A stretch of 58,460 bases of DNA from Pseudomonadota bacterium (lineage in GTDB: Bacteria > Pseudomonadota > Gammaproteobacteria > Burkholderiales > Burkholderiaceae_E), in the NCBI GenBank assembly GCA_029779755.1, contig JAKOZZ010000184.1:1-58460 (forward strand), in the 5' to 3' direction. A program made the position numbers and the translations under genes. The notes under the pieces are model-generated. The model saw only the letters and a program-made list of their open reading frames with translations. It did no database searches and was not told the DNA's origin. Positions 1 through 58,460 of this stretch are shown here, piece by piece. Positions within the stretch are counted from its first letter, which is position 1; every line of letters begins with the position of its first letter.

Positions 1-134
1 TCGGCGGCGGCGCGCCCCGTCCAGCTGCGCAGCAGCACCTCGTCGTCGCGCAGCGGAACGAAGTCGCCGGCGAACACCAGCTGGTGCACCGACGTGCGGA
101 TCGGATCATCGTGCGACGGCATGATCTTCGGCAC
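1..134 (-). CDS. N-terminal fragment of an unidentified protein (cut by window edge)
   Basis: A reading frame on the minus strand runs off the left edge. It can start at GTG (134) or at an in-frame ATG (122); a TGA lies just upstream in frame. About 40 residues are visible, starting near MPSHDDPIRTSVHQLVFAG and containing LLRSW. The LLRSW segment faintly recalls the N-terminus of AcoR-type sigma-54 activators, but this is too short to rely on. It lies downstream of the TRAP genes on the same strand. Product not recognised. Confidence 0.45.
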   Translation of the reverse strand, partial: MPKIMPSHDDPIRTSVHQLVFAGDFVPLRDDEVLLRSWTGRAAA

Positions 135-182
135 CTTAACGGAGCGTCACGCCCGCCTGCGTGATGCAGTTCACGCCCCCCG

Positions 183-2138
183 TCATGGCAGCAGCCGTGG
201 CGGCAGCCACAGGCCGAACGCGGGGACCAGCATCAACGATACGCCCACCAGTGTCAGCGCCGCCAGCAGCGCGAGCGCGCCACGTCCGGCCAGCGCGTCG
301 AACACCCGCCGATCCGGCCGCGCCGCCGCGGGCCGGCGCGGCCACGGCAGCAGGGGCACGGGCCGCAGCAGCACGGCGATCTGCATGCACAGCGCCACCA
401 GCAGCGCGACGTGCAGCGGATCGAGGTCGAAGCGCGGCAGCATCGGAAACACGAACGGCACCGCAACGGCCACGGCGATCGCCCGCCGCGTCAGCGCACC
501 GAGCACGATCGCACCGATCAGCAGCAGCGGCAGGAACAGGGTGCCCGAGGCATCGTGACCGAGGACGGCGCGCGCGAGGGCCACATGCCCGCCGAACTGG
601 GCGAACACCGACGAGAGCACGGCGGCCAGCAGCAGCAGACCGCACAGGACGATCGTGCCCTGCCCCGCTGCCGCAGCGCCTGCGACGAGCGCGCGGCGCC
701 CGGACGCCCCGCGCAGCGCCGCCCACCCACCGACCGCAACTGCCGCCGCGGCGGCCGCGAGCGACACCGGCACGTCGGCGAGCACCACCGTGGCCGGCAG
801 GCCGACCGCCAAAAAGACCCGCCGGGTCAACACGCGCGATGCCCGGGCGATCCGGTGCACCATCGGCGGGTCGAGCCGCAGGTAGAACAGCCCGACGAGG
901 CCAACGGCCCCGGCGAGGCTCCACCAGAACCAGGGCGGGGTCGGCGCGCGCAGGGCGGCCTGCGCGCCGGGCGGCTCCTGGATCGGCTGGACGACCGCAT
1001 CGGCGCCCGCGGGCGGCGTGCCGCCCGGACCGGCGGCGGACGCGGGCGGCTCGCTCAGGCCGCCGGCAACGGGTGGCGCGGGCTCGCGCTCGGCCCCCGG
1101 CGGCTCCTGGACGGCGAGCGGAAACTGGCGAAGGAACGCCTCCGCCTCGTCCGGCGGCATCTGGGGCGGCAGGGCCGGCGCCGCCGCCGAGGCAGCGCCC
1201 CGTGCGGAGGCCGAAGCCGCCGGTGCAGCCGCCGACGCGGTGGTGGTCGCCGTCGCAGGTGCCGTCGTGGGTGCCGTTGCGGGTGCCGTCGCAGGTGCCG
1301 TTGCGGTGGCGGGCGGGACGGCGCGTGCGGCAGCGGGCACGGCGGGGTCACCCGACACTGGCTCGGCTCCGGGCGGCTCGCGCAGCGGGGGCAGCGGATC
1401 GATCCACACGGCCGTGGGGTCCGACGTCACGCCGCCCGGCAGCGTGGACGCCCCCGAGACCGGCGGCACCGGCAGGGTCGCGACGCGCCACGTCACGGAC
1501 GCCGCCCCCACGCACAGCACGGCGGGCAGCACAAGCGCGGCCAGCGTGCGCTGCGCGCTGCGTCGATCGTCCGCATTCCCGGCGCGCACGGCCGTGTCGA
1601 ACAGGGCCGCGACCATGCGGCGCACACCGCCCGGCGGCGCGCCCTCCGGGACGGCACGCGGCGCACCCGTCGAGGTGCGCGCGACCAGGGACGCGGCCCG
1701 TGTGCGCAGCCACAGCAGCAGCGCCCACACCAGCCCGATCACGAGCAGGGGCAGCAGCAGCCCCGCGTACAGCTCGGCGACCCGGACGCCGGCCCCGACC
1801 GCCAGGAGCACGGCCACGGGGGACGGCGGCAGCAGCAGGCCGGCGGCACGGGCGGTCGGGCTCACCGGCGCGGTCGGACGCGCGGGCGCGCCCGCCTCGC
1901 CGCCGGCGCCCGCCCCACCGTCGTCGCGCGGGGCCAGGCGCCACAGGGTCGCCAGCATCAGGAACGCGGGCAACGCGAGCAGATCCGCGGCGCCGGTCAG
2001 GCGCCCTTCGTCGTCGACGAACATCGACGTGATCCGGCGCTGCGTGGCGGCCAGACCGTGATCGCCGAGGGCCCACAGCACGCCCGCGCACGTCACGGCG
2101 AACAGCAGGGCGGCGACCGCAATGAGCCGGCGCCTCAT
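183..2138 (-). CDS. TRAP transporter large permease (DctM-like) with a long Pro/Ala insert
   Basis: Integral membrane protein of 651 residues, likely the permease partner of the adjacent DctP protein. The start at ATG 2138 (MRRRLIAVAA) is preferred over the upstream GTG because it begins directly with a membrane segment. Two blocks resemble DctM: LLLPPSPVAVLLAVGAGVRV with a following helix, and the C-terminal block FVFPMLPRFDLDPLHVALL, matching the family's 'P-GIDP-hFG' region. Between them is a long low-complexity stretch rich in Ala/Pro/Thr with three EPPGA motifs, and a 12-bp tandem repeat at DNA level. Usual DctM proteins are about 425-450 residues, so the insert and the weak conservation are odd. 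No separate DctQ gene is present. It could be a divergent functional permease of the large chloroaromatic/mannitol TRAP type or a decaying one. Confidence 0.6.
   Translation of the reverse strand: MRRRLIAVAALLFAVTCAGVLWALGDHGLAATQRRITSMFVDDEGRLTGAADLLALPAFLMLATLWRLAPRDDGGAGAGGEAGAPARPTAPVSPTARAAGLLLPPSPVAVLLAVGAGVRVAELYAGLLLPLLVIGLVWALLLWLRTRAASLVARTSTGAPRAVPEGAPPGGVRRMVAALFDTAVRAGNADDRRSAQRTLAALVLPAVLCVGAASVTWRVATLPVPPVSGASTLPGGVTSDPTAVWIDPLPPLREPPGAEPVSGDPAVPAAARAVPPATATAPATAPATAPTTAPATATTTASAAAPAASASARGAASAAAPALPPQMPPDEAEAFLRQFPLAVQEPPGAEREPAPPVAGGLSEPPASAAGPGGTPPAGADAVVQPIQEPPGAQAALRAPTPPWFWWSLAGAVGLVGLFYLRLDPPMVHRIARASRVLTRRVFLAVGLPATVVLADVPVSLAAAAAAVAVGGWAALRGASGRRALVAGAAAAGQGTIVLCGLLLLAAVLSSVFAQFGGHVALARAVLGHDASGTLFLPLLLIGAIVLGALTRRAIAVAVAVPFVFPMLPRFDLDPLHVALLVALCMQIAVLLRPVPLLPWPRRPAAARPDRRVFDALAGRGALALLAALTLVGVSLMLVPAFGLWLPPRLLP
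1259..1306. repeat. 12-bp tandem repeat inside the DctM-like gene
   Basis: Four consecutive 12-bp units of the form GTGCCGTYGYRG, with a partial fifth unit upstream. On the coding (minus) strand they encode repeated Thr-Ala-Pro-Ala, part of the flexible insert of the permease. Confidence 0.75.
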
Positions 2139-2244
2139 GCGCGCCCCGCAGCCAGGGGGCGTCGGGCGGCCCCCTGCCGGACGCACGGCAGCGGGCGATC
2201 GCCCCGGGCGGCCGGGCGTGCCGCCCGCGTGACCGCGCGGACGT

Positions 2245-3357
2245 TCAGGTGCGCCGCTGTGCGAAGAAGTGGTTGAACGCCATCTTCAGGTCGACCGAGG
2301 TGTCGTTCTGCCAGCGCGCGGCGCGCAGCGCAAACGTGCGCTGCGAATCGAGCACGCGCCGGAACAGCGGGTTCTCGGCCGACTTCGCCGCGCACACCTC
2401 GTCCCAGGCGCGCAGCTGGGCGCGCAGCACCGCATCGGGGGTCTTGTAGAACTTCACCCCCTGCTTCTGCTGCATCTCGACGTAGTCCTTCGAGTACCGG
2501 TCGATCGCCTTCCACGACATGTCGGCCGAGGCGGCCTCCACGGCGTGCTCGATGATCGCCTTCACCTCGCGCGGCAGCGCATCGTGCCGCCTGCGGTTGA
2601 ACAGGATCTCCAGCTGCTCGGAGCTCTGATGGAAGCTCTGCAGCATGCAGACCTTGGCCACGTCGGGAAAGCCCAGGATGCGATCCGACGAGGCGTTGCT
2701 GAACTCGGCCGCGTCGAGCAGTCCGCGGTCCAGCGCCGGCACGATCTCGGCCCCGGGCAGCGCATTGACGACCGCCCCCATCCGCGAGAAGACATCGATC
2801 GACAGGCCTGCGGTCCGGTACTTGAGTCCCTTCAGGTCGTCCGGCCGGGCCACCGGGCGCTTGAACCAGCCCAGCGGCTGGGTGGGCATCGGCCCGTACA
2901 GGAACGACACCACGTCCATGTTCAGGCCGCGATAGATCTCCTCGAGCAGCTCCCGCCCGCCGCCGTACTTGTGCCACGCCAGCAGCATGTTGGCGTCCAT
3001 GCCGAAGGCCGGTCCCGACCCCCAGAGCGCCATCGCGGAGTTCTTGCCGTACCAGTACGACAGCACTCCATGCCCGCCGTCGAGCAGCCCGCGCGACACA
3101 GCGTCGAGCAGATCGAAGGCCTTGACCACGGCCCCGGAGGGCAGCACGTCGATGCGGACCTTGCCCCCCGCCATCTCGTTGACGCGGTGGGCGAAGTCGT
3201 TCGCATACTCGTGGAAGATGTCCTTCGCCGGCCAGGTGCTCTGGAAGCGCAGGTTGATGCGCTGGGCGGTCGCGATCATCGGGAACCCCAACGCCGCAGC
3301 GCCGGCCGACGCACCGGTCGCCACGAAGCGTCTGCGGTTGGATCCCGTCAGGGTCAT
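2245..3357 (-). CDS. TRAP transporter substrate-binding protein (DctP family)
   Basis: Periplasmic solute receptor of 370 residues for a tripartite ATP-independent transporter. ATG 3357 (MTLTGSNRRRF) is chosen over the GTG at 3384 because it places a twin-arginine-like signal (NRRRFVATGAS followed by an Ala-rich core and a TAQR cleavage region) at the N-terminus. The mature part shows DctP features: LRFQSTWPAKDIFHEYANDF near the start, the GGKVRIDVLPSGA segment, and a PDDLKGLKYRT hinge-type motif with the conserved arginine that contacts a ligand carboxylate in this family. It is followed by the DctM-like permease 106 bp downstream on the same strand. Ligand is unknown; alpha-keto or aromatic acids are possible by family. 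Confidence 0.88.
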   Translation of the reverse strand: MTLTGSNRRRFVATGASAGAAALGFPMIATAQRINLRFQSTWPAKDIFHEYANDFAHRVNEMAGGKVRIDVLPSGAVVKAFDLLDAVSRGLLDGGHGVLSYWYGKNSAMALWGSGPAFGMDANMLLAWHKYGGGRELLEEIYRGLNMDVVSFLYGPMPTQPLGWFKRPVARPDDLKGLKYRTAGLSIDVFSRMGAVVNALPGAEIVPALDRGLLDAAEFSNASSDRILGFPDVAKVCMLQSFHQSSEQLEILFNRRRHDALPREVKAIIEHAVEAASADMSWKAIDRYSKDYVEMQQKQGVKFYKTPDAVLRAQLRAWDEVCAAKSAENPLFRRVLDSQRTFALRAARWQNDTSVDLKMAFNHFFAQRRT

Positions 3358-3621
3358 GAGGGTTCTCGGGCGGATCCGTACCACCGCCCGGCGTCGGCGC
3401 CGGGACGGGGCTGGCTTCGGTCGTGGTGGGCGCGTTCACATGCTAGGCCAGCCGGAGATGGCACGAAAGCGTTGCAGGGGTCAGGATTTCCCTGAAGGCG
3501 CGCCACGCAGTCCGCACGCGCGCAGCGGCACGTCCGGCATGGCGACCCCGCGGGACACGATGCGCGCAGCCTGCCATCGCGCGGACACGTCTGCAGAGTC
3601 TCGCGCCGCCGACGCCGGGAC

Positions 3622-4410
3622 TCAGAGCCCCGGACTCTTGCGGTAGGCGCCGCGCGAAAGGTCGATGCCCAGCTGCTTGAGCTTGCGATAGAGGTGCGTG
3701 CGCTCGAGACCGGTCTTCTCGGCGACCCGCGTCATGCTGCCGTGCTCGCGGGCCAGGTGATGCTCGAAGTAGGCGCGCTCGAAGGCATCGCGCGCCTCGC
3801 GCAGCGGCAGATCGAGCGGAAGCTCGCGCATGCCGATCGACACCGTGGCCGGCGCCTGGGCGGCGGCTCCGCCCTGGAACGACGCCACGGGCGCGGGCAT
3901 CACGTAGGCCTCGGAGCCGCTGGGCGGGCCGGCGACATCGCCGACCGGCAGCACGCGCACGGTATGCGTGGTCGTTCCCGCGGCCGACGAAGCCGGCGTG
4001 CCGGAGAACCCGGGCGCCACCGGCTTGCTGCCGCCCGGCCCCATCCGCGCCCGCGCCAGCCCCTGCTCGACCGCCTTGAGCAGCTTCTGCAGTGCGATCG
4101 GCTTCTCGAGGAAATCGAGGGCGCCGATGCGCGTGGCCTCGACGGCCGTGTCGATCGTGGCGTGCCCCGACATCATGATGACGGGCATCGTCAGCTTGCC
4201 GTTGGCCGCCCACTCCTTGAGGAGTGTCACGCCGTCCGTGTCGGGCATCCAGATGTCGAGCAGCACCAGGTCGAGCACGTTCTCGTCCCGCACGCGCCGC
4301 GCCTGCTGTGCGCTGTCGGCGAGATACACCGCGTGACCTTCGTCGCCGAGGATCTCGGACAGCAACTCCCGGATGCCGATCTCGTCATCCACCACCAGGA
4401 TCTCAGCCAT
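3622..4410 (-). CDS. NtrX-like response regulator lacking the AAA+ domain
   Basis: Protein of 262 residues. The receiver domain occupies about residues 1-120: acidic pocket DDE near residue 9, phospho-acceptor Asp52 in LLDIWMPD, MSGHA and the EKP lysine motif. A Gly/Ala/Pro-rich linker follows, then a C-terminal Fis-type helix-turn-helix (about 215-255, TRVAEKTGLERTHLYRKLKQL). The central sigma-54 ATPase of classical NtrX is absent: no Walker A and no GAFTGA. It therefore probably cannot open sigma-54 promoters itself and acts as a DNA-binding regulator phosphorylated by the NtrY-like kinase, whose gene it overlaps by 8 bp. The receiver plus Fis form may be normal for this lineage. Confidence 0.85.
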   Translation of the reverse strand: MAEILVVDDEIGIRELLSEILGDEGHAVYLADSAQQARRVRDENVLDLVLLDIWMPDTDGVTLLKEWAANGKLTMPVIMMSGHATIDTAVEATRIGALDFLEKPIALQKLLKAVEQGLARARMGPGGSKPVAPGFSGTPASSAAGTTTHTVRVLPVGDVAGPPSGSEAYVMPAPVASFQGGAAAQAPATVSIGMRELPLDLPLREARDAFERAYFEHHLAREHGSMTRVAEKTGLERTHLYRKLKQLGIDLSRGAYRKSPGL

Positions 4411-6763
4411 AGCCCCCGTCTTGCCGTCGCGGCGCAGAATCGAATCGCGGATTTTCTCCGCTTTTTGCCATTCTCGTAAATAGGATCGAAATCTGGGCGC
4501 CGCCGCACTGTCCGTGGGCGTCCTGCCAGTTGATCATGTCGATGCGCGCGCCATGCTCGTCGACGATCTTCTTGACGATCGCCAGGCCCAGCCCCGTGCC
4601 CCGCGGCTTGCTCGTCACGTACGGCTCGAAGGCCCGCGCGAGCATCGCAGGCGAGAAGCCGCTGCCGTTGTCGCGCACCACCAGCCGCACGGCGGGCTCG
4701 CCGTCGGGCAGCGCGACCACCTCGGTGCTCACGCGGATGTCGGGCGCGCCGGTCTTGTCGACGGCCTCGAGCGCGTTCTTCAGCAGGTTGTGGATCACCT
4801 GCCGCAGCTGCGTGGCGTCGCCCAGCAGGGGCGGCAGCGCGTCGGCGCGCTTCAGGTGCACCGCGCCGAGCGACTCCGACGACGAATACAGCTGCAGCAC
4901 GTCCTCGATCAGCGCATTCAGGTTGAGCGGGGCCAGGCGCGTGGCCGGCAGGCGCGAGTAGTCGCGGAACTCGTCGACCATCATCTTCAGGGCCTGCACC
5001 TGGTTGATGATCGTGCGCGTGCTCTTGTCGAGCATCTCGGCGTCGGGCGTGGCCAGCCGGTCGTGCAGCTTCAGCTGGAGCCGCTCGGCGGCGAGCTGGA
5101 TCGGCGTCAACGGGTTCTTGATCTCGTGCGCGAGCCGCCGCGCCACCTCCGCCCAGGCCACCGCCCGCTGCGCCGAGATCACCTCGCTGATGTCGTCGAA
5201 GACGATCACGTAGCCGACACGGCGCTCGGGCAGGATCGATCCGCGCGCCAGGATCGTCTGCTCCGACGCGTGCGGTGCGGCCGCCGGCTGGACCTCGCCG
5301 GCCACGGGCAGGCGCTGCAGCGCGAACTGGCGCTGCCAGCTGGCGGCCCCGGCCGCCGCCTGACCGTTGAAGGCCGAACGGATCTCCTGAGCGAGCGCGC
5401 CGACGCGCGGCAGGTCCTGCAGCGGCTCGCCCATGTGGTCGGCGAGCGCCGCGCCGATGATCCGGTCGGCGCCCGGGTTGGCCAGCGTGAGCTTCAGGTC
5501 GGAGTCGAGCACCATCACGCCGGCGTCGAGATTCGCCAGCACGCTCTCGAGCCGCGCGTTGGCCTGCTCCAGCTCGCGCTGGTTGCGCTCGACCTGCGAG
5601 CGCGCCTCCTGCAGCTGGCGCGTCATCGCATTGAACGAGCGCGTCAGCACGCCGAGCTCGTCGCGGCCTGCGTAGTCGCGCACGGGACGGAAGTCGCCGC
5701 CCGCCACCGAACGCGTCGCCGCGGCCAGCTCCGACAGCGGCCCCGTGAGCCAGCCCGCCAGCAGGAACGCGCCGGCCACCGCCGAGAACATCGTCAGCAG
5801 GAACGTGAGCGTCAGGGTCACGCGGAAGATGCGCTTCAGGCCGGCCCGCGCCAGCGACAGCTCCTGGAAGTCGCGATACCCCTGCTGCACGGCCTCGGCG
5901 TTCGACGCCAGCACGGAGGGCACGGGCTCGACCAGCTGCAGGAAGCGCTGGTCGTCGTGACGCTGCCCGTCGGAGATCACGGCGATCACGCGCAGCTTCA
6001 GGTCGGGCTCGGCGTCGGCGGCGCGCCCGGCGGCCGGTGCCGATGCGGATTCGCCGCCCTCGACCCGCGCGAACAGCCGCATCGCGCGGGCCTGGCGCAG
6101 GGCTTCCGACGGCGGCAGATCGGGCACCAGGCGTGCGTACTGGCTGCCGCTGGCGGTGACGATGCGCCCGGTGCCCGTGACGACCAGCCCTTCCTGCACG
6201 CCGGCCTGATCGCGCAGCCGCGACAGGGTGGGCCCCAGAAGCGCCGGCGGCGTGTCGGCGAGCTCGACCGCCATCGACCGCGCCTTTTTGGTCAGCTCCG
6301 AGAGCTGCGAATCGAGCGACGCACGCGCCAGCACCAGCCCCGAGTCGAGCGCGCGCTCCAGCGGCACGTCGAACCAGGACTCGATCGAGCGGCCGACGAA
6401 CTGCACCGCCACGAAGAACACCAGCGCCACCGGCAGCACGGTCATCAGCACGAACGAGCCCGCCATGCGCGCCATCAGGCGCGTGCCGAACAGCCCGCGC
6501 CGGTAGCGCAGCAGCAGCCGCCGCAGCAGCTCCAGCACCAGGCCCAGCAGCACGACGGCGATGCCGACGGTGACCCACAGCAGCACGGGATAGTGACCGG
6601 CGAACAGCTGCGTGTTGCCGCTGGCCGTAGCCAGCAGCGTCAGCAGGATGACGGCGAGCACCACCGACGCGATCAGCGCGACCCGCAGTGCCCGCGTGAT
6701 CGCCCGCTTCTCGCGCTTCTCGCGCTTCTCGCTGTCTACGGGGTGAACTTGAAGCGCTTCCAT
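4403..6763 (-). CDS. NtrY-like membrane sensor histidine kinase
   Basis: Sensor kinase of 786 residues. Predicted membrane helices lie near residues 27-47, 60-80, 100-122 and 315-340; the long segment between the third and fourth is extracytoplasmic. A HAMP region follows (about 340-390), then a PAS-like domain (about 400-525), the HisKA phospho-acceptor His546 in LAHEIKNPLTP, and HATPase motifs NLLKNALEA, DNGSGF and GTGLGLAIVKKI. This is the NtrY arrangement. It overlaps the cognate regulator gene by 8 bp at its 3' end and the DUF4390 gene by 28 bp at its 5' end, so the set is probably co-transcribed and translationally coupled. The stimulus is unknown; nitrogen or redox sensing is family knowledge only. 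Confidence 0.88.
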   Translation of the reverse strand: MEALQVHPVDSEKREKREKRAITRALRVALIASVVLAVILLTLLATASGNTQLFAGHYPVLLWVTVGIAVVLLGLVLELLRRLLLRYRRGLFGTRLMARMAGSFVLMTVLPVALVFFVAVQFVGRSIESWFDVPLERALDSGLVLARASLDSQLSELTKKARSMAVELADTPPALLGPTLSRLRDQAGVQEGLVVTGTGRIVTASGSQYARLVPDLPPSEALRQARAMRLFARVEGGESASAPAAGRAADAEPDLKLRVIAVISDGQRHDDQRFLQLVEPVPSVLASNAEAVQQGYRDFQELSLARAGLKRIFRVTLTLTFLLTMFSAVAGAFLLAGWLTGPLSELAAATRSVAGGDFRPVRDYAGRDELGVLTRSFNAMTRQLQEARSQVERNQRELEQANARLESVLANLDAGVMVLDSDLKLTLANPGADRIIGAALADHMGEPLQDLPRVGALAQEIRSAFNGQAAAGAASWQRQFALQRLPVAGEVQPAAAPHASEQTILARGSILPERRVGYVIVFDDISEVISAQRAVAWAEVARRLAHEIKNPLTPIQLAAERLQLKLHDRLATPDAEMLDKSTRTIINQVQALKMMVDEFRDYSRLPATRLAPLNLNALIEDVLQLYSSSESLGAVHLKRADALPPLLGDATQLRQVIHNLLKNALEAVDKTGAPDIRVSTEVVALPDGEPAVRLVVRDNGSGFSPAMLARAFEPYVTSKPRGTGLGLAIVKKIVDEHGARIDMINWQDAHGQCGGAQISILFTRMAKSGENPRFDSAPRRQDGGYG

Positions 6764-7308
6764 TCGGACGGCAGGTTCCAGTCGCGGTTGGTGATCGCGC
6801 TCACCTGGAAAGGTTTGGGCAGCATCGTGCCGTCCAGGCGCATGCGCACCTGCGCGTCATAGGTCGTGCCGGCGCTCGCCTGCCCCGGTTCGATCACCTG
6901 CCAGCCGCGCACCCGCGACAGCGCGGAGACGGCCTCGTCGAGCGCACCGAACACCTGCTGGAACCCGTTGAGCGTGAGCCGGTACTGGCGGGTCAGCGCG
7001 TGGTACGACAGGCGATAGCTGCGGCTGAGGCTGACCGTGCGCTCGTCCCACCAGTACCAGCGCGGACGGACGAGCTCGAACTCGACCACGAAGTACAGCG
7101 CGACGCCACGGTTGACGGCGTCTTCGAGCCGGCCGGGCAGCGTGATGGCGAAGTCGGCGGCCAGCACCCAGGCGTCGCTGCCGGCAGCCGGTTCGATGCG
7201 CGCGCTTTCGACTTCGATCGCGTCGGCCGCCTGCGCCGTCCGGGCTGCGGGCCCACCCGACCAGAACACCGCAATCAGAATCAGCGCCCGGAAGAGGCGG
7301 GCAATCAA
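6736..7308 (-). CDS. DUF4390 domain protein with signal peptide
   Basis: Protein of 190 residues of unknown function found next to rsmB and ntrY in Burkholderiales. The frame is open much further upstream, but the likely start is TTG at 7308, which overlaps the rsmB stop as TTGA and gives a normal signal peptide ([14 protein letters not shown], cleaved near AQA). The mature part contains a conserved Trp/Tyr-rich segment (PRWYWWDERTVS) and the YRLSYHALTRQYRLTLNG segment characteristic of DUF4390. Probably exported or envelope-associated. The call rests on context and these motifs. Confidence 0.8.
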   Translation of the reverse strand: MIARLFRALILIAVFWSGGPAARTAQAADAIEVESARIEPAAGSDAWVLAADFAITLPGRLEDAVNRGVALYFVVEFELVRPRWYWWDERTVSLSRSYRLSYHALTRQYRLTLNGFQQVFGALDEAVSALSRVRGWQVIEPGQASAGTTYDAQVRMRLDGTMLPKPFQVSAITNRDWNLPSEWKRFKFTP

Positions 7309-8648
7309 TCGAGTTTCCGAAGCGATCCGTAGAAGAAGCCGTCGTGATCGCGCGTCTCGCCGGCCTGCGGCAGCAGATGGCCGACCGGCTCGCTGCGGGT
7401 CTGGCCCTGCCAGACCCATCCGAGTGCGACCCGCTCGGCATCCGGGTGGCCGGCGGCAAACCGCTGCACCACGTCCTCGCCCTCGGCCCGGAAGACCGAG
7501 CACGTGGCGAAGAGCAATTTACCACCCGGGGCCAGCAGCGGCCAAAGCCGCTCCAGCAATTCCCCCTGCCGGCGGGAAAGTGTCGCCAGATCGCTACGAC
7601 GGCGCAGCCAGCGCACGTCGGGGTGGCGGCGCACGATGCCCGACGCCGAGCACGGCGCATCGAGCAGGATGCGGTCGAACGGCCGGCCGTCCCACCAGTC
7701 GGCCGTTCGGCCGACGTCGGCGTGCACCGTCTTCGCCGACAGGCCGAGCCGCGCGAGGCCGGCGTCGACGCGCGCCAGGCGCGCGGCATCCGAATCCACC
7801 GCGACCACCGAGCAGTCGACCAGCTCCAGCAGGTGCCCGGTCTTGCCGCCGGGCGCCGCGCAGGCGTCCAGCACGTGCATGCCGGGGGCGACGTCGAGCA
7901 GCGGGGCGGCCATCTGCGCGGCGAGATCCTGCACCGACACCACGCCGTCGGCGAAGCCCGGCAGCCGCGACACGTCGCAGGGCTGCGTCAGCCGCACCGC
8001 CTGCGGCCCGATGACGTCGCCGTCGAGACCGGCGGCGCGCAGACGCGCGAGGTAGTCGCCGACCGTGCATCGGCGGCGGTTGACCCGCAGCGTCATCGGC
8101 GGCGGCTGGTTGCCCGCCGTGAGGATCGCCTGCCAGTGCGCGGGGTGGTCGGCGCGCACGCGCTCGATCCACCAGGCGGGATGGTTCCAGACCGCCTCCG
8201 GGTCGCCGGCCAGCGCCGCAATCAGCGCTTCGCGCTCGCGCAGGAAGCGGCGCAGCGTGGCATTGAGGAAGGGCGCCGCCGCGCGCATGCCCGGGTCGCC
8301 CCGCGCCGCCTCGACCGACTGGTCGACCAGCACCGCCTCGTGACGCCGGCCGGGCACGAGCAGCTGCGACAGCGCCACCAGCTGCAGCGCGGCCAGCGCG
8401 GGCGCCGGCGCACGCTGGTTGAGCCGCCGCGCAAGCCCCCGGCAGGTGCCCAGGTGCCGCGCGGCGCCGTAGGCGATGTCCTGGACCGCCGCCTGCGAGG
8501 CCGCGGTCAGCCGCGCCCGGGCGCAGGCCTCGCCGATCGCGGCCGGCAGCGCGCGGCCTTCGAGCATCGCCCGCACGGCGCCCGCGGCGGCCGCGAGCTC
8601 GACGGCGAGCGCCGGGCGCAGCGCGCGCTGCGCGTCGTCGGCGCTCAA
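7305..8648 (-). CDS. rsmB: 16S rRNA (cytosine-967-C5)-methyltransferase
   Basis: Transfers a methyl group from S-adenosylmethionine to C967 of 16S rRNA. The 447-residue product has an N-terminal NusB-like RNA-binding domain (about 1-140) and a C-terminal Rossmann methyltransferase domain: [15 protein letters not shown] (SAM loop), [20 protein letters not shown] (motif IV, with the cysteine that helps release product) and LLFATCSV (motif VI, catalytic Cys). The start is TTG at 8648, overlapping the htpX stop as TTGA; the first ATG in frame lies well inside the NusB domain. The downstream gene begins through the same kind of TTGA overlap. Confidence 0.93.
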
Positions 8649-9490
8649 CGGCCCGCCATCGCCATCAGGCGCCGCACCCGTTCCTCGGTGGCCGGATGCG
8701 TGGAGAACAGACCGCGCAGCCCCCCTCCCGACAGCGGGTTCATGATCATCATCTGCGCCGTCTCGGGATGGCGCTCGGCCGTCTCCAGGGGGATGCCCTG
8801 CGCGTAACGGTGGATCTTGTCGAGCGCCGACGCCAGTGCCTGCGGGTCGCCGCTGATCTCGGCGCCGCCGCGGTCGGCTTCGAACTCGCGGGCGCGCGAG
8901 ATCGCCATCTGGATCAGCGCGCCCGCGAGCGGCGCCAGCAGCGCGACCAGGATGCCGGCGATCGGGTTGCTGGGGCGTCCCTCGTCGTTGCGTCCGCCGA
9001 AGAACATCGCGAAGTTGGCCAGTGCCGAGATCGCGCCGGCCATCGTCGCGGAGATCGTCGAGATCAGGATGTCGCGGTGCTTCACGTGGGCGAGCTCGTG
9101 CGCCATCACGCCGCGCAGCTCGCGCGACGACAGCACCCGCAGGATGCCGGTGGTGGCGGCCACCGCGGCGTGCTGCGGATTGCGCCCGGTGGCGAACGCG
9201 TTCGGTGCCTCCTCGTCGATCAGGTAGACCTTGGGCATGGGCAGGCCGGCGCGCTCGGCCAGCTCACGCACCATGCCGTAGAACTGCGGCGCGCTGGACG
9301 CATCGACCTCCTGCGCGTTGTACATGCGCAGCACCATCTTGTCGGAGAACCAGTAGGCGAAGAAGTTCGACACCAGCGCGAACCCCAGCGCGAGCAGCAT
9401 GCCCGACCGACCGCCGATCGCCGCGCCCAGCACGCCGAACAGCGCGGTGATCGCGGCCATGAGGATCGCGGTCTTGACCCAGTTGAACAT
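8645..9490 (-). CDS. htpX: Membrane zinc protease HtpX
   Basis: M48-family inner-membrane metalloprotease involved in quality control of membrane proteins. The length, 281 residues, fits the family. Two hydrophobic segments lie at the N-terminus (about 5-50), and the catalytic zinc motif HELAH occurs in [14 protein letters not shown] near residue 130. Further hydrophobic segments follow, with [10 protein letters not shown] supplying the third zinc ligand. A Shine-Dalgarno-like GGGAGA precedes the ATG. It is encoded between fmt and rsmB on the same strand. Confidence 0.93.
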
Positions 9491-9585
9491 CGAGACTCTC
9501 CCGTCAGGAATCGGCGCGTACGCCGGTCATTCTGCAGCACCTGCTACGTGGGGACGCCCGGTGCCGGGTGCAAGAGGGGGGCCGC

Positions 9586-10608
9586 TCACGCGGCCGGAGG
9601 GCTGCCTGCCGGCGCCGGGTCGGCCGCCTCGAAGCGGGCGTCGGCCGGCACCGGATAGCCGCGCAGGAAGTCGGCGACCGCCATGCGGCGACCGCCCGGC
9701 TTCTGCAGCTCGAGCAGACGCAGGCGGGTGCCTGCGCCGCAGCACACCTCCAGCGTGCGCTCGTCCGCGACGAGCACGTCGCCGGGGCGGGCCGCGGCGC
9801 CGGCGGCACGCCCGTCGGGCGCGGCACCTTCGCCCCGCCCGAGATCTCCGCCGAGCGCCTGTGCGCGCCAGATCTTCAGGGTCTCGTCGCGACCCGCCAG
9901 ACGCGCCGTCGTGCCCGGGAACGGATCGAAGGCGCGGATCTTCCGGGCCAGCCGCGCCGCCGGTTGCGTCCAGTCGATCACCGCATCGGCCTTGCCGATC
10001 TTGGTCGCATAGGTCGCACCGTCGGCGGGCTGGGGACGCGCGTTCAGGCGCCCCGCCGCAAGACCGTCGAGCGCCTCGACGATCAGGGTCGCGCCGAGCG
10101 CCGCCAGCCGGTCGTGCAACTGTCCGCCGGTCTCGTCGGGGCCGATCGGCAGCGCCCGCTCGAGCAGCATCGGACCGGTGTCGAGACCGGCGTCCATGCG
10201 CATGATGGTGATGCCGGTCTGCGTGTCGCCGGCCTCGATCGCGCGCTGGATCGGCGCCGCCCCGCGCCAGCGCGGCAGCAGCGACGCGTGGATGTTGATG
10301 CACCCCAGCCGGGGGATCGCCAGCACCTCGGGTGGCAGGATCAGACCGTACGCGGCGACGATCATCGCGTCGGCGCCCACCGCGGCCAGCAGCGCGTGCG
10401 CGTCTGCGTCGCGCAGGGTGCGCGGCTGCGCCACCGGCAGACCGAGCGCGAGCGCACGCTGCTTCACGGGGCTGGCCTGCAGCCGCTGTCCGCGTCCGGC
10501 GGGCTGGTCGGGCCGGCTCAGCACGAGGGCGATGTCGTGCCCGGCGGCATGCAGTGCCGACAGGGCGCGTTCGGCGAATTCCGGCGTACCGGCGAAGATC
10601 AGTTTCAT
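9586..10608 (-). CDS. fmt: Methionyl-tRNA formyltransferase
   Basis: Formylates initiator Met-tRNA using 10-formyltetrahydrofolate. The 340-residue product starts with [16 protein letters not shown] and contains the N10-formyl-THF binding signature [18 protein letters not shown] with the catalytic His and the SLLP element. A C-terminal OB-like domain carries [13 protein letters not shown]. It is slightly longer than the usual 310-320 residues owing to a Gly/Ala-rich segment around residue 245. It lies 60 bp downstream of def, so the two initiation-related enzymes are likely co-expressed. Confidence 0.94.
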
Positions 10609-10668
10609 CGGGTCATCAGGTGGCGTTGCGCGGCCACCGCGCGCCGATGCGGGCAGCGCTGCCCCGGA

Positions 10669-11175
10669 TCAGGCGGCCTCGCGATCGCTCTTGAGCAGAC
10701 GCGTTCGGATGCGCCCCTGCTTGAGGCGGGACAGGTACTGCACGAAGACGCGGCCGTTGAGGTGATCGATCTCGTGCTGCAGGCAGACGGCCAGCAGACC
10801 GTCGGCCTCGAGCGTGAACGGCACGCCGTGCGCATCGAACGCACGGACCGTGACGCGATCGGGCCGCTCGACCTCGTCGTAGACGCCGGGCACCGACAGG
10901 CAGCCTTCCTCGTAGACCTTGCGGTCGTCGCTGCTGGCGACGATCTCCGGGTTGACGAACACCTGCAGCGCGCTCTTGTCCTCGGACACGTCGATGACGA
11001 TCACCCGTCGATGCACGTCGACCTGGGTGGCCGCCAGACCGATGCCCGGTGCGGCGTACATCGTCTCGGCCATGTCCTGGACGAGGCGGCGCAGCGCATC
11101 GTCGAACTCGGTGACCGGCGCGGCGACCTGATGCAGCCGGGGGTCGGGATAACGCAGGATCGTGAGTACGGCCAT
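10669..11175 (-). CDS. def: Peptide deformylase
   Basis: Metal-dependent hydrolase that removes the formyl group from nascent proteins. The 168-residue product has all three family motifs: GIGLAATQ (motif 1), EGCLSVPG (motif 2, Cys metal ligand) and QHEIDHLNG (motif 3, HExxH metal ligands). Begins [14 protein letters not shown]. It is divergent from the LysM gene across a 193-bp gap and upstream of fmt on the same strand. Confidence 0.95.
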
Positions 11176-11320
11176 CGGCGAATATCTACCGTCGATTCAG
11201 GTGTGAGCTTGCGGCGAACAGGCGTTGGCGGCAGAATCCGAAACAAACCCAGCAGTTGCAGTGTCTTTCGCAAGCCCTTGATTTCGAGGGATTTTTGCCT
11301 GCAGCCCAAGATCAGCACCA

Positions 11321-11336
11321 CTAGCGGAACCGCTAG
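11321..11336. promoter_or_regulatory. Palindrome in the def/LysM divergent region
   Basis: CTAGCGG-AA-CCGCTAG, 7-bp perfect arms around 2 bp, 33 bp upstream of the LysM start codon. Such tight symmetry suits a dimeric regulator's operator, or a small hairpin in the 5' leader. I saw no convincing -35/-10 pair for either gene in the 193-bp gap. Confidence 0.4.
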
Positions 11337-11368
11337 CCGACCCAACCTCCGGACCACGGCCTTCCCGT

Positions 11369-12466
11369 ATGAAAAAGTTTAGCACGCAGGTCCTGACGCT
11401 GGCGCTCACGCTGGCCAGTCCGGTCATGGCGCTGGCCCAGGCCCTCGAACTCGCGAAGGACGCACCGGACCGGCACGTCGTGGTCCGCGGAGACACGCTG
11501 TGGGGCATCTCCGGCAAGTTCCTCGAGCAGCCCTGGCGCTGGCCCGAGATCTGGGACCTGAACCGCGACCAGATCCGCAATCCGCACCTCATCTATCCGG
11601 GTGACATCGTCTACCTGGACATGAGCAGCGGCAAGCCCCGGCTGCGTCTGGGCAAGCCGATCGACACGGCGGCGGGCGCCCCGCCTGCGCAGGCGTCCGC
11701 CGCAGCGACCGCCGACACCTCGGCCCTGGCCCGCGAGCGCCGTGGACCCGCCGTGCGCGCCGAGTCCCTTGGCCGCAGCGCGATTCCGACAGTGAGCGCC
11801 GCGTCCATCGAGCCCTACCTCAACCGTCCGCTGGTGGTCGACGAGAAGGGCCTGGCCGCGCATCCGCGCGTGGTGGGCGCGCAGGAAGGCCGCGTCTACC
11901 TCGGACCGGGCGACCGTGCATTCGTGCGCGGCCTGGCCGACCAGGACACGCTGGAATGGCACGTCTACCGTCCGGCACAGCCCATCCTGGATCCCGACAC
12001 CCGCAAGCCGATCGCCTGGGAGGCCACCTTCGTCGGCTCGGCCCGCCTCGAGCAGCGGGGCGACCCGGCCACGTTCCGCATCGTGTCCTCCACCGAGGAG
12101 ATCGGCACCGGCGACCGCCTGATGCCCGCCGAGCGCGCGCGCGTCAGCAGCTACGTGCCGCGTCCGCCCGAGCTGAAGGTGAACGGTCGCATCGTGTCGA
12201 TCTACCGGGGGGTGGTCCAGGCGGGCAGGAACAGCGTCGTGGCCCTGAACGTGGGCAGCACCGCCGGGCTGGAAGTCGGCTCGGTCCTGCAGATCCGGCA
12301 GCGCGCGCGCCAGATGCCCGACCGCGAGACGCGCCAGATGATCGAACTTCCGGGTCAGACGACCGGCTACCTCCTGGTGTTCCGAGTCTTCGATAAGATC
12401 GCCTACGGTCTCATCATGGACGCGTCGCACGCCATTTCGGTTGGAGACGACGTCACGAACCCCTGA
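11369..12466 (+). CDS. Exported LysM-domain protein
   Basis: Protein of 365 residues. A clear signal peptide (MKKFSTQVLTLALTLASPVMALAQ) is followed by a LysM peptidoglycan-binding domain at about 38-85 (VVRGDTLWGISGKFL to NPHLIYPGDIVYL). The long C-terminal part (about 140-365) lacks a motif I can assign but is rich in beta-type segments. Homologues next to dprA are common in Burkholderiales and are annotated only as LysM-containing proteins. It probably sits in the periplasm bound to murein. dprA begins 9 bp after its stop, suggesting co-transcription. Confidence 0.88.
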   Translation: MKKFSTQVLTLALTLASPVMALAQALELAKDAPDRHVVVRGDTLWGISGKFLEQPWRWPEIWDLNRDQIRNPHLIYPGDIVYLDMSSGKPRLRLGKPIDTAAGAPPAQASAAATADTSALARERRGPAVRAESLGRSAIPTVSAASIEPYLNRPLVVDEKGLAAHPRVVGAQEGRVYLGPGDRAFVRGLADQDTLEWHVYRPAQPILDPDTRKPIAWEATFVGSARLEQRGDPATFRIVSSTEEIGTGDRLMPAERARVSSYVPRPPELKVNGRIVSIYRGVVQAGRNSVVALNVGSTAGLEVGSVLQIRQRARQMPDRETRQMIELPGQTTGYLLVFRVFDKIAYGLIMDASHAISVGDDVTNP

Positions 12467-12475
12467 CGGTCTCTC

Positions 12476-13714
12476 ATGCCCCTGCCCGATTCCGGGCGCG
12501 ACGACCTCGCGGCCTGGCTCAGACTCGCACTGACCTCGGGCATCGGCCCAGCCGCCCAACGTGATCTGCTCGGCAGGGCCGGCCTGCCGGAGGACGTCTT
12601 CCGGATGTCGACGACGGCGCTCGCCGCCCTCGTCGGTCCGCGGGCGGCGCAGGCGCTGCTGCGCGACGACGGGGCACGGGATGCCGCGGTCCGGCAGGCG
12701 CTGCACTGGGCGCAGGCGCCCGACCACCACCTGCTGACGCTGGCCGATCCGCGCTACCCGCCCGCACTGCTCGAGATCGGCGATCCGCCGGCCGTTCTAT
12801 ATGTACGTGGCGACCCCGCGCTGCTGTCCCGGCCCGCCGTGGCGATCGTGGGCAGCCGCTCCTCGTCGCTGACCGGCCGGCAGACAGCGCGTGCGTTCGC
12901 CGCCGCCCTGGGGGCCGACGGCCTCGTCGTGGTCAGCGGCCTGGCCGCCGGCATCGACGCGGCCGCGCACGAAGGGGCGCGCGAGACGACGGGCCGCACC
13001 GTCGCGGTGCTGGGCACCGGCGTCGATCTGACCTACCCCGGGCATCACGCGCCACTGGCCGACGCCATCGTGGCGGCGGGCGGCGCGCTGGTGTCCGAGC
13101 TGCCGCTCGGCACCCCCGTGCGCCGCGGCAACTTCCCGCGGCGCAACCGCATCATCGCAGGGCTCGCGCGCGGGGTGCTGGTGGTCGAGGCGGCCGTGCG
13201 CAGCGGCTCGCTGATCACCGCGCGGCTGGCCGCCGAGTTCGGCCGCGAAGTGATGGCCATTCCCGGATCGATCCACTCACCGCTGGCGCGCGGCTGCCAC
13301 CAGCTGATCAAGCAGGGCGCCAAGCTCGTCGAAGATGCGGCCGACGTCCTCACCGAGCTGCCCGGCCTGGCGCATCCGACGGTGCCTGCAAGCCTGGCCC
13401 GGCCGACGGTGCCTGCAGGCCCGGCCCAGCCGGCGGTTCCCGCAGGCCCCGCGCGCCCGACACACCCTGCCGGCGCGAGCGCCTCGGCCGGCGACGGGCA
13501 CACCGGCCTCCCGACGGATGCGCCGCTCGCACGCCGGATCCTCGAATCCGTGGGGTGGGCACCGTTCAGCGCAGAGGCCATCGCCCGGCAATGCATGCTC
13601 GACGGGCACGCCGACCATGCCGGCGACGTGGCCGCACAGTTGCTGGCGCTCGAATTCGGTGGTGCACTCGAACGCCTGCTCGATGGCCGCTACCAGCGAC
13701 GTCCGTCGGCCTGA
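12476..13714 (+). CDS. dprA: DNA-processing protein DprA
   Basis: Binds incoming single-stranded DNA and loads RecA during natural transformation. The 412-residue product has an N-terminal SAM-like region, a Rossmann-type DprA domain with GSRSSSLTG, VSGLAAGIDAAAHEGA and GTGVDLTYPGHH, then PRRNRIIAGLARGVLVVEA and SGSLITARLAAEFGREVMAIPG, the core family signature. A C-terminal winged-helix-like domain follows (about 350-405). Between the last two domains is a repetitive Pro/Ala/Val linker. In many Burkholderiales a DUF494 (Smg-like) gene separates dprA from topB; here only a 122-bp gap remains. Confidence 0.92.
   Translation: MPLPDSGRDDLAAWLRLALTSGIGPAAQRDLLGRAGLPEDVFRMSTTALAALVGPRAAQALLRDDGARDAAVRQALHWAQAPDHHLLTLADPRYPPALLEIGDPPAVLYVRGDPALLSRPAVAIVGSRSSSLTGRQTARAFAAALGADGLVVVSGLAAGIDAAAHEGARETTGRTVAVLGTGVDLTYPGHHAPLADAIVAAGGALVSELPLGTPVRRGNFPRRNRIIAGLARGVLVVEAAVRSGSLITARLAAEFGREVMAIPGSIHSPLARGCHQLIKQGAKLVEDAADVLTELPGLAHPTVPASLARPTVPAGPAQPAVPAGPARPTHPAGASASAGDGHTGLPTDAPLARRILESVGWAPFSAEAIARQCMLDGHADHAGDVAAQLLALEFGGALERLLDGRYQRRPSA
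13370..13477. repeat. 27-bp in-frame tandem repeat in dprA
   Basis: Four units of 27 bp, each coding nine residues (AHPTVPASL, ARPTVPAGP, AQPAVPAGP, ARPTHPAGA). They form the linker between the Rossmann domain and the C-terminal domain. The first two units are nearly identical, which suggests recent slippage. Confidence 0.85.
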
Positions 13715-13836
13715 CCGGCCCTCTGCGTCCCGGCCGTTCGGGCCGGGCGCGGCGGTCCGCCGGATCGGCTGCCGGGCTCGGCTTGCGCTGGCCGCGCCCG
13801 CGCTCTTATGATGAGCGCCCCTTTTCGGCCCCCCCA

Positions 13837-16641
13837 ATGTCCAAGTCGCTCATCATCGCCGAGAAACCTTCCGTGGCCGCCGACATCGCGCGCGCCCTGG
13901 GCGGTTTCACCAAGCATGCGGATTACTTCGAGAACGACGAGTACGTGATCTCGTCGGCCGTCGGCCATCTGCTCGAGATCGCCGCACCGGAGCAGTTCGA
14001 GGTCAAGCGGGGCAAATGGTCGTTCGCGCACCTGCCGGTGATCCCGCCGCACTTCGACATCCACCCCATCGTCAAGAGCCAGGAGCGCCTGAAGGTGCTC
14101 ACCCGGCTGATCAAGCGCAAGGACGTCGAGACCCTGATCAACGCCTGCGACGCGGGGCGTGAAGGCGAACTCATCTTCCGGCTGATCGCCCAGCACGCCA
14201 AGGCGAAGCAGCCGATCCGCCGCCTGTGGCTGCAGTCGATGACGCCGGCCGCGATCCAGGAGGCGTTCCAGCAGCTGCGCGACGACCGCCAGATGATCCC
14301 GCTGGCCGACGCCGCCCGCTGCCGTTCGGAGGCCGACTGGCTCGTGGGCATCAACGGCACGCGCGCGATGACGGCCTTCAATTCGCGCGACGGCGGCTTC
14401 TTCCTGACCACGGTCGGGCGGGTGCAGACGCCGACGCTGGCCATCGTGGTCGAGCGCGAGGACAAGATCCGCCGGTTCGTGCCGCGCGACTACTTCGAAG
14501 TGCGCGCCAGCTTCGCGGTCGAGGCCGGCGAATACGAAGGCCGCTGGTTCGATCCGCAGTTCAAGAAGGGCGACGACCCGGAGCATCGCGCCGAGCGGCT
14601 CTGGGAGCGGGCCCGCGCCGAGGCGATCGTCGCCGAATGCGCCGGCAAGCGCGGCACCGTCACCGAAGAGACGAAGCCGTCCACCCAGATGGCGCCGGCC
14701 CTCTTCGACCTCACCAGCCTGCAGCGCGAAGCCAACGGCCGGTTCGGCTTCTCGGCCAAGACCACCCTGTCGATCGCGCAGGCGCTGTACGAGAAGCACA
14801 AGGCCCTGACCTACCCGCGGACGGATTCCCGGGCGCTGCCCGAGGACTACATCGGCACCGTCGCCAAGACGATGGAGGCGCTCGAGGACCTGCCGGCCAT
14901 GGCGCCGTTCGCGCGCCAGGTGTCCGCCAACGGATGGGTGAAGCCGAACAAGCGCATCTTCGACAACACCAAGGTCAGCGACCACTTCGCCATCATCCCC
15001 ACGCTGCAGACGCCCAAGAGCCTGTCCGACGCCGAGCAGCGCATCTACGACCTGGTGGTGCGCCGGTTCCTGGCGGTGTTCTTCCCGCCGGCCGAGTACC
15101 TGCTCACCACCCGGATCACGGTCGTCGCGTCGCACAACTTCCGCACCGAAGGCCGGGTGCTCGTCAATCCGGGCTGGCTGGCGATCTACGGTCGCGAGGA
15201 AGGCGGCACGGGCAGTGCGGGCAAGTCCGACGCGACGCTCGTGGCGGTGCGCAAGGGCGAGGACGCGCTCGCGCGGGCGGTCGAGATCCTCGCGCTCACC
15301 ACGCGGCCGCCGGCGCGGTACAACGAAGGCACGCTGCTGTCCGCCATGGAAGGCGCGGGCAAGCTGGTCGAGGATGACGAACTGCGCGAGGCGATGGCCG
15401 AGAAGGGGCTGGGCACGCCGGCCACCCGGGCCTCGATCATCGAAGGCCTGATCGCCGAGAACTACCTGATCCGCGACGGCAAGGAGCTCATCCCCACGCC
15501 CAAGGCATTCCAGCTCCTCACGCTGCTGCGCGGCCTCGGCGTGCAGGAGCTGACGATGCCCGAGCTCACCGGCGAATGGGAGTACAAGCTCGCGCAGATG
15601 GAACGCGGCCGGCTGGACCGGGCGACGTTCATGGACGAGATCGCCGAGGTCACGCGCCGGATCGTCGAGCGGGCCAAGAACTACCAGTCGGACACCGTGC
15701 CGGGCGACTACGCCACCCTGCGCACGCCGTGCCCGAAGTGCGGTGCGGTCGTCCAGGAGAACTACAAGCGCTTCGCCTGCACGAAGTGCGACTTCTCCAT
15801 CAGCAAGCACCCGGGCGGGCGGACGTTCCAGCTCGACGAGGTCGAGCAGCTGCTGACCGAACGCACGCTTGGCCCCCTGCAGGGGTTCCGCAGCCGGCTC
15901 GGCCGTCCGTTTGCGGCCATCCTGAAGATCACGCCCGAGTTCAAGCTCGAGTTCGATTTCGGCCAGAGCCGCGCCGACGAGGCCGGCAACGAGGAGCCCG
16001 TCGACTTCTCGGGGCAGGCGGTGCTCGGCCCCTGCCCCAAGTGCGGCGCCGGCGTGTACGAGCACGGGCTGTCCTACGTGTGCGAGAAGTCCGTCGGGCC
16101 GGAGCGCAGCTGCGATTTCCGGTCGGGCAAGATCATCCTGCAGCAGGAGATCGCCGCCGAGCAGATGCAGCGCCTCCTGAACGAAGGCCGCACCGACCTG
16201 CTGACCGGGTTCGTGTCCTCGCGCACGCGGCGCAAGTTCAAGGCGTTCCTGGTGCGCGGCACGGACGGCAAGATCGGCTTCGAGTTCGAACCGCGGCCGC
16301 AGAAGCCGGAGGCCAAGGCCGCCCCGGCCGCCCGCGGCGCGTCGAAGGCCGGTGCCTCGGGCGCGGGCGCGGCCGACGAGACGTCCGAGGACGCCGCGGG
16401 CAAGGCAGCCGGAAAGACCTCGGCTGCGAAGGCGTCCGCCGGGAAGGTGTCCGCGGCAAGCGCCGCAGGCACAGCCGCGCGCGGCGCGGCCCCGGGCGCC
16501 AGGAAACCCGCGGCGAAGAAACCCGCGGCGAAGAAGCCGACCGCCAGGAAGCCCGCGACGAAGTCGCCGGCTGCGAAGAAGGCGGCTGCCGCGAAGCCCG
16601 CAGCGAAGAAGGCGGCGACGAAGAAGGCCGCGGCCGGGTAA
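13837..16641 (+). CDS. topB: DNA topoisomerase III with Lys/Ala-rich tail
   Basis: Type IA topoisomerase, 934 residues from ATG 13837 (MSKSLIIAEKPSVAA). The longer open frame upstream overlaps dprA and is not needed. The Toprim domain shows EKPSVA and the acidic DAGREGE motif. The active-site tyrosine lies in LTYPRTDSRALP, and VGRVQTPTLAI is also typical. Two zinc-ribbon-like segments follow near 630 (CPKCGAVV to CTKCDF) and 730 (CPKCGAGV to the Cys of RSCDF). The last 120 residues are dominated by Ala, Lys and Pro (AAKKPAAKKP repeats), resembling a histone H1 tail, probably adding non-specific DNA affinity. Confidence 0.93.
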   Translation: MSKSLIIAEKPSVAADIARALGGFTKHADYFENDEYVISSAVGHLLEIAAPEQFEVKRGKWSFAHLPVIPPHFDIHPIVKSQERLKVLTRLIKRKDVETLINACDAGREGELIFRLIAQHAKAKQPIRRLWLQSMTPAAIQEAFQQLRDDRQMIPLADAARCRSEADWLVGINGTRAMTAFNSRDGGFFLTTVGRVQTPTLAIVVEREDKIRRFVPRDYFEVRASFAVEAGEYEGRWFDPQFKKGDDPEHRAERLWERARAEAIVAECAGKRGTVTEETKPSTQMAPALFDLTSLQREANGRFGFSAKTTLSIAQALYEKHKALTYPRTDSRALPEDYIGTVAKTMEALEDLPAMAPFARQVSANGWVKPNKRIFDNTKVSDHFAIIPTLQTPKSLSDAEQRIYDLVVRRFLAVFFPPAEYLLTTRITVVASHNFRTEGRVLVNPGWLAIYGREEGGTGSAGKSDATLVAVRKGEDALARAVEILALTTRPPARYNEGTLLSAMEGAGKLVEDDELREAMAEKGLGTPATRASIIEGLIAENYLIRDGKELIPTPKAFQLLTLLRGLGVQELTMPELTGEWEYKLAQMERGRLDRATFMDEIAEVTRRIVERAKNYQSDTVPGDYATLRTPCPKCGAVVQENYKRFACTKCDFSISKHPGGRTFQLDEVEQLLTERTLGPLQGFRSRLGRPFAAILKITPEFKLEFDFGQSRADEAGNEEPVDFSGQAVLGPCPKCGAGVYEHGLSYVCEKSVGPERSCDFRSGKIILQQEIAAEQMQRLLNEGRTDLLTGFVSSRTRRKFKAFLVRGTDGKIGFEFEPRPQKPEAKAAPAARGASKAGASGAGAADETSEDAAGKAAGKTSAAKASAGKVSAASAAGTAARGAAPGARKPAAKKPAAKKPTARKPATKSPAAKKAAAAKPAAKKAATKKAAAG

Positions 16642-16669
16642 CGGGCGACCGCACCGGACGCGTCGCGCA

Positions 16670-17218
16670 GTGCCGTTCAACGTGGACCTGGTGCTGGCCG
16701 ACTGGGTGTTCGGCTACGGATCCCTGATCTGGAATCCGGAGATCGACTACGAACGCGCCGAACTCGGCCGGGTGCACGGCTATCACCGCGCGTTCTGCAT
16801 CAGCTCCATGCACTACCGCGGCACGCCCGACGCGCCGGGCGTGGTGCTGGGGCTGGCGCGCGGCGGCAGCTGCATCGGCATGGCGTTCAAGCTGCATCAC
16901 GCCACGCGCCGGCACGCCATCGAGCAGCTGTACGTGCGCGAGATGTCCGACCACGTGTACGTCCCGACGCTGGTAGGGGTGACGCTGCGGGACGGTCAGC
17001 GCGTGCGCGCACTGACGTTCGCCGCCAACCGGTCCAGCGGCGCGTTCCAGGACCTGCACGAGGACGAGATCCTGCGCCGTCTTGCCGTCTGCAGCGGCAG
17101 GCGCGGCCCGAACCGCGAGTACGCGATCAACACCTGGCACTCGCTGCGCGCGCACGGCGTGCACGACGCGCGCCTTGCCCGCCTGGTGCGGGCGCTGCAG
17201 TCGGGCGGGCAGGGCTGA
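16670..17218 (+). CDS. ChaC-like gamma-glutamylcyclotransferase
   Basis: Likely converts gamma-glutamyl peptides such as glutathione to 5-oxoproline and a dipeptide. The start is taken as GTG 16670, giving 182 residues starting VPFNVDLVLADWVFGYGSL; no in-frame ATG precedes the GYGSL substrate-binding loop. Family features are WVFGYGSLIWNP, the RxFC-like segment HRAFCISSMHYRGTP, a GxAF segment (GMAFKLHH), EQLYVREM with a candidate catalytic Glu, and the NREYAINTW segment near the C-terminus. It begins 28 bp after topB, so it may be expressed by readthrough. Confidence 0.85.
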   Translation: MPFNVDLVLADWVFGYGSLIWNPEIDYERAELGRVHGYHRAFCISSMHYRGTPDAPGVVLGLARGGSCIGMAFKLHHATRRHAIEQLYVREMSDHVYVPTLVGVTLRDGQRVRALTFAANRSSGAFQDLHEDEILRRLAVCSGRRGPNREYAINTWHSLRAHGVHDARLARLVRALQSGGQG

Positions 17219-17233
17219 GGGGGCGCGCCCGCG

Positions 17234-17653
17234 CTACTTCGCGAACAGCGACTTCAGGTCCTTGAAGGCCTTGAATTCCAGGGCGTTGCCCGACGGATCG
17301 AGGAAGAACATCGTCGCCTGCTCACCGACTTCGCCCTTGAACCGGACGTGCGGCTCGATCACGAAGCGCACCCCGGCCGCGCGCAGCCGGTCGGCCAGCG
17401 CGTCCCACTCGTCCATCGGCAGCACGACCCCGAAGTGCCGCACCGGCACCTGATCGCCGTCGACGGCGTTGGTCGACGCCGGCCGCGCCTCGTCCGGGGC
17501 CAGGTGCGCGACCACCTGGTGGCCGTAGAGGTCGAAGTCGATCCATTCCGGCGAGCTGCGTCCCTCGGGACAGCCGAGCAGGCCGCCGTAGAACGCGCGC
17601 GCGGCGGCCAGGTCGTGGACGGGGAATGCGAGGTGGAACGGGCGGACGGACAT
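17234..17653 (-). CDS. VOC-family glyoxalase/dioxygenase-like protein
   Basis: Small 139-residue single-domain member of the vicinal-oxygen-chelate superfamily. It has two beta-alpha-beta-beta-beta modules: [23 protein letters not shown] at the N-terminus and [20 protein letters not shown] in the second half, ending with [15 protein letters not shown]. Candidate metal ligands are His7 and the Glu of ALEFK. Substrate cannot be told from sequence. It is divergent from the thiolase gene, with a GntR-type palindrome between them, and convergent with the ChaC-like gene. Confidence 0.82.
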
Positions 17654-17671
17654 CGGAGCGGCTCCCGGCGG

Positions 17672-17693
17672 ATTGTCGACAATGTCCTATTAT
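17672..17693. promoter_or_regulatory. GntR/FadR-type operator candidate with adjacent -10
   Basis: A perfect 12-bp palindrome ATTGTCGACAAT (17672-17683) fits the TnGTnnACnA core recognised by FadR-subfamily GntR regulators. Four bases later is TATTAT (17688-17693), a good -10 for the thiolase gene starting at 17729. Bound regulator would cover the promoter spacer. No GntR gene is in the window. Confidence 0.5.
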
Positions 17694-17728
17694 CAGGGCT
17701 GGAACAACACGGAGCGGGAACGGAGACC

Positions 17729-18895
17729 ATGAGCATCAACGGGAAGGCGTACATCGCCGGGGCGTTCGAGCACCCGACGCGACTGGCGCCCGACAAGTCG
17801 GTCGCACAGCTGCATGCCGAGGCGGCACGCGGCGCGATCGCCGACGCGGGCCTGTCCAAGAACGACATCGACGGCTATTTCAGCGCCGGCGACGCACCGG
17901 GCCTGGGCGGCCTGGCGATGGTCGACTACATGGGCCTGAAAGTCCGTCACATCGACTCGACCGAGACCGGCGGTTCGTCGTACCTGATCCACGTGGCGCA
18001 CGCCGCGCAGGCCATCGCCGCCGGCAAGTGCAACGTCGCACTCATCACGCTGGCCGGGCGCCCGCGCTCCGAAGGCTCCAGCGGCACCCAGCCGCGTGCC
18101 CAGAACACCGCCACCCCCGACGTCGGCTACGAATGGCCGTACGGCGGCGCCACCGCCAACATGTACGGCATGTGCGCGATGCGTCACATGCACGAGTACG
18201 GCACCACGGCCGAGCAGCTCGCCTGGATCAAGGTGGCCGCGTCCCACCACGCGCAGCACAATCCGCACGCGATGCTGCGCGAGGTGGTGACGGTCGAGGA
18301 CGTCGTCAATTCGCCGGTGATCGCCGATCCCCTGCACCGCATGGACTGCTGCGTCGTCACCGACGGCGGCGGGGCGCTGATCGTCACCCGTCCCGAGATC
18401 GCGAAGAGCCTGAAGCGTCCGCTCGTGAAGGTGCTGGGCACCGGCGAGGCGCCCAAGGGCCAGATGGGCGGCAAGGTCGACCTCACGTACAGCGGCGCGC
18501 GCTGGGCCGGCCCGGCGGCATTCGCCGAGGCGAAGGTCACGCCCAAGGACATCCAGTACGTGTCGATCTACGACAGCTTCACCATCACGGTGCTGATGCA
18601 GCTCGAGGACCTGGGCTTCTGCGCCAAGGGCCAGGGCGGGCACTTCGTCGCCGATGGCAACCTGATCTCGGGCCGCGGCAGCCTGCCGTTCAACACCGAC
18701 GGCGGCGGCCTGTGCAACAACCACCCGGCCAACCGCGGCGGCATCACCAAGGTCATCGAGGCAGTGCGCCAGTTGCGCGGCGAAGCCCATCCGGCCGTGC
18801 AGGTGAAGGACTGCCGCCTGGCCCTGGCCTCCGGCATCGGCGGCCTGCTCGGCGCGCGTCACGGCGCCGCCGCCCTGATCATGGAACGGGAGTGA
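17729..18895 (+). CDS. Thiolase-like (SCP-x/Ltp2 type) protein, copy 1
   Basis: Protein of 388 residues from ATG 17729 with purine-rich GGAGCGGGAACGGAG upstream. Thiolase fold of the lipid-transfer/SCP-x type: GYFSAGDAPG near 50, CVVTDGGGALIVTRPE near 210, and GGGLCNNHPANRGG near 335, which supplies the catalytic-type His. At residue 83, where copy 2 (39715-40884) has Cys in GGCS, this copy has Ser (GGSS), so it may not work as an ordinary thiolase. Family members paired with DUF35 proteins act as retro-aldolases or acyl-CoA thiolases in side-chain degradation. The DUF35 gene follows after 4 bp. Substrate unknown. Confidence 0.85.
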   Translation: MSINGKAYIAGAFEHPTRLAPDKSVAQLHAEAARGAIADAGLSKNDIDGYFSAGDAPGLGGLAMVDYMGLKVRHIDSTETGGSSYLIHVAHAAQAIAAGKCNVALITLAGRPRSEGSSGTQPRAQNTATPDVGYEWPYGGATANMYGMCAMRHMHEYGTTAEQLAWIKVAASHHAQHNPHAMLREVVTVEDVVNSPVIADPLHRMDCCVVTDGGGALIVTRPEIAKSLKRPLVKVLGTGEAPKGQMGGKVDLTYSGARWAGPAAFAEAKVTPKDIQYVSIYDSFTITVLMQLEDLGFCAKGQGGHFVADGNLISGRGSLPFNTDGGGLCNNHPANRGGITKVIEAVRQLRGEAHPAVQVKDCRLALASGIGGLLGARHGAAALIMERE

Positions 18896-18899
18896 ACCG

Positions 18900-19295
18900 A
18901 TGAGCACCGTACGCAAGATGCCCGCTCCGCTGCCCAACCCGGAGAACCAGCCCTACTGGGACGCCGCCAAGGAAGGCAAGCTGCTGGTCAAGCGCTGCAA
19001 GGACTGCGGCGAATTCCATTTCTATCCGCGCGCGATCTGCCCGTTCTGCTTCTCGGACCAGACCGAGTGGGTCGAATCCAAGGGCACCGGCAGCATCTAC
19101 TCCTACAGCGTGATGCGCCGCGGGGTGCCGGTGCCGTTCGCCATCGCCTACGTGACGCTCGACGAAGGCATCACGATGCTCACCAACATGGCTGACGGCA
19201 CCGATCTCGACGGACTTTCCATCGGACAGAAGGTGAAGGTCGCCTTCAAGGCGGCCGAGGACGGCTCGGCGGTCCCGGTCTTCACGCCGGCCTGA
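18900..19295 (+). CDS. Zn-ribbon/OB-fold DUF35 protein, copy 1
   Basis: Protein of 131 residues. A rubredoxin-like zinc ribbon CKDCGEFHFYPRAICPFC (CxxC-x10-CxxC) near residues 38-55 is followed by an acyl-CoA-binding OB-fold (GTGSIYSYSVMRRG, FAIAYVTLDEGITMLTNM). In known systems such proteins form obligate complexes with Ltp2-type thiolase-like proteins. It starts 4 bp after the thiolase stop, so the pair is a translationally linked module. Confidence 0.88.
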   Translation: MSTVRKMPAPLPNPENQPYWDAAKEGKLLVKRCKDCGEFHFYPRAICPFCFSDQTEWVESKGTGSIYSYSVMRRGVPVPFAIAYVTLDEGITMLTNMADGTDLDGLSIGQKVKVAFKAAEDGSAVPVFTPA

Positions 19296-19310
19296 ACCCG
19301 TGCAAGCGTG

Positions 19311-19339
19311 ACGGGCCGCCGGCATCGCCGGCGACCCGT
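19311..19339. terminator. Hairpin between convergent DUF35 and DUF2917 genes
   Basis: ACGGG-cc-GCCGGC-atc-GCCGGC-ga-CCCGT: an 11-bp interrupted stem in the convergent gap. No U-tract follows on either strand, so factor-independent termination is uncertain. Confidence 0.4.
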
Positions 19340-19364
19340 TCGCTGTCGCGCACCCGCCCGACGC

Positions 19365-19835
19365 TCAACAGCTCGGGCACTCTTCATGCGGCGTGGCGAA
19401 CAGCCGGCGCGTGGCGGCGACCAGCGCCTGAGCGGCGCGGGCCTGCTGCCAGGCGGGCGGCTGCAGCGCCGCGAGGGCGCCGGCCGTGGCCAGGCCGGCC
19501 GCGGCGACGGTGGCAGCGATCGCGGATTCCGGCTCGGCGGAGTCGGCCACCCATTCGGCCGATCGCCCCCGTTCTCCCGATTGCACGCGTTCTCCCGATC
19601 GCATCTGGGCGCTCACCTGCACCAGTGCAGGCGCGAACGCCTGCAGCAGCACCAGGCCGGCCGTCTCGATCTCGACCGACGCGCCCGCTTCCAGCACGAG
19701 ATCCTTGCGCACGTTGTCCTGCGTGAGCCAGACCGTGCCCGTCTCGATCCGGACCGTCGAGCCCGCGGCGTCGGTGATGCGCTGCACCTCGCCCGCACGC
19801 AGGGCCAGCATCGCTGTGTCGAAGTCGTGGATCAT
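19365..19835 (-). CDS. DUF2917 domain protein
   Basis: Protein of 156 residues from ATG 19835, chosen over the upstream start because AAGGAG sits 6 bases before it. The N-terminal half matches DUF2917: ALRAGEVQRITDAAGSTVRIETGTVWLTQDN followed by DLVLEAGASVEIETAGLVLLQAF, a small cupin-like fold. The C-terminal half is Ala-rich and ends with two Cys (ECPSC). Function unknown. It is divergent from a GcvA-type LysR gene, a pairing that suggests the regulator controls it. Confidence 0.78.
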   Translation of the reverse strand: MIHDFDTAMLALRAGEVQRITDAAGSTVRIETGTVWLTQDNVRKDLVLEAGASVEIETAGLVLLQAFAPALVQVSAQMRSGERVQSGERGRSAEWVADSAEPESAIAATVAAAGLATAGALAALQPPAWQQARAAQALVAATRRLFATPHEECPSC

Positions 19836-19908
19836 GTCGCACTCCTTGTGATCGACCGCTCGACACATGCTCTGACGGAATGCCTGAGATTGCAGCCGCG
19901 GTCCGTAT

Positions 19909-19925
19909 GACGCATTCTGTGCGTC
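19909..19925. promoter_or_regulatory. Inverted repeat, candidate LysR operator
   Basis: GACGCA-TTCTG-TGCGTC in the 142-bp gap between the DUF2917 and LysR genes. LysR proteins bind interrupted palindromes of this size. The gap also holds GCATTC at 19912 and 19963 and its complement GAATGC at 19878, giving three half-site-like copies. Confidence 0.45.
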
Positions 19926-19977
19926 CTGAACTGCGCACTCAAACGATCATTCAGAACGTCATGCATTCCCACAGATC

Positions 19978-20889
19978 ATGCAAGCCGCCACACGCCGACT
20001 GCCCAACCCCGAGTTCCTGCTGACCTTCGACGCGGCCGCGCGGCACCTGAGCTTCACGCGTGCCGCCGAGGAGCGCTTCGTCACCCAGTCGGCCGTCAGC
20101 CGCCAGATCCGTGCGCTCGAGGACGACCTCGGGGTGACGCTCTTCGAGCGCCGTCACCGTGCGCTCGCGCTCACCGCCGAAGGCGCCCAGCTCGCGCGCA
20201 CCTGCCGCAGCGTGGTCGAGCAGCTGCAGCAGGCGGTCGAGCAGCTGCGCGGCGCGCGCCAGCGCCGGGTCGTCACGATCACGACCACGCCCGGACTCGC
20301 CGCGCTGTGGCTGATCCCCCGCCTGGCCGGATTCACCTCGCAGCATCCGGACGTCGACGTCCGCATCGACGCCAGCTTCGAGCGGCGCGACCTGGTGCGC
20401 GACGGGATCGAGATCGCGATCCGCTACGGTCGCGTCGATGCACCCGTCGGTCCGCTGCTGTTCGAGGAATCGGCCTTGCCCGTGTGCAGCCCGGCCCTGC
20501 GTGCAACCGGTCCGGCGCTCGCCCGCCCGGAGGACCTCGCGCAGCACACGCTGCTGCGCCTGGACGACCGCAGCGCGGGCGGCCCGCTGGAGGACTGGGC
20601 CCCCTGGCTGGCGGCGTCCGGCGTGGGCGGGCTGCAGCCGCGCGCGATGCTGACGTTCTCGAACTACGATGCGGTGATCAGCGCCGCCGTCCACGGCCAG
20701 GGCGTGGCGATGGGACGGCGGCCGCTGGTCGACGACCTGCTGAACGACGGGCGCCTGGTGGCGCCGCTGCAGGGCGGGCTCGCCTCGCCCCGGGCCTACT
20801 TCGTTCAGGTGCGTGAGGATGCACGCCGGCGCCGCGAGGTCTGCGGCTTCGAACGCTGGCTGCTCGAGCAGGCGCGCACCGCACACTGA
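19978..20889 (+). CDS. LysR-family transcriptional regulator (GcvA-like)
   Basis: Regulator of 303 residues. The N-terminal winged helix-turn-helix is clear: FLLTFDAAARHLSFTRAAEERFVTQSAVSRQIRALEDDLGVTLFERR. The C-terminal periplasmic-binding-like effector domain (about 95-295) contains HPDVDVRIDASFERRDLVRDGIEIAIRYG, characteristic of the GcvA/AmpR branch. It is divergent from the DUF2917 gene, over a gap containing an interrupted palindrome, so auto-regulation and control of DUF2917 are likely. Confidence 0.9.
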   Translation: MQAATRRLPNPEFLLTFDAAARHLSFTRAAEERFVTQSAVSRQIRALEDDLGVTLFERRHRALALTAEGAQLARTCRSVVEQLQQAVEQLRGARQRRVVTITTTPGLAALWLIPRLAGFTSQHPDVDVRIDASFERRDLVRDGIEIAIRYGRVDAPVGPLLFEESALPVCSPALRATGPALARPEDLAQHTLLRLDDRSAGGPLEDWAPWLAASGVGGLQPRAMLTFSNYDAVISAAVHGQGVAMGRRPLVDDLLNDGRLVAPLQGGLASPRAYFVQVREDARRRREVCGFERWLLEQARTAH

Positions 20890-20902
20890 ACGGCACCCGG
20901 CC

Positions 20903-20918
20903 GTGCGCTTGGGCGCAC
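20903..20918. other. Short hairpin between LysR and DHH genes
   Basis: GTGCGC-TTGG-GCGCAC, 6-bp perfect stem with a 4-base loop in the 38-bp gap, ending 9 bases before the DHH start codon. It may influence translation initiation of the DHH gene or end the LysR transcript. Confidence 0.35.
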
Positions 20919-20927
20919 AATGTGCAC

Positions 20928-21896
20928 ATGACCCGATACGACGTCTTCAACGGTGATGCCGACGGCATCTGCGCGCTTCACCAGTGGCGTCTGGCCCATC
21001 CGGCGCAGACCGAGCTGGTGACCGGCGTCAAACGCGACAACGCGCTGCTGGCGCGCGTGCCCGCGCAGTCCGGCGACGAGGTCTGCGCGTTCGACATCGC
21101 GCTTCCGGGCAACCTGGCCGCGCTGCAGGCGCTGCTCGCGCGCGGCGTGCGCGTGCGCTACGTCGACCACCACGAACCGGGCCCACGTCCGGCCCATCCG
21201 GGGCTCGAACTGCTGGTCGACACCGCACCCGACGTCTGCACCAGCGTGCTCGTGAACCGTCTGCTCGACGGTGCGCACCGGCGATGGGCCATCGTGGGCG
21301 CATTCGGAGACAACCTGGCGGCGACGGCGCGGCGCATGGCGGATGCCGCCGGCATCACCGACAAGGCCCGCATGGTGCGCTGGCGCGAGCTCGGCGAATG
21401 CCTGAACTACAACGCCTACGGCATCGACGAACGTGACCTCGTCTACCCGCCGGCGGAACTCTTCCGGGCGTTGCAGCCCTATGCCGATCCCGATGCGTTC
21501 ATCGACAGCGGTCCGCACCTCGAACGCCTGCGGGAGGCGCGCAAGGCCGACCTCGACCGGGCGCTCCGGGTGGCGCCGCTGCTCGACGGGAAACGCGCCT
21601 GCGTGCGTGCGCTGCCGGACGAGCGCTGGTCACGCCGCGTGATCGGCACCCTGGCCAACGTGCTGGTCGATCGCGATCCGAAGCGCGCCCACGCGGTGGC
21701 CGTGCCGGTCGATGCCCAGCGCCTGCAGGTCAGCCTGCGGGTGCCCGCCGACGCGCCCGTGACGGCCGACGCGGTGTGCCGCCGCTTCGGCGGGGGCGGG
21801 CGACGCATCGCCGCCGGCATCGACGCGCTGCCGCCGACGCAGCTGGCGGAGTTCGCCGAGGCGCTCGAACGGGGCATGTCGACCGGCGCGACCTGA
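20928..21896 (+). CDS. DHH-family phosphoesterase
   Basis: Protein of 322 residues from ATG 20928 (the track's earlier start is GTG 20922). Metal-binding motifs of the DHH superfamily are present: FNGDADGICAL (residues 6-16), FDIALPGN near 55, VDHHEPG near 77, and GAFGDN near 125. The C-terminal DHHA1-like element ends in RRFGGGGRRIAAGI. Related proteins hydrolyse short oligonucleotides or cyclic dinucleotides, but the specific substrate cannot be assigned here. It stands alone between a regulator and a transporter-protein gene. Confidence 0.83.
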   Translation: MTRYDVFNGDADGICALHQWRLAHPAQTELVTGVKRDNALLARVPAQSGDEVCAFDIALPGNLAALQALLARGVRVRYVDHHEPGPRPAHPGLELLVDTAPDVCTSVLVNRLLDGAHRRWAIVGAFGDNLAATARRMADAAGITDKARMVRWRELGECLNYNAYGIDERDLVYPPAELFRALQPYADPDAFIDSGPHLERLREARKADLDRALRVAPLLDGKRACVRALPDERWSRRVIGTLANVLVDRDPKRAHAVAVPVDAQRLQVSLRVPADAPVTADAVCRRFGGGGRRIAAGIDALPPTQLAEFAEALERGMSTGAT

Positions 21897-21914
21897 GCGC
21901 GGATCCCGAGGGCG

Positions 21915-22006
21915 AATCCCGTCGGCGGACGCGCGCCGATCCCGTCGGCGGACATGCGCCGATCCGGACGGCGAACATGCGCGGCTCCGATCGGCGGACG
22001 TGCGCG
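21915..22006. repeat. 23-bp intergenic tandem repeat
   Basis: Four consecutive degenerate 23-bp units (type GATCCCGTCGGCGGACATGCGCC) with a partial unit upstream, in the gap between the DHH gene and the transport-receptor gene. It is not clearly coding; the downstream signal-peptide gene begins later at 22095. Confidence 0.75.
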
Positions 22007-22094
22007 CCCCCGGGCACGCGGAGGCGCGGACGCGTTAGGATCGCGCCCTCGCGGTTGCATCCGCCTCCTTTTCCCTTCTCTGGAGCACAACGAG

Positions 22095-23093
22095 ATGACC
22101 TCCCTCCTCCGCATTCCCCGCCTGCTCGCAGGCCTCACGGTCGCGCTGGGCCTGCCGCTCATCGCCGGACTGCCCGCCACGGCGCACGCCCAGGCCGACT
22201 GGCCCCAGAAGCCGGTCCGCATCGTCGTGGGCTTCGCGCCGGGCGGCACCACCGACATCACCGCGCGCATCGTGGCCGAGCAGCTGTCGACGGCGCTCAA
22301 GCAGACGTTCGTCGTCGAGAACAAGACGGGCGCGGGCGGCAACGTCGCGGCCACCGAGGTCGCGCGCGCGGCGCCGGACGGCTACACGTTCCTGATGGGC
22401 ACGCCCGGCACGCAGGCGATCAACCAGTTCCTGTTCGCGAAGATGCCCTACGACACGGCCAAGGACTTCCAGCCGGTGTCCTTCGTGGTGCGCATCCCGA
22501 ACGTGCTGATGGTCCATCCGTCGGTGCCCGCCCGCACCATCGAGGAGCTGATCGCGCTGGCCAGGTCGAAGCCCGGCGCGCTCACCTACGGCTCCCCGGG
22601 CAACGGCTCCACCGGCCAGCTGTCGACGGAGCTGTTCAAGACCCAGGCGAAGATCTTCGTCACCCACATCCCGTACCGCGGCAGCGCACCGATGCTGCAG
22701 GACCTGATGGCCGGACAGATCCAGATGTCGATCGACAACCTGCCGTCGGCGCTGCCGCACATCAAGTCGGGCAAGCTGCGCGCGCTCGGCGTGACGTCGC
22801 CGGCGCGCAGCGACCAGCTGCCCGACGTGCCGACCATTGCCAGCGTGCTGCCCGGCTTCTCCGCCGAGTCCTGGTTCGTGCTGATGGCGCCGGCCGGCAC
22901 GCCGCGCCCGATCGTCGATCGCCTGTCGGCCGAGGTCGACCGCATCCTCAAGCGCAAGGAGATCGTCGAGCGCTTCAAGGGGCTGGGCGCGGACGTGGTG
23001 GGCGGCACGCCCGAGTCGCTCGGCCGCTTCATCGCCGACGAGACGAAGAAGTGGCAGCACGTGGTGAAGGTGTCGGGCGCGAAGGTGGACTGA
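22095..23093 (+). CDS. Tripartite tricarboxylate transporter receptor (Bug/TctC family)
   Basis: Periplasmic binding protein of 332 residues. ATG 22095 gives a normal signal peptide (LLAGLTVALGLPLIAGLPATAHAQA). The mature protein has the Bug signatures WPQKPVRIVVGFAPGGTTDITARIVAEQL, NKTGAGGNVAATEVARA, and FVTHIPYRGSAPMLQDLMAGQIQM, typical of the ligand loop region. This family is very expanded in Burkholderiales and often orphaned from TctAB permeases, as here. Ligand is probably a carboxylate or amide. The preceding repeat-rich DNA contains TAGGAT, a possible -10. Confidence 0.9.
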   Translation: MTSLLRIPRLLAGLTVALGLPLIAGLPATAHAQADWPQKPVRIVVGFAPGGTTDITARIVAEQLSTALKQTFVVENKTGAGGNVAATEVARAAPDGYTFLMGTPGTQAINQFLFAKMPYDTAKDFQPVSFVVRIPNVLMVHPSVPARTIEELIALARSKPGALTYGSPGNGSTGQLSTELFKTQAKIFVTHIPYRGSAPMLQDLMAGQIQMSIDNLPSALPHIKSGKLRALGVTSPARSDQLPDVPTIASVLPGFSAESWFVLMAPAGTPRPIVDRLSAEVDRILKRKEIVERFKGLGADVVGGTPESLGRFIADETKKWQHVVKVSGAKVD

Positions 23094-23100
23094 CCGCCGC

Positions 23101-23143
23101 GTGCGGCGCGCGCGGCGCGCACGGCGCGTGCGGCGCGCGCGGC
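23101..23143. repeat. GC-only direct repeat between convergent genes
   Basis: The 16-mer GTGCGGCGCGCGCGGC occurs at 23101 and again at 23128 (period 27), embedded in almost pure GC sequence between the Bug-family gene and the convergent acyl-CoA dehydrogenase gene. It could form several alternative hairpins and may serve as a terminator region. Confidence 0.6.
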
Positions 23144-23194
23144 ACGAACGCGCACACGGGACCGGCGCGATCGAATGCCGACCGCGTGCGCCCC

Positions 23195-24388
23195 TCAGGG
23201 CGCGATGCCGCCCTTGAGCACGCGCCGCGCGAGGGTCGCGCGGTGCAGCTCCGAGGCCCCGTCGTAGATGCGGAACGGCCGCAGGTCGCGCACGATCATC
23301 GACACGGGCGTGTCGTCCGACATGCCCAGCGCGCCCATCATCTGCGCGGCGCGGTCCGCGACCCGGTTGACGGCCTCGGACACGAACACCTTGGTCATCG
23401 CCGACTCGTGCTTCACCGACAGGCCCGCATCCATGCGGGCCGCGCAATGCCAGGTCATCAGCCGCGCGGCGTGCAGGTCGATGTGCGCGTCGGCGACCAT
23501 CGCCTGCACCTGCTGCAGCTCGGCCAGCGGCTGGCCGAACGACGAGCGCTCGCGCACGTAGCGCTGCGCGATCTCCATCGCGCGCGAGGCGCGGCCGATG
23601 AAGCGCATGCAGTGCGAGATCCGCGCCGGCTCCAGCCGCACCTGCGCGTACTCGAAGCCGCGTCCCACCTCGCCGAGCACGTCGTCGGCGCCCACCCGGC
23701 AGTCGGTGAAGTCGATCTCGCCGTGGCCGCCGATCTGGTAACCGTCGATGCCGGGAATGTTGCGCAGCACGCGCATGCCCGGGTTGTCGGCGTCGACCAG
23801 GAACTGCGTGGCCCCTTCGTCGGTCATCGCCAGCACGATCGCGAAGCGCGCGCCGATCGCACCGCTGATGAACCACTTGCGCCCGTTGATCACCCAGCCG
23901 CCGTCCCGGCGCTCGGCCCGGGTGCGCAGCATCGACGGGTCGGAACCGGCGCCCGGCTGCGGCTCGGTCATCGCGAAGCACGAGCGGATCGCACCCGACG
24001 CGAGCGGGCCGAGCCAGCGCGCGCGCTGCGCGTCGCTGCCCTGCTCGATGAGGCTGATCATGTTCGGCTGGTCGGGCGGCGCGCAGTTCAGCGCGCCGGC
24101 GCCGAGAAAACTGCGGCCGAGCTCCTCGAGCACCACCGAACGGTCGCGCCAGCTCAGCCCCTGACCGCCCAGCGACACCGGCAGCTGCGGCGCGTAGATG
24201 CCGGCGCGCTGCGCGATCGGCCGCAGCTCGGCCAGCACGGCGTCGAGCGCGGCGACGTCGTGCGCGAGCGCCGGGCGTTCGCGCGGGATCGCCTCCTCGT
24301 CGATGAAGCGGCGCACGCGTGCCCGCAGCGCCTCCAGGTGCGGGCTGAAGCCGAAGATCGCAGCGGTGTCGTTCATGTCGGGACTCAT
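23195..24388 (-). CDS. Acyl-CoA dehydrogenase
   Basis: FAD-dependent enzyme of 397 residues that introduces an alpha-beta double bond in acyl-CoA. Family motifs: CFAMTEPQPGAGSDPSMLRT (FAD/substrate loop), WVINGRKWFISGA, GRGFEYAQVRLEPARISHCMR and, near the end, YDGASELHRATLARRVLKG. The final motif, with ELHR rather than the EIQR of short-chain enzymes, is closer to the ACAD10/11-type group. Start could be ATG 24388 or 24376. It begins 13 bp after the BT1-like transporter gene on the same strand, suggesting a transport-plus-oxidation operon. Confidence 0.9.
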   Translation of the reverse strand: MSPDMNDTAAIFGFSPHLEALRARVRRFIDEEAIPRERPALAHDVAALDAVLAELRPIAQRAGIYAPQLPVSLGGQGLSWRDRSVVLEELGRSFLGAGALNCAPPDQPNMISLIEQGSDAQRARWLGPLASGAIRSCFAMTEPQPGAGSDPSMLRTRAERRDGGWVINGRKWFISGAIGARFAIVLAMTDEGATQFLVDADNPGMRVLRNIPGIDGYQIGGHGEIDFTDCRVGADDVLGEVGRGFEYAQVRLEPARISHCMRFIGRASRAMEIAQRYVRERSSFGQPLAELQQVQAMVADAHIDLHAARLMTWHCAARMDAGLSVKHESAMTKVFVSEAVNRVADRAAQMMGALGMSDDTPVSMIVRDLRPFRIYDGASELHRATLARRVLKGGIAP

Positions 24389-24401
24389 GGCGGGTGCGCG
24401 C

Positions 24402-25988
24402 TCATGCGCTGCGCAGCCGCGCGATGCGCACCAGCGCGATCGCGGTCAGCGGCAGCACGAAGGCCAGCACGGTGCAGGTGATCAGCAGCTCGCCGAGCCG
24501 GCTGTAGTCGGCGGGCACGGTCACGACGCCGGCCGCGTCCCTGACCTGCCGGGTGACGACGAACACCTGGTTCAGATACTTGGTGCCGAGCTGGGCGGCC
24601 GACAGCGCAAGGTTCGTGAACGACGCCATCACGGCGAAGTAGGTGGCCTTCAGGCGGTCGGGCGCGGAGTTCGCGATCCACGCCAGCATCGGCACCATCG
24701 CGATCTGCCCGAGCGGCGACTCGATCGCCGTGTCGATCACCGCGATGAAGCGGGCGTCGACGACCCCGCCGGTGCGGGCGGCGGTCCATTCGTGCAGGCC
24801 GTAGAACATGCCGGTCACCGGCAGCGACAGCAGCGTCGCCAGCACGGTCAGCACGCCCACCACGTAGTAGATCGAGCGCTCGGCCATGAAGCGGCGGAAG
24901 ACGAACAGGCCCACCAGGGTGAGCACGCTGCCGATCAGCGACAGCTCCGACAGGAACTGCTGATCGAAGCCCAGCACGTCGATCATCCACCAGGTCGACC
25001 CGGCACCCGGACCCGGCAGCGCGCGGAACACGAAGATCACCACCGCCGTGCCCACCAGGGTGGCGCGCGCCGAGGGCTCGAGCTCGCCCAGCAGCCGCCA
25101 CATCAGCACCAGGATCACCGTGGTCGATGCGAGGAAGACGAGCTCCTGCCCCCACCGGAATCCGCCCAGTCCGACGGTGACCGAGACCAGCGCGAACGCG
25201 AGCCCGCCGCCCAGCACCCACCAGTTGACCGGCGGACGCTCGACGCGGGTCTCGGTGCGGGCGTCCACCTCCGCGCGCGCCAGGCCCTGCGCGAACATGC
25301 GCGCACGGGCGCGCCGCCGCAGCGCGGTCGCCAGCAGCACCCCCAGCACCGACACGATCGGGATCAGCAGCGCCAGCTCGTGCACCGCGATGTAGGTGTC
25401 GAGCCGCGCGCGCTCGGGCAGGTTCTGCACGCCGCGCAGCATCACCACGTTCACCAGCGACACCAGCAGCCCGCCGCCGATGATCGCCACCCGCCCCAGC
25501 GTCTGCATCGTCGTGTGCATCGAGCGGCGGGTGTCCTCGGACAGCAGCTGCCCGTCGTCGTCGGCGTGGGGCACGGCCTCCACGGTCATCGCGTCGGCCA
25601 CCACGTCCTGCATCACGTAGCCGATCGGCGACAGCAGCGCGGCCAGCACGTACCACGCTTCCACGCTCGCGTAGGCCCGCATCGCCGCCGGATCGGCGAG
25701 CAGCCCGATCATGATCGTCAGGCTCGCCGCGATCAGGCCCGCGCCGAGATAGACCAGGCCCGCCTTCCAGCGCCAGATCAGGTCGACCAGGTGCCCCAGC
25801 GGCATCTTCAGCGCCCAGGGCAGGCCGGCCCAGAACGCGAGCCCGGCGAGGAACTCGGCCGACAGCCCCAGGTAGTCCTTCACGAAGAACGTGCCGACGA
25901 TGGCCGTCAGGCCGGAGATGCCGGCGGCCAGATAGACCATCAGCGGCGGCAGGAAGGACCAGCGGAGTTCGCGCAGCAGGCGGGGCAT
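24402..25988 (-). CDS. Major facilitator transporter, BT1 (folate/biopterin transporter)-like
   Basis: Integral membrane protein of 528 residues with about 12 hydrophobic segments. ATG 25988 (MPRLLRELRWSFLPPL) is chosen; the open frame extends far upstream antisense to other genes and is not real there. Resemblance to the BT1 family is in LPWALKMPLGHLVDLIWRWK near the start and SPIGYVMQDVVADAMTVEAVP near residue 145, matching the family's DVVADALVVE block. Substrate unknown. Followed by an acyl-CoA dehydrogenase gene, so it may import an acid that is then activated and oxidised. Confidence 0.7.
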   Translation of the reverse strand: MPRLLRELRWSFLPPLMVYLAAGISGLTAIVGTFFVKDYLGLSAEFLAGLAFWAGLPWALKMPLGHLVDLIWRWKAGLVYLGAGLIAASLTIMIGLLADPAAMRAYASVEAWYVLAALLSPIGYVMQDVVADAMTVEAVPHADDDGQLLSEDTRRSMHTTMQTLGRVAIIGGGLLVSLVNVVMLRGVQNLPERARLDTYIAVHELALLIPIVSVLGVLLATALRRRARARMFAQGLARAEVDARTETRVERPPVNWWVLGGGLAFALVSVTVGLGGFRWGQELVFLASTTVILVLMWRLLGELEPSARATLVGTAVVIFVFRALPGPGAGSTWWMIDVLGFDQQFLSELSLIGSVLTLVGLFVFRRFMAERSIYYVVGVLTVLATLLSLPVTGMFYGLHEWTAARTGGVVDARFIAVIDTAIESPLGQIAMVPMLAWIANSAPDRLKATYFAVMASFTNLALSAAQLGTKYLNQVFVVTRQVRDAAGVVTVPADYSRLGELLITCTVLAFVLPLTAIALVRIARLRSA

Positions 25989-26297
25989 TACGGCTTTCGG
26001 TGAATGAAAACCGCTGAAGTATCCGCGATCCGACGCCTGCCGGGAAGCGCGCTGCACGTCCGCGCCGTACGACCGCAGCCCGCAGGGGATTTCGCACCTC
26101 GAACCCGTCGTGCGGCAGACCCCGCCGGCCGATCGGAACGCCGGCACCGCCCGTACGCGGTGCACTGCGCTAACATCGACGACCGTCCCGGTTGCGGCGC
26201 CTCGCCGCACGGGCCTCCGTCGGTCCGGCCCGACGACGCCGCCCGCGTGCGGGCGCACGGCGGATCGGCCCTTCGTCCACGCCCAGCGCGAGCCGCG
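25989..26297. other. Gene-free divergent gap (309 bp)
   Basis: Lies between the BT1-like transporter (minus) and the first M20 peptidase (plus). Less GC-rich near the transporter start (TTTCGGTGAATGAAAACC). TAACAT at 26171 could be a -10 for the peptidase, but no matching -35 is visible. No gene or strong repeat seen. Confidence 0.5.
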
Positions 26298-27575
26298 ATG
26301 CACGACACCCCGCTCACCGAGAAGATCCTCGCCGCCGTCGACGCCGGCTTCGACGAACAGCTGCGCTTCACCGAGCAGCTCACGCGGATCCCGTCGCTGC
26401 GCGGGCAGGAGGCGCCGGCCCAGGACATGATGGCTGCCGCGATGCGCGCGCGCGGCCTCACCGTCGACCGCTGGCGCATCGACGTCGACGACATCCGCCA
26501 CCTGCCGGGCTTCTCGCCCGTCACCGTGTCCTACGACGACGCCTGGAACGTGGTCGGCGCGCACCGCGCGGCCGAGCCCGCCGGGTGCTCGCTGATCCTC
26601 AACGGCCACATCGACGTGGTGCCCACCGGCCCGGCCGACATGTGGACCACGCCGCCGTTCGAGGTGCGCATCGCCGACGGCTGGATGTACGGCCGCGGCG
26701 CCGGCGACATGAAGGCCGGGCTCGCGGCCAACCTGTTCGCGCTGGATGCCCTGAAACGCGCCGGTGTCGCGCCGGCCGCCGACGTCTACCTGCAGTCGGT
26801 GGTCGAGGAGGAATGCACCGGCAACGGCGCACTCGCCTGCCTGCAGCGCGGCTACCGCGCGCAGGCGGCGCTGATCACCGAGCCGTTCGGCGACGCGCTG
26901 ATGTCGGCGCAGGTGGGCGTGATGTGGTTCCAGGTCAAGGTGCGCGGCCGGCCCGCCCACGTGGCCTACGCCGGCACCGGGTCGAACGCGATCGAGGCGG
27001 CGCTGCCGCTGATCGCCGCGCTGCACGCGCTCGAGCACCGCTGGAACGCGCAGGGCCACCCCGCGTACGCGGGCCACGCGCATCCGATCAACTTCGTCGT
27101 CAGCAAGATCGAAGGCGGCGACTGGACCTCCTCGGTGCCGGCCTGGTGCACCTTCGACATGCGCATCGGCATGTTCCCCGGCATGGAGCTGGCGGCGGTG
27201 CGCCGCGAGGTCGAGGACACGATCGCGCAGGCCGCGCGCAAGGACGCCTTCCTCGCCGCGAACCCGCCCCAGGTGGTCTATCACGGCTTCCAGGCCGAAG
27301 GCTACGAACTGCCCGCGGGCACCGAGGCGCAGGCCACGCTGGCGCGCTGCCACGAGCGCGTCACCGGTGCGCCGCTCGGCACCATCGCCAGCACCGCGAC
27401 CACCGACGCGCGCTTCTTCGGCCTGTACGCCGACACGCCGGCGCTGGTATACGGCCCCACGGCGGAGAACATCCACGGCTTCGACGAGCGCGTCGAGATC
27501 GAATCGATCCGCCGGCTCACCCGCACCGTCGCGCTGTTCATCGCGGACTGGTGCGGCACGCGCCCGCTGAGCTGA
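26298..27575 (+). CDS. M20-family deacylase (ArgE/DapE type)
   Basis: Zinc metallohydrolase of 425 residues cleaving an N-acyl amide bond. ATG 26298 (MHDTPLTEKI) is the first start fitting the domain. Metal and catalytic residues: His of LNGHIDVVP with its downstream Asp, Asp of GRGAGDMKAG, the catalytic Glu pair in VVEEECTGNG, and His in ENIHGFDE at the C-terminus. A dimerisation (lid) domain lies at about 185-300. Closest by motif to acetylornithine deacetylase/succinyl-diaminopimelate desuccinylase, but lacking genome context for either pathway. A second M20 gene follows 90 bp downstream. Confidence 0.85.
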   Translation: MHDTPLTEKILAAVDAGFDEQLRFTEQLTRIPSLRGQEAPAQDMMAAAMRARGLTVDRWRIDVDDIRHLPGFSPVTVSYDDAWNVVGAHRAAEPAGCSLILNGHIDVVPTGPADMWTTPPFEVRIADGWMYGRGAGDMKAGLAANLFALDALKRAGVAPAADVYLQSVVEEECTGNGALACLQRGYRAQAALITEPFGDALMSAQVGVMWFQVKVRGRPAHVAYAGTGSNAIEAALPLIAALHALEHRWNAQGHPAYAGHAHPINFVVSKIEGGDWTSSVPAWCTFDMRIGMFPGMELAAVRREVEDTIAQAARKDAFLAANPPQVVYHGFQAEGYELPAGTEAQATLARCHERVTGAPLGTIASTATTDARFFGLYADTPALVYGPTAENIHGFDERVEIESIRRLTRTVALFIADWCGTRPLS

Positions 27576-27665
27576 CGCCGCCCGATACGCCCGATACGCC
27601 TGACACTGCCGAAACCGGCGAGACCGCCGCAACCGCCGAACACCGCCGCACCGAGGACCTTCACC

Positions 27666-28853
27666 ATGAACGCCCCGATGAACGCCCCGATGAACACCAT
27701 CGCCCGCATCTCCGAGTTCCACGCCGAGCTCACCGCCTGGCGGCGCGACCTGCACGCGCACCCCGAGCTGGGCTTCGAAGAGACCCGCACGGCCGACCTG
27801 GTCGCGCAGCGGCTCGAGCAGTTCGGCATCGAAGTGCACCGCGGCGTCGGGCGCACCGGCGTCGTGGGGGTGCTGCGCAACGGCAGCGCGAAGAAGGCGA
27901 TCGGGCTGCGCGCCGACATGGATGCGCTGCCGATCGACGAGACCAACGGCTTCGACCACCGCTCGCAGCACAAGGGGCGCATGCACGCCTGCGGTCACGA
28001 CGGCCACACGACGATGCTGCTGGGCGCGGCGCGCTACCTGGCGCAGACGCGCAACTTCGACGGCACCGTCCACTTCATCTTCCAGCCCGCCGAGGAAGGC
28101 CTGGGCGGCGCGCAGGCGATGATCGCCGACGGCCTGTTCCGGCGCTTTCCCTGCGACGTGCTGTTCGGCATGCACAACCGGCCCAAGCTCGCGGTCGGCC
28201 GCTTCAACGTGCGGGCCGGGCCGATGATGGCGGGCGGCGCGTTCTTCGACATCGACGTCACCGGCGTGGGCGCGCACGGCGCACGTCCCGAGACCGGCGT
28301 CGACGCGGTGATGGTGGGGGTGCAGATCGCCTCGACCCTGCAGACCATCGTGTCGCGCAACGTGCGCCCGGTCGACACGGCGGTGCTGTCGATCACGCAG
28401 TTCCACGCGGGCGACGCCTACAACGTCATCCCCCAGACCGCGCGGCTGTCGGGCACGGTGCGCGCGTTCTCCAAGGACGTGATGGCGCTGGTCGAGCAGA
28501 ACATGCGCCGCGTGGCCGACGGCGTCGCCGCCTCGATGGGCGCCAGTGCCAGGGTCGATTTCCGCGTGAACTTCGCGCCGCTGGTCAACGACCCCGAGCA
28601 GGCCGAGTTCGCCGCGGCCATCTGCGCCGAGCTGGTCGGCGCCGACAAGGTCGACCGCGCGCCGGCCCTGGTCATGGCGTCGGAGGACTTCTCCTACATG
28701 CTCGAGCAGGTGCCCGGCTGCTTCATCAACATCGGCAACGGCGACGCCGAGGGCGGCTGCGAGGTGCACAACCCGGCCTACGACTTCAACGACGCCGCGA
28801 TTCCGCTGGGCGCGTCGTTCTTCGCCCGCGCCGTCGAGCGCTACCTGGCATGA
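27666..28853 (+). CDS. M20D amidohydrolase (hippurate hydrolase-like)
   Basis: Protein of 395 residues of the HipO/IAA-amino-acid hydrolase type. Motifs: LRADMDALPIDE, HACGHDGHTTMLLGAARYL (metal-binding), FIFQPAEEGLGGAQAMIADGLF (catalytic Glu pair), VGAHGARPETGVD, and the final EDFSYMLEQVPGCFINIG. The N-terminus is MNAPMNAPMNTIAR, a 12-bp tandem duplication giving three candidate start codons (27666, 27678, 27690). It probably releases an amino acid or aromatic acid from an amide. Next genes suggest further processing by a PLP enzyme. Confidence 0.9.
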   Translation: MNAPMNAPMNTIARISEFHAELTAWRRDLHAHPELGFEETRTADLVAQRLEQFGIEVHRGVGRTGVVGVLRNGSAKKAIGLRADMDALPIDETNGFDHRSQHKGRMHACGHDGHTTMLLGAARYLAQTRNFDGTVHFIFQPAEEGLGGAQAMIADGLFRRFPCDVLFGMHNRPKLAVGRFNVRAGPMMAGGAFFDIDVTGVGAHGARPETGVDAVMVGVQIASTLQTIVSRNVRPVDTAVLSITQFHAGDAYNVIPQTARLSGTVRAFSKDVMALVEQNMRRVADGVAASMGASARVDFRVNFAPLVNDPEQAEFAAAICAELVGADKVDRAPALVMASEDFSYMLEQVPGCFINIGNGDAEGGCEVHNPAYDFNDAAIPLGASFFARAVERYLA

Positions 28854-28879
28854 CGACGATGTCCGGACGGATCCGCACC

Positions 28880-28911
28880 GGCGTCGCACGCGGCGTCGCA
28901 CGCGGCGTCGC
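28880..28911. repeat. 12-bp tandem repeat
   Basis: GGCGTCGCACGC repeated 2.7 times, perfect, in the 73-bp gap just upstream of the PLP ammonia-lyase gene. Confidence 0.75.
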
Positions 28912-28926
28912 CGCGTGTCTCGCGCC

Positions 28927-29913
28927 ATGAGCGCCCCCGGGTTCGACGGTCTGGCGATCGGCCCGGCCGACGTCGAAGCGGCCGCCGCACGGCTGGACGG
29001 GGTTGCGCACCGCACGCCAGTCCTCACCTCGCGCACCGCCGACGAACGCACCGGCGCGCAGCTGTTCTTCAAGTGCGAGAACCTGCAGCGCATCGGCGCG
29101 TTCAAGTTCCGCGGCGCCTACAACGCGCTGGCACGGCTGCCCGACGCGCAGCGCCGGGCCGGGGTGATCGCCTTCTCGTCGGGCAACCACGCCCAGGCGA
29201 TCGCGCTGTCGGCGCGACTGCTCGGCATGCCCTCGGTGGTGGTGATGCCGGCCGATGCGCCGGCGCTCAAGATCGCCGCCACGCGCGGCTACGGCGCCGA
29301 GGTCGTGCTGTACGACCGCTACACCGAAGACCGTGAAGCGATCGGCGCCCGCATCGCCCGGGAACGCGGCATGACGCTGGTGCCCCCGTACGACCATCCG
29401 GACGTGATGGCCGGCCAGGGCACGTCGGTGCTCGAACTGATCGACCAGGTCGGGCCGCTCGACGCGCTGGTGGTGTGCCTGGGCGGCGGCGGCCTGCTGT
29501 CGGGCTGCGCCGTGGCCGCGCATCATCGCGCGCCCGGCGTGCGGGTGTTCGGCGTCGAGCCCGCGGCCGGCAACGACGTGCAGCAGTCGCTGCGCAGCGG
29601 CCGGCGCGTGCGCATCGACGTGCCGCACACCATCGCCGACGGGGCGCAGACGCAGCAGGTGGGCGCCCTCACGTTCCCGGTGATCCAGCGACTGGTCGAG
29701 GACGTCGTCACGGTCGACGACGTGCAGCTCGCGCGCACGATGCGCTTCTTCGCCGAGCGCATGAAGCTCGTCGTCGAGCCCACCGGCTGCCTGGCGGCGG
29801 CGGCGCTCCTCGAAGGCGTGCTGCCGCTCCCCGGACTGCGCGTGGGGATCATCGTCAGCGGCGGCAACATCGCGCTCGAGCGCTATGCCGAACTGCTGGT
29901 GCGCGATCCGTAG
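28927..29913 (+). CDS. PLP-dependent threonine/serine dehydratase-like enzyme
   Basis: Fold-type II PLP enzyme of 328 residues from ATG 28927 (the track's first start is GTG 28915). The PLP lysine lies in GAFKFRGAYNAL, the phosphate and substrate loops in FSSGNHAQAIALSARLLG and CLGGGGLLSG, and VSGGNI near the C-terminus. No ACT regulatory domain follows, so this is the short catabolic form (threonine dehydratase, serine racemase or threo-3-hydroxyaspartate ammonia-lyase). Sequence alone does not settle the substrate. It lies downstream of two deacylases that could release its amino acid substrate. Confidence 0.87.
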   Translation: MSAPGFDGLAIGPADVEAAAARLDGVAHRTPVLTSRTADERTGAQLFFKCENLQRIGAFKFRGAYNALARLPDAQRRAGVIAFSSGNHAQAIALSARLLGMPSVVVMPADAPALKIAATRGYGAEVVLYDRYTEDREAIGARIARERGMTLVPPYDHPDVMAGQGTSVLELIDQVGPLDALVVCLGGGGLLSGCAVAAHHRAPGVRVFGVEPAAGNDVQQSLRSGRRVRIDVPHTIADGAQTQQVGALTFPVIQRLVEDVVTVDDVQLARTMRFFAERMKLVVEPTGCLAAAALLEGVLPLPGLRVGIIVSGGNIALERYAELLVRDP

Positions 29914-30146
29914 CGCGCACCGCCACCGGACCCCACGCACCGCGACCCCGTACCGCACCCCCCCCCGCACCGCAGCCGCGTCGCATCCGCCACCGGGGCC
30001 CTGCGCAGCCGCGCCGCGCGCACCGCCGATCCGGGCGTCGGGTGCACCGGGGCGCGGCGGCCGCGGCGGCACGTGGTGCACGGCGCGGCCCGAGTGCCAT
30101 CGCATCGCCCCCGGACAACACACGAATACAACCTCCAGGAGACCTC

Positions 30147-31391
30147 ATGACCGCCCCCTCCCCCAGCCCCGCCACCGCCGACCCGGAGGATCACGGCCCC
30201 CTCACCGGCGTGCGCGTGATCGACCTCACCCAGGTGCTGATGGGCCCGTTCTGCACGCAGCTCCTGGGCGACTTCGGCGCCGACGTGATCAAGATCGAGC
30301 CGCCCTCGGGCGACACCTCGCGCGGCATCGGACCGATGAAGTCGCCCGGCATGGGCCACGACTTCCTGCACATCAACCGCAACAAGCGCGGCATCGTGCT
30401 CGACCTCAAGCATCCCGAGGGCCTCGCGGCGATCAAGCGTCTGGTCGAGACCGCCGACGTGCTGGTCTACAACGTGCGCCCGCAGGCGATGGCCCGCCTC
30501 GGCCTGCAGTACGAGGCGCTGGCCGAGATCAATCCGCGCCTGATCTACGTCGGGGTCTTCGGCTATGGCCAGGACGGCCCGTACGCGGCCAAGCCCGCGT
30601 ACGACGACCTGATCCAGGGCGTGATCGGGCTGCCCTCGCTGATCGCCCAGGTCGGCGACGGCGTGCCGCGCTACGTGCCGCTGGCGTTCGTCGACCGCAC
30701 GGTCGGCCTGGCCGCGGTGAACGCCGTGACGGCCGCGCTGTACCGGCGCGAGAAGACCGGCCGCGGCCAGCGCATCGACGTGCCGATGTTCGAGACGATG
30801 GTGCCGTTCATCCAGGCCGAGCACATGGCGGGCGGCACGTTCAGCCCGCCGCTGGGCCCCGCCGGCTATCCGCGGCTGCTGGCGCGCGAGCGCACGCCCT
30901 TCCCGACCAAGGACGGCCACGTCTGCGCGCTGATCTACAACGACAAGCAGTGGCGCAGCTTCTTCAAGCTGATCGGCGACCCCGAGCGCTTCGACCGCGA
31001 CCCGCGCCTGGCGAACATCGGCGTGCGCACCCAGCACATCGGCGCGCTGTACGCCGAGGTGGCCGAGGTGCTGCGCACCCGCACCACGGCCGAATGGCTC
31101 GAGGCGCTCGAGCGCGCCGACATCCCCGCGGTGCCGCTGCACACGCTCGAGTCGCTGCTCGACGACCCGCACCTGAAGGCGATCGGCTACTTCGAGACGG
31201 TCGAGCACCCCAGCGAAGGCACGATCCGGCAGATGACGGTGCCGGGCACCTGGTCGGAGTCGAAGCCCGGCATCCGGCGGCTCGCACCGAAGCTCGGCCA
31301 GCACAGCGCCGAAGTGCTCGCCGAAGCCGGCTACACGCCGGACGAGATCGCGCGCATGCTGGCCGCGGGCGTGACGCGGCAGGCGCAATGA
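30147..31391 (+). CDS. CaiB/BaiF-family CoA-transferase (class III)
   Basis: Transfers CoA between carboxylic acids; 414 residues from ATG 30147, preceded by CCAGGAG. Motifs: LTGVRVIDLTQVLMGPFCTQLLGDFGADVIKIEPPSGDTSR at the N-terminus, NRNKRGIVLDLKHPEG, and YDDLIQGVIGL with the likely catalytic Asp. It precedes two acyl-CoA dehydrogenase genes, giving a plausible activate-then-oxidise module for an organic acid. The 233-bp gap upstream holds an uninterrupted C8-9 run near 29960 and no gene that I can support. Confidence 0.92.
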   Translation: MTAPSPSPATADPEDHGPLTGVRVIDLTQVLMGPFCTQLLGDFGADVIKIEPPSGDTSRGIGPMKSPGMGHDFLHINRNKRGIVLDLKHPEGLAAIKRLVETADVLVYNVRPQAMARLGLQYEALAEINPRLIYVGVFGYGQDGPYAAKPAYDDLIQGVIGLPSLIAQVGDGVPRYVPLAFVDRTVGLAAVNAVTAALYRREKTGRGQRIDVPMFETMVPFIQAEHMAGGTFSPPLGPAGYPRLLARERTPFPTKDGHVCALIYNDKQWRSFFKLIGDPERFDRDPRLANIGVRTQHIGALYAEVAEVLRTRTTAEWLEALERADIPAVPLHTLESLLDDPHLKAIGYFETVEHPSEGTIRQMTVPGTWSESKPGIRRLAPKLGQHSAEVLAEAGYTPDEIARMLAAGVTRQAQ

Positions 31392-31398
31392 TCCGGTG

Positions 31399-31470
31399 CC
31401 CCATCGCCGGGCGGCGCCGCGGTCCCATCGCCGGCCGGCGCCGAGGACCCGACACCGGGCGCCGCCGCCC
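31399..31470. repeat. 24-bp tandem repeat
   Basis: Three 24-bp units (CCCATCGCCGGSCGGCGCCG type, the third degenerate) in the 148-bp gap between the CoA-transferase and acyl-CoA dehydrogenase genes. Confidence 0.75.
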
Positions 31471-31493
31471 GGCCGCCCCGCACGGCACCGCTC

Positions 31494-31514
31494 TAGAATC
31501 GTCGCGAGCGACGA
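31494..31514 (+). promoter_or_regulatory. Putative -10 abutting a palindrome
   Basis: TAGAAT (31494-31499) runs directly into TCGTCGC-GA-GCGACGA (31499-31514), 7-bp perfect arms. The site lies 26 bases before the acyl-CoA dehydrogenase start and could be an operator over the transcription start. No good -35 is visible. Confidence 0.4.
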
Positions 31515-31539
31515 CCCACGGTTTCGAAGGACGGACGAC

Positions 31540-32682
31540 ATGGATGCACTGAACATCAACCCCTGCACGCTCGACGCGGGCTGCGAAGCCCTGCGCCTCG
31601 AGGTGCGCGAGTTCCTCGCCGAGAAGCTCGCCAACCACCCGCCGCGCTCGCGCGCGAAGAACTGGACCGACGCCAGCCCCGAATTCAGCCGGGCGCTGGG
31701 CGCGCGCGGCTGGATCGGCATGACCTGGCCGAAGGAGTTCGGCGGCCATGAGCGCACCAGCCTCGAGCGCTACGTGGTGCTCGAGGAGCTGCTGGCTGCC
31801 GGCGCGCCGGTGGCCGCCCACTGGATCGCCGACCGCCAGAGCGCGCCGCTGCTGATGCGCTACGCCGATCCGGAGGTGGCGCGCAAGGTGGTGCCGGGCA
31901 TCGCCCGCGGCGAGACCTACTTCTGCATCGGCATGAGCGAGCCGAACTCGGGCTCGGACCTCGCGTCGATCCGCACCAAGGGCGAGAAGATCCCCGGCGG
32001 CTGGCGCATCAACGGCAGCAAGGTGTGGACCTCGTTCGCGCAGCACGCGCACTACATGATCGCGCTGGTGCGCACCGACTCGAGCGCGGCGAGCAAGCAC
32101 TCGGGCCTCACGCAGTTCATGATCGACATGAAGACGCCGGGCCTGACGGTGCGTCCGATCATCAACCTCACCGGCGAGCACGACTTCAACGAGATCTTCC
32201 TCGAAGACGTCGAGGTGCCCGACAACCACGTGATCGGCGCCCCGGGCGACGGCTGGAAGCAGGTCACCGCCGAGCTGGCGTTCGAGCGCAGCGGCCCCGA
32301 GCGCTACCTGTCGAGCACCCAGCTGGTGGCCGAGATGGTGGGCGCCGCCGACGCGGCCAACCCGCGCCACCGCGTCGCGCTCGGCCGGCTGGTCGCCAGC
32401 TACGCGGCGCTGCGCCAGATGTCGCTGGGCGTGGCCGGCATGCTCGCCCGCGGCGAGAACCCCGCGCTGCAGGCCTCGCTGGTGAAGGACGTGGGCGCGG
32501 TGCTCGAGCAGGGCATCCCCGAGATCGCACACGACCTGTTCGGCGGCTCGCTGCTCGACCCCGACTCGAGCCTCGCCGACGTGCTGGACTACACCACGAT
32601 GTCGGCCCCCTCGTACTCGCTGCGCGGCGGCACCCGAGAGATCCTGCGCGGCATCATCGCGCGCGGGCTGGACCTGCGATGA
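31540..32682 (+). CDS. Acyl-CoA dehydrogenase (large-subunit type)
   Basis: Protein of 380 residues from ATG 31540 (MDALNINPCTLD). Family motifs: GWIGMTWPKEFGGHERT, FCIGMSEPNSGSDLASIRT, WRINGSKVWTSFAQHAHYM, GDGWKQVTAELAFERSGPER, and C-terminal SLRGGTREILRGIIARGL. The arrangement, directly followed by a shorter-motif paralogue whose ATG overlaps this stop (ATGA), resembles heteromeric acyl-CoA dehydrogenase pairs known for dicarboxylic acids (pimeloyl-CoA dehydrogenase) and side chains. The substrate is inferred only loosely from the upstream CoA-transferase. Confidence 0.9.
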   Translation: MDALNINPCTLDAGCEALRLEVREFLAEKLANHPPRSRAKNWTDASPEFSRALGARGWIGMTWPKEFGGHERTSLERYVVLEELLAAGAPVAAHWIADRQSAPLLMRYADPEVARKVVPGIARGETYFCIGMSEPNSGSDLASIRTKGEKIPGGWRINGSKVWTSFAQHAHYMIALVRTDSSAASKHSGLTQFMIDMKTPGLTVRPIINLTGEHDFNEIFLEDVEVPDNHVIGAPGDGWKQVTAELAFERSGPERYLSSTQLVAEMVGAADAANPRHRVALGRLVASYAALRQMSLGVAGMLARGENPALQASLVKDVGAVLEQGIPEIAHDLFGGSLLDPDSSLADVLDYTTMSAPSYSLRGGTREILRGIIARGLDLR

Positions 32683-33839
32683 GCACCTCGAGCACCCACA
32701 TGAACGACGACACCCCCCAAGGCAGCGAACTGCAGCGCATGTTCGCCGACAGCGCCGAGCGCCTGTTCTCCGAGAACGTCACCAAAGCGCAGATCGAACG
32801 CGTCGAGCGCGGCACCTGGCCGGATGACCTCTGGAAACTCGCCACCGACGGCGGCTTCACCCTCACCACCGCGCCCGAGGCCGCCGGCGGCGTCGGCGGC
32901 ACGTGGGCCGACGCCTATCCGATCCTGCGCGGACTCGGCTACTGGCGCGTGCCGCTGCCGCTGGCCGAGACGATGGCCGGTGCGTGGCTGCTGGCGCAGG
33001 CCGGCCTCGCCATCCCCGACGACGGCGCCACGCCGATCACGCTGATCGAACAGGGCCGGCAGTCGCAGCTCGCCGCGCGGCTCGACGGCGGCACGCTGGT
33101 GCTCGACGGACACGCGCACGGCGTGCCCTGGGCGCGCCACAGCCGCCATGCGGTCGTGTCCCTGCGCCTGCCCGATCCGGCCGACGGCCGACGCAAGCCG
33201 CAGCCGGTGATCGCCCTGCTCGCGCTCGACGGCAACGCCGGCGTCACGGTCACGCCGCAGGAGAACATCGCCCGCGAGCCGCGCGACAAGGTCGCCCTGC
33301 AGGGCGCCCGCTGCGTGGGCTGGGCCGCATGCGGCACCGCGTTCGGCGCCGAGCCCGTCTGGACGCTGGGCGCGCTGCTGCGCTGCGCGATGATGGTGGG
33401 CGCGGCCGAGTCGGTGCTCGCCCAGTCGCTGCAGTACGCCTCCGAGCGCGTGCAGTTCGGCAAGCCGATCGGCAGCTACCAGGCGATCCAGCACACGCTG
33501 GCGATGCTGGCCGGCGAGGTCGGCGCGGCGCGCATGGCCACGCGGATCGCGTTCGACGCGGCAGGCACCGAGTCGACCCTGTTCGACGTGGCCGCGGCCA
33601 AGGTGCGCGCCGGCGAGGCCGCCACGCGGCTGGGCGCGGCCACCCACCAGGTGCACGGCGCGATCGGCTTCACGTACGAGCACACGCTGCACTTCGGCAC
33701 GCGGCGCCTGTGGGCCTGGCGGGCCGACTTCGGCGCCGACGCCGAGTGGGCCGATGCGCTCGGCGCCGCGATGATCGCCGCGGGCGCCGACGGCTTCTGG
33801 CCGGCGATCACGGCGCGGATGCTGGCCCCGCAGGGCTGA
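32679..33839 (+). CDS. Acyl-CoA dehydrogenase (small-subunit type)
   Basis: Protein of 386 residues starting inside the previous stop (ATGA overlap). More divergent than its neighbour: GLGYWRVPLPLAETM near 85 and the well-kept block LQYASERVQFGKPIGSYQAIQHTLAMLA near 260, plus QVHGAIGFTYEHTLHFGTRRLWAW near the end. The usual first FAD loop (the TEP-GSD motif) is not apparent, which fits a partner subunit that lacks full cofactor binding. Probably forms an alpha2beta2 enzyme with the product of the upstream gene. Confidence 0.87.
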   Translation: MSTSSTHMNDDTPQGSELQRMFADSAERLFSENVTKAQIERVERGTWPDDLWKLATDGGFTLTTAPEAAGGVGGTWADAYPILRGLGYWRVPLPLAETMAGAWLLAQAGLAIPDDGATPITLIEQGRQSQLAARLDGGTLVLDGHAHGVPWARHSRHAVVSLRLPDPADGRRKPQPVIALLALDGNAGVTVTPQENIAREPRDKVALQGARCVGWAACGTAFGAEPVWTLGALLRCAMMVGAAESVLAQSLQYASERVQFGKPIGSYQAIQHTLAMLAGEVGAARMATRIAFDAAGTESTLFDVAAAKVRAGEAATRLGAATHQVHGAIGFTYEHTLHFGTRRLWAWRADFGADAEWADALGAAMIAAGADGFWPAITARMLAPQG

Positions 33840-33853
33840 CCGGCGACCGGCAT

Positions 33854-33888
33854 CGGGACGGTGGTGCGCCCGGCGCGCCCCCGTCCCG
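33854..33888. terminator. Bidirectional hairpin between convergent genes
   Basis: CGGGACG-gt-GGTGCGC-ccg-GCGCGCC-cc-CGTCCCG, a 14-bp stem interrupted by one internal loop and containing one G-U pair. It is well placed between the convergent dehydrogenase and deacetylase genes. No U-run follows on either side. Confidence 0.5.
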
Positions 33889-33943
33889 CATCGTCACTCA
33901 CTGCACGGTCACCCGCCGCGCCCCGCACACGCGACCCGCACCG

Positions 33944-34981
33944 TCAGCCGCGCCCCTTCAGGAATCCGTCCAGGAAGCTGACCAGGTTGTCGCCAAGTTC
34001 CGGACCGAGGTAGCCGCCTTCCTGCACCAGCACCGTCGGCAGCCCCATGGCGCCGATCTTCGCGGCCATCCGGCCGAAGCCCGCGGGCGTGATCTTCATG
34101 CCCTGCAGCGGGTCGCTTTCCGAGGCGTCGAGCCCCAGGGCCACCACCAGCACTTCGGGCGCGAAGCGGCGGATGTGCTCGATCGCACGCTCGCCCGCCG
34201 CCAGCCACGGCGCATCTCCGGTGCCCAGCGGCAGCGGCAGGTTCAGGTTGAACCCTTCGCCCGCACCAACGCCGCGCTCGTGCGCGTGGCCCCAGAAGAA
34301 CGGATAGAAGCCGTGCGGGTCGGCGTGGATCGACACCGTCAGCACGTCGCTGCGCGCGTAGAAGATGCCCTGCGTGCCGTTGCCGTGGTGCACGTCGACG
34401 TCGAGGATCGCCACGCGGCGGTAGCGGCTGCGCAGGTGCTGCGCGGCGATCGCCGTGTTGTTCAGGAAGCAGAACCCGCCGGCCATGTCGGCGTACGCGT
34501 GATGCCCGGGCGGGCGGCACAGCGCATACGCCTCGCGCGCGCCGTCGAGCACGCGCTGCGCGGTCGTGACCGCGACCTGCGCGCCCGCGTACACGCCGTC
34601 CCAGGTGTGCGGACCGATCGGGCAGGCGCCGTCGACCTGGTGCCAGCCGGCACGTCCGACGATGCTGCGCGGATAGGTGGGCGGGGTGTGGGCCGGATGC
34701 GCCGGATGGATGTTGGGGATGACCTCGGCGCCCGCGCCTTCGAGCAGCCGCCACTCGCGCTGCGCGACCTGCAGGAAGTCGAGATAGTCGGGCGTGTGGA
34801 TGTCGGCGATCGGGGCCAGGCCGAAGTCGTCGGGCGGCGCGATGGCATGGCCGGCGCGCTGCGCGGCGGCCAGCAGGATGTCGGCCCGCGCCGGCTGCTC
34901 GGCACTCTGGCGCTTCTCGCCGCGCACCAGGAAGAACTTCGGGTCGTGCAGCGCGTGGCGGTCGGTGTGGATGATCTGCAT
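33944..34981 (-). CDS. HDAC-superfamily deacetylase (acetylpolyamine amidohydrolase-like)
   Basis: Zinc hydrolase of the arginase/deacetylase fold. ATG 34981 (MQIIHTDRHALHDPKFFLVRG) gives 345 residues and matches the family start; an earlier ATG at 35053 adds a poorly conserved 24-residue extension. Active site: CRPPGHHAYADMAGGFCFLNN (His-His pair), ILDVDVHHGNGTQGIFY (zinc Asp and His), LGLDASESDPLQGM (second Asp) and QEGGYLGPELG. This set is typical of bacterial acetylpolyamine amidohydrolases. Divergent from the citryl-CoA lyase-like gene. Confidence 0.9.
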   Translation of the reverse strand: MQIIHTDRHALHDPKFFLVRGEKRQSAEQPARADILLAAAQRAGHAIAPPDDFGLAPIADIHTPDYLDFLQVAQREWRLLEGAGAEVIPNIHPAHPAHTPPTYPRSIVGRAGWHQVDGACPIGPHTWDGVYAGAQVAVTTAQRVLDGAREAYALCRPPGHHAYADMAGGFCFLNNTAIAAQHLRSRYRRVAILDVDVHHGNGTQGIFYARSDVLTVSIHADPHGFYPFFWGHAHERGVGAGEGFNLNLPLPLGTGDAPWLAAGERAIEHIRRFAPEVLVVALGLDASESDPLQGMKITPAGFGRMAAKIGAMGLPTVLVQEGGYLGPELGDNLVSFLDGFLKGRG

Positions 34982-35189
34982 GGTCGGACGTCGCTCCGTG
35001 GCGGCAGGCAAGGGGGTCGTGCCATCAGCGGCACTCATACCACGCAGCGCCATCCGCCCGGAAGCCGGCGATCTCGAAAGCCGTGACGTCGCCCGGCCGC
35101 CGTGACCTCGGCCCGGCCGCGCTATCCTCGAACGGTCACGGACGCCCCCGCGCGTCCGCCCTCACCTGCGACCTCCGGAGACGACCCCC

Positions 35190-36005
35190 ATGAGCAGCAC
35201 CCCCACGCCCCCCGCACGCCCCCAGACCCCCATCCGCTCCGACATCGGCTGGAGCACCACCGACCGCATCGGCGTGTTCGGCCGCGACCTGGTCAACGAT
35301 CTCATCGGCAAGGTCAACCTGGGCGACATGGGGTTCCTGGAGATCACCGGGCGCCTGCCGAACGAACGCGAGTCGGTGATGTTCAACGCGATCTCGGTGA
35401 CGCTGGTCGAGCACGGCATGACCCCGTCGGCGATCGCCGCGCGCATGACCTACACCGGCGCGCCCGAGTCGATGCAGGCCGCGATGGCCGCCGGCCTGCT
35501 GGGCCTGGGCAGCGTGTTCGTCGGCTCCACCGAGACCTCGGCGCGCATGCTCACCGAGGCGATGGCCACGCGCGCACCGGGCCAGAGCCTGGAGGCGCTG
35601 GCCGAGGCCACCGTGGAGCGCATGGCGCGCGACAAGCAGCAGATCCCGGGCGTGGGCCACCCGATCCACAAGCCGATCGACCCGCGCACGCCGCGCCTGT
35701 TCGCGATCGCGCAGGCGCAGGGCTTCCACGGCGACTACATCGCGCTGCTGCAGCTGATCGCACGCACCGGCGAACAGCGTCTGAACCGTCCGCTGCCGAT
35801 CAACGCCACCGGCGCGATCGGCGCGATCTGCTGCGAGATGGGCATTCCGTGGCAGGCCTGCCGCGGCATCGCGGTGATGTCGCGCGCGGTCGGGCTGATC
35901 GGCCACCTGATCGAGGAGAGCCGCCAGCCCACCGGCCGCGAGCTGTGGCGCCGCGTCGACGACGAGGCCAGCGCGCACATGAAGGGACGCTTCAGCGGCG
36001 AGTGA
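35190..36005 (+). CDS. Citryl-CoA lyase-like protein (short citrate-synthase fold)
   Basis: Protein of 271 residues corresponding to the catalytic portion of citrate synthase. Motifs: GDMGFLEITGRLPNERE, GLLGLGSVFVGSTETSARML, GVGHPIHKPIDPRTPRLFAIA (the conserved His region, as GFGHRVYK in citrate synthase), and PINATGAIGAICCEMGIPWQACRGIAVMSRAVGLIGHLIEE. Stand-alone short forms include citryl-CoA lyase, which cleaves citryl-CoA to acetyl-CoA and oxaloacetate. Actual substrate could be another 3-hydroxy-3-carboxyacyl-CoA, fitting the acyl-CoA genes nearby. Confidence 0.85.
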   Translation: MSSTPTPPARPQTPIRSDIGWSTTDRIGVFGRDLVNDLIGKVNLGDMGFLEITGRLPNERESVMFNAISVTLVEHGMTPSAIAARMTYTGAPESMQAAMAAGLLGLGSVFVGSTETSARMLTEAMATRAPGQSLEALAEATVERMARDKQQIPGVGHPIHKPIDPRTPRLFAIAQAQGFHGDYIALLQLIARTGEQRLNRPLPINATGAIGAICCEMGIPWQACRGIAVMSRAVGLIGHLIEESRQPTGRELWRRVDDEASAHMKGRFSGE

Positions 36006-36012
36006 CCCGCCC

Positions 36013-37617
<1,605 letters not shown>

Positions 37618-37636
37618 CACCCGAATACCTCGTCAG

Positions 37637-37652
37637 GTACACCGCTGTGTAC
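37637..37652. promoter_or_regulatory. Inverted repeat in the prfC leader
   Basis: GTACAC-CGCT-GTGTAC, 6-bp perfect arms, 20 bases upstream of the prfC ATG and downstream of its promoter. It could be an operator or a leader hairpin. It also lies behind the divergent fic promoter. Confidence 0.45.
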
Positions 37653-37687
37653 ACATTGCCAATCCCGCTCCATCCGAGCGATTCTGC

Positions 37688-37716
37688 ATAATAACCTAAA
37701 GATTGCTTGACATCAA
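37688..37716 (-). promoter_or_regulatory. prfC sigma-70 promoter
   Basis: Reading the minus strand: TTGATG (37716-37711), 17-bp spacer, TATTAT (37693-37688). Expected start about 37681, giving a 65-base leader. Its -35 overlaps the -35 of the fic promoter on the other strand. Confidence 0.65.
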
Positions 37717-37733
37717 AACCTAGAACTTATAAA
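37707..37733 (+). promoter_or_regulatory. fic promoter, overlapping the prfC promoter
   Basis: Consensus TTGACA (37707-37712), then TATAAA (37728-37733) with a 15-bp spacer, or TAAAAC (37730-37735) with 17 bp. The surrounding 100 bp is strikingly AT-rich for this genome. The start codon is about 35 bases after the expected transcription start. Confidence 0.6.
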
Positions 37734-37774
37734 ACATGAAACCCTAAGAATCGCGAGACCACCGTTCCCGGAAA

Positions 37775-39295
37775 ATGGCCACCCCCGCCGACAAGCTCGC
37801 CCAGTCACTCGACGCGCTGAAAGCGCTTCAGGACACGAAGGCCGTGGCAATCCGGGCGTCCGATCTCACGCGCGTCCACAGGGAGCGCCTGCTCAGGAAC
37901 GGCTTCATCCGCGAAGTGATGAAGGGTTGGTACATCCCCGCGCGGCCCGACGGCGCCGCTGGCGAGAGCACCGACTGGTACGCGTCGTTCTGGCCCTTCT
38001 GCGCGGCCTACCTGACCGAACGCTTCGCAGACGACTGGTGCCTGGGGGCCGAGCACTCCATCGCCCTGCACACCGGCAACTGGAACGTGCCCCGCCAGCT
38101 CCTCGTGCGCGCCACACGAGGCGGCAACAAGCCGACCGGACTGCTGCACGATACGTCGATCTTCGATCTGCGCCTCGAAGTCCCTGCGGCAGCAGATCTC
38201 GAGGTCATCGACGGCCTGCGGATCATGCGCCTTCCGGCGGCGCTCATCACCTGCGCACCGGGCCACTTTGCCGCGCACCCGGTCGAGGCGCGCGCGGCGC
38301 TGGCGATGATTGCCGACGCTTCCGATGTCCTGAGCCGGCTGCTCGACGGCGGGCACAGCAGCATCGCCGGACGACTGGCAGGCGCCTTTCGCAACATCGG
38401 ACGCCCCCAGATCGCCGAGGCGATCGTCTCGACCATGAAGTCGGCGGGCTACACGGTCCATGAAGCCGATCCGTTCGCCGACCGGCCGCCGGTCGCCCTG
38501 GGGCTGCGCGAAACCTCGCCCGCCGTCAACCGGCTGCGCATGTCGTGGGCGACGATGCGGCACGCCGTGCTGCAGGCGGGGTTCCCGCCGCCGCCCGGCC
38601 TGCCGCGCGATGTCGACGCCTACCTGCATCGGGTCGAGGACGGATATGTCACCGATGCCTATCACTCGCTGTCCATCGAAGGCTACCGGGTGAGCGCTGA
38701 ACTGATCGAGCGCGTGCGTTCGGGCCACTGGAACCCCGACAGCGAAGCCGACCGCTCGCATCGGGACGCGCTTGCGGCACGTGGCTACTGGCTGGCCTTT
38801 CAGAAGGTCAGAGACACGGTGCGCCGCATCGCCCAGGGTGCGAACGCGGGCGAGGCCACGCAGACGGATCACGGCGCGTGGTACCGCGAACTGTTCGGCC
38901 CCGGCGTTGCGGCGGGTCTCCTGAAGCCCGGCGACCTTGCAGGCTACCGGAACGGCCCGGTCTACATCCGGCAGTCCATGCACGTCCCGCCGCGCGCCGA
39001 AGCGGTGCGCGCGCTGATGCCCGCCCTCTTCGACCTGCTGCGCGACGAACCCGACGTGTCGGTGCGCGTGGTGCTCGGACACTTCTTCTTCGTGAACATC
39101 CATCCGTACTTCGACGGCAACGGTCGGATGGGGCGCTTTCTGATGAACGCGATGCTGGCGTCGGGCGGCTACCCCTGGACCGTCATACCGGTGACGGAAC
39201 GAACGCGCTACATGAGCGCGCTCGAAGCGGCGAGTGTGCAGGGGGACATCCGGCCGTTTGCGGGGCTGGTGGCGGAACGGGTTGCACGCGGCTGA
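37775..39295 (+). CDS. Fic-domain AMPylase-like protein with AbiEi-like N-terminus
   Basis: Protein of 506 residues. Residues 20-60 (IRASDLTRVHRERLLRNGFIREVMKGWYIP) resemble the winged-helix start of AbiEi-type antitoxin/transcriptional proteins, and about 65-230 continue that type of domain. The C-terminal Fic domain carries the full catalytic motif HPYFDGNGRMGR (443-454), so nucleotidyl transfer is expected. An inhibitory-helix motif SLSIEG (298-303, the (S/T)xxxE(G/N) type) precedes the core, indicating an intramolecular auto-inhibited (class II) Fic enzyme. There is no separate antitoxin gene. The AbiEi-like domain may bind its own AT-rich promoter. Target protein unknown; defence or stress regulation is an inference. 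Confidence 0.85.
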   Translation: MATPADKLAQSLDALKALQDTKAVAIRASDLTRVHRERLLRNGFIREVMKGWYIPARPDGAAGESTDWYASFWPFCAAYLTERFADDWCLGAEHSIALHTGNWNVPRQLLVRATRGGNKPTGLLHDTSIFDLRLEVPAAADLEVIDGLRIMRLPAALITCAPGHFAAHPVEARAALAMIADASDVLSRLLDGGHSSIAGRLAGAFRNIGRPQIAEAIVSTMKSAGYTVHEADPFADRPPVALGLRETSPAVNRLRMSWATMRHAVLQAGFPPPPGLPRDVDAYLHRVEDGYVTDAYHSLSIEGYRVSAELIERVRSGHWNPDSEADRSHRDALAARGYWLAFQKVRDTVRRIAQGANAGEATQTDHGAWYRELFGPGVAAGLLKPGDLAGYRNGPVYIRQSMHVPPRAEAVRALMPALFDLLRDEPDVSVRVVLGHFFFVNIHPYFDGNGRMGRFLMNAMLASGGYPWTVIPVTERTRYMSALEAASVQGDIRPFAGLVAERVARG

Positions 39296-39302
39296 AGCCC
39301 CC

Positions 39303-39710
39303 TCAGCCCGTCACCGGCCCGAAGAACGGCATCATCCGCCCCTCGGTCGACGGCTGGAAGCGCACCTGCACCACCTGGCCGATCGACCACGCGTCGATGG
39401 GCGCGCCGACCAGGTTGGTCATCAGCGTCGGGCCTTCGTCGAGCGTCACGTACGCGAGCACGTACTGCGGTTCGGCGCGTCGCGCCGGGCTGAACGCATG
39501 GACGGTGCCGCGGCCGGAGGCCGGCGTCCAGCGCAGCTTCTCGCTGCCGCACAGCGGGCACAGCGCGCGCGGATACCAGTGCGCACGCCCGCAGTCCTCG
39601 CACACCGGCAGCATCAGGCGGCCGTCGGCGGCCGCCTCCCAGAACGCACGGGTCTCGGGGAAAGCGGCGACGAACGGGTCGTGCTCGAACGTCTTTTTCT
39701 CATCGGTCAT
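39303..39710 (-). CDS. Zn-ribbon/OB-fold DUF35 protein, copy 2
   Basis: Protein of 135 residues and paralogue of the DUF35 protein at 18900. Zinc ribbon CEDCGRAHWYPRALCPLC near 36-53, then the OB-fold (GRGTVHAFSPARRAEPQYVLAYVTLDEGPTLMTNLVG). It starts 4 bases after the thiolase-like gene on the same strand, as in copy 1, and is expected to form a complex with it. Convergent with fic, leaving only 7 bp between stops. Confidence 0.88.
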   Translation of the reverse strand: MTDEKKTFEHDPFVAAFPETRAFWEAAADGRLMLPVCEDCGRAHWYPRALCPLCGSEKLRWTPASGRGTVHAFSPARRAEPQYVLAYVTLDEGPTLMTNLVGAPIDAWSIGQVVQVRFQPSTEGRMMPFFGPVTG

Positions 39711-39714
39711 CGCG

Positions 39715-40884
39715 TCACTCCCGCTCGAAGATCACGGTGGCGTGCGCATGGCCGGCGCCGAGCACCATGCCCGGCCCGGCCGCCAGCGCGAGCCGGCAGT
39801 CCTTCACCTGCACCGCCGGGGTCGCCTCGCCGCGCAGCTGGCGCACGGCCTCGATCGCCTTGGTGATGCCGCCGCGGTTCATCGGATGGTTGTTGCACAG
39901 GCCGCCGCCGTCGGTGTTCCAGGGCAGCTTGCCGACGCCGGAGATCAGGTTGCCGTCGGCGACGAACCGCCCGCCCTCGCCCTTGGCGCAGAAGCCGAGG
40001 TCCTCGAGCTGGGTGATCACCATGATGGTGAAGTTGTCGTACACGGACGCATAGTCGATGTCGGCGGGCGTGACGCCGGCCTGCGCGAAGGCGGCCGCGC
40101 CGGAGCGCTCGGCCCCGGTGCGGGTCAGGTCGAGATAGCCGCCGGCGTTGGTGTTCATCGTCTGGCCGCAGCCGATCACCTTCACGCGCGGCCGGTTCAG
40201 GCTGCGGGCGATCTCGGGGCGGGCCAGCACCAGCGCGCCGCCGCCGTCGGTGATCACGCAGCAGTCGTCGCGGCGCAGCGGGTCGGAGATGATCGGCGAG
40301 GCCATCACGTCCTCGACCGTCAGCGGCTTGCGCAGCAGCGCGTGCGGGTTGTGCTGCGCATGCCGCGACGCCGCGACCTTCACCCAGGCGAGCTGCTCGA
40401 GGGTGGTGCCGTACTGGTGCATGTGCCGCTGCATCGCCATGCCGTACACCCCGCCGATGGTCCAGCGGAAGGTGGACTCCCAGGCAGCCTCGGGCCGGTC
40501 GAACGGCGGCGGACGGAAGGCGGTGCCGGTGGCCTGGCCGCTGGAGCGCGGCTTGCCGGCGAGGGTGATCAGCACCACCGAGCACTGCCCGCTGGCGAGC
40601 GCCGCGGCCGCGTGCTGGATGTGCGCCAGGTACGAGCAGCCGCCGGATTCGGTGCCGTCGTACCAGCGCAGCTTCAGGTTCAGGTAGTCGGCCATGTACA
40701 GCGGCGCCGAGCCGGGCGCGTCGCCGGCGCACATGTAGCCGTCGACGTCGGACAGGCTCAGGCCGGCGTCGCGCAGCGCGCCGAGCGCGGATTCGGCGTG
40801 CAGCTGCGCGACGGACTTGTCGGGCGCAAGCCGCGTCGGGTGTTCGTAGGCGCCGACGACGTAGGCGCTCGCGGATCGGGTCAT
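39715..40884 (-). CDS. Thiolase-like (SCP-x/Ltp2 type) protein, copy 2
   Basis: Protein of 389 residues from ATG 40884 (MTRSASAYVVGAYEHPTRLAP), colinear with copy 1 at 17729, including PTRLAPDKSVAQLHAE, AGDAPG, HAQHNPHALLR and GGGLCNNHPMNRGG. It retains Cys83 in GGCS, the nucleophile position that is Ser in copy 1, so this copy may act as a true thiolase. Followed by its DUF35 partner and divergent from the Baeyer-Villiger monooxygenase gene, suggesting the three take part in breaking down a ketone or cyclic substrate. Confidence 0.87.
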   Translation of the reverse strand: MTRSASAYVVGAYEHPTRLAPDKSVAQLHAESALGALRDAGLSLSDVDGYMCAGDAPGSAPLYMADYLNLKLRWYDGTESGGCSYLAHIQHAAAALASGQCSVVLITLAGKPRSSGQATGTAFRPPPFDRPEAAWESTFRWTIGGVYGMAMQRHMHQYGTTLEQLAWVKVAASRHAQHNPHALLRKPLTVEDVMASPIISDPLRRDDCCVITDGGGALVLARPEIARSLNRPRVKVIGCGQTMNTNAGGYLDLTRTGAERSGAAAFAQAGVTPADIDYASVYDNFTIMVITQLEDLGFCAKGEGGRFVADGNLISGVGKLPWNTDGGGLCNNHPMNRGGITKAIEAVRQLRGEATPAVQVKDCRLALAAGPGMVLGAGHAHATVIFERE

Positions 40885-41022
40885 CGTGGGGGTCTCCCGG
40901 GTCGGGGGCGGTCGTTGCAGTGTACGGTGTACGCGGGCGGCGCGCGTGCCCGGCGCGTCGCACCGTGCCCTGGGGCGTCGAACGAGCCCCAGCGCGGTCC
41001 GCGCGCCGACCAGGCCGTTCAT

Positions 41023-41044
41023 GACCATGACCATGGTCATGGTC
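41023..41044. promoter_or_regulatory. 22-bp perfect palindrome in a divergent promoter region
   Basis: GACCATGACCATGGTCATGGTC is its own reverse complement. It lies in the 261-bp gap between thiolase copy 2 (minus) and the monooxygenase (plus). Each arm contains a tandem GACCAT/GACCA, so it can also be read as two overlapping 10-12 bp sites. Most likely an operator; no regulator gene is adjacent. Confidence 0.55.
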
Positions 41045-41069
41045 GTTTCGAGCGCACACCGGCAGTCAC

Positions 41070-41093
41070 TACCGCTCGGTATCTTAGAATACC
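41070..41093 (+). promoter_or_regulatory. TetR-type operator candidate overlapping the monooxygenase promoter
   Basis: TACCG-CT-CGGTA (41070-41081), 5-bp arms of the ACCGnnCGGT type used by many TetR-family regulators of acyl-CoA genes. It overlaps GGTAT-N6-ATACC (41078-41093), and TAGAAT (41085-41090) is a plausible -10. Start codon at 41146. Confidence 0.5.
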
Positions 41094-41145
41094 CGATCGC
41101 CGCTCAGCGTTCGTTCCGAGCGTGCGCACGACAGGAGAACGAGGG

Positions 41146-43110
41146 ATGACGACGTCGACGGAATTCGACGCGGCGCGGCTCGAGCGCGCGCTGGCGCAGG
41201 CCGATCTGCGGGTGCTGCTGATGGTGGTGTTCCATCTGACCGGCGACGAGCGGTGGCTGAACCCGCCGTACCGCCCCGTGCGCGACACCACACTGATCGC
41301 CGACCCGAACGCCGGTCTCGACGCGGCGGTGGGCGCGGAGATCCGTGCGGCCGCGCAGGCGGCGCTGCTCGCCGGGCGCCCGCCCGCGGTGCGCGATCCC
41401 GGCGACGCGCTGATGAACCGCATGATGCGCGTGTGCCTGAACGAGCGCGTGCCCGAGGAGTACTCGGGGATGATGCGCGAGGAGGTCGGGTTCTGCCCCC
41501 GGTTCACCACCTGGACGGATCCCGAGGCGGCACGCGCGAAGATCGCGCAGCGCCCCTTCCGCGTGGGGGTGGTCGGGGCCGGCGCGGCCGGCATCATCCT
41601 CGCCACCCATCTGCGCCGGCTCGGCATCGACTTCGTCGTCTTCGAGCAGGGCGCCGACGTCGGCGGCACCTGGCGCGCGCACCGCTACCCGGGCTGCAGC
41701 GTCGACACGCCCAACCACGCCTACTCGTTCTCGTTCGGCACCCGCTACCCGTGGTCGCGCTACTTCGCGCCGCGCGCGCAGATCCAGGACTACATGGAGC
41801 GCATCGCCGACGAGACCGGCATCCGCCCGCACATCCGCTTCTCGACGACCGTCGAGCGCGCGACCTGGGACGACGCGGCCCGGCGCTGGCAGGTGCAGGT
41901 GCGCGATGCGGCCGGCGTGCGCGTCGAGTCGGTGAACGTGTTCATCAGCGCGATCGGGCAGCTCAGCGACCCGTACCGGATGCCGATCGCGGGCGAGGAC
42001 ACCTTCCCCGGGCCGCTGTTCCATCCGATGCACTGGCCGGCCGATCTGGACGTCGCCGGCAAGCGCGTCGCGCTGATCGGCACCGGCGCCACCGCAATGC
42101 AGATCGTGCCCGAGATCGCGCCTGCGGTCGCGCAGCTGACGATCTACCAGCGCACCCCGCAGTGGGCGCGCCCGATCCCGCGCTATCACGATCCCATCGA
42201 CGAGGATCAGCAGTGGCTGCTGAGCAGCGTGCCCTTCTATGCGGAGTGGTTCCGGCTGACCATGCTGTGGCGCTACGGTGACGGGCTGCTGCCCACGCTG
42301 CGCAAGGACCCGGCCTGGCCGCACCCCACGCGGTCGGTGAACGCGACCAACGAGCGTCACCGCCAGGAGATGCTCCGCTACATCGAGTCCGAGCTCGACG
42401 GCCGTCCCGACCTGCTCGCCAAGGCGATTCCCGACTACCCGCCCTACGGCAAGCGCATCCTGCTGGACGCCGGCTGGTACCAGGCGCTGCGGCGCCCGAA
42501 CGTCGAGCTCGTCACCGAGCGCGTCGACCGCATCGAGGGCGACACCCTGGTGGCGTCGGACGGCCGCCGCCGCGGGGCGGAGGTCGTGATCGTGGCGACC
42601 GGCTACGACGTGAACTCGATGACCGCGCGCCTGAACGTCACCGGGCGCACGGGCCGCACGCTGGCCGAGGTCTGGGGCCGGGACGACCCGTTCGCCTACC
42701 TGAGTGCCGCGGTGCCCGAGTTCCCGAACCTGTTCATCGTCTACGGCCCCAACACCGGTCTGGCGCACGGCGGCAGCGCGATCTTCATGGACGAGTGCGT
42801 GGCGCGCTACGTGGTCGACTTCGTCGTGCGCATGGTCGAGGACGGGCTGGAGACGGTCGAGGCCGATCCCGAGGCCACGCGCGCGTATACCGCGCGCGTG
42901 GACGCCGAGCACGAGGCGCTGGTGTGGAGCGCGCCCGGGCTGGCCAGCTACTACCGCAACACGAAGGGGCGCGTGACCTCTGCCAACCCGTGGCGCATGG
43001 TCGACATCTGGTCGATGACGCGGCGGGCCGACCCCGAGCACTACCGCGTCACGCGGGTGGCTGACGGCGGCACCCCGCGCGGGCACGCCGCCACGGGCAC
43101 GCGCACATGA
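41146..43110 (+). CDS. Flavin-containing Baeyer-Villiger monooxygenase (HAPMO-like)
   Basis: FAD/NADPH enzyme of 654 residues inserting oxygen next to a ketone carbonyl. The start is ATG 41146, with AGGAG upstream. An N-terminal extension of about 135 residues, as in 4-hydroxyacetophenone monooxygenase, precedes the FAD Rossmann motif GVVGAGAAG (141-149). The Baeyer-Villiger fingerprint FxGxxxHxxxWP is exact: FPGPLFHPMHWP (287-298). The NADPH Rossmann motif LIGTGATA follows, then VIVATGYDVN near 485. Overlaps the enoyl-CoA hydratase gene by ATGA. Substrate may be an aryl ketone or a steroid-like cyclic ketone; not determinable here. Confidence 0.92.
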   Translation: MTTSTEFDAARLERALAQADLRVLLMVVFHLTGDERWLNPPYRPVRDTTLIADPNAGLDAAVGAEIRAAAQAALLAGRPPAVRDPGDALMNRMMRVCLNERVPEEYSGMMREEVGFCPRFTTWTDPEAARAKIAQRPFRVGVVGAGAAGIILATHLRRLGIDFVVFEQGADVGGTWRAHRYPGCSVDTPNHAYSFSFGTRYPWSRYFAPRAQIQDYMERIADETGIRPHIRFSTTVERATWDDAARRWQVQVRDAAGVRVESVNVFISAIGQLSDPYRMPIAGEDTFPGPLFHPMHWPADLDVAGKRVALIGTGATAMQIVPEIAPAVAQLTIYQRTPQWARPIPRYHDPIDEDQQWLLSSVPFYAEWFRLTMLWRYGDGLLPTLRKDPAWPHPTRSVNATNERHRQEMLRYIESELDGRPDLLAKAIPDYPPYGKRILLDAGWYQALRRPNVELVTERVDRIEGDTLVASDGRRRGAEVVIVATGYDVNSMTARLNVTGRTGRTLAEVWGRDDPFAYLSAAVPEFPNLFIVYGPNTGLAHGGSAIFMDECVARYVVDFVVRMVEDGLETVEADPEATRAYTARVDAEHEALVWSAPGLASYYRNTKGRVTSANPWRMVDIWSMTRRADPEHYRVTRVADGGTPRGHAATGTRT

Positions 43111-43856
43111 CCGGCATCACGCTGCACGTGGCGCATCACGTCGCCACGATCACGCTCGATCGCCCGCCGGTCAATGCGCTGTCGCACGCGATGATGCAGG
43201 CGCTGATCGATGCCCTGCGCCGCGCGGACGCCGACGACAACGTGCGCGCGGTGGTGCTCACCGGCGCGGGACGCTGCTTCTGCGCGGGCATCGATCTCAA
43301 GGAGCAGCTCGCCGCGCTCGAGGCCGGCCGGCCCGGTCCGGCCAGCCTGGGCCCGGCGCTGTACGACGCGCTGCTGAACGGGCGCAAGCCGACGATCGCC
43401 GCCATCAACGGCCCGGCGCTGGGAGCGGGCGTGGGCATCTCGGCCTCGTGCTGCATCCTGGTCGCCAGCGAGACCGCACGGTTCGGCCTGCCCGAGATCG
43501 ACGTCGGCATGCTGGGCGGCGCGCGCCATGCGATGCGGGTGCTGGGGCACTCCGCGGTCAACCGCATGCTGCTCACCGGCCGCGCGCTCGACGCCGCCGA
43601 GCTCTACCGGCGTGGCGCCGTCGAGGCCTGCCTGCCGCCGGCCGAGCTGCTGCCCTACGCCCACGTGATCGCCGGCGAGATCGCCGCGAAAGACCCGCAC
43701 GCCGTGCTGCTGGCCCGCCGCAGCCTGGCGCGCGTCGAGGACCTGGGCGTGCTCGACGGGTACGCCATCGAGGCGCAGATGGCCGAATCTCTGGCCGGAT
43801 CGACCGCCGGTCGCGCGGCGATGCAGGCGTTCGCCGCACGATCGCGCGGCGTGTAA
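43107..43856 (+). CDS. Enoyl-CoA hydratase/isomerase family protein
   Basis: Crotonase-fold protein of 249 residues. Oxyanion-hole motifs: GAGRCFCAGIDLKEQL near 50-65 and AAINGPALGAGVGISASCCILVASETARFGLPEIDVGMLGGARHAMRVLG near 95-140. The Glu of GLPEIDVGM occupies a position used for catalysis in hydratases, but the usual first catalytic Glu is not certain, so isomerase or lyase activity remains possible. Starts inside the monooxygenase stop codon (ATGA), so the two are translationally coupled. Confidence 0.9.
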   Translation: MTGITLHVAHHVATITLDRPPVNALSHAMMQALIDALRRADADDNVRAVVLTGAGRCFCAGIDLKEQLAALEAGRPGPASLGPALYDALLNGRKPTIAAINGPALGAGVGISASCCILVASETARFGLPEIDVGMLGGARHAMRVLGHSAVNRMLLTGRALDAAELYRRGAVEACLPPAELLPYAHVIAGEIAAKDPHAVLLARRSLARVEDLGVLDGYAIEAQMAESLAGSTAGRAAMQAFAARSRGV

Positions 43857-43938
43857 GGCCCCCCGGGCGGTGCCGACTGCGCACAAGATCGTGCGCCGTG
43901 CTCCGTTGACCATAGGCCTCCGCCCGTCGGGGTGTTGA

Positions 43939-43968
43939 TTGACAGCGATTTGACGCAACGCACAAAAT
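43939..43968 (+). promoter_or_regulatory. Promoter of the RND efflux operon
   Basis: Consensus TTGACA (43939-43944), 18-bp spacer, CAAAAT (43963-43968). Expected start near 43975, just before the leader hairpin and the riboswitch candidate, giving a leader of about 275 bases before the first gene. Confidence 0.55.
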
Positions 43969-43976
43969 CCGCAGGC

Positions 43977-43994
43977 GGGTTCCGCGAGGAACCC
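43977..43994 (+). other. 5'-leader hairpin with GNRA-type loop
   Basis: GGGTTCC-GCGA-GGAACCC, a perfect 7-bp stem capped by GCGA, 8 bases before the riboswitch candidate and right at the expected transcript 5' end. It probably stabilises the leader RNA or insulates the aptamer fold. Confidence 0.5.
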
Positions 43995-44002
43995 ACCGCA
44001 CC

Positions 44003-44138
44003 TCGAGGGGAGTAGCGACGGCGTCGCAGCACCGGATGCCGATGGTGTGCCCGACAATTCGGAAAGTGCGCTTTCCCGGGCCACCACGCAGTCTGCCGCC
44101 GTTTCGCTGACGGAGCGCAGTCGCGCGCAAGACCTTGA
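44003..44138 (+). ncRNA. yybP-ykoY (manganese) riboswitch candidate
   Basis: The region carries both hallmark boxes of the yybP-ykoY aptamer: GGGGAGTAGC at 44007-44016 and GCAAGACC at 44127-44134. The flanks form the expected P1 helix: TCGAGG (44003-44008) pairs with CCTTGA (44133-44138), six pairs including one G-U. Between them lie GCGAC-GGC-GTCGC right after the 5' box and GGAAAG-TGCG-CTTTCC at about 44061-44076, consistent with the internal stems. This RNA class senses Mn2+ by established knowledge. It sits in the long leader of the tripartite efflux operon, 110 bases before the first start codon. I could not run a covariance model, so the call rests on these boxes and pairings. Confidence 0.75.
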
Positions 44139-44185
44139 TGACGTCGTCCTGCCTGGGTGGCCTCACTCCCGGCCGGGCCGGCATC

Positions 44186-44233
44186 GGGTCTCGCCGTGCA
44201 GGAGATCGATGCCGTTCGTATCGAACCTGCACG
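44186..44233 (+). promoter_or_regulatory. Likely riboswitch expression platform
   Basis: GGTCT (44187-44191) is complementary to AGACC (44130-44134) of the aptamer's 3' P1 strand, so it can compete with P1. It is followed by a strong hairpin: CGTGCAGG (44195-44202) pairs with CCTGCACG (44226-44233), with inner TCGAT/ATCGA. The hairpin ends 15 bases before the first start codon and could mask the ribosome-binding region; no U-run for termination. Confidence 0.45.
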
Positions 44234-44248
44234 ACGTGGACCGCACCG

Positions 44249-45505
44249 ATGATTCCTACCTTCCCGCCGTTCCTGCACACCGTCCGCGCGGCGCTGTGCG
44301 CCGGTCTGCTGTGGGCCGGCACGCCGGTGCACGCCGCGGACTACACGATCGGCCGCCTGCTGAGCATCGCCGAGCAGTCCAGCCCCGTGCTGGCCGCCGC
44401 CCGGGCCGAGGCGCGCGCCGTGCGCGCGGGCATCCTCACCGCCCAGACGCTGCCCAACCCCACCTTGCAGGTCGGCCCGTCGTGGCTGCGCGCGCGCACC
44501 ACGGGCGCAAGCGGCGGTTCCGGGCTGTCGATGGCGGTCACCCAGCGCATCGAGCGCCCCGACCTGCGCCAGGCGCGCATCCAGACCGCGGCGCTGGCGG
44601 CGCAGTCCGGCGACCTGAACGTGGTGATCACCGAGAACAGCCTCTTCGCCGAGATCAAGACGCGCTTCTACAACGTGCTGCGCCAGCAGGAGGCGGTGCA
44701 GGCCGCGAGCGAAGATCTCGCGCTCACCGAGCAGATCCGCGAGCGCACCGCCGTGCGCGTGCGCACCGGCGAAGGCGCACGCTTCGACCTGATCCGCGCC
44801 GAGGCCGAGGCGGCCAACGCCGCCAAGGCGCTGGAGCGCGCCCGCGCCAGGCTCGAGCAGGCCCGCGCACTGCTGCGCGAGGTGGTGGGCGAGAGCCTGC
44901 CGCCCGACTTCACGCTGAGCCAGGACTTCTACCGCAGCCTGCCGACGGCCGACTACGGCGAGCTGCTCACCTCGCTGTCGGTCGACAACCCCGTGCTGCA
45001 GCGCGCGGTCACCGAGGTCGAGCGCGCCCGTCGCCAGGTCGACGTCGAGCAGCGGCAGGTGATGCCCGGCGTCGAGGTCTACGTGGGACGGGACCGCGAC
45101 CCCGAACTGTCCACCACCCGGATGGGCCTGTCGCTGACGATTCCGCTGACCGATCGCCGCGCCGGCCCGATCGAGGAGGCCCGCCGGCTGGTCGAGCGCA
45201 ACGAGGCGCTGCTCGAGCAGCAGCGCCTGGCGCTGCGCCAGCAGTTCGAGGCGGTGTGGCGCGAATACGGCTCGGCGCGTGCGGCGGTGCTGGCGCTCGA
45301 GAACGGCATCATCGACAAGGCCCGCTCCGCGCTGACGATCGCCGAGTCCGCCTACCGCTTCGGCGAGCGCGGCATCCTCGAATTCCTCGACGCCCAGCGG
45401 CAGTTCCGCCTGGTGCGCAACGAACTGATCGAAGCCCGCTTCGAGACCTACGCAGCGAAGGCAGAGCTCGAGCGCCTGTCCGCACGCGAAATCCGTGGAG
45501 AATGA
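44249..45505 (+). CDS. Outer-membrane efflux channel (CzcC/TolC family)
   Basis: TolC-type trimeric outer-membrane factor of 418 residues. ATG 44249 (MIPTFPPFLHTVRAALCAG) supplies a signal peptide cleaved near VHAAD. The track's ATG at 44135 would place coding sequence over the riboswitch's 3' end and adds a non-homologous leader, so it is rejected. Two TolC repeats are visible with long helical stretches (LPNPTLQVGPSW; ERTAVRVRTGEGARFDLIRAEAEAANAAKALERARARLEQAR). First gene of a CzcCBA-type operon. Confidence 0.88.
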   Translation: MIPTFPPFLHTVRAALCAGLLWAGTPVHAADYTIGRLLSIAEQSSPVLAAARAEARAVRAGILTAQTLPNPTLQVGPSWLRARTTGASGGSGLSMAVTQRIERPDLRQARIQTAALAAQSGDLNVVITENSLFAEIKTRFYNVLRQQEAVQAASEDLALTEQIRERTAVRVRTGEGARFDLIRAEAEAANAAKALERARARLEQARALLREVVGESLPPDFTLSQDFYRSLPTADYGELLTSLSVDNPVLQRAVTEVERARRQVDVEQRQVMPGVEVYVGRDRDPELSTTRMGLSLTIPLTDRRAGPIEEARRLVERNEALLEQQRLALRQQFEAVWREYGSARAAVLALENGIIDKARSALTIAESAYRFGERGILEFLDAQRQFRLVRNELIEARFETYAAKAELERLSAREIRGE

Positions 45506-45506
45506 G

Positions 45507-46835
45507 ATGACCCTGGCCCTGCCCCGAATGCACCGCCGCGTCGGCTCCGCGCGTATCACCGCGCGCGCCGCCGACGCCGCACGCGCACCGTCCGCCACTC
45601 GCGCACGGTCGGCCGCACGTCCGCTGCACGCGGCAGCAACGCGTTTTGCGCTGCCGCTGCTGGCCGCCGCCACGCTGCTGGGCCTCGCCGGCTGCCAGGA
45701 CCGGGCGAGCGCGCCCGCGGCACCGGCCGCTTCGACCGGTGAAGCCACCCAGAAGGCCGGCGCCTCGGCCAGGAAGCAGGCGCCCGCCAACCCCGACGAG
45801 GTGCAGGCCACTGCGGCCCTGGCCCAATACGTCAAGACGGGCGTCCCGGTCCGCGCCGTGGTGCGGCGCACGCTCCAGATCCCCGGCCGCCTCGAGATGA
45901 ACGAGAACCAGACGGCACGGGTCGGTGCACCGTTCACCGGACGCATCATGTCGCTCAACGCCGTGGTCGGGCAGGTGGTCAGGCGCGGTGACGTGCTGGC
46001 CGAGGTAAGCAGCCCGGAGCTGTCCACCGCACAGCTCGGGTTCCTCAAGGCACATTCGGCCAACGAGCTCGCCGAGCGCGCCGTCGAGCGCGCGAAGCTG
46101 CTGCTGGCCGCCGACGTGATCGGCACCGCCGAACTGCAGCGCCGCGAGAACGAGCTGACCGTGGCCCGGGCCGAGAAGCGTGCCTCCACCGATCAGTTGC
46201 GTGTGCTCGGACTGCCGATGGCGGTCATCCAGCGGCTCGAGAGCACCGGCCAGCTCGTGGCCAGCACGCCGGTGACCGCGACCAAGACCGGCACGATCAT
46301 CGAGCGCAAGGCAGCCATCGGGCAGGTCGTCGACCCGACGGACGAACTGTTCACGATCTCGAACCTCGACTCGATCTGGGCGGTGGCCGACGTGCCCGAG
46401 CAGGAAGCCCGCGAGCTGCGCCGCGGTCAGCGTGTGCACCTGGACATCCCGGCGCTGCGCAACGGGAAGCGGCTCGGCACCATCGAGTTCGTCTCCGACC
46501 TGGTCAACCCGGAAACCCGGACGATCCAGGTGCGCATGGCGCTGGCCAATCCGCAGCGCGAATACAAGCCTGCGATGCTGGCGTCGATGGTTCTCGAAGG
46601 TCCGGAGGAGTCGCACCTGGTGGTGCCGCCGTCAGCGATCGTGCGGGAGGAGAACCGCGATCACGTGTTCGTCGCGCTGGGCAACGACCGCTACGTGCTG
46701 CGCCCGATCACCGTGGGCATGGAGCACAACGGCCAGCGCGTGGTGCTCAGCGGCCTGCAGGAGCATGACCAGATCGTCACGAACGGGGCCTTCCATCTGA
46801 ACAACGAGCGCAAGCTGCGCGCCTCCGGGGGCTGA
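45507..46835 (+). CDS. RND efflux periplasmic adaptor (CzcB/CusB type)
   Basis: Membrane-fusion protein of 442 residues starting 1 base after the czcC-like stop. ATG 45507 is used; the track's GTG 45495 overlaps the previous gene. After an Arg/Ala-rich stretch of about 45 residues comes a lipoprotein signal ending in LLGLAGC (Cys63), an unusually late lipobox; a start at ATG 45528 would shorten it. Adaptor motifs: RVGAPFTGRIMSLNAVVGQVVRRGDVLAEVSSPEL (lipoyl half-motif), helical hairpin, then IWAVADVPEQEARELRRGQRVHLDIPA and a C-terminal barrel. Links pump and outer-membrane channel. Confidence 0.9.
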   Translation: MTLALPRMHRRVGSARITARAADAARAPSATRARSAARPLHAAATRFALPLLAAATLLGLAGCQDRASAPAAPAASTGEATQKAGASARKQAPANPDEVQATAALAQYVKTGVPVRAVVRRTLQIPGRLEMNENQTARVGAPFTGRIMSLNAVVGQVVRRGDVLAEVSSPELSTAQLGFLKAHSANELAERAVERAKLLLAADVIGTAELQRRENELTVARAEKRASTDQLRVLGLPMAVIQRLESTGQLVASTPVTATKTGTIIERKAAIGQVVDPTDELFTISNLDSIWAVADVPEQEARELRRGQRVHLDIPALRNGKRLGTIEFVSDLVNPETRTIQVRMALANPQREYKPAMLASMVLEGPEESHLVVPPSAIVREENRDHVFVALGNDRYVLRPITVGMEHNGQRVVLSGLQEHDQIVTNGAFHLNNERKLRASGG

Positions 46836-46841
46836 GCGGTC

Positions 46842-49800
46842 ATGATCGAATCCCTCGTCCGGACGGCGCTGCATCAGCGCCTGATCGTGCTCGTCGTCGC
46901 GCTCATCCTGCTCGCGTTCGGCGCCGACGCCACCCGCAAGCTGTCGGTCGACGCGTTCCCCGACGTCACCACCGTGCAGGTGCAGATCGCCACCGAGGCG
47001 CCGGGCCGCTCGCCGGAGGAAGTCGAGCGCTTCGTCACCGTGCCGCTCGAGATCGCGATGACCGGCCTGCCCGGCCTGACCGAGATGCGCTCGCTGAACA
47101 AGCCCGCGCTGTCGCTGATCACGCTGGTCTTCACCGACCAGACCAACGTCTACTTCGCGCGCCAGCTGGTGATGGAGCGGTTGCAGGAGGTCACGTCGCG
47201 CATGCCGCCGGGCGTGACCCCGGTGCTGGGCCCGGTGTCGAGCGCGCTGGGCGAGGTCTACCAGTACACGCTGGAGCGCGCCGACGACGGCGACCGCGCA
47301 CTCACGCGCGCCGAGCTCACCGAGCGGCGCGTGGTGCAGGACTGGGTGGTGCGTCCGCTGCTGCGTTCGATCCCGGGTGTTGCCGAGATCAACTCCACGG
47401 GCGGCTACGTGCGTCAGTACCAGGTGCTGGCCGACCCGGCCAAGCTGCGCTACTACAAGGTGTCACTGAACGACGTGCATCGCGCACTGGCCGAGAACAA
47501 CGCCAACTCGGGCGGCGGCATCCTGCCGCAGGGCGCCGAGCAGTTCCTGGTGCGCGGCGTGGGCCTGATCCGCAGCCTCGACGACATCGGCACCATCGTG
47601 CTGAAGGAGGTCAGCGGCACGCCGGTCTTCCTGCGCGACGTCGCATCGATCACCCTCGGCGACGAGGTGCGCTACGGCGCGATGATCAAGAACGGTGTCA
47701 CCGAATCGGTCGGGGGCATCGTCATGATGATCCGGGCGGGCAACGCCAAGGAAGTCGTCAGCCGCGTGAAGAAGCGCGTCGACGAGATCAACGCGAAGGG
47801 CATGCTGCCCGACGGCCTGAAGATCGTGCCGTACTACGACCGCTCCGAGCTGGTCGACGCGGCGCTCTGGACGGTGACCAAGGTGCTGCTCGAAGGCGCG
47901 GTCTTCGTGATGATCGTGCTGTTCCTGTTCCTGGGCGACCTGCGCTCGAGCCTGGTGGTGATCGCCACGCTGGTGCTCACGCCGGTGATCACGTTCATCG
48001 TGATGAACCGCATCGGGCTGTCGGCCAACCTGATGTCGCTGGGCGGCCTGGCGATCGCCATCGGACTGATGATCGACGGCTCGGTGGTGGTCGTGGAGAA
48101 CGCGTTTGCGCAGCTCGGCCACCGCAAGGGCGTCGACCGCCTGCGCGTGGTGTTCGAGGCCGTGCGCGACGTGGCCACGCCGGTGGTGTTCGGCATCGGC
48201 ATCATCATCCTGGTGTTCCTGCCGCTGATGACGCTCACCGGCATGGAAGGCAAGATGTTCGCGCCGCTGGCGTACACGATCGCGATCGCGCTCACGATCT
48301 CGCTGGTCATCTCGCTGACCCTGACGCCGGCCCTGTCGATGTACGTGCTCAAGGGCGGCGACGAGCACGACACCTGGCTGATCGCACGCCTGAAGCGGCC
48401 CTACCTGAAGCTGCTGCACCTGGCATTGCGCAACCCGACGCGCACCGTCGCGATCGCCGGCGCCGCCTTCGTCGGTGCGCTTGCGCTGGTGCCGATGCTG
48501 GGCACGTCCTTCATCCCCGAGATGAAGGAAGGGTCGGTGTCGCCCAACATGGACCGCGTCGCCAACATCTCGCTGAACGAATCCATCGCGATGGAGATGG
48601 AAGCGATGAAGCTGGTGCGTGACGTCCCGGGTGTGAAGGTCGTTGTCTCGCGCCTCGGCCGCGGCGACAGCCCGGCCGACCCGGCCGGGCCGAACGAGGC
48701 CGACGTGATCGCCACGCTGAAGCCACGCGACGAATGGCCCGAGGGCTGGACACAGGACACGATCGCCGACGAGATGCGCCAGAAGCTTTCGCGGTTTCCG
48801 GGTGTGCAGGTGGTGATGGCCCAGCCGATCTCCGACCGCGTCGACGAGATGGTCACCGGCGTGCGCTCCGACGTGGCCGTGAAGATCTTCGGCGACGACA
48901 TGGAGATGCTGCGCGACAAGGCCGGCGAGGTGGCGGCCGTCGCCGCGCAGATCCAGGGTCTGCGCGACCAGCGCATCGAGCGGGTGGGCGGCCAGCAGTA
49001 CCTGACGCTCACGATCGACCGGCAGGCGATCGCTCGTGCCGGGCTCAACGCGGCCGACGTGCACGACGTGATCGAGACGGCGATCGGCGGCAAGGTCGCC
49101 ACCGACATCTTCGAGGGCGAGCGCCGCTTCCAGGCGGTGGTGCGCCTGCCCGAATCGATGCGCGACTCGGTCGACGAGATCCGCAAGATCACGGTGACCG
49201 CGCCGGGCGGCGCACTGGTGCCGCTGGACAACCTGGCGCGCATCGAAGTCAACGAAGGTCCGGCGCAGATCAGCCGCGAGACCGGCAAGCGCCGCATCGT
49301 GGTGGCGATCAACGTGCAGGACCGCGACCTCGGCGGCTTCGTCGCCGAGCTGCGCAGCAAGGTCGAATCGCAGGTGAAGCTGCCCGAGGGCTACTACTAC
49401 GAGTGGGGCGGCACCTTCCAGAACATGGAGCGCGCGCTGAGCCACCTGACGATCATCGTGCCGGCCACGGTCGCGGCGATCTTCTTCCTGCTGTTCCTGC
49501 TGTTCTCGTCGGTGCGGTTCGCGGCGCTGATCATCACCGTGCTGCCCTTCGCGTCGATCGGCGGCATCGTCGGCCTGTTCGTCAGCCGAGAGTACCTGTC
49601 GGTGCCCGCGTCGGTGGGCTTCATCGCGCTGTGGGGCATCGCCGTGCTCAACGGCGTGGTGCTGGTGTCCTACATCCGCAAGCTGCGGCGCGAAGGGCAC
49701 GACACGCTCGGCGCGATCGTCGAGGGCGCCACGCAGCGCTTCCGCCCGGTGCTGATGACGGCGACGGTGGCGATGCTGGGCCTGATCCCGTTCCTGTTCG

Positions 49801-50024
49801 CGACCGGGCCGGGCTCCGAGGTGCAGCGTCCGCTGGCGATCGTCGTGATCGGCGGGCTGATCACCTGCACGCTGCTGACGCTGATCGTGGTGCCGGTGCT
49901 GTACCGCTGGTTCGAGAACCCGGCGGCCGAGGACGCGCTCGCCGCGGTCGAGAAGCAGGTGCAGGCACGCCGTGCGGCGCGGGCCGCGGCGCTCGAGGCG
50001 GCGGGCGACGCGCGCCCGCATTGA
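46842..50024 (+). CDS. Heavy-metal RND efflux pump (CzcA family)
   Basis: Proton-driven inner-membrane pump of 1060 residues with the usual 12 helices and two large periplasmic loops. It starts with MIESLVRTALHQRLIVLVVALILLAFG and contains KLSVDAFPDVTTVQVQIATEAPGRSPEEVERFVTVPLE, the heavy-metal RND signature. The metal-specificity segment of helix 4 reads AIGLMIDGSVVVVEN: it keeps the family DG and EN but is neither the DFG..DGA form of CzcA nor the VDAA form of CusA, so the metal cannot be assigned by motif. With the upstream riboswitch, manganese is a reasonable hypothesis. C-terminal residues are Ala/Arg-rich without an obvious metal motif. Confidence 0.93.
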   Translation: MIESLVRTALHQRLIVLVVALILLAFGADATRKLSVDAFPDVTTVQVQIATEAPGRSPEEVERFVTVPLEIAMTGLPGLTEMRSLNKPALSLITLVFTDQTNVYFARQLVMERLQEVTSRMPPGVTPVLGPVSSALGEVYQYTLERADDGDRALTRAELTERRVVQDWVVRPLLRSIPGVAEINSTGGYVRQYQVLADPAKLRYYKVSLNDVHRALAENNANSGGGILPQGAEQFLVRGVGLIRSLDDIGTIVLKEVSGTPVFLRDVASITLGDEVRYGAMIKNGVTESVGGIVMMIRAGNAKEVVSRVKKRVDEINAKGMLPDGLKIVPYYDRSELVDAALWTVTKVLLEGAVFVMIVLFLFLGDLRSSLVVIATLVLTPVITFIVMNRIGLSANLMSLGGLAIAIGLMIDGSVVVVENAFAQLGHRKGVDRLRVVFEAVRDVATPVVFGIGIIILVFLPLMTLTGMEGKMFAPLAYTIAIALTISLVISLTLTPALSMYVLKGGDEHDTWLIARLKRPYLKLLHLALRNPTRTVAIAGAAFVGALALVPMLGTSFIPEMKEGSVSPNMDRVANISLNESIAMEMEAMKLVRDVPGVKVVVSRLGRGDSPADPAGPNEADVIATLKPRDEWPEGWTQDTIADEMRQKLSRFPGVQVVMAQPISDRVDEMVTGVRSDVAVKIFGDDMEMLRDKAGEVAAVAAQIQGLRDQRIERVGGQQYLTLTIDRQAIARAGLNAADVHDVIETAIGGKVATDIFEGERRFQAVVRLPESMRDSVDEIRKITVTAPGGALVPLDNLARIEVNEGPAQISRETGKRRIVVAINVQDRDLGGFVAELRSKVESQVKLPEGYYYEWGGTFQNMERALSHLTIIVPATVAAIFFLLFLLFSSVRFAALIITVLPFASIGGIVGLFVSREYLSVPASVGFIALWGIAVLNGVVLVSYIRKLRREGHDTLGAIVEGATQRFRPVLMTATVAMLGLIPFLFATGPGSEVQRPLAIVVIGGLITCTLLTLIVVPVLYRWFENPAAEDALAAVEKQVQARRAARAAALEAAGDARPH

Positions 50025-50035
50025 GGGCTCGGGCC

Positions 50036-50087
50036 GGCGCGCCGCCGACGGATTGGCGCGCCCGGTGCGCCGCCGACGCGGCGCGCC
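50036..50087. repeat. Triple GGCGCGCC palindrome in a convergent gap
   Basis: The 8-bp palindrome GGCGCGCC occurs at 50036, 50055 and 50080 in the 73-bp gap between the convergent pump and RidA genes. Any two copies can pair, giving alternative hairpins that may act as a bidirectional terminator. Confidence 0.5.
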
Positions 50088-50097
50088 GCCCCCCCGC

Positions 50098-50499
50098 TCA
50101 GGCGCCCGCGTCGTCGACGACCGCGACCGCCTCGATCTCCAGCATCATGTCCTCGTGCACCAGCGCCGGCGTCGCCACCAGCGTGCTGGCCGGCAGATGC
50201 CCTTCGAAGCGGCGCGTGCGGATCTCCCGCAGCAGCGCCACCTTCGCCGACGTGAGATCGCGCACGTAGGTGTTCAGCTTCACCACGTGGCGGAACTCGG
50301 CGCCGCCGGCGGCCAGCGCCACCTTCAGGTTGTCGAACACGCGCTCGGCCTGCTCGGCGAAGGTGCTGCCCACCACCTTGCCGGTCTCGTCGACCGACAC
50401 CTGTCCCGACACGTAGACGGTGCGCCCGCCGGTGACGACGGCGGTGTGCGAATAGCTGCCCTTGGACAGGCCGGGGGGATTGAGGAAACGGGTCGCCAT
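50098..50499 (-). CDS. RidA-family protein (enamine/imine deaminase type)
   Basis: Protein of 133 residues of the YjgF/YER057c/UK114 family, which in characterised members hydrolyses reactive enamines released by PLP enzymes. Motifs: GSYSHTAVVTGGRTVYVSGQVSVDETGKVVG at the N-terminus, QAERVFDNLKVALAAGG, HVVKLNTYVRDLTS, and C-terminal PASTLVATPALVHEDMMLEIEAVAVV. The catalytic arginine position of RidA proper (Arg105) corresponds to the PAST/TLVAT region and looks replaced here, so it may belong to another Rid subgroup. Confidence 0.88.
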   Translation of the reverse strand: MATRFLNPPGLSKGSYSHTAVVTGGRTVYVSGQVSVDETGKVVGSTFAEQAERVFDNLKVALAAGGAEFRHVVKLNTYVRDLTSAKVALLREIRTRRFEGHLPASTLVATPALVHEDMMLEIEAVAVVDDAGA

Positions 50500-50652
50500 G
50501 TTGCGCTCCTGAACGGGGTGCGACGATCATAGACGACGCGACGGCTCAGGTGATGCCCGCGCGCACCGGAGCCCCTGATGACCCCTGTCGGCAACGAGCG
50601 ACCGCTTCCGGCACCGCCGACGGACGGGACGCCGCGCCCCGTCGGGGCCACG

Positions 50653-51879
50653 ATGCGCGTGCTCGCGCTCGTACTCGCCTGCGTGGCGTCGGCCTGTTCG
50701 CATCGCAGCGACGAACGTCCGCTCGAGACGGCGTCGATCGCGCACGGCCCGTTCGAGATCGTCGCCAAGGGGCGACGCATCTCCACCGGCACCTTCCCCA
50801 ACACGGGCGGGAACCCGTTCGCCACGATGGAGGTCACCGGCTTCACGGTGCGCCACCAGGGCCAGCCGGTGTCGATCACGCACGGCAGCCGCACGCTGCA
50901 AGGGTTCTGGCGCGTGGTCCGGCTGACGGACGCCCCGGTGCCCGCGCTGCTCGTCTCGACCACCGACTTCCATCTGATCAGCGACGAAGGCGGTCGGCTG
51001 GTCACGCGTTCGTTCGGCGCGCCCAGCACCGACATGGCCGACTACCAGTGGCTCGACGCCGACCGCGGACAGCCGACGCCGCCGCGCGCGTTCGGCATCC
51101 AGAAGGTCGATCCGAATGCCGGCACCGAGCTGCGCGGCGGGCGCTGGCTGCGGCTGGCCGGGCACACCGTGCTCGACGTGCACACCCTGCGTAGCCATCC
51201 CATCCGACCCTGGATCCCCAGCGGGACGCATCGGCCGATGGCGGGCCTGAACGGCGGCGGCGTGCGCGCCATCGCGTTCTCGCCCGGCCAGACGCAGTAC
51301 GTGACGATCGGTTCGGGCTACGACTACGAGCGCGACGGCGAGCACTACCAGGCGCTGCTGGTCGTCGACATCCCGAGCGGCGAGGCCTATGGGCACCGGC
51401 TCGAACGGCGGCAGACGCACTTCATCGACATCGACGACGCCACGCCGGAGTGGCTCGCACGGCACTTCCGCTGGACGAAGGACGCCCAGGGGCGCGAGCG
51501 CCTCGAGCCGCGTCCCGGCGCGAAGCCCGCGCCCTGGGTGGGCCGGGTGGTCGACACCAGCGGCGGCCCCAACTACCGGCTGCGGCCGACGCTGCCCGCG
51601 ATGGAGGCGACGCTGGTGCGCTTCATCGTCGAGCGGATGCAGGGCCGGCCCGCGCCGGATCCTGTCGACCCCAAGCGTCCCAGCGACCGCACGCTCGCCG
51701 TGCCGGGCTGCGACGACACCGTGGTGGTCTATCACCACGACGCGCAGACGGTGCTCTACACGACCGGACCGACGCACCGTGTACGCGCCGACTGCTCCGC
51801 CGTCGTGCGCCGCATCGCCGACGCGTTCAACGCCGAACTCGCGCGCGGCGCATACCAGGCGCTGTTCGAGCGCGACTGA
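50653..51879 (+). CDS. Putative lipoprotein of unknown function
   Basis: Open frame of 433 residues; ATG 50653 (MRVLALVLACVASACSHRS, 408 residues) is preferred because it gives a lipoprotein signal with lipobox ASAC. The mature part shows no domain I recognise: FEIVAKGRRISTGTFPNTGGNPFATMEVTGFTVRHQG, many beta-type segments, GSGYDYERDGEHYQALLVVD, and a C-terminal helical stretch. It is probably anchored in the envelope. No operon partner on the plus strand. Confidence 0.6.
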   Translation: MRVLALVLACVASACSHRSDERPLETASIAHGPFEIVAKGRRISTGTFPNTGGNPFATMEVTGFTVRHQGQPVSITHGSRTLQGFWRVVRLTDAPVPALLVSTTDFHLISDEGGRLVTRSFGAPSTDMADYQWLDADRGQPTPPRAFGIQKVDPNAGTELRGGRWLRLAGHTVLDVHTLRSHPIRPWIPSGTHRPMAGLNGGGVRAIAFSPGQTQYVTIGSGYDYERDGEHYQALLVVDIPSGEAYGHRLERRQTHFIDIDDATPEWLARHFRWTKDAQGRERLEPRPGAKPAPWVGRVVDTSGGPNYRLRPTLPAMEATLVRFIVERMQGRPAPDPVDPKRPSDRTLAVPGCDDTVVVYHHDAQTVLYTTGPTHRVRADCSAVVRRIADAFNAELARGAYQALFERD

Positions 51880-51998
51880 ACGGCGCGTGTCCGGCGCCGA
51901 CTGCGCGGAACCTGCGCGGTCGGCACGATGTTCACGGTCTGCGTGACGTTCCCGGTCTGCGCGGGCTGCGGGGTCTGCGACGTCTGCGGGGTTCTGCG

Positions 51999-52640
51999 CT
52001 ACCAGCGCAGCACGCGCGGCCCCAGCAGCGCCCCCAGCGCCGCGACCGCCAGCACACCCCCCACGTACCAGACGGCCAGGAACGGCGCGGCCATCTCCGG
52101 GCAGTGCAGGCTGTAGGCGGTCGCACCGATCGCCCCGGACAGCAGGCCGGCGACGGCCCCTGCGGCGCGCAGCCGCGTGGGCGCCATGCGCGCCATCGCC
52201 CGCATCGCCAGCACGAAACCGGGTAACGACAGCACCACGATGGCCACCGGGCACACCGCCCAGGTGGTGCCCAGCACGAGCGCGGCCCGCTCCTGCGGGG
52301 CGGCCGACCCGAGCGCCGCGAACGCGAGCGCCCAGAGGGCCAGCACCGGCAGCGCCGGCGCCCAGGCGAGCAGACCTGCCCGTGCCCCCGGACGGCCCAG
52401 CCGGCGGCCGAGCGGCAGGGCCAGCAGGGCGAGCGCCGCGACGAACCCCGCCTTGCCCCAGAACATCGGGGCGTGCGCCGCCTGCGCCAGATCCGGGCGC
52501 AGGCCCAGGGCCAGCAGCACCAGCACGGTCGCGCAGACGGCGCCCAGCGCGGCGGCCATCCCCCAGGTCCGGCCGGCCGCCCGCGGATCGGCCGCCACCG
52601 GCCCCCGGGCCAGCAGGTCGATCAGCTCATCGGTCTTCAT
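51999..52640 (-). CDS. NrsF-type anti-sigma factor (DUF1109)
   Basis: Membrane protein of 213 residues with six predicted helices and no large soluble domain. It starts [14 protein letters not shown], the conserved N-terminal segment of NrsF/DUF1109, and ends with [19 protein letters not shown], a conserved block with the Cys that responds to stress or metals in characterised members. Overlaps the ECF sigma gene by 14 bp, so it should hold that sigma factor at the membrane. The 119-bp region downstream (51880-51998) contains GTCTGCG four times and no gene. Confidence 0.85.
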
Positions 52641-53208
52641 CGGCGCTCCCCCGGATGCGGGCGGCCAGCGCCTTCAGCCCGCGATGCACGCCGATCTTCA
52701 CGGCCGACTCCGACAGACCGGTGCGCTGCGCGGTCTCGGCCACCGACAGGCCTTCGAGCTTCACGTGCACGATCGGCAGGCGCTGCTTGTCGGGCAGGGT
52801 GGCCAGCAGACGGCCGAGATCGCGGCGCGCCTCCTGCGCCTGCGGCTGCGGGTCGGCCAGCCACTCGACCTCGTCGTCGAGCGGGTCGGTGACCAGCGCC
52901 TGCCGGCCGTGGCGGCGCAGCATGTCGACCAGCTTGTAGCGCGCGATCGCATGGACCCACGGCGTCAGCGGCTGGGCCGCGTCGTACGTGTGCCGCTGGT
53001 TGTGCACGGCCAGCAGCGCCTCCTGCACCAGGTCCTCGACCTCGTCGGGCATACGCGCGAGCCGGCGGCGGAAGAACCCCCGCAGCAGGGCGCCGAGTGC
53101 CTCGAGGAAGCGGTGATACGCCCGGGCGTCGCCCGCCTGCGCGGCGACCAGCCACGCCCGCAGACGCGCTTCGCGCTGCGTGGGATCGGCGGCGTCCGGT
53201 CGGTTCAA
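52627..53208 (-). CDS. ECF RNA polymerase sigma factor (SigF-like)
   Basis: Sigma factor of 193 residues. The start is TTG 53208, just after an in-frame TGA and 6 bases downstream of AGGAG; the nearby ATG at 53212 is in a different frame. Region 2: [22 protein letters not shown] to [23 protein letters not shown] and [18 protein letters not shown]. Region 4: [47 protein letters not shown]. Paired with the overlapping NrsF-type anti-sigma gene. In known systems the pair answers oxidative or heavy-metal stress, which fits the nearby efflux operon, though no direct link is shown. Confidence 0.9.
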
Positions 53209-53437
53209 TCATGTCTCCTGGTTCGTCGTCGCGTGCCATCCGGTTACAGCGGCCGCGCACACCATGCGCAGCCGACGCACCAAGCGCACCGGGCACGGCG
53301 GACGCGGCACAGGGTACTGCACGCCCCGAGCGGATCGCGCAGGTCGCGTCGGTGATGCCGATGTGCCGATGTGCCGGTGAATCCGATCGCGCCGGTCGTG
53401 CGGCCGGTGAGTCCGAGCGGGGCTGAAATCCTGACCC

Positions 53438-53473
53438 GGCGGCACAGGCGGCACAGGCGGCACTGGCGGCACA
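53438..53473. repeat. 9-bp tandem repeat
   Basis: GGCGGCACA repeated four times (third unit ends in T), in the 477-bp gene-free region upstream of the ECF sigma gene, next to a cluster of TGTGGACAA-like boxes. Confidence 0.8.
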
Positions 53474-53476
53474 GGC

Positions 53477-53646
53477 TGTGGACAGGATCGTGGAGAAATC
53501 GTCGGAAAACCGCTGGGCAACGCGGGGAAAAGTGCGGGACAGGGGGCGGGGAAGACCGTGGACAACCCCGGGGCAAGGGGCGGAAAAGTGTCCGGACAAG
53601 CCGGTGGAAAAGCGACGGGAAGGGCTGTGGACGGATCTGTGGACAA
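53477..53646. repeat. Cluster of DnaA-box-like TGTGGACAA motifs
   Basis: Within 170 bp on the plus strand: TGTGGACAG (53477), CGTGGACAA (53557), TCCGGACAA (53591), TGTGGACGG (53626) and TGTGGACAA (53638). The reverse complement, TTGTCCACA, is the GC-rich form of the DnaA box. Interspersed GGGGAAAAGTG, GGCGGAAAAGTG and GGTGGAAAAGCG form a second repeated element. The rest of 53209-53685 shows no gene; open frames there are low-complexity. Confidence 0.5.
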
Positions 53647-53685
53647 TCCGGCGGGCGCCGACTCCGGCGGCCGGCGCACGGACCG

Positions 53686-53868
53686 CTAGATCACCGCCAG
53701 GTGACGGGCGTGCGCACCGCGGACGGCGGACAGGGGCACCGACGCATCGAAGGTGGCGAGACAGCCGTCATGGGCAACGGCAAGCGCCAGCAGGTAGAGA
53801 TCGGTCACCTGCCGATGCCCGTGCAGGCGCGCATGGTCGAAGCGGGTCTCGTCGAGCAGGGCGCGCAT
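53686..53868 (-). pseudogene. Internally deleted VapC (PIN-domain) toxin remnant
   Basis: From ATG 53868 (MRALLDETRFDHARL) the frame encodes 60 residues ending in the C-terminal half of a VapC: LHGHRQVTDLYLLALAVAHDGCLATFDASVP. The MRALLD start is typical of full-length VapC, but about 70 residues, including the first PIN acidic cluster, are missing, as if a deletion joined two LLD-coding stretches. The remaining QVTD and TFD acidic residues alone cannot make a PIN active site, so the RNase is almost certainly inactive. It overlaps the broken antitoxin stop by 1 bp (TGATG). Confidence 0.7.
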
Positions 53869-54087
53869 CAGATCGCGTCGTCGTCGCGCAGCCGGTCGAT
53901 CACGGCGTTGGTGACCACGCCGCCGCGGCGGGCGAACGGCTCGATGCCATGACGGGCCGACGGTTCGGCCGCGCAGACCGGCGCGTGCCAGTCGCGACAG
54001 CACGCGGCCGGCCGTCTCGCCTTCGCGTCGCGCAAGCTCCTTGGCGGCGAGCAGCACGTCGTCGTCGATATCCAGCGTGGTGCGCAT
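53868..54087 (-). pseudogene. Frameshifted VapB antitoxin remnant
   Basis: From ATG 54087 the frame gives a ribbon-helix-helix antitoxin start, MRTTLDIDDDVLLAAKELARREGETAGRVLSRLARAGL. Conserved C-terminal residues (HGIEPFARRGGVVTNAVIDRLRDDDAI, then TGA) are in another frame, so one base has been gained or lost around 53960-53975. As it stands the first frame reads through into the toxin remnant, making a 133-residue fusion frame. Either a real decayed toxin-antitoxin locus or, less likely, one sequencing error plus a real toxin deletion. Confidence 0.7.
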
Positions 54088-54146
54088 GCATCTGACGCTA
54101 TCGCATCAAGGTATGGCGGTTCAAGCATCGCGCTACGATCGCACGC

Positions 54147-54806
54147 ATGCGCCCCGACGCCCGTGCCTTCAGCCCTGCGGCCGACCGCAACAAGGACCCG
54201 ATCCTGCAGGTGCTGCAGCGTCTGCTGCCCGCGCAGGCGTGCGTGCTGGAGATCGCCGCCGGCACCGGGCAGCATGCCGCGCATTTCGCCGCACACATGC
54301 CGGGCTGGACCTGGCTGCCGACCGACGGCGATGCCGCCGCGCTGGCGTCGATCGCCGCCTGGTGCGCGGGCCTGCCGAACGTGCGGCCACCGCAGCGGCT
54401 GGATCTGCTCGCCGCACGCCCGGCCCCCGCGTCACCGTCCTCACCGCCTTCGGGCAAGACCGACGATGTGAGCGCCCACTGGCACGGAATCCCTCGTGAA
54501 ATCGATGCGATCTGGTGCGCCAACCTGCTGCACATCGCACCCTGGGCCACCTGCGACGCGCTGATGCAGGGGGCGGCCCGACATCTCGCGCCGGGCGGCC
54601 TGCTGATCACCTACGGCCCCTATTGCGTCGACGGCGAACCGGTGGCGCCGAGCAACCTCGCCTTCGACGCCGACCTGCGACGGCGCGATCCGGCCTGGGG
54701 CCTGCGCCGTCTGGCGGACGTCGCCGACAGCGCGGCACGGGCCGGGCTGCGGCTCGTCGAACGTATCGCCATGCCCGCCAACAACCTCGTGCTGGTGTTC
54801 CGCTAG
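54147..54806 (+). CDS. DUF938 family SAM-dependent methyltransferase-like protein
   Basis: Protein of 219 residues of the class I methyltransferase fold. DUF938 features: RAFSPAADRNKDPILQVLQRLLP at the N-terminus, SAM loop VLEIAAGTGQHAAHFAAHMPGWTWLPTD, AIWCANLLHIAPWATCDALMQGAARHLAPGGLLITYGPY, and SNLAFDADLRRRDPAWGLRRLADV. Substrate unknown for the family. Its stop overlaps the convergent Rieske oxygenase stop by 4 bp. Confidence 0.9.
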   Translation: MRPDARAFSPAADRNKDPILQVLQRLLPAQACVLEIAAGTGQHAAHFAAHMPGWTWLPTDGDAAALASIAAWCAGLPNVRPPQRLDLLAARPAPASPSSPPSGKTDDVSAHWHGIPREIDAIWCANLLHIAPWATCDALMQGAARHLAPGGLLITYGPYCVDGEPVAPSNLAFDADLRRRDPAWGLRRLADVADSAARAGLRLVERIAMPANNLVLVFR

Positions 54807-55819
54807 TCGCGTTCGGCCGCGATCGCCTCGTCGACGATCCGCCGGAAGCGCACCAGCGCCGCGTCCATCGCCAGCGGCAGCATGGACACGCCCGGGCTGC
54901 GCGCGATCATCCGCGCCTGCGCGGTGATCATGCGGCGGTCCTCCTCGAAAGCGACCAGCAGTCCTTCGTGCATCGTCCGCGCGAGCGTGCCGTCGCCCAT
55001 GCCGGTGCGGTGCGCTTCCTGGAAGAAGTAGTGCGTGCTGTGCTCGGTCTCGGGCGTGAGCGTCTGGCAGCTGTGGAAGCGCAGCGCGCGCGACAGGTCG
55101 TCGGGCGCGTCCTCGACCGGCCGGGCGCCGGAGTCCATCAGCAGCGTGCCGGGCAGCACGAAGTCGTAGACGAACCAGCGGTCGACGTTGCCGTCGGAGG
55201 TGCGCATCGGCGCGTGGTACGCCGGCGACGGCACGTCGTGCACGCGGCGCGACACCTTGATGCCGCGCGGGATCGGCTCGATCGTCGGGCGGGCGTGCGC
55301 GATCTCGTCCGAGCCGCCGAGCGTCTGCGCATGCACGTAGCTCAGGTGCGAGAAGTCGAGCAGGTTGTCGCAGATCAGCAGGTAGCTGGTGTCGTAGTGC
55401 AGGTAGCCGGGCACGTGCTGCCAGTCGGGATGGTCGCAGGAGAAGTTGTCGGGCAGCAGGGCCGGATCGGCCCGTTCGGGAGCGCCCATCCACACGAACA
55501 CCCAGCGGTTGCGCGTCACCACCGGATAGCTGCGCACGCGCGCCCTGGCCGGCACGCTCGCCAGCCCGGGGATCTCGACGCAGTGGCCCTGGCCGTCGAA
55601 CTTCAGGCCGTGATAGCCGCAGCGCACGCAGTCGCCCTCCTTGCGGCCCATCGACAGCGGCGCCAGGCGATGACAGCAGCGGTCCTCCAGCGCCACCACC
55701 GTGCCGTCGGCCTTGCGGAACAGCAGCAGCGGCTCGTTCAGCACGGTGCGGGCGAACAGCCCGTCGTCCGGGATCTCGTAGTCCCAGGCGACCACGTACC
55801 AGCAGTTGCGGATGAACAT
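54803..55819 (-). CDS. Rieske-type aromatic ring-hydroxylating/O-demethylating oxygenase (VanA-like)
   Basis: Oxygenase subunit of 338 residues from ATG 55819 (MFIRNCWYVVAWDYEIPDDG). Rieske [2Fe-2S] ligands: CxH in DRCCHRLAPLSMG and CxxH in CVRCGYHGLKF. The mononuclear iron site is in DNLLDFSHLSYVH, followed by more distant acidic ligands. Resembles vanillate demethylase oxygenase VanA and related enzymes. No reductase gene (VanB-like) is adjacent, so electrons must come from elsewhere. Divergent from an MFS transporter that may import its substrate. Confidence 0.9.
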   Translation of the reverse strand: MFIRNCWYVVAWDYEIPDDGLFARTVLNEPLLLFRKADGTVVALEDRCCHRLAPLSMGRKEGDCVRCGYHGLKFDGQGHCVEIPGLASVPARARVRSYPVVTRNRWVFVWMGAPERADPALLPDNFSCDHPDWQHVPGYLHYDTSYLLICDNLLDFSHLSYVHAQTLGGSDEIAHARPTIEPIPRGIKVSRRVHDVPSPAYHAPMRTSDGNVDRWFVYDFVLPGTLLMDSGARPVEDAPDDLSRALRFHSCQTLTPETEHSTHYFFQEAHRTGMGDGTLARTMHEGLLVAFEEDRRMITAQARMIARSPGVSMLPLAMDAALVRFRRIVDEAIAAERD

Positions 55820-55904
55820 CGCGGGCTTCCTTCGTCGTTGGGGCGGGCCGCCACGGCGCGACTGCGCTGCGCGGGCGGCCGGTTGCGCGTATTGTGCGGC
55901 CACC

Positions 55905-57299
55905 ATGACCGCCCCCACACGTCCCGACGCCGCACGCCCCGCCGCCGCAGCGCGCTTCCACGGCTGGACCGTGGTGTACGGCTGCATGGCCATGGCCGTG
56001 GTGTCGTGGTCGCTCGGCCTGTTCGGCCCCAGCGCCTACCTGCGCGCACTGCACGAGTCCACCGGGCTGTCGGTGAGCCTGATCTCGTCGGCGATCACCA
56101 CGCACTTCCTGGTGTCGGCCTGCGCCCAGATGCTGGTCGGCAGTGCGATCGACCGGCTGGGGCCCGGGCGGGTGCTGCCGTTCGGCGCCGGCGCGATGGC
56201 CGTCGGCGTCGCCGGCATCGGCTTCGCCTCTGCGCCCTGGCAGCTGTTCGCCACGTTCGCGGTGCTCGGCGTCGGCTGGGCCTGCCTGTCGAGCACTGCG
56301 ATCAGCACCACGCTGTCGCCCTGGTTCGAACGGCACCAGGGCCGCGCGATGTCGACGGCCCTGCTGGGCGCCAGCATCGGCGGCATGGTGGGTGCGCCGC
56401 TGCTGCTGTTCGGCGTCGCGCACCTGGGCCTGCGCACGGCGATGCTGGCGGCCGCGGCGGTGGTGCTGGTGGTGGTCGTGCCGATCGCCCGGCGGGTGCT
56501 GAAGCATCGGCCGCACGAACTGGGCCTGTACCCGGACGGCGACCCGCCCCCTGCACCTGCTGCCGCACCTGTCGCACCTGTCGCCGCACCCGCACCTGCA
56601 CCTGCTTCGCCTCCAGTTGCGGCACCTGCGCCGATGCCGCAGCCCGTGCCGGCCTCCCCGATCGCAACGGCCACGCCCCCCCGGCCCGCCGACGGCGCCG
56701 GCGACTGGACCCGTGCGAGCGCCCTGCGCTCCCTGCGTCTGTGGACCGTGATGCTGGGCTTCGGCTTCGCCTTCCTCGTGCAGATCGGCTTCGTCGCCCA
56801 TCACGTGGCGCTGCTGGTGCCCGCGCTCGGCGTCGCCGTCGCGTCCGTCGCGGTGTCGGCCACCTCGGTCGCCGCCTTCGTCGGACGGATCCTGCTGGCC
56901 CGCTACGCCGACCGCATCGACGTGCGGCGCGGCGCGGCCGGCGTGCTGCTGTCGACGTCGGCCTGCCTCGCGCTGCTCGCGCTCTTTCCGAACCCGGTGG
57001 TGCTGATCGTGGCCAGCGTGCTGCTCGGCCTGAACATGGGCAACGTGACGACACTGGCGCCGATCATCGTGCGGCGCGAGTTCGGCGCACGCGCGTTCGG
57101 CAGCGTGTACGGCTCGGCCGCCACCTGCATCCAGCTGATGGGCGCGGCCGGACCGGGATTCTTCGGCGCCCTCTACGACCGCTTCGGCGGCTACGGCCCG
57201 CCGCTGCTGGTGGCGACGGCGCTGGAGGTCGCGGGCGCGGCGCTGCTGCTGTACGGCGCACGCGGGGCGCGGGCACCATCCGCATCCCGCACGGCCTGA
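55905..57299 (+). CDS. MFS transporter (OFA/monocarboxylate-like)
   Basis: Transporter of 464 residues from ATG 55905 with 12 predicted helices. Typical features: FHGWTVVYGCMAMAVVSWSLGLFGPSAYLRAL at the start, DRLGPGRVLPFGAG after helix 2, and LLARYADRIDVRRGA in the second half. The central cytoplasmic loop (about 205-265) is a long Pro/Ala-rich low-complexity stretch. Likely carries an aromatic or aliphatic acid for the divergent Rieske oxygenase. Convergent with the methyltransferase gene across a hairpin. Confidence 0.88.
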   Translation: MTAPTRPDAARPAAAARFHGWTVVYGCMAMAVVSWSLGLFGPSAYLRALHESTGLSVSLISSAITTHFLVSACAQMLVGSAIDRLGPGRVLPFGAGAMAVGVAGIGFASAPWQLFATFAVLGVGWACLSSTAISTTLSPWFERHQGRAMSTALLGASIGGMVGAPLLLFGVAHLGLRTAMLAAAAVVLVVVVPIARRVLKHRPHELGLYPDGDPPPAPAAAPVAPVAAPAPAPASPPVAAPAPMPQPVPASPIATATPPRPADGAGDWTRASALRSLRLWTVMLGFGFAFLVQIGFVAHHVALLVPALGVAVASVAVSATSVAAFVGRILLARYADRIDVRRGAAGVLLSTSACLALLALFPNPVVLIVASVLLGLNMGNVTTLAPIIVRREFGARAFGSVYGSAATCIQLMGAAGPGFFGALYDRFGGYGPPLLVATALEVAGAALLLYGARGARAPSASRTA

Positions 57300-57324
57300 C
57301 CCGCCGGCACGTCGGACGGGGCCG

Positions 57325-57343
57325 TGGCGGGTGCCGCCCGCCA
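57325..57343. terminator. Hairpin between convergent MFS and methyltransferase genes
   Basis: TGGCGGG-TGCCG-CCCGCCA, a perfect 7-bp GC-rich stem in the 52-bp convergent gap. No U-tract on either side. Confidence 0.45.
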
Positions 57344-57351
57344 GGATCCGT

Positions 57352-58317
57352 TCAACCGGCCAGTTCGATCGCCCGCTGGCGGCCGTTCGGCCACAAGGCG
57401 GTGTCGTGCGCGGTGCGCGCCGCCGCAGACCAGTCGGTCGTCGATGTCGCCACCTTCCTCAGGCGCACGTAGAACTCGAGGTTGTGCGAGGGCGTGGTCT
57501 CGAAGTGATCGAGATCGAAGCCGAGGCCCGCTTCATGCACGACACGCCCGATCAGCGCGAGGAAGTGCCAGGGGGTGAACACCCAGCAGTGCACGTCGAT
57601 GTACTTGCCTTCCTGCATCTCGCGCGCAGCCACCTCGAGAAGGCCGGGCGGATTGTTGTACGCGAAGCGGTCGACGACCGCATAGTCCTCCCACATCTGC
57701 CACGTATCGGCGGCCACGACATTGGAGAAGTGATCCATCACGCACCGGATCCCCGGCTTGCGGCGACGCTCATCGTGCGCCAACCGGACCTCCTCCCATG
57801 CGCTGCAGCGACGGAACACGTCGAACGTGAAGCGCTTGTCGGGAACCACAAGCATCAGCTGACCGTCCTCGCGCAGGGCCGCATGCATCTCGCCGAGCCA
57901 GCCGATCAGGTCCGGCACGTGCTCGACGACGTGAGAAGCGACCACGTAGTCGACCGGTGCCTTGTCGCCCAGCAGGGTGGACAGATCTGAGTCGCCCCAG
58001 ACGAAATCGACCTCGACGATGCGCTCGGCAGGAACGTTCGCGTGACCTTCGTATTTCTGGCGCAGTTCGGCAGTGCTGCAATGGTCGACGTAGTACACGC
58101 GGTGCGTCGGCCGCTCGACCATGGGATAGCACAATGGACCGATCTCGACACCAACCTTACCGTCGAGCCGATACCCGGCGAACAGACGCTCGCGCTTGCG
58201 CTTCAGGACCAGTTCAATCCCCACCGAAGTTCCTTTGACGCGGACGAGCGCGCGCCGCGCCAATCCACGCAATGTGCTGCGAACGCGACGCAGTACCGGA
58301 GATGCGAGTTCGCCCAT
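57352..58317 (-). CDS. SAM-dependent methyltransferase, probably surface-polysaccharide related
   Basis: Protein of 321 residues from ATG 58317 (MGELASPVLRR). Class I methyltransferase: SAM loop VGVEIGPLCYP, acidic VDYVVASHVVEHVPDLIGWLGEMHAALREDGQLMLVVPDKRFTFDVF. The conserved PDKR and FAYNNPPGLLEVAAREMQEGKYIDVHCWVFTP segments resemble methyltransferases found in glycan clusters. It is divergent from a polysaccharide pyruvyl-transferase-like gene 45 bp away, which supports that role. Target not known. Confidence 0.82.
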   Translation of the reverse strand: MGELASPVLRRVRSTLRGLARRALVRVKGTSVGIELVLKRKRERLFAGYRLDGKVGVEIGPLCYPMVERPTHRVYYVDHCSTAELRQKYEGHANVPAERIVEVDFVWGDSDLSTLLGDKAPVDYVVASHVVEHVPDLIGWLGEMHAALREDGQLMLVVPDKRFTFDVFRRCSAWEEVRLAHDERRRKPGIRCVMDHFSNVVAADTWQMWEDYAVVDRFAYNNPPGLLEVAAREMQEGKYIDVHCWVFTPWHFLALIGRVVHEAGLGFDLDHFETTPSHNLEFYVRLRKVATSTTDWSAAARTAHDTALWPNGRQRAIELAG

Positions 58318-58320
58318 GGC

Positions 58321-58347
58321 CGCACTGTACCGCACGCGAACAGTGCG
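58321..58347. promoter_or_regulatory. Inverted repeat between divergent glycan genes
   Basis: CGCACTGT-N11-ACAGTGCG, perfect 8-bp arms, filling most of the 45-bp divergent gap. TAGGAT at 58351 lies 7 bases before the plus-strand ATG. Probably an operator acting on both genes. Confidence 0.5.
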
Positions 58348-58362
58348 TCGTAGGATGCCTCG

Positions 58363-58460
58363 ATGCCTCCGCCGATCATCGTCTTCGGCGCGTTCGACCG
58401 CCACAATTTCGGCGACCTCCTCTTCGCGCACGTCGCCGAAGCGATGCTCGTGCAGGCCGG
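58363..58460 (+). CDS. Polysaccharide pyruvyl transferase-like protein (N-terminus only)
   Basis: The last 98 bases encode MPPPIIVFGAFDRHNFGDLLFAHVAEAMLVQA and run off the window. The VFGAFDRHNFGDLLFAHV segment is characteristic of the N-terminus of pyruvyl transferase family proteins in polysaccharide clusters. Only 32 residues are visible. Divergent from the methyltransferase gene. Confidence 0.65.
   Translation, partial: MPPPIIVFGAFDRHNFGDLLFAHVAEAMLVQA

Follow-up and report, generated by a model that had tools for sequence, protein, structure and literature searches.

What would a manganese-sensing RNA be doing in front of a heavy-metal efflux pump? The question is raised by a leader in a 58,460-nt stretch of Burkholderiales DNA (here called the window), which the original prediction, made from the letters alone, had read as a candidate yybP-ykoY Mn2+ riboswitch controlling a CzcCBA-type RND efflux operon. 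Along the + strand the order is promoter, 5' hairpin, yybP-ykoY aptamer (about 44001-44140) and czcC-czcB-czcA operon (44249-50024), and the leader is made up of the following parts.

43939..43968, + strand: sigma-70-like promoter, TTGACA-18 nt-CAAAAT, from a consensus scan
43974..43997, + strand: 5' hairpin GGCGGGUUCC-GCGA-GGAACCCACC at the transcript start, from RNAfold
44001..44140, + strand: yybP-ykoY aptamer with a four-way junction, matched by covariance model R1 (trained without any RND leader)

The promoter matched the consensus at 10 of 12 positions, against a shuffle mean of 0.0 in the same scan, and both it and the 5' hairpin were found as predicted. The two boxes said to lie 110 bases apart are at 44007-44016 (GGGGAGTAGC) and 44127-44134 (GCAAGACC), with a spacing of exactly 110 nt. 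This pair was the sole instance in the window, even with one mismatch allowed per box, and 60 dinucleotide-shuffled windows gave 0 exact pairs and 0.12 relaxed pairs each. A search of 74 family genomes gave 22 sites with the exact two-box pattern and 0 with the reversed one.

Unguided RNAfold of positions 44001-44142 produced a four-way junction consisting of P1.1, L1 (GGAGUA/AAGA), P1.2 (GC(G)), P2, the P3 leg and P4. The elements of the aptamer are as follows.

44003..44008, + strand: 5' strand of P1.1, UCGAGG, pairing with CCUUGA at 44133-44138
44007..44016, + strand: 5' box of L1, GGGGAGUAGC, an exact match (residue numbering from PMC6754395)
44019..44041, + strand: P2 hairpin, CGGCGUC...GAUGCCG, from the fold
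44049..44081, + strand: P3, which covaries across the pump leaders
44049-44053 / 44077-44081, + strand: P3.1, GCCCG:CGGGC, extended by GGUG:CACC
44054..44060, + strand: L3 bulge ACAAUUC (ACAATTC in DNA), 7 nt, within the P3 helix
44061-44076, + strand: P3.2, GGAAAG-UGCG-CUUUCC
44127..44134, + strand: 3' box of L1, adjoining the 3' strand of P1.1

The predicted 6-bp P1 helix corresponds to P1.1 (UCGAGG:CCUUGA). The metal-binding L3 bulge was absent from the earlier description and was found at 44054-44060; the MFE fold yielded exactly this 7-nt bulge on the 5' side of the P3 leg, between P3.1 and P3.2. In the solved aptamers, L3 is UCA41AUUC in L. lactis and ACA48UACU in X. oryzae, and N7 of the numbered adenosine contacts Mn2+ (PMC6754395). 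In that numbering, position 44056 is the invariable adenosine, the counterpart of A41 and A48, and 44011 in the L1 5' box is the counterpart of the A-minor A10. Since the ACAAUUC bulge occupies the L3 place of the solved aptamers, the window keeps both the Mn2+-contacting and the A-minor adenosine. The isolated aptamer fold has a z-score of only -1.35 and is not unusually stable, so the case for an aptamer rests on these specific features and not on energy. A separate descriptor gave a p of about 0.01 for the P3/L3 fit of the window. With P1.1, the L1 boxes, the four-way junction and a 7-nt L3 carrying the Mn2+-contacting A, the anatomy of the class is present, and the leader element almost certainly belongs to the yybP-ykoY aptamer class.

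The Rfam yybP-ykoY model, proposed with the original prediction as a check, did not come out in its favor: RF00080 gave no match to the window element at the gathering cut-off or at E 10. Together with the modest z-score, this miss is what could be said for a chance resemblance or a decayed relic with no functional aptamer. In the window's genome RF00080 finds only the UPF0016 leader (L001, 82.5 bits) and misses the TerC-associated L005, and it also misses the elements of L186, L190 and L110; the elements missed in this GC-rich family are TerC-associated and pump-associated ones with the short L3. Because the model fails on TerC-associated copies in the same and other genomes, we did not accept the Rfam miss as decisive; it appears to be a limit of that model. 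A script analysis showed that a short NCANNNC L3 bulge is common to TerC and pump leaders and that L3 differs in UPF0016 leaders.

Aligning the entire leaders with MAFFT put P3 out of register between subtypes, and we therefore built a stem-anchored core alignment by script. Covariance model R1 was trained on 19 stem-anchored TerC leaders and zero pump leaders. In the window, the aptamer was its sole match (29.8 bits, E 1.5e-5). The R1 alignment skips the P2/P3 part of the window by a local gap; for P3/L3 the evidence is therefore that of the separate descriptor. R1 recovered every pump leader, the weakest being that of a riboswitch-terC-pump locus (L190, E 0.011), and across 1.0 Mb of related pump loci its matches were significant at two loci, both of them real, with a single further match at E 3.9. 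The R1 match of the terC-pump locus L186 is not independent, because this is the same element as training row L004.

Among 12 pump leaders, standard pairs were kept throughout at the five inner positions of P3.1 and the four outer ones of P3.2, with up to five pair types, and L3 was NCANNNC with the CA invariant. Pairing of P1.1 beyond 3 bp was not kept in every one of the 12. The L3 of pump leader L189 is CCATTCC, with C at the first position where its near relative L188 has T; position 39 therefore varies (U/A/C) and the CA is fixed. The lack of the box pair in all 60 shuffled windows, the P3/L3 fit, the presence of the promoter and the recurrence of the arrangement, covarying helices included, at 11 other loci make chance resemblance or decay very improbable.

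The genes that follow the aptamer encode a tripartite pump of a kind that reaches across both membranes.

44249..45505, + strand: czcC-like outer-membrane efflux protein with a signal-peptide-like N terminus (OEP PF02321, 1e-39)
45495..46835, + strand: czcB-like periplasmic adaptor (HlyD_D23, 4e-55; RND_mfp above cut-off)
46842..50024, + strand: czcA-like HME-RND permease with AIGLMIDGSVVVVEN in TM4 (TIGR00914; ACR_tran)

The permease scored 1105.8 bits against TIGR00914 (cut-off 701), and its nearest PDB structure is ZneA 4k0e. A CusA/CzcA-family permease, an adaptor and an outer-membrane factor together define an HME-RND efflux system, and to this extent the prediction of a CzcCBA-type RND operon stood. 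The name CzcCBA is loose, since TM4 lacks the aspartate of ZneA's DFG; at the aligned place the window permease has AIG instead. The motif DFG-x3-DGA in TM4, which we take to define the HME1/HME2 (CzcA, CnrA) subgroup, was not found in the window permease. In CusA the DFG aspartate is likewise replaced, but the window branch still keeps DG(S/A), and the motif AIGLMIDGSVVVVEN is common, with small changes, to the whole permease branch. The order OEP-adaptor-permease and the TIGR00914 permease are shared with the CzcCBA, CnrCBA and Zne HME-RND systems of Cupriavidus, the known ones of which are under protein regulators and export Zn/Co/Cd or Co/Ni.

On the opposite strand, a short way downstream of the pump, is an NrsF-like negative regulator of sigma F (51999-52640 (-); Pfam PF06532, 1.2e-63). 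In Caulobacter, the NrsF/sigma F system responds to metals. Elsewhere in the window, a 506-aa ORF (37775-39295 (+)) has a Fic/DOC domain near its C terminus.

A further check named with the original prediction, conservation of the leader before orthologous pumps, was borne out. Within one Burkholderiales family, nine genomes from three genera have the element immediately upstream of czcC: the window, four others of the window's genus, a single genome from a second genus and three belonging to a third. In two more family genomes (G012 and G009) it precedes terC, followed by czcCBA, and a locus from a named collection (L110) is the third with the order riboswitch-terC-czcCBA. The riboswitch-pump arrangement occurs in at least eleven related loci besides the window. 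At the window's strict-pattern site and at five of those in other genomes, the gene right after the element encodes the OEP, and the adaptor and permease genes come next. In G012 the reading frames of terC and czcC overlap, stop and start sharing base 3337, and with this overlap and adjacency terC seems to form a single operon with the pump genes. The fragmentation of the window's genome (457 contigs, 4.36% contamination) could speak for a binning artefact of a metagenome-assembled genome, but the riboswitch-pump junction is internal to a 58-kb contig and turns up again in near-complete genomes with few contigs (G057, G056 and G031). These facts refute such an artefact at the junction itself, and we give the explanation practically no credence.

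A permease search returned orthologues of at least 60% identity in about 28 family genomes, including two cut at contig ends. In 12 of these genomes the element was not seen within the upstream stretch read, and contig ends kept five more out of the assessment. All five genomes of the window's genus found with the pump have the element, though their permeases are spread over different branches. We rejected the notion that every close CzcA orthologue has the element, which only two of 80 related pump loci carry. The element is missing from about half of the family orthologues that could be assessed and from nearly all other close permeases, so the pump is not always under its control. Genome G043 has two czcA orthologues in tandem (L184:332-6651).

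Strict-pattern searches of the order and class gave no pump association outside the family among the loci listed, a lower bound; they took in up to 30 loci each, and four new class-level loci were left out. The remaining elements that were read in the order stand before TerC, UPF0016, MntP-like or cation-antiporter-like genes. The window's genome contains two further Mn2+-type riboswitches, before a UPF0016 gene (L001:527-707 (-)) and before terC (L005/L033:893-1001), and the UPF0016, terC and pump elements together form a three-transporter set. At a riboswitch-free locus of Proteobacteria FK1.bin35, a czcA orthologue has a terC-like gene just after it (L044:7500-8474), which makes one more neighborhood of terC and pump.

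We placed 104 permeases in a tree, and those with the riboswitch took at least three supported positions. The window groups with G065/G056/G057, G028 stands by itself among relatives that lack the riboswitch, and a further clade contains the terC-pump operons. These separate positions indicate that the element was recruited repeatedly or moved between pumps. Repeated recruitment, or exchange of leader and pump, is the simplest reading of the tree, and either would point to a functional link. A single origin of the association was unsupported by the permease tree, with which transfer or leader swapping is compatible.

Judged from its sequence, the window aptamer probably has Mn2+ as its ligand. 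The chief rival to this reading is that a yybP-ykoY variant senses another divalent ion (e.g., Co2+, Ni2+, Fe2+ or Cd2+), turning on a pump for the ion it senses. Characterized HME-RND pumps export Zn/Co/Cd, Co/Ni or Cu/Ag. These substrate ranges are partly from PMC7689651. Some yybP variants have probably changed specificity (review PMC7266159), and U39 of L. lactis is A in the window's ACAAUUC, as it is in X. oryzae. However, the metal-contacting base (A41/A48) and the L1 boxes are retained, and at three loci the same type of element stands before TerC within the same operon as the pump; TerC is linked to Mn (PMC12096827). Sensing of another ion is, in our judgment, quite unlikely.

A Mn2+ riboswitch could also control an operon whose pump exports another metal or a broad range, serving mismetallation correction or general envelope stress. 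Many bacteria have close permease orthologues without a riboswitch, which means that the pump family is also of use outside riboswitch control. The repeated pairing with terC and the several separate tree positions are nevertheless simplest if the substrate is Mn2+, and a pump for another metal or of broad range seems unlikely. The riboswitch-pump arrangement in the related loci suggests that these pumps expel manganese, and on balance the substrate of the window pump would include Mn2+.

One strand downstream of the aptamer could take part in switching.

44182..44194, + strand: candidate competitor strand CAUCGGGUCUCGC, a candidate expression platform that could pair over 12 bp with the L1 3'/P1.1 3' strand

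Its pairing had a p of 0.018 in the window and was mostly not significant in relatives, and forced-fold comparison gave start-site exposure that was not consistent with it. These two results led us to claim no platform; neither competitor pairing nor forced folds revealed a conserved one in the window and relatives. No intrinsic terminator was evident in the leader.

The analysis shows the anatomy of the aptamer, its conservation and covariation, the gene order and the repeated association with pumps. Ligand, switching direction, platform and pump substrate are what we infer in the following reading: most likely, the leader is a Mn2+-ON riboswitch for an HME-RND pump that helps expel Mn2+. At high cytosolic Mn2+, the ion would be bound between L1 and L3, docking the two legs of the aptamer and stabilizing P1.1, by analogy with characterized members in which Mn2+ stabilizes P1.1 and turns expression ON (PMC6754395, PMC9190785). 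Stabilized P1.1 would permit czcCBA expression, through translation or through escape from Rho, which is involved in the E. coli mntP riboswitch (PMC11647493). The pump would then remove Mn2+ from the cell envelope, probably taking Mn2+ brought to the periplasm by TerC or UPF0016 proteins. We infer this two-step route, from TerC/UPF0016 to the periplasm and from RND to the outside, from gene order. Whether the HME-RND branch with AIG-x3-DG(S/A) in TM4 exports Mn2+ across the outer membrane as the step after TerC, having come under Mn2+ riboswitches at least three times, is evenly balanced.

The window element shares with the Rfam RF00080 Manganese class (L. lactis yoaB, X. oryzae) the L1 boxes, P1.1, the 7-nt L3 with its invariable A, P3.1/P3.2 and the four-way junction, but it precedes an RND tripartite operon and gets no score from the RF00080 model. 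The TerC-type leaders of the family and order (e.g., L005) have the same NCANNNC L3 and P3 architecture and were found by the same descriptor and model; their first gene is terC, whereas the window's pump operon has no terC. The NiCo (czcD) riboswitch, cited in PMC7689651, is likewise a metal riboswitch controlling heavy-metal efflux genes and differs in fold and ligand; Rfam gave no match to it in the window at gathering or at E 10. The cited literature names MntP, CDF proteins, P-type ATPases and TerC/UPF0016-type or antiporter proteins as Mn2+ exporters. The open full-text literature searched contained no paper in which an RND pump is connected with a Mn2+ riboswitch.

In GC-rich bacteria, a class of yybP-ykoY riboswitches escapes the current Rfam model. 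The link between riboswitch and pump provides a testable substrate for a large HME-RND branch, for which the literature searched gave no substrate description, and it points to a relay from TerC to RND by which Mn2+ would be cleared from the envelope. If true, these bacteria would have a tripartite manganese efflux route under RNA control.
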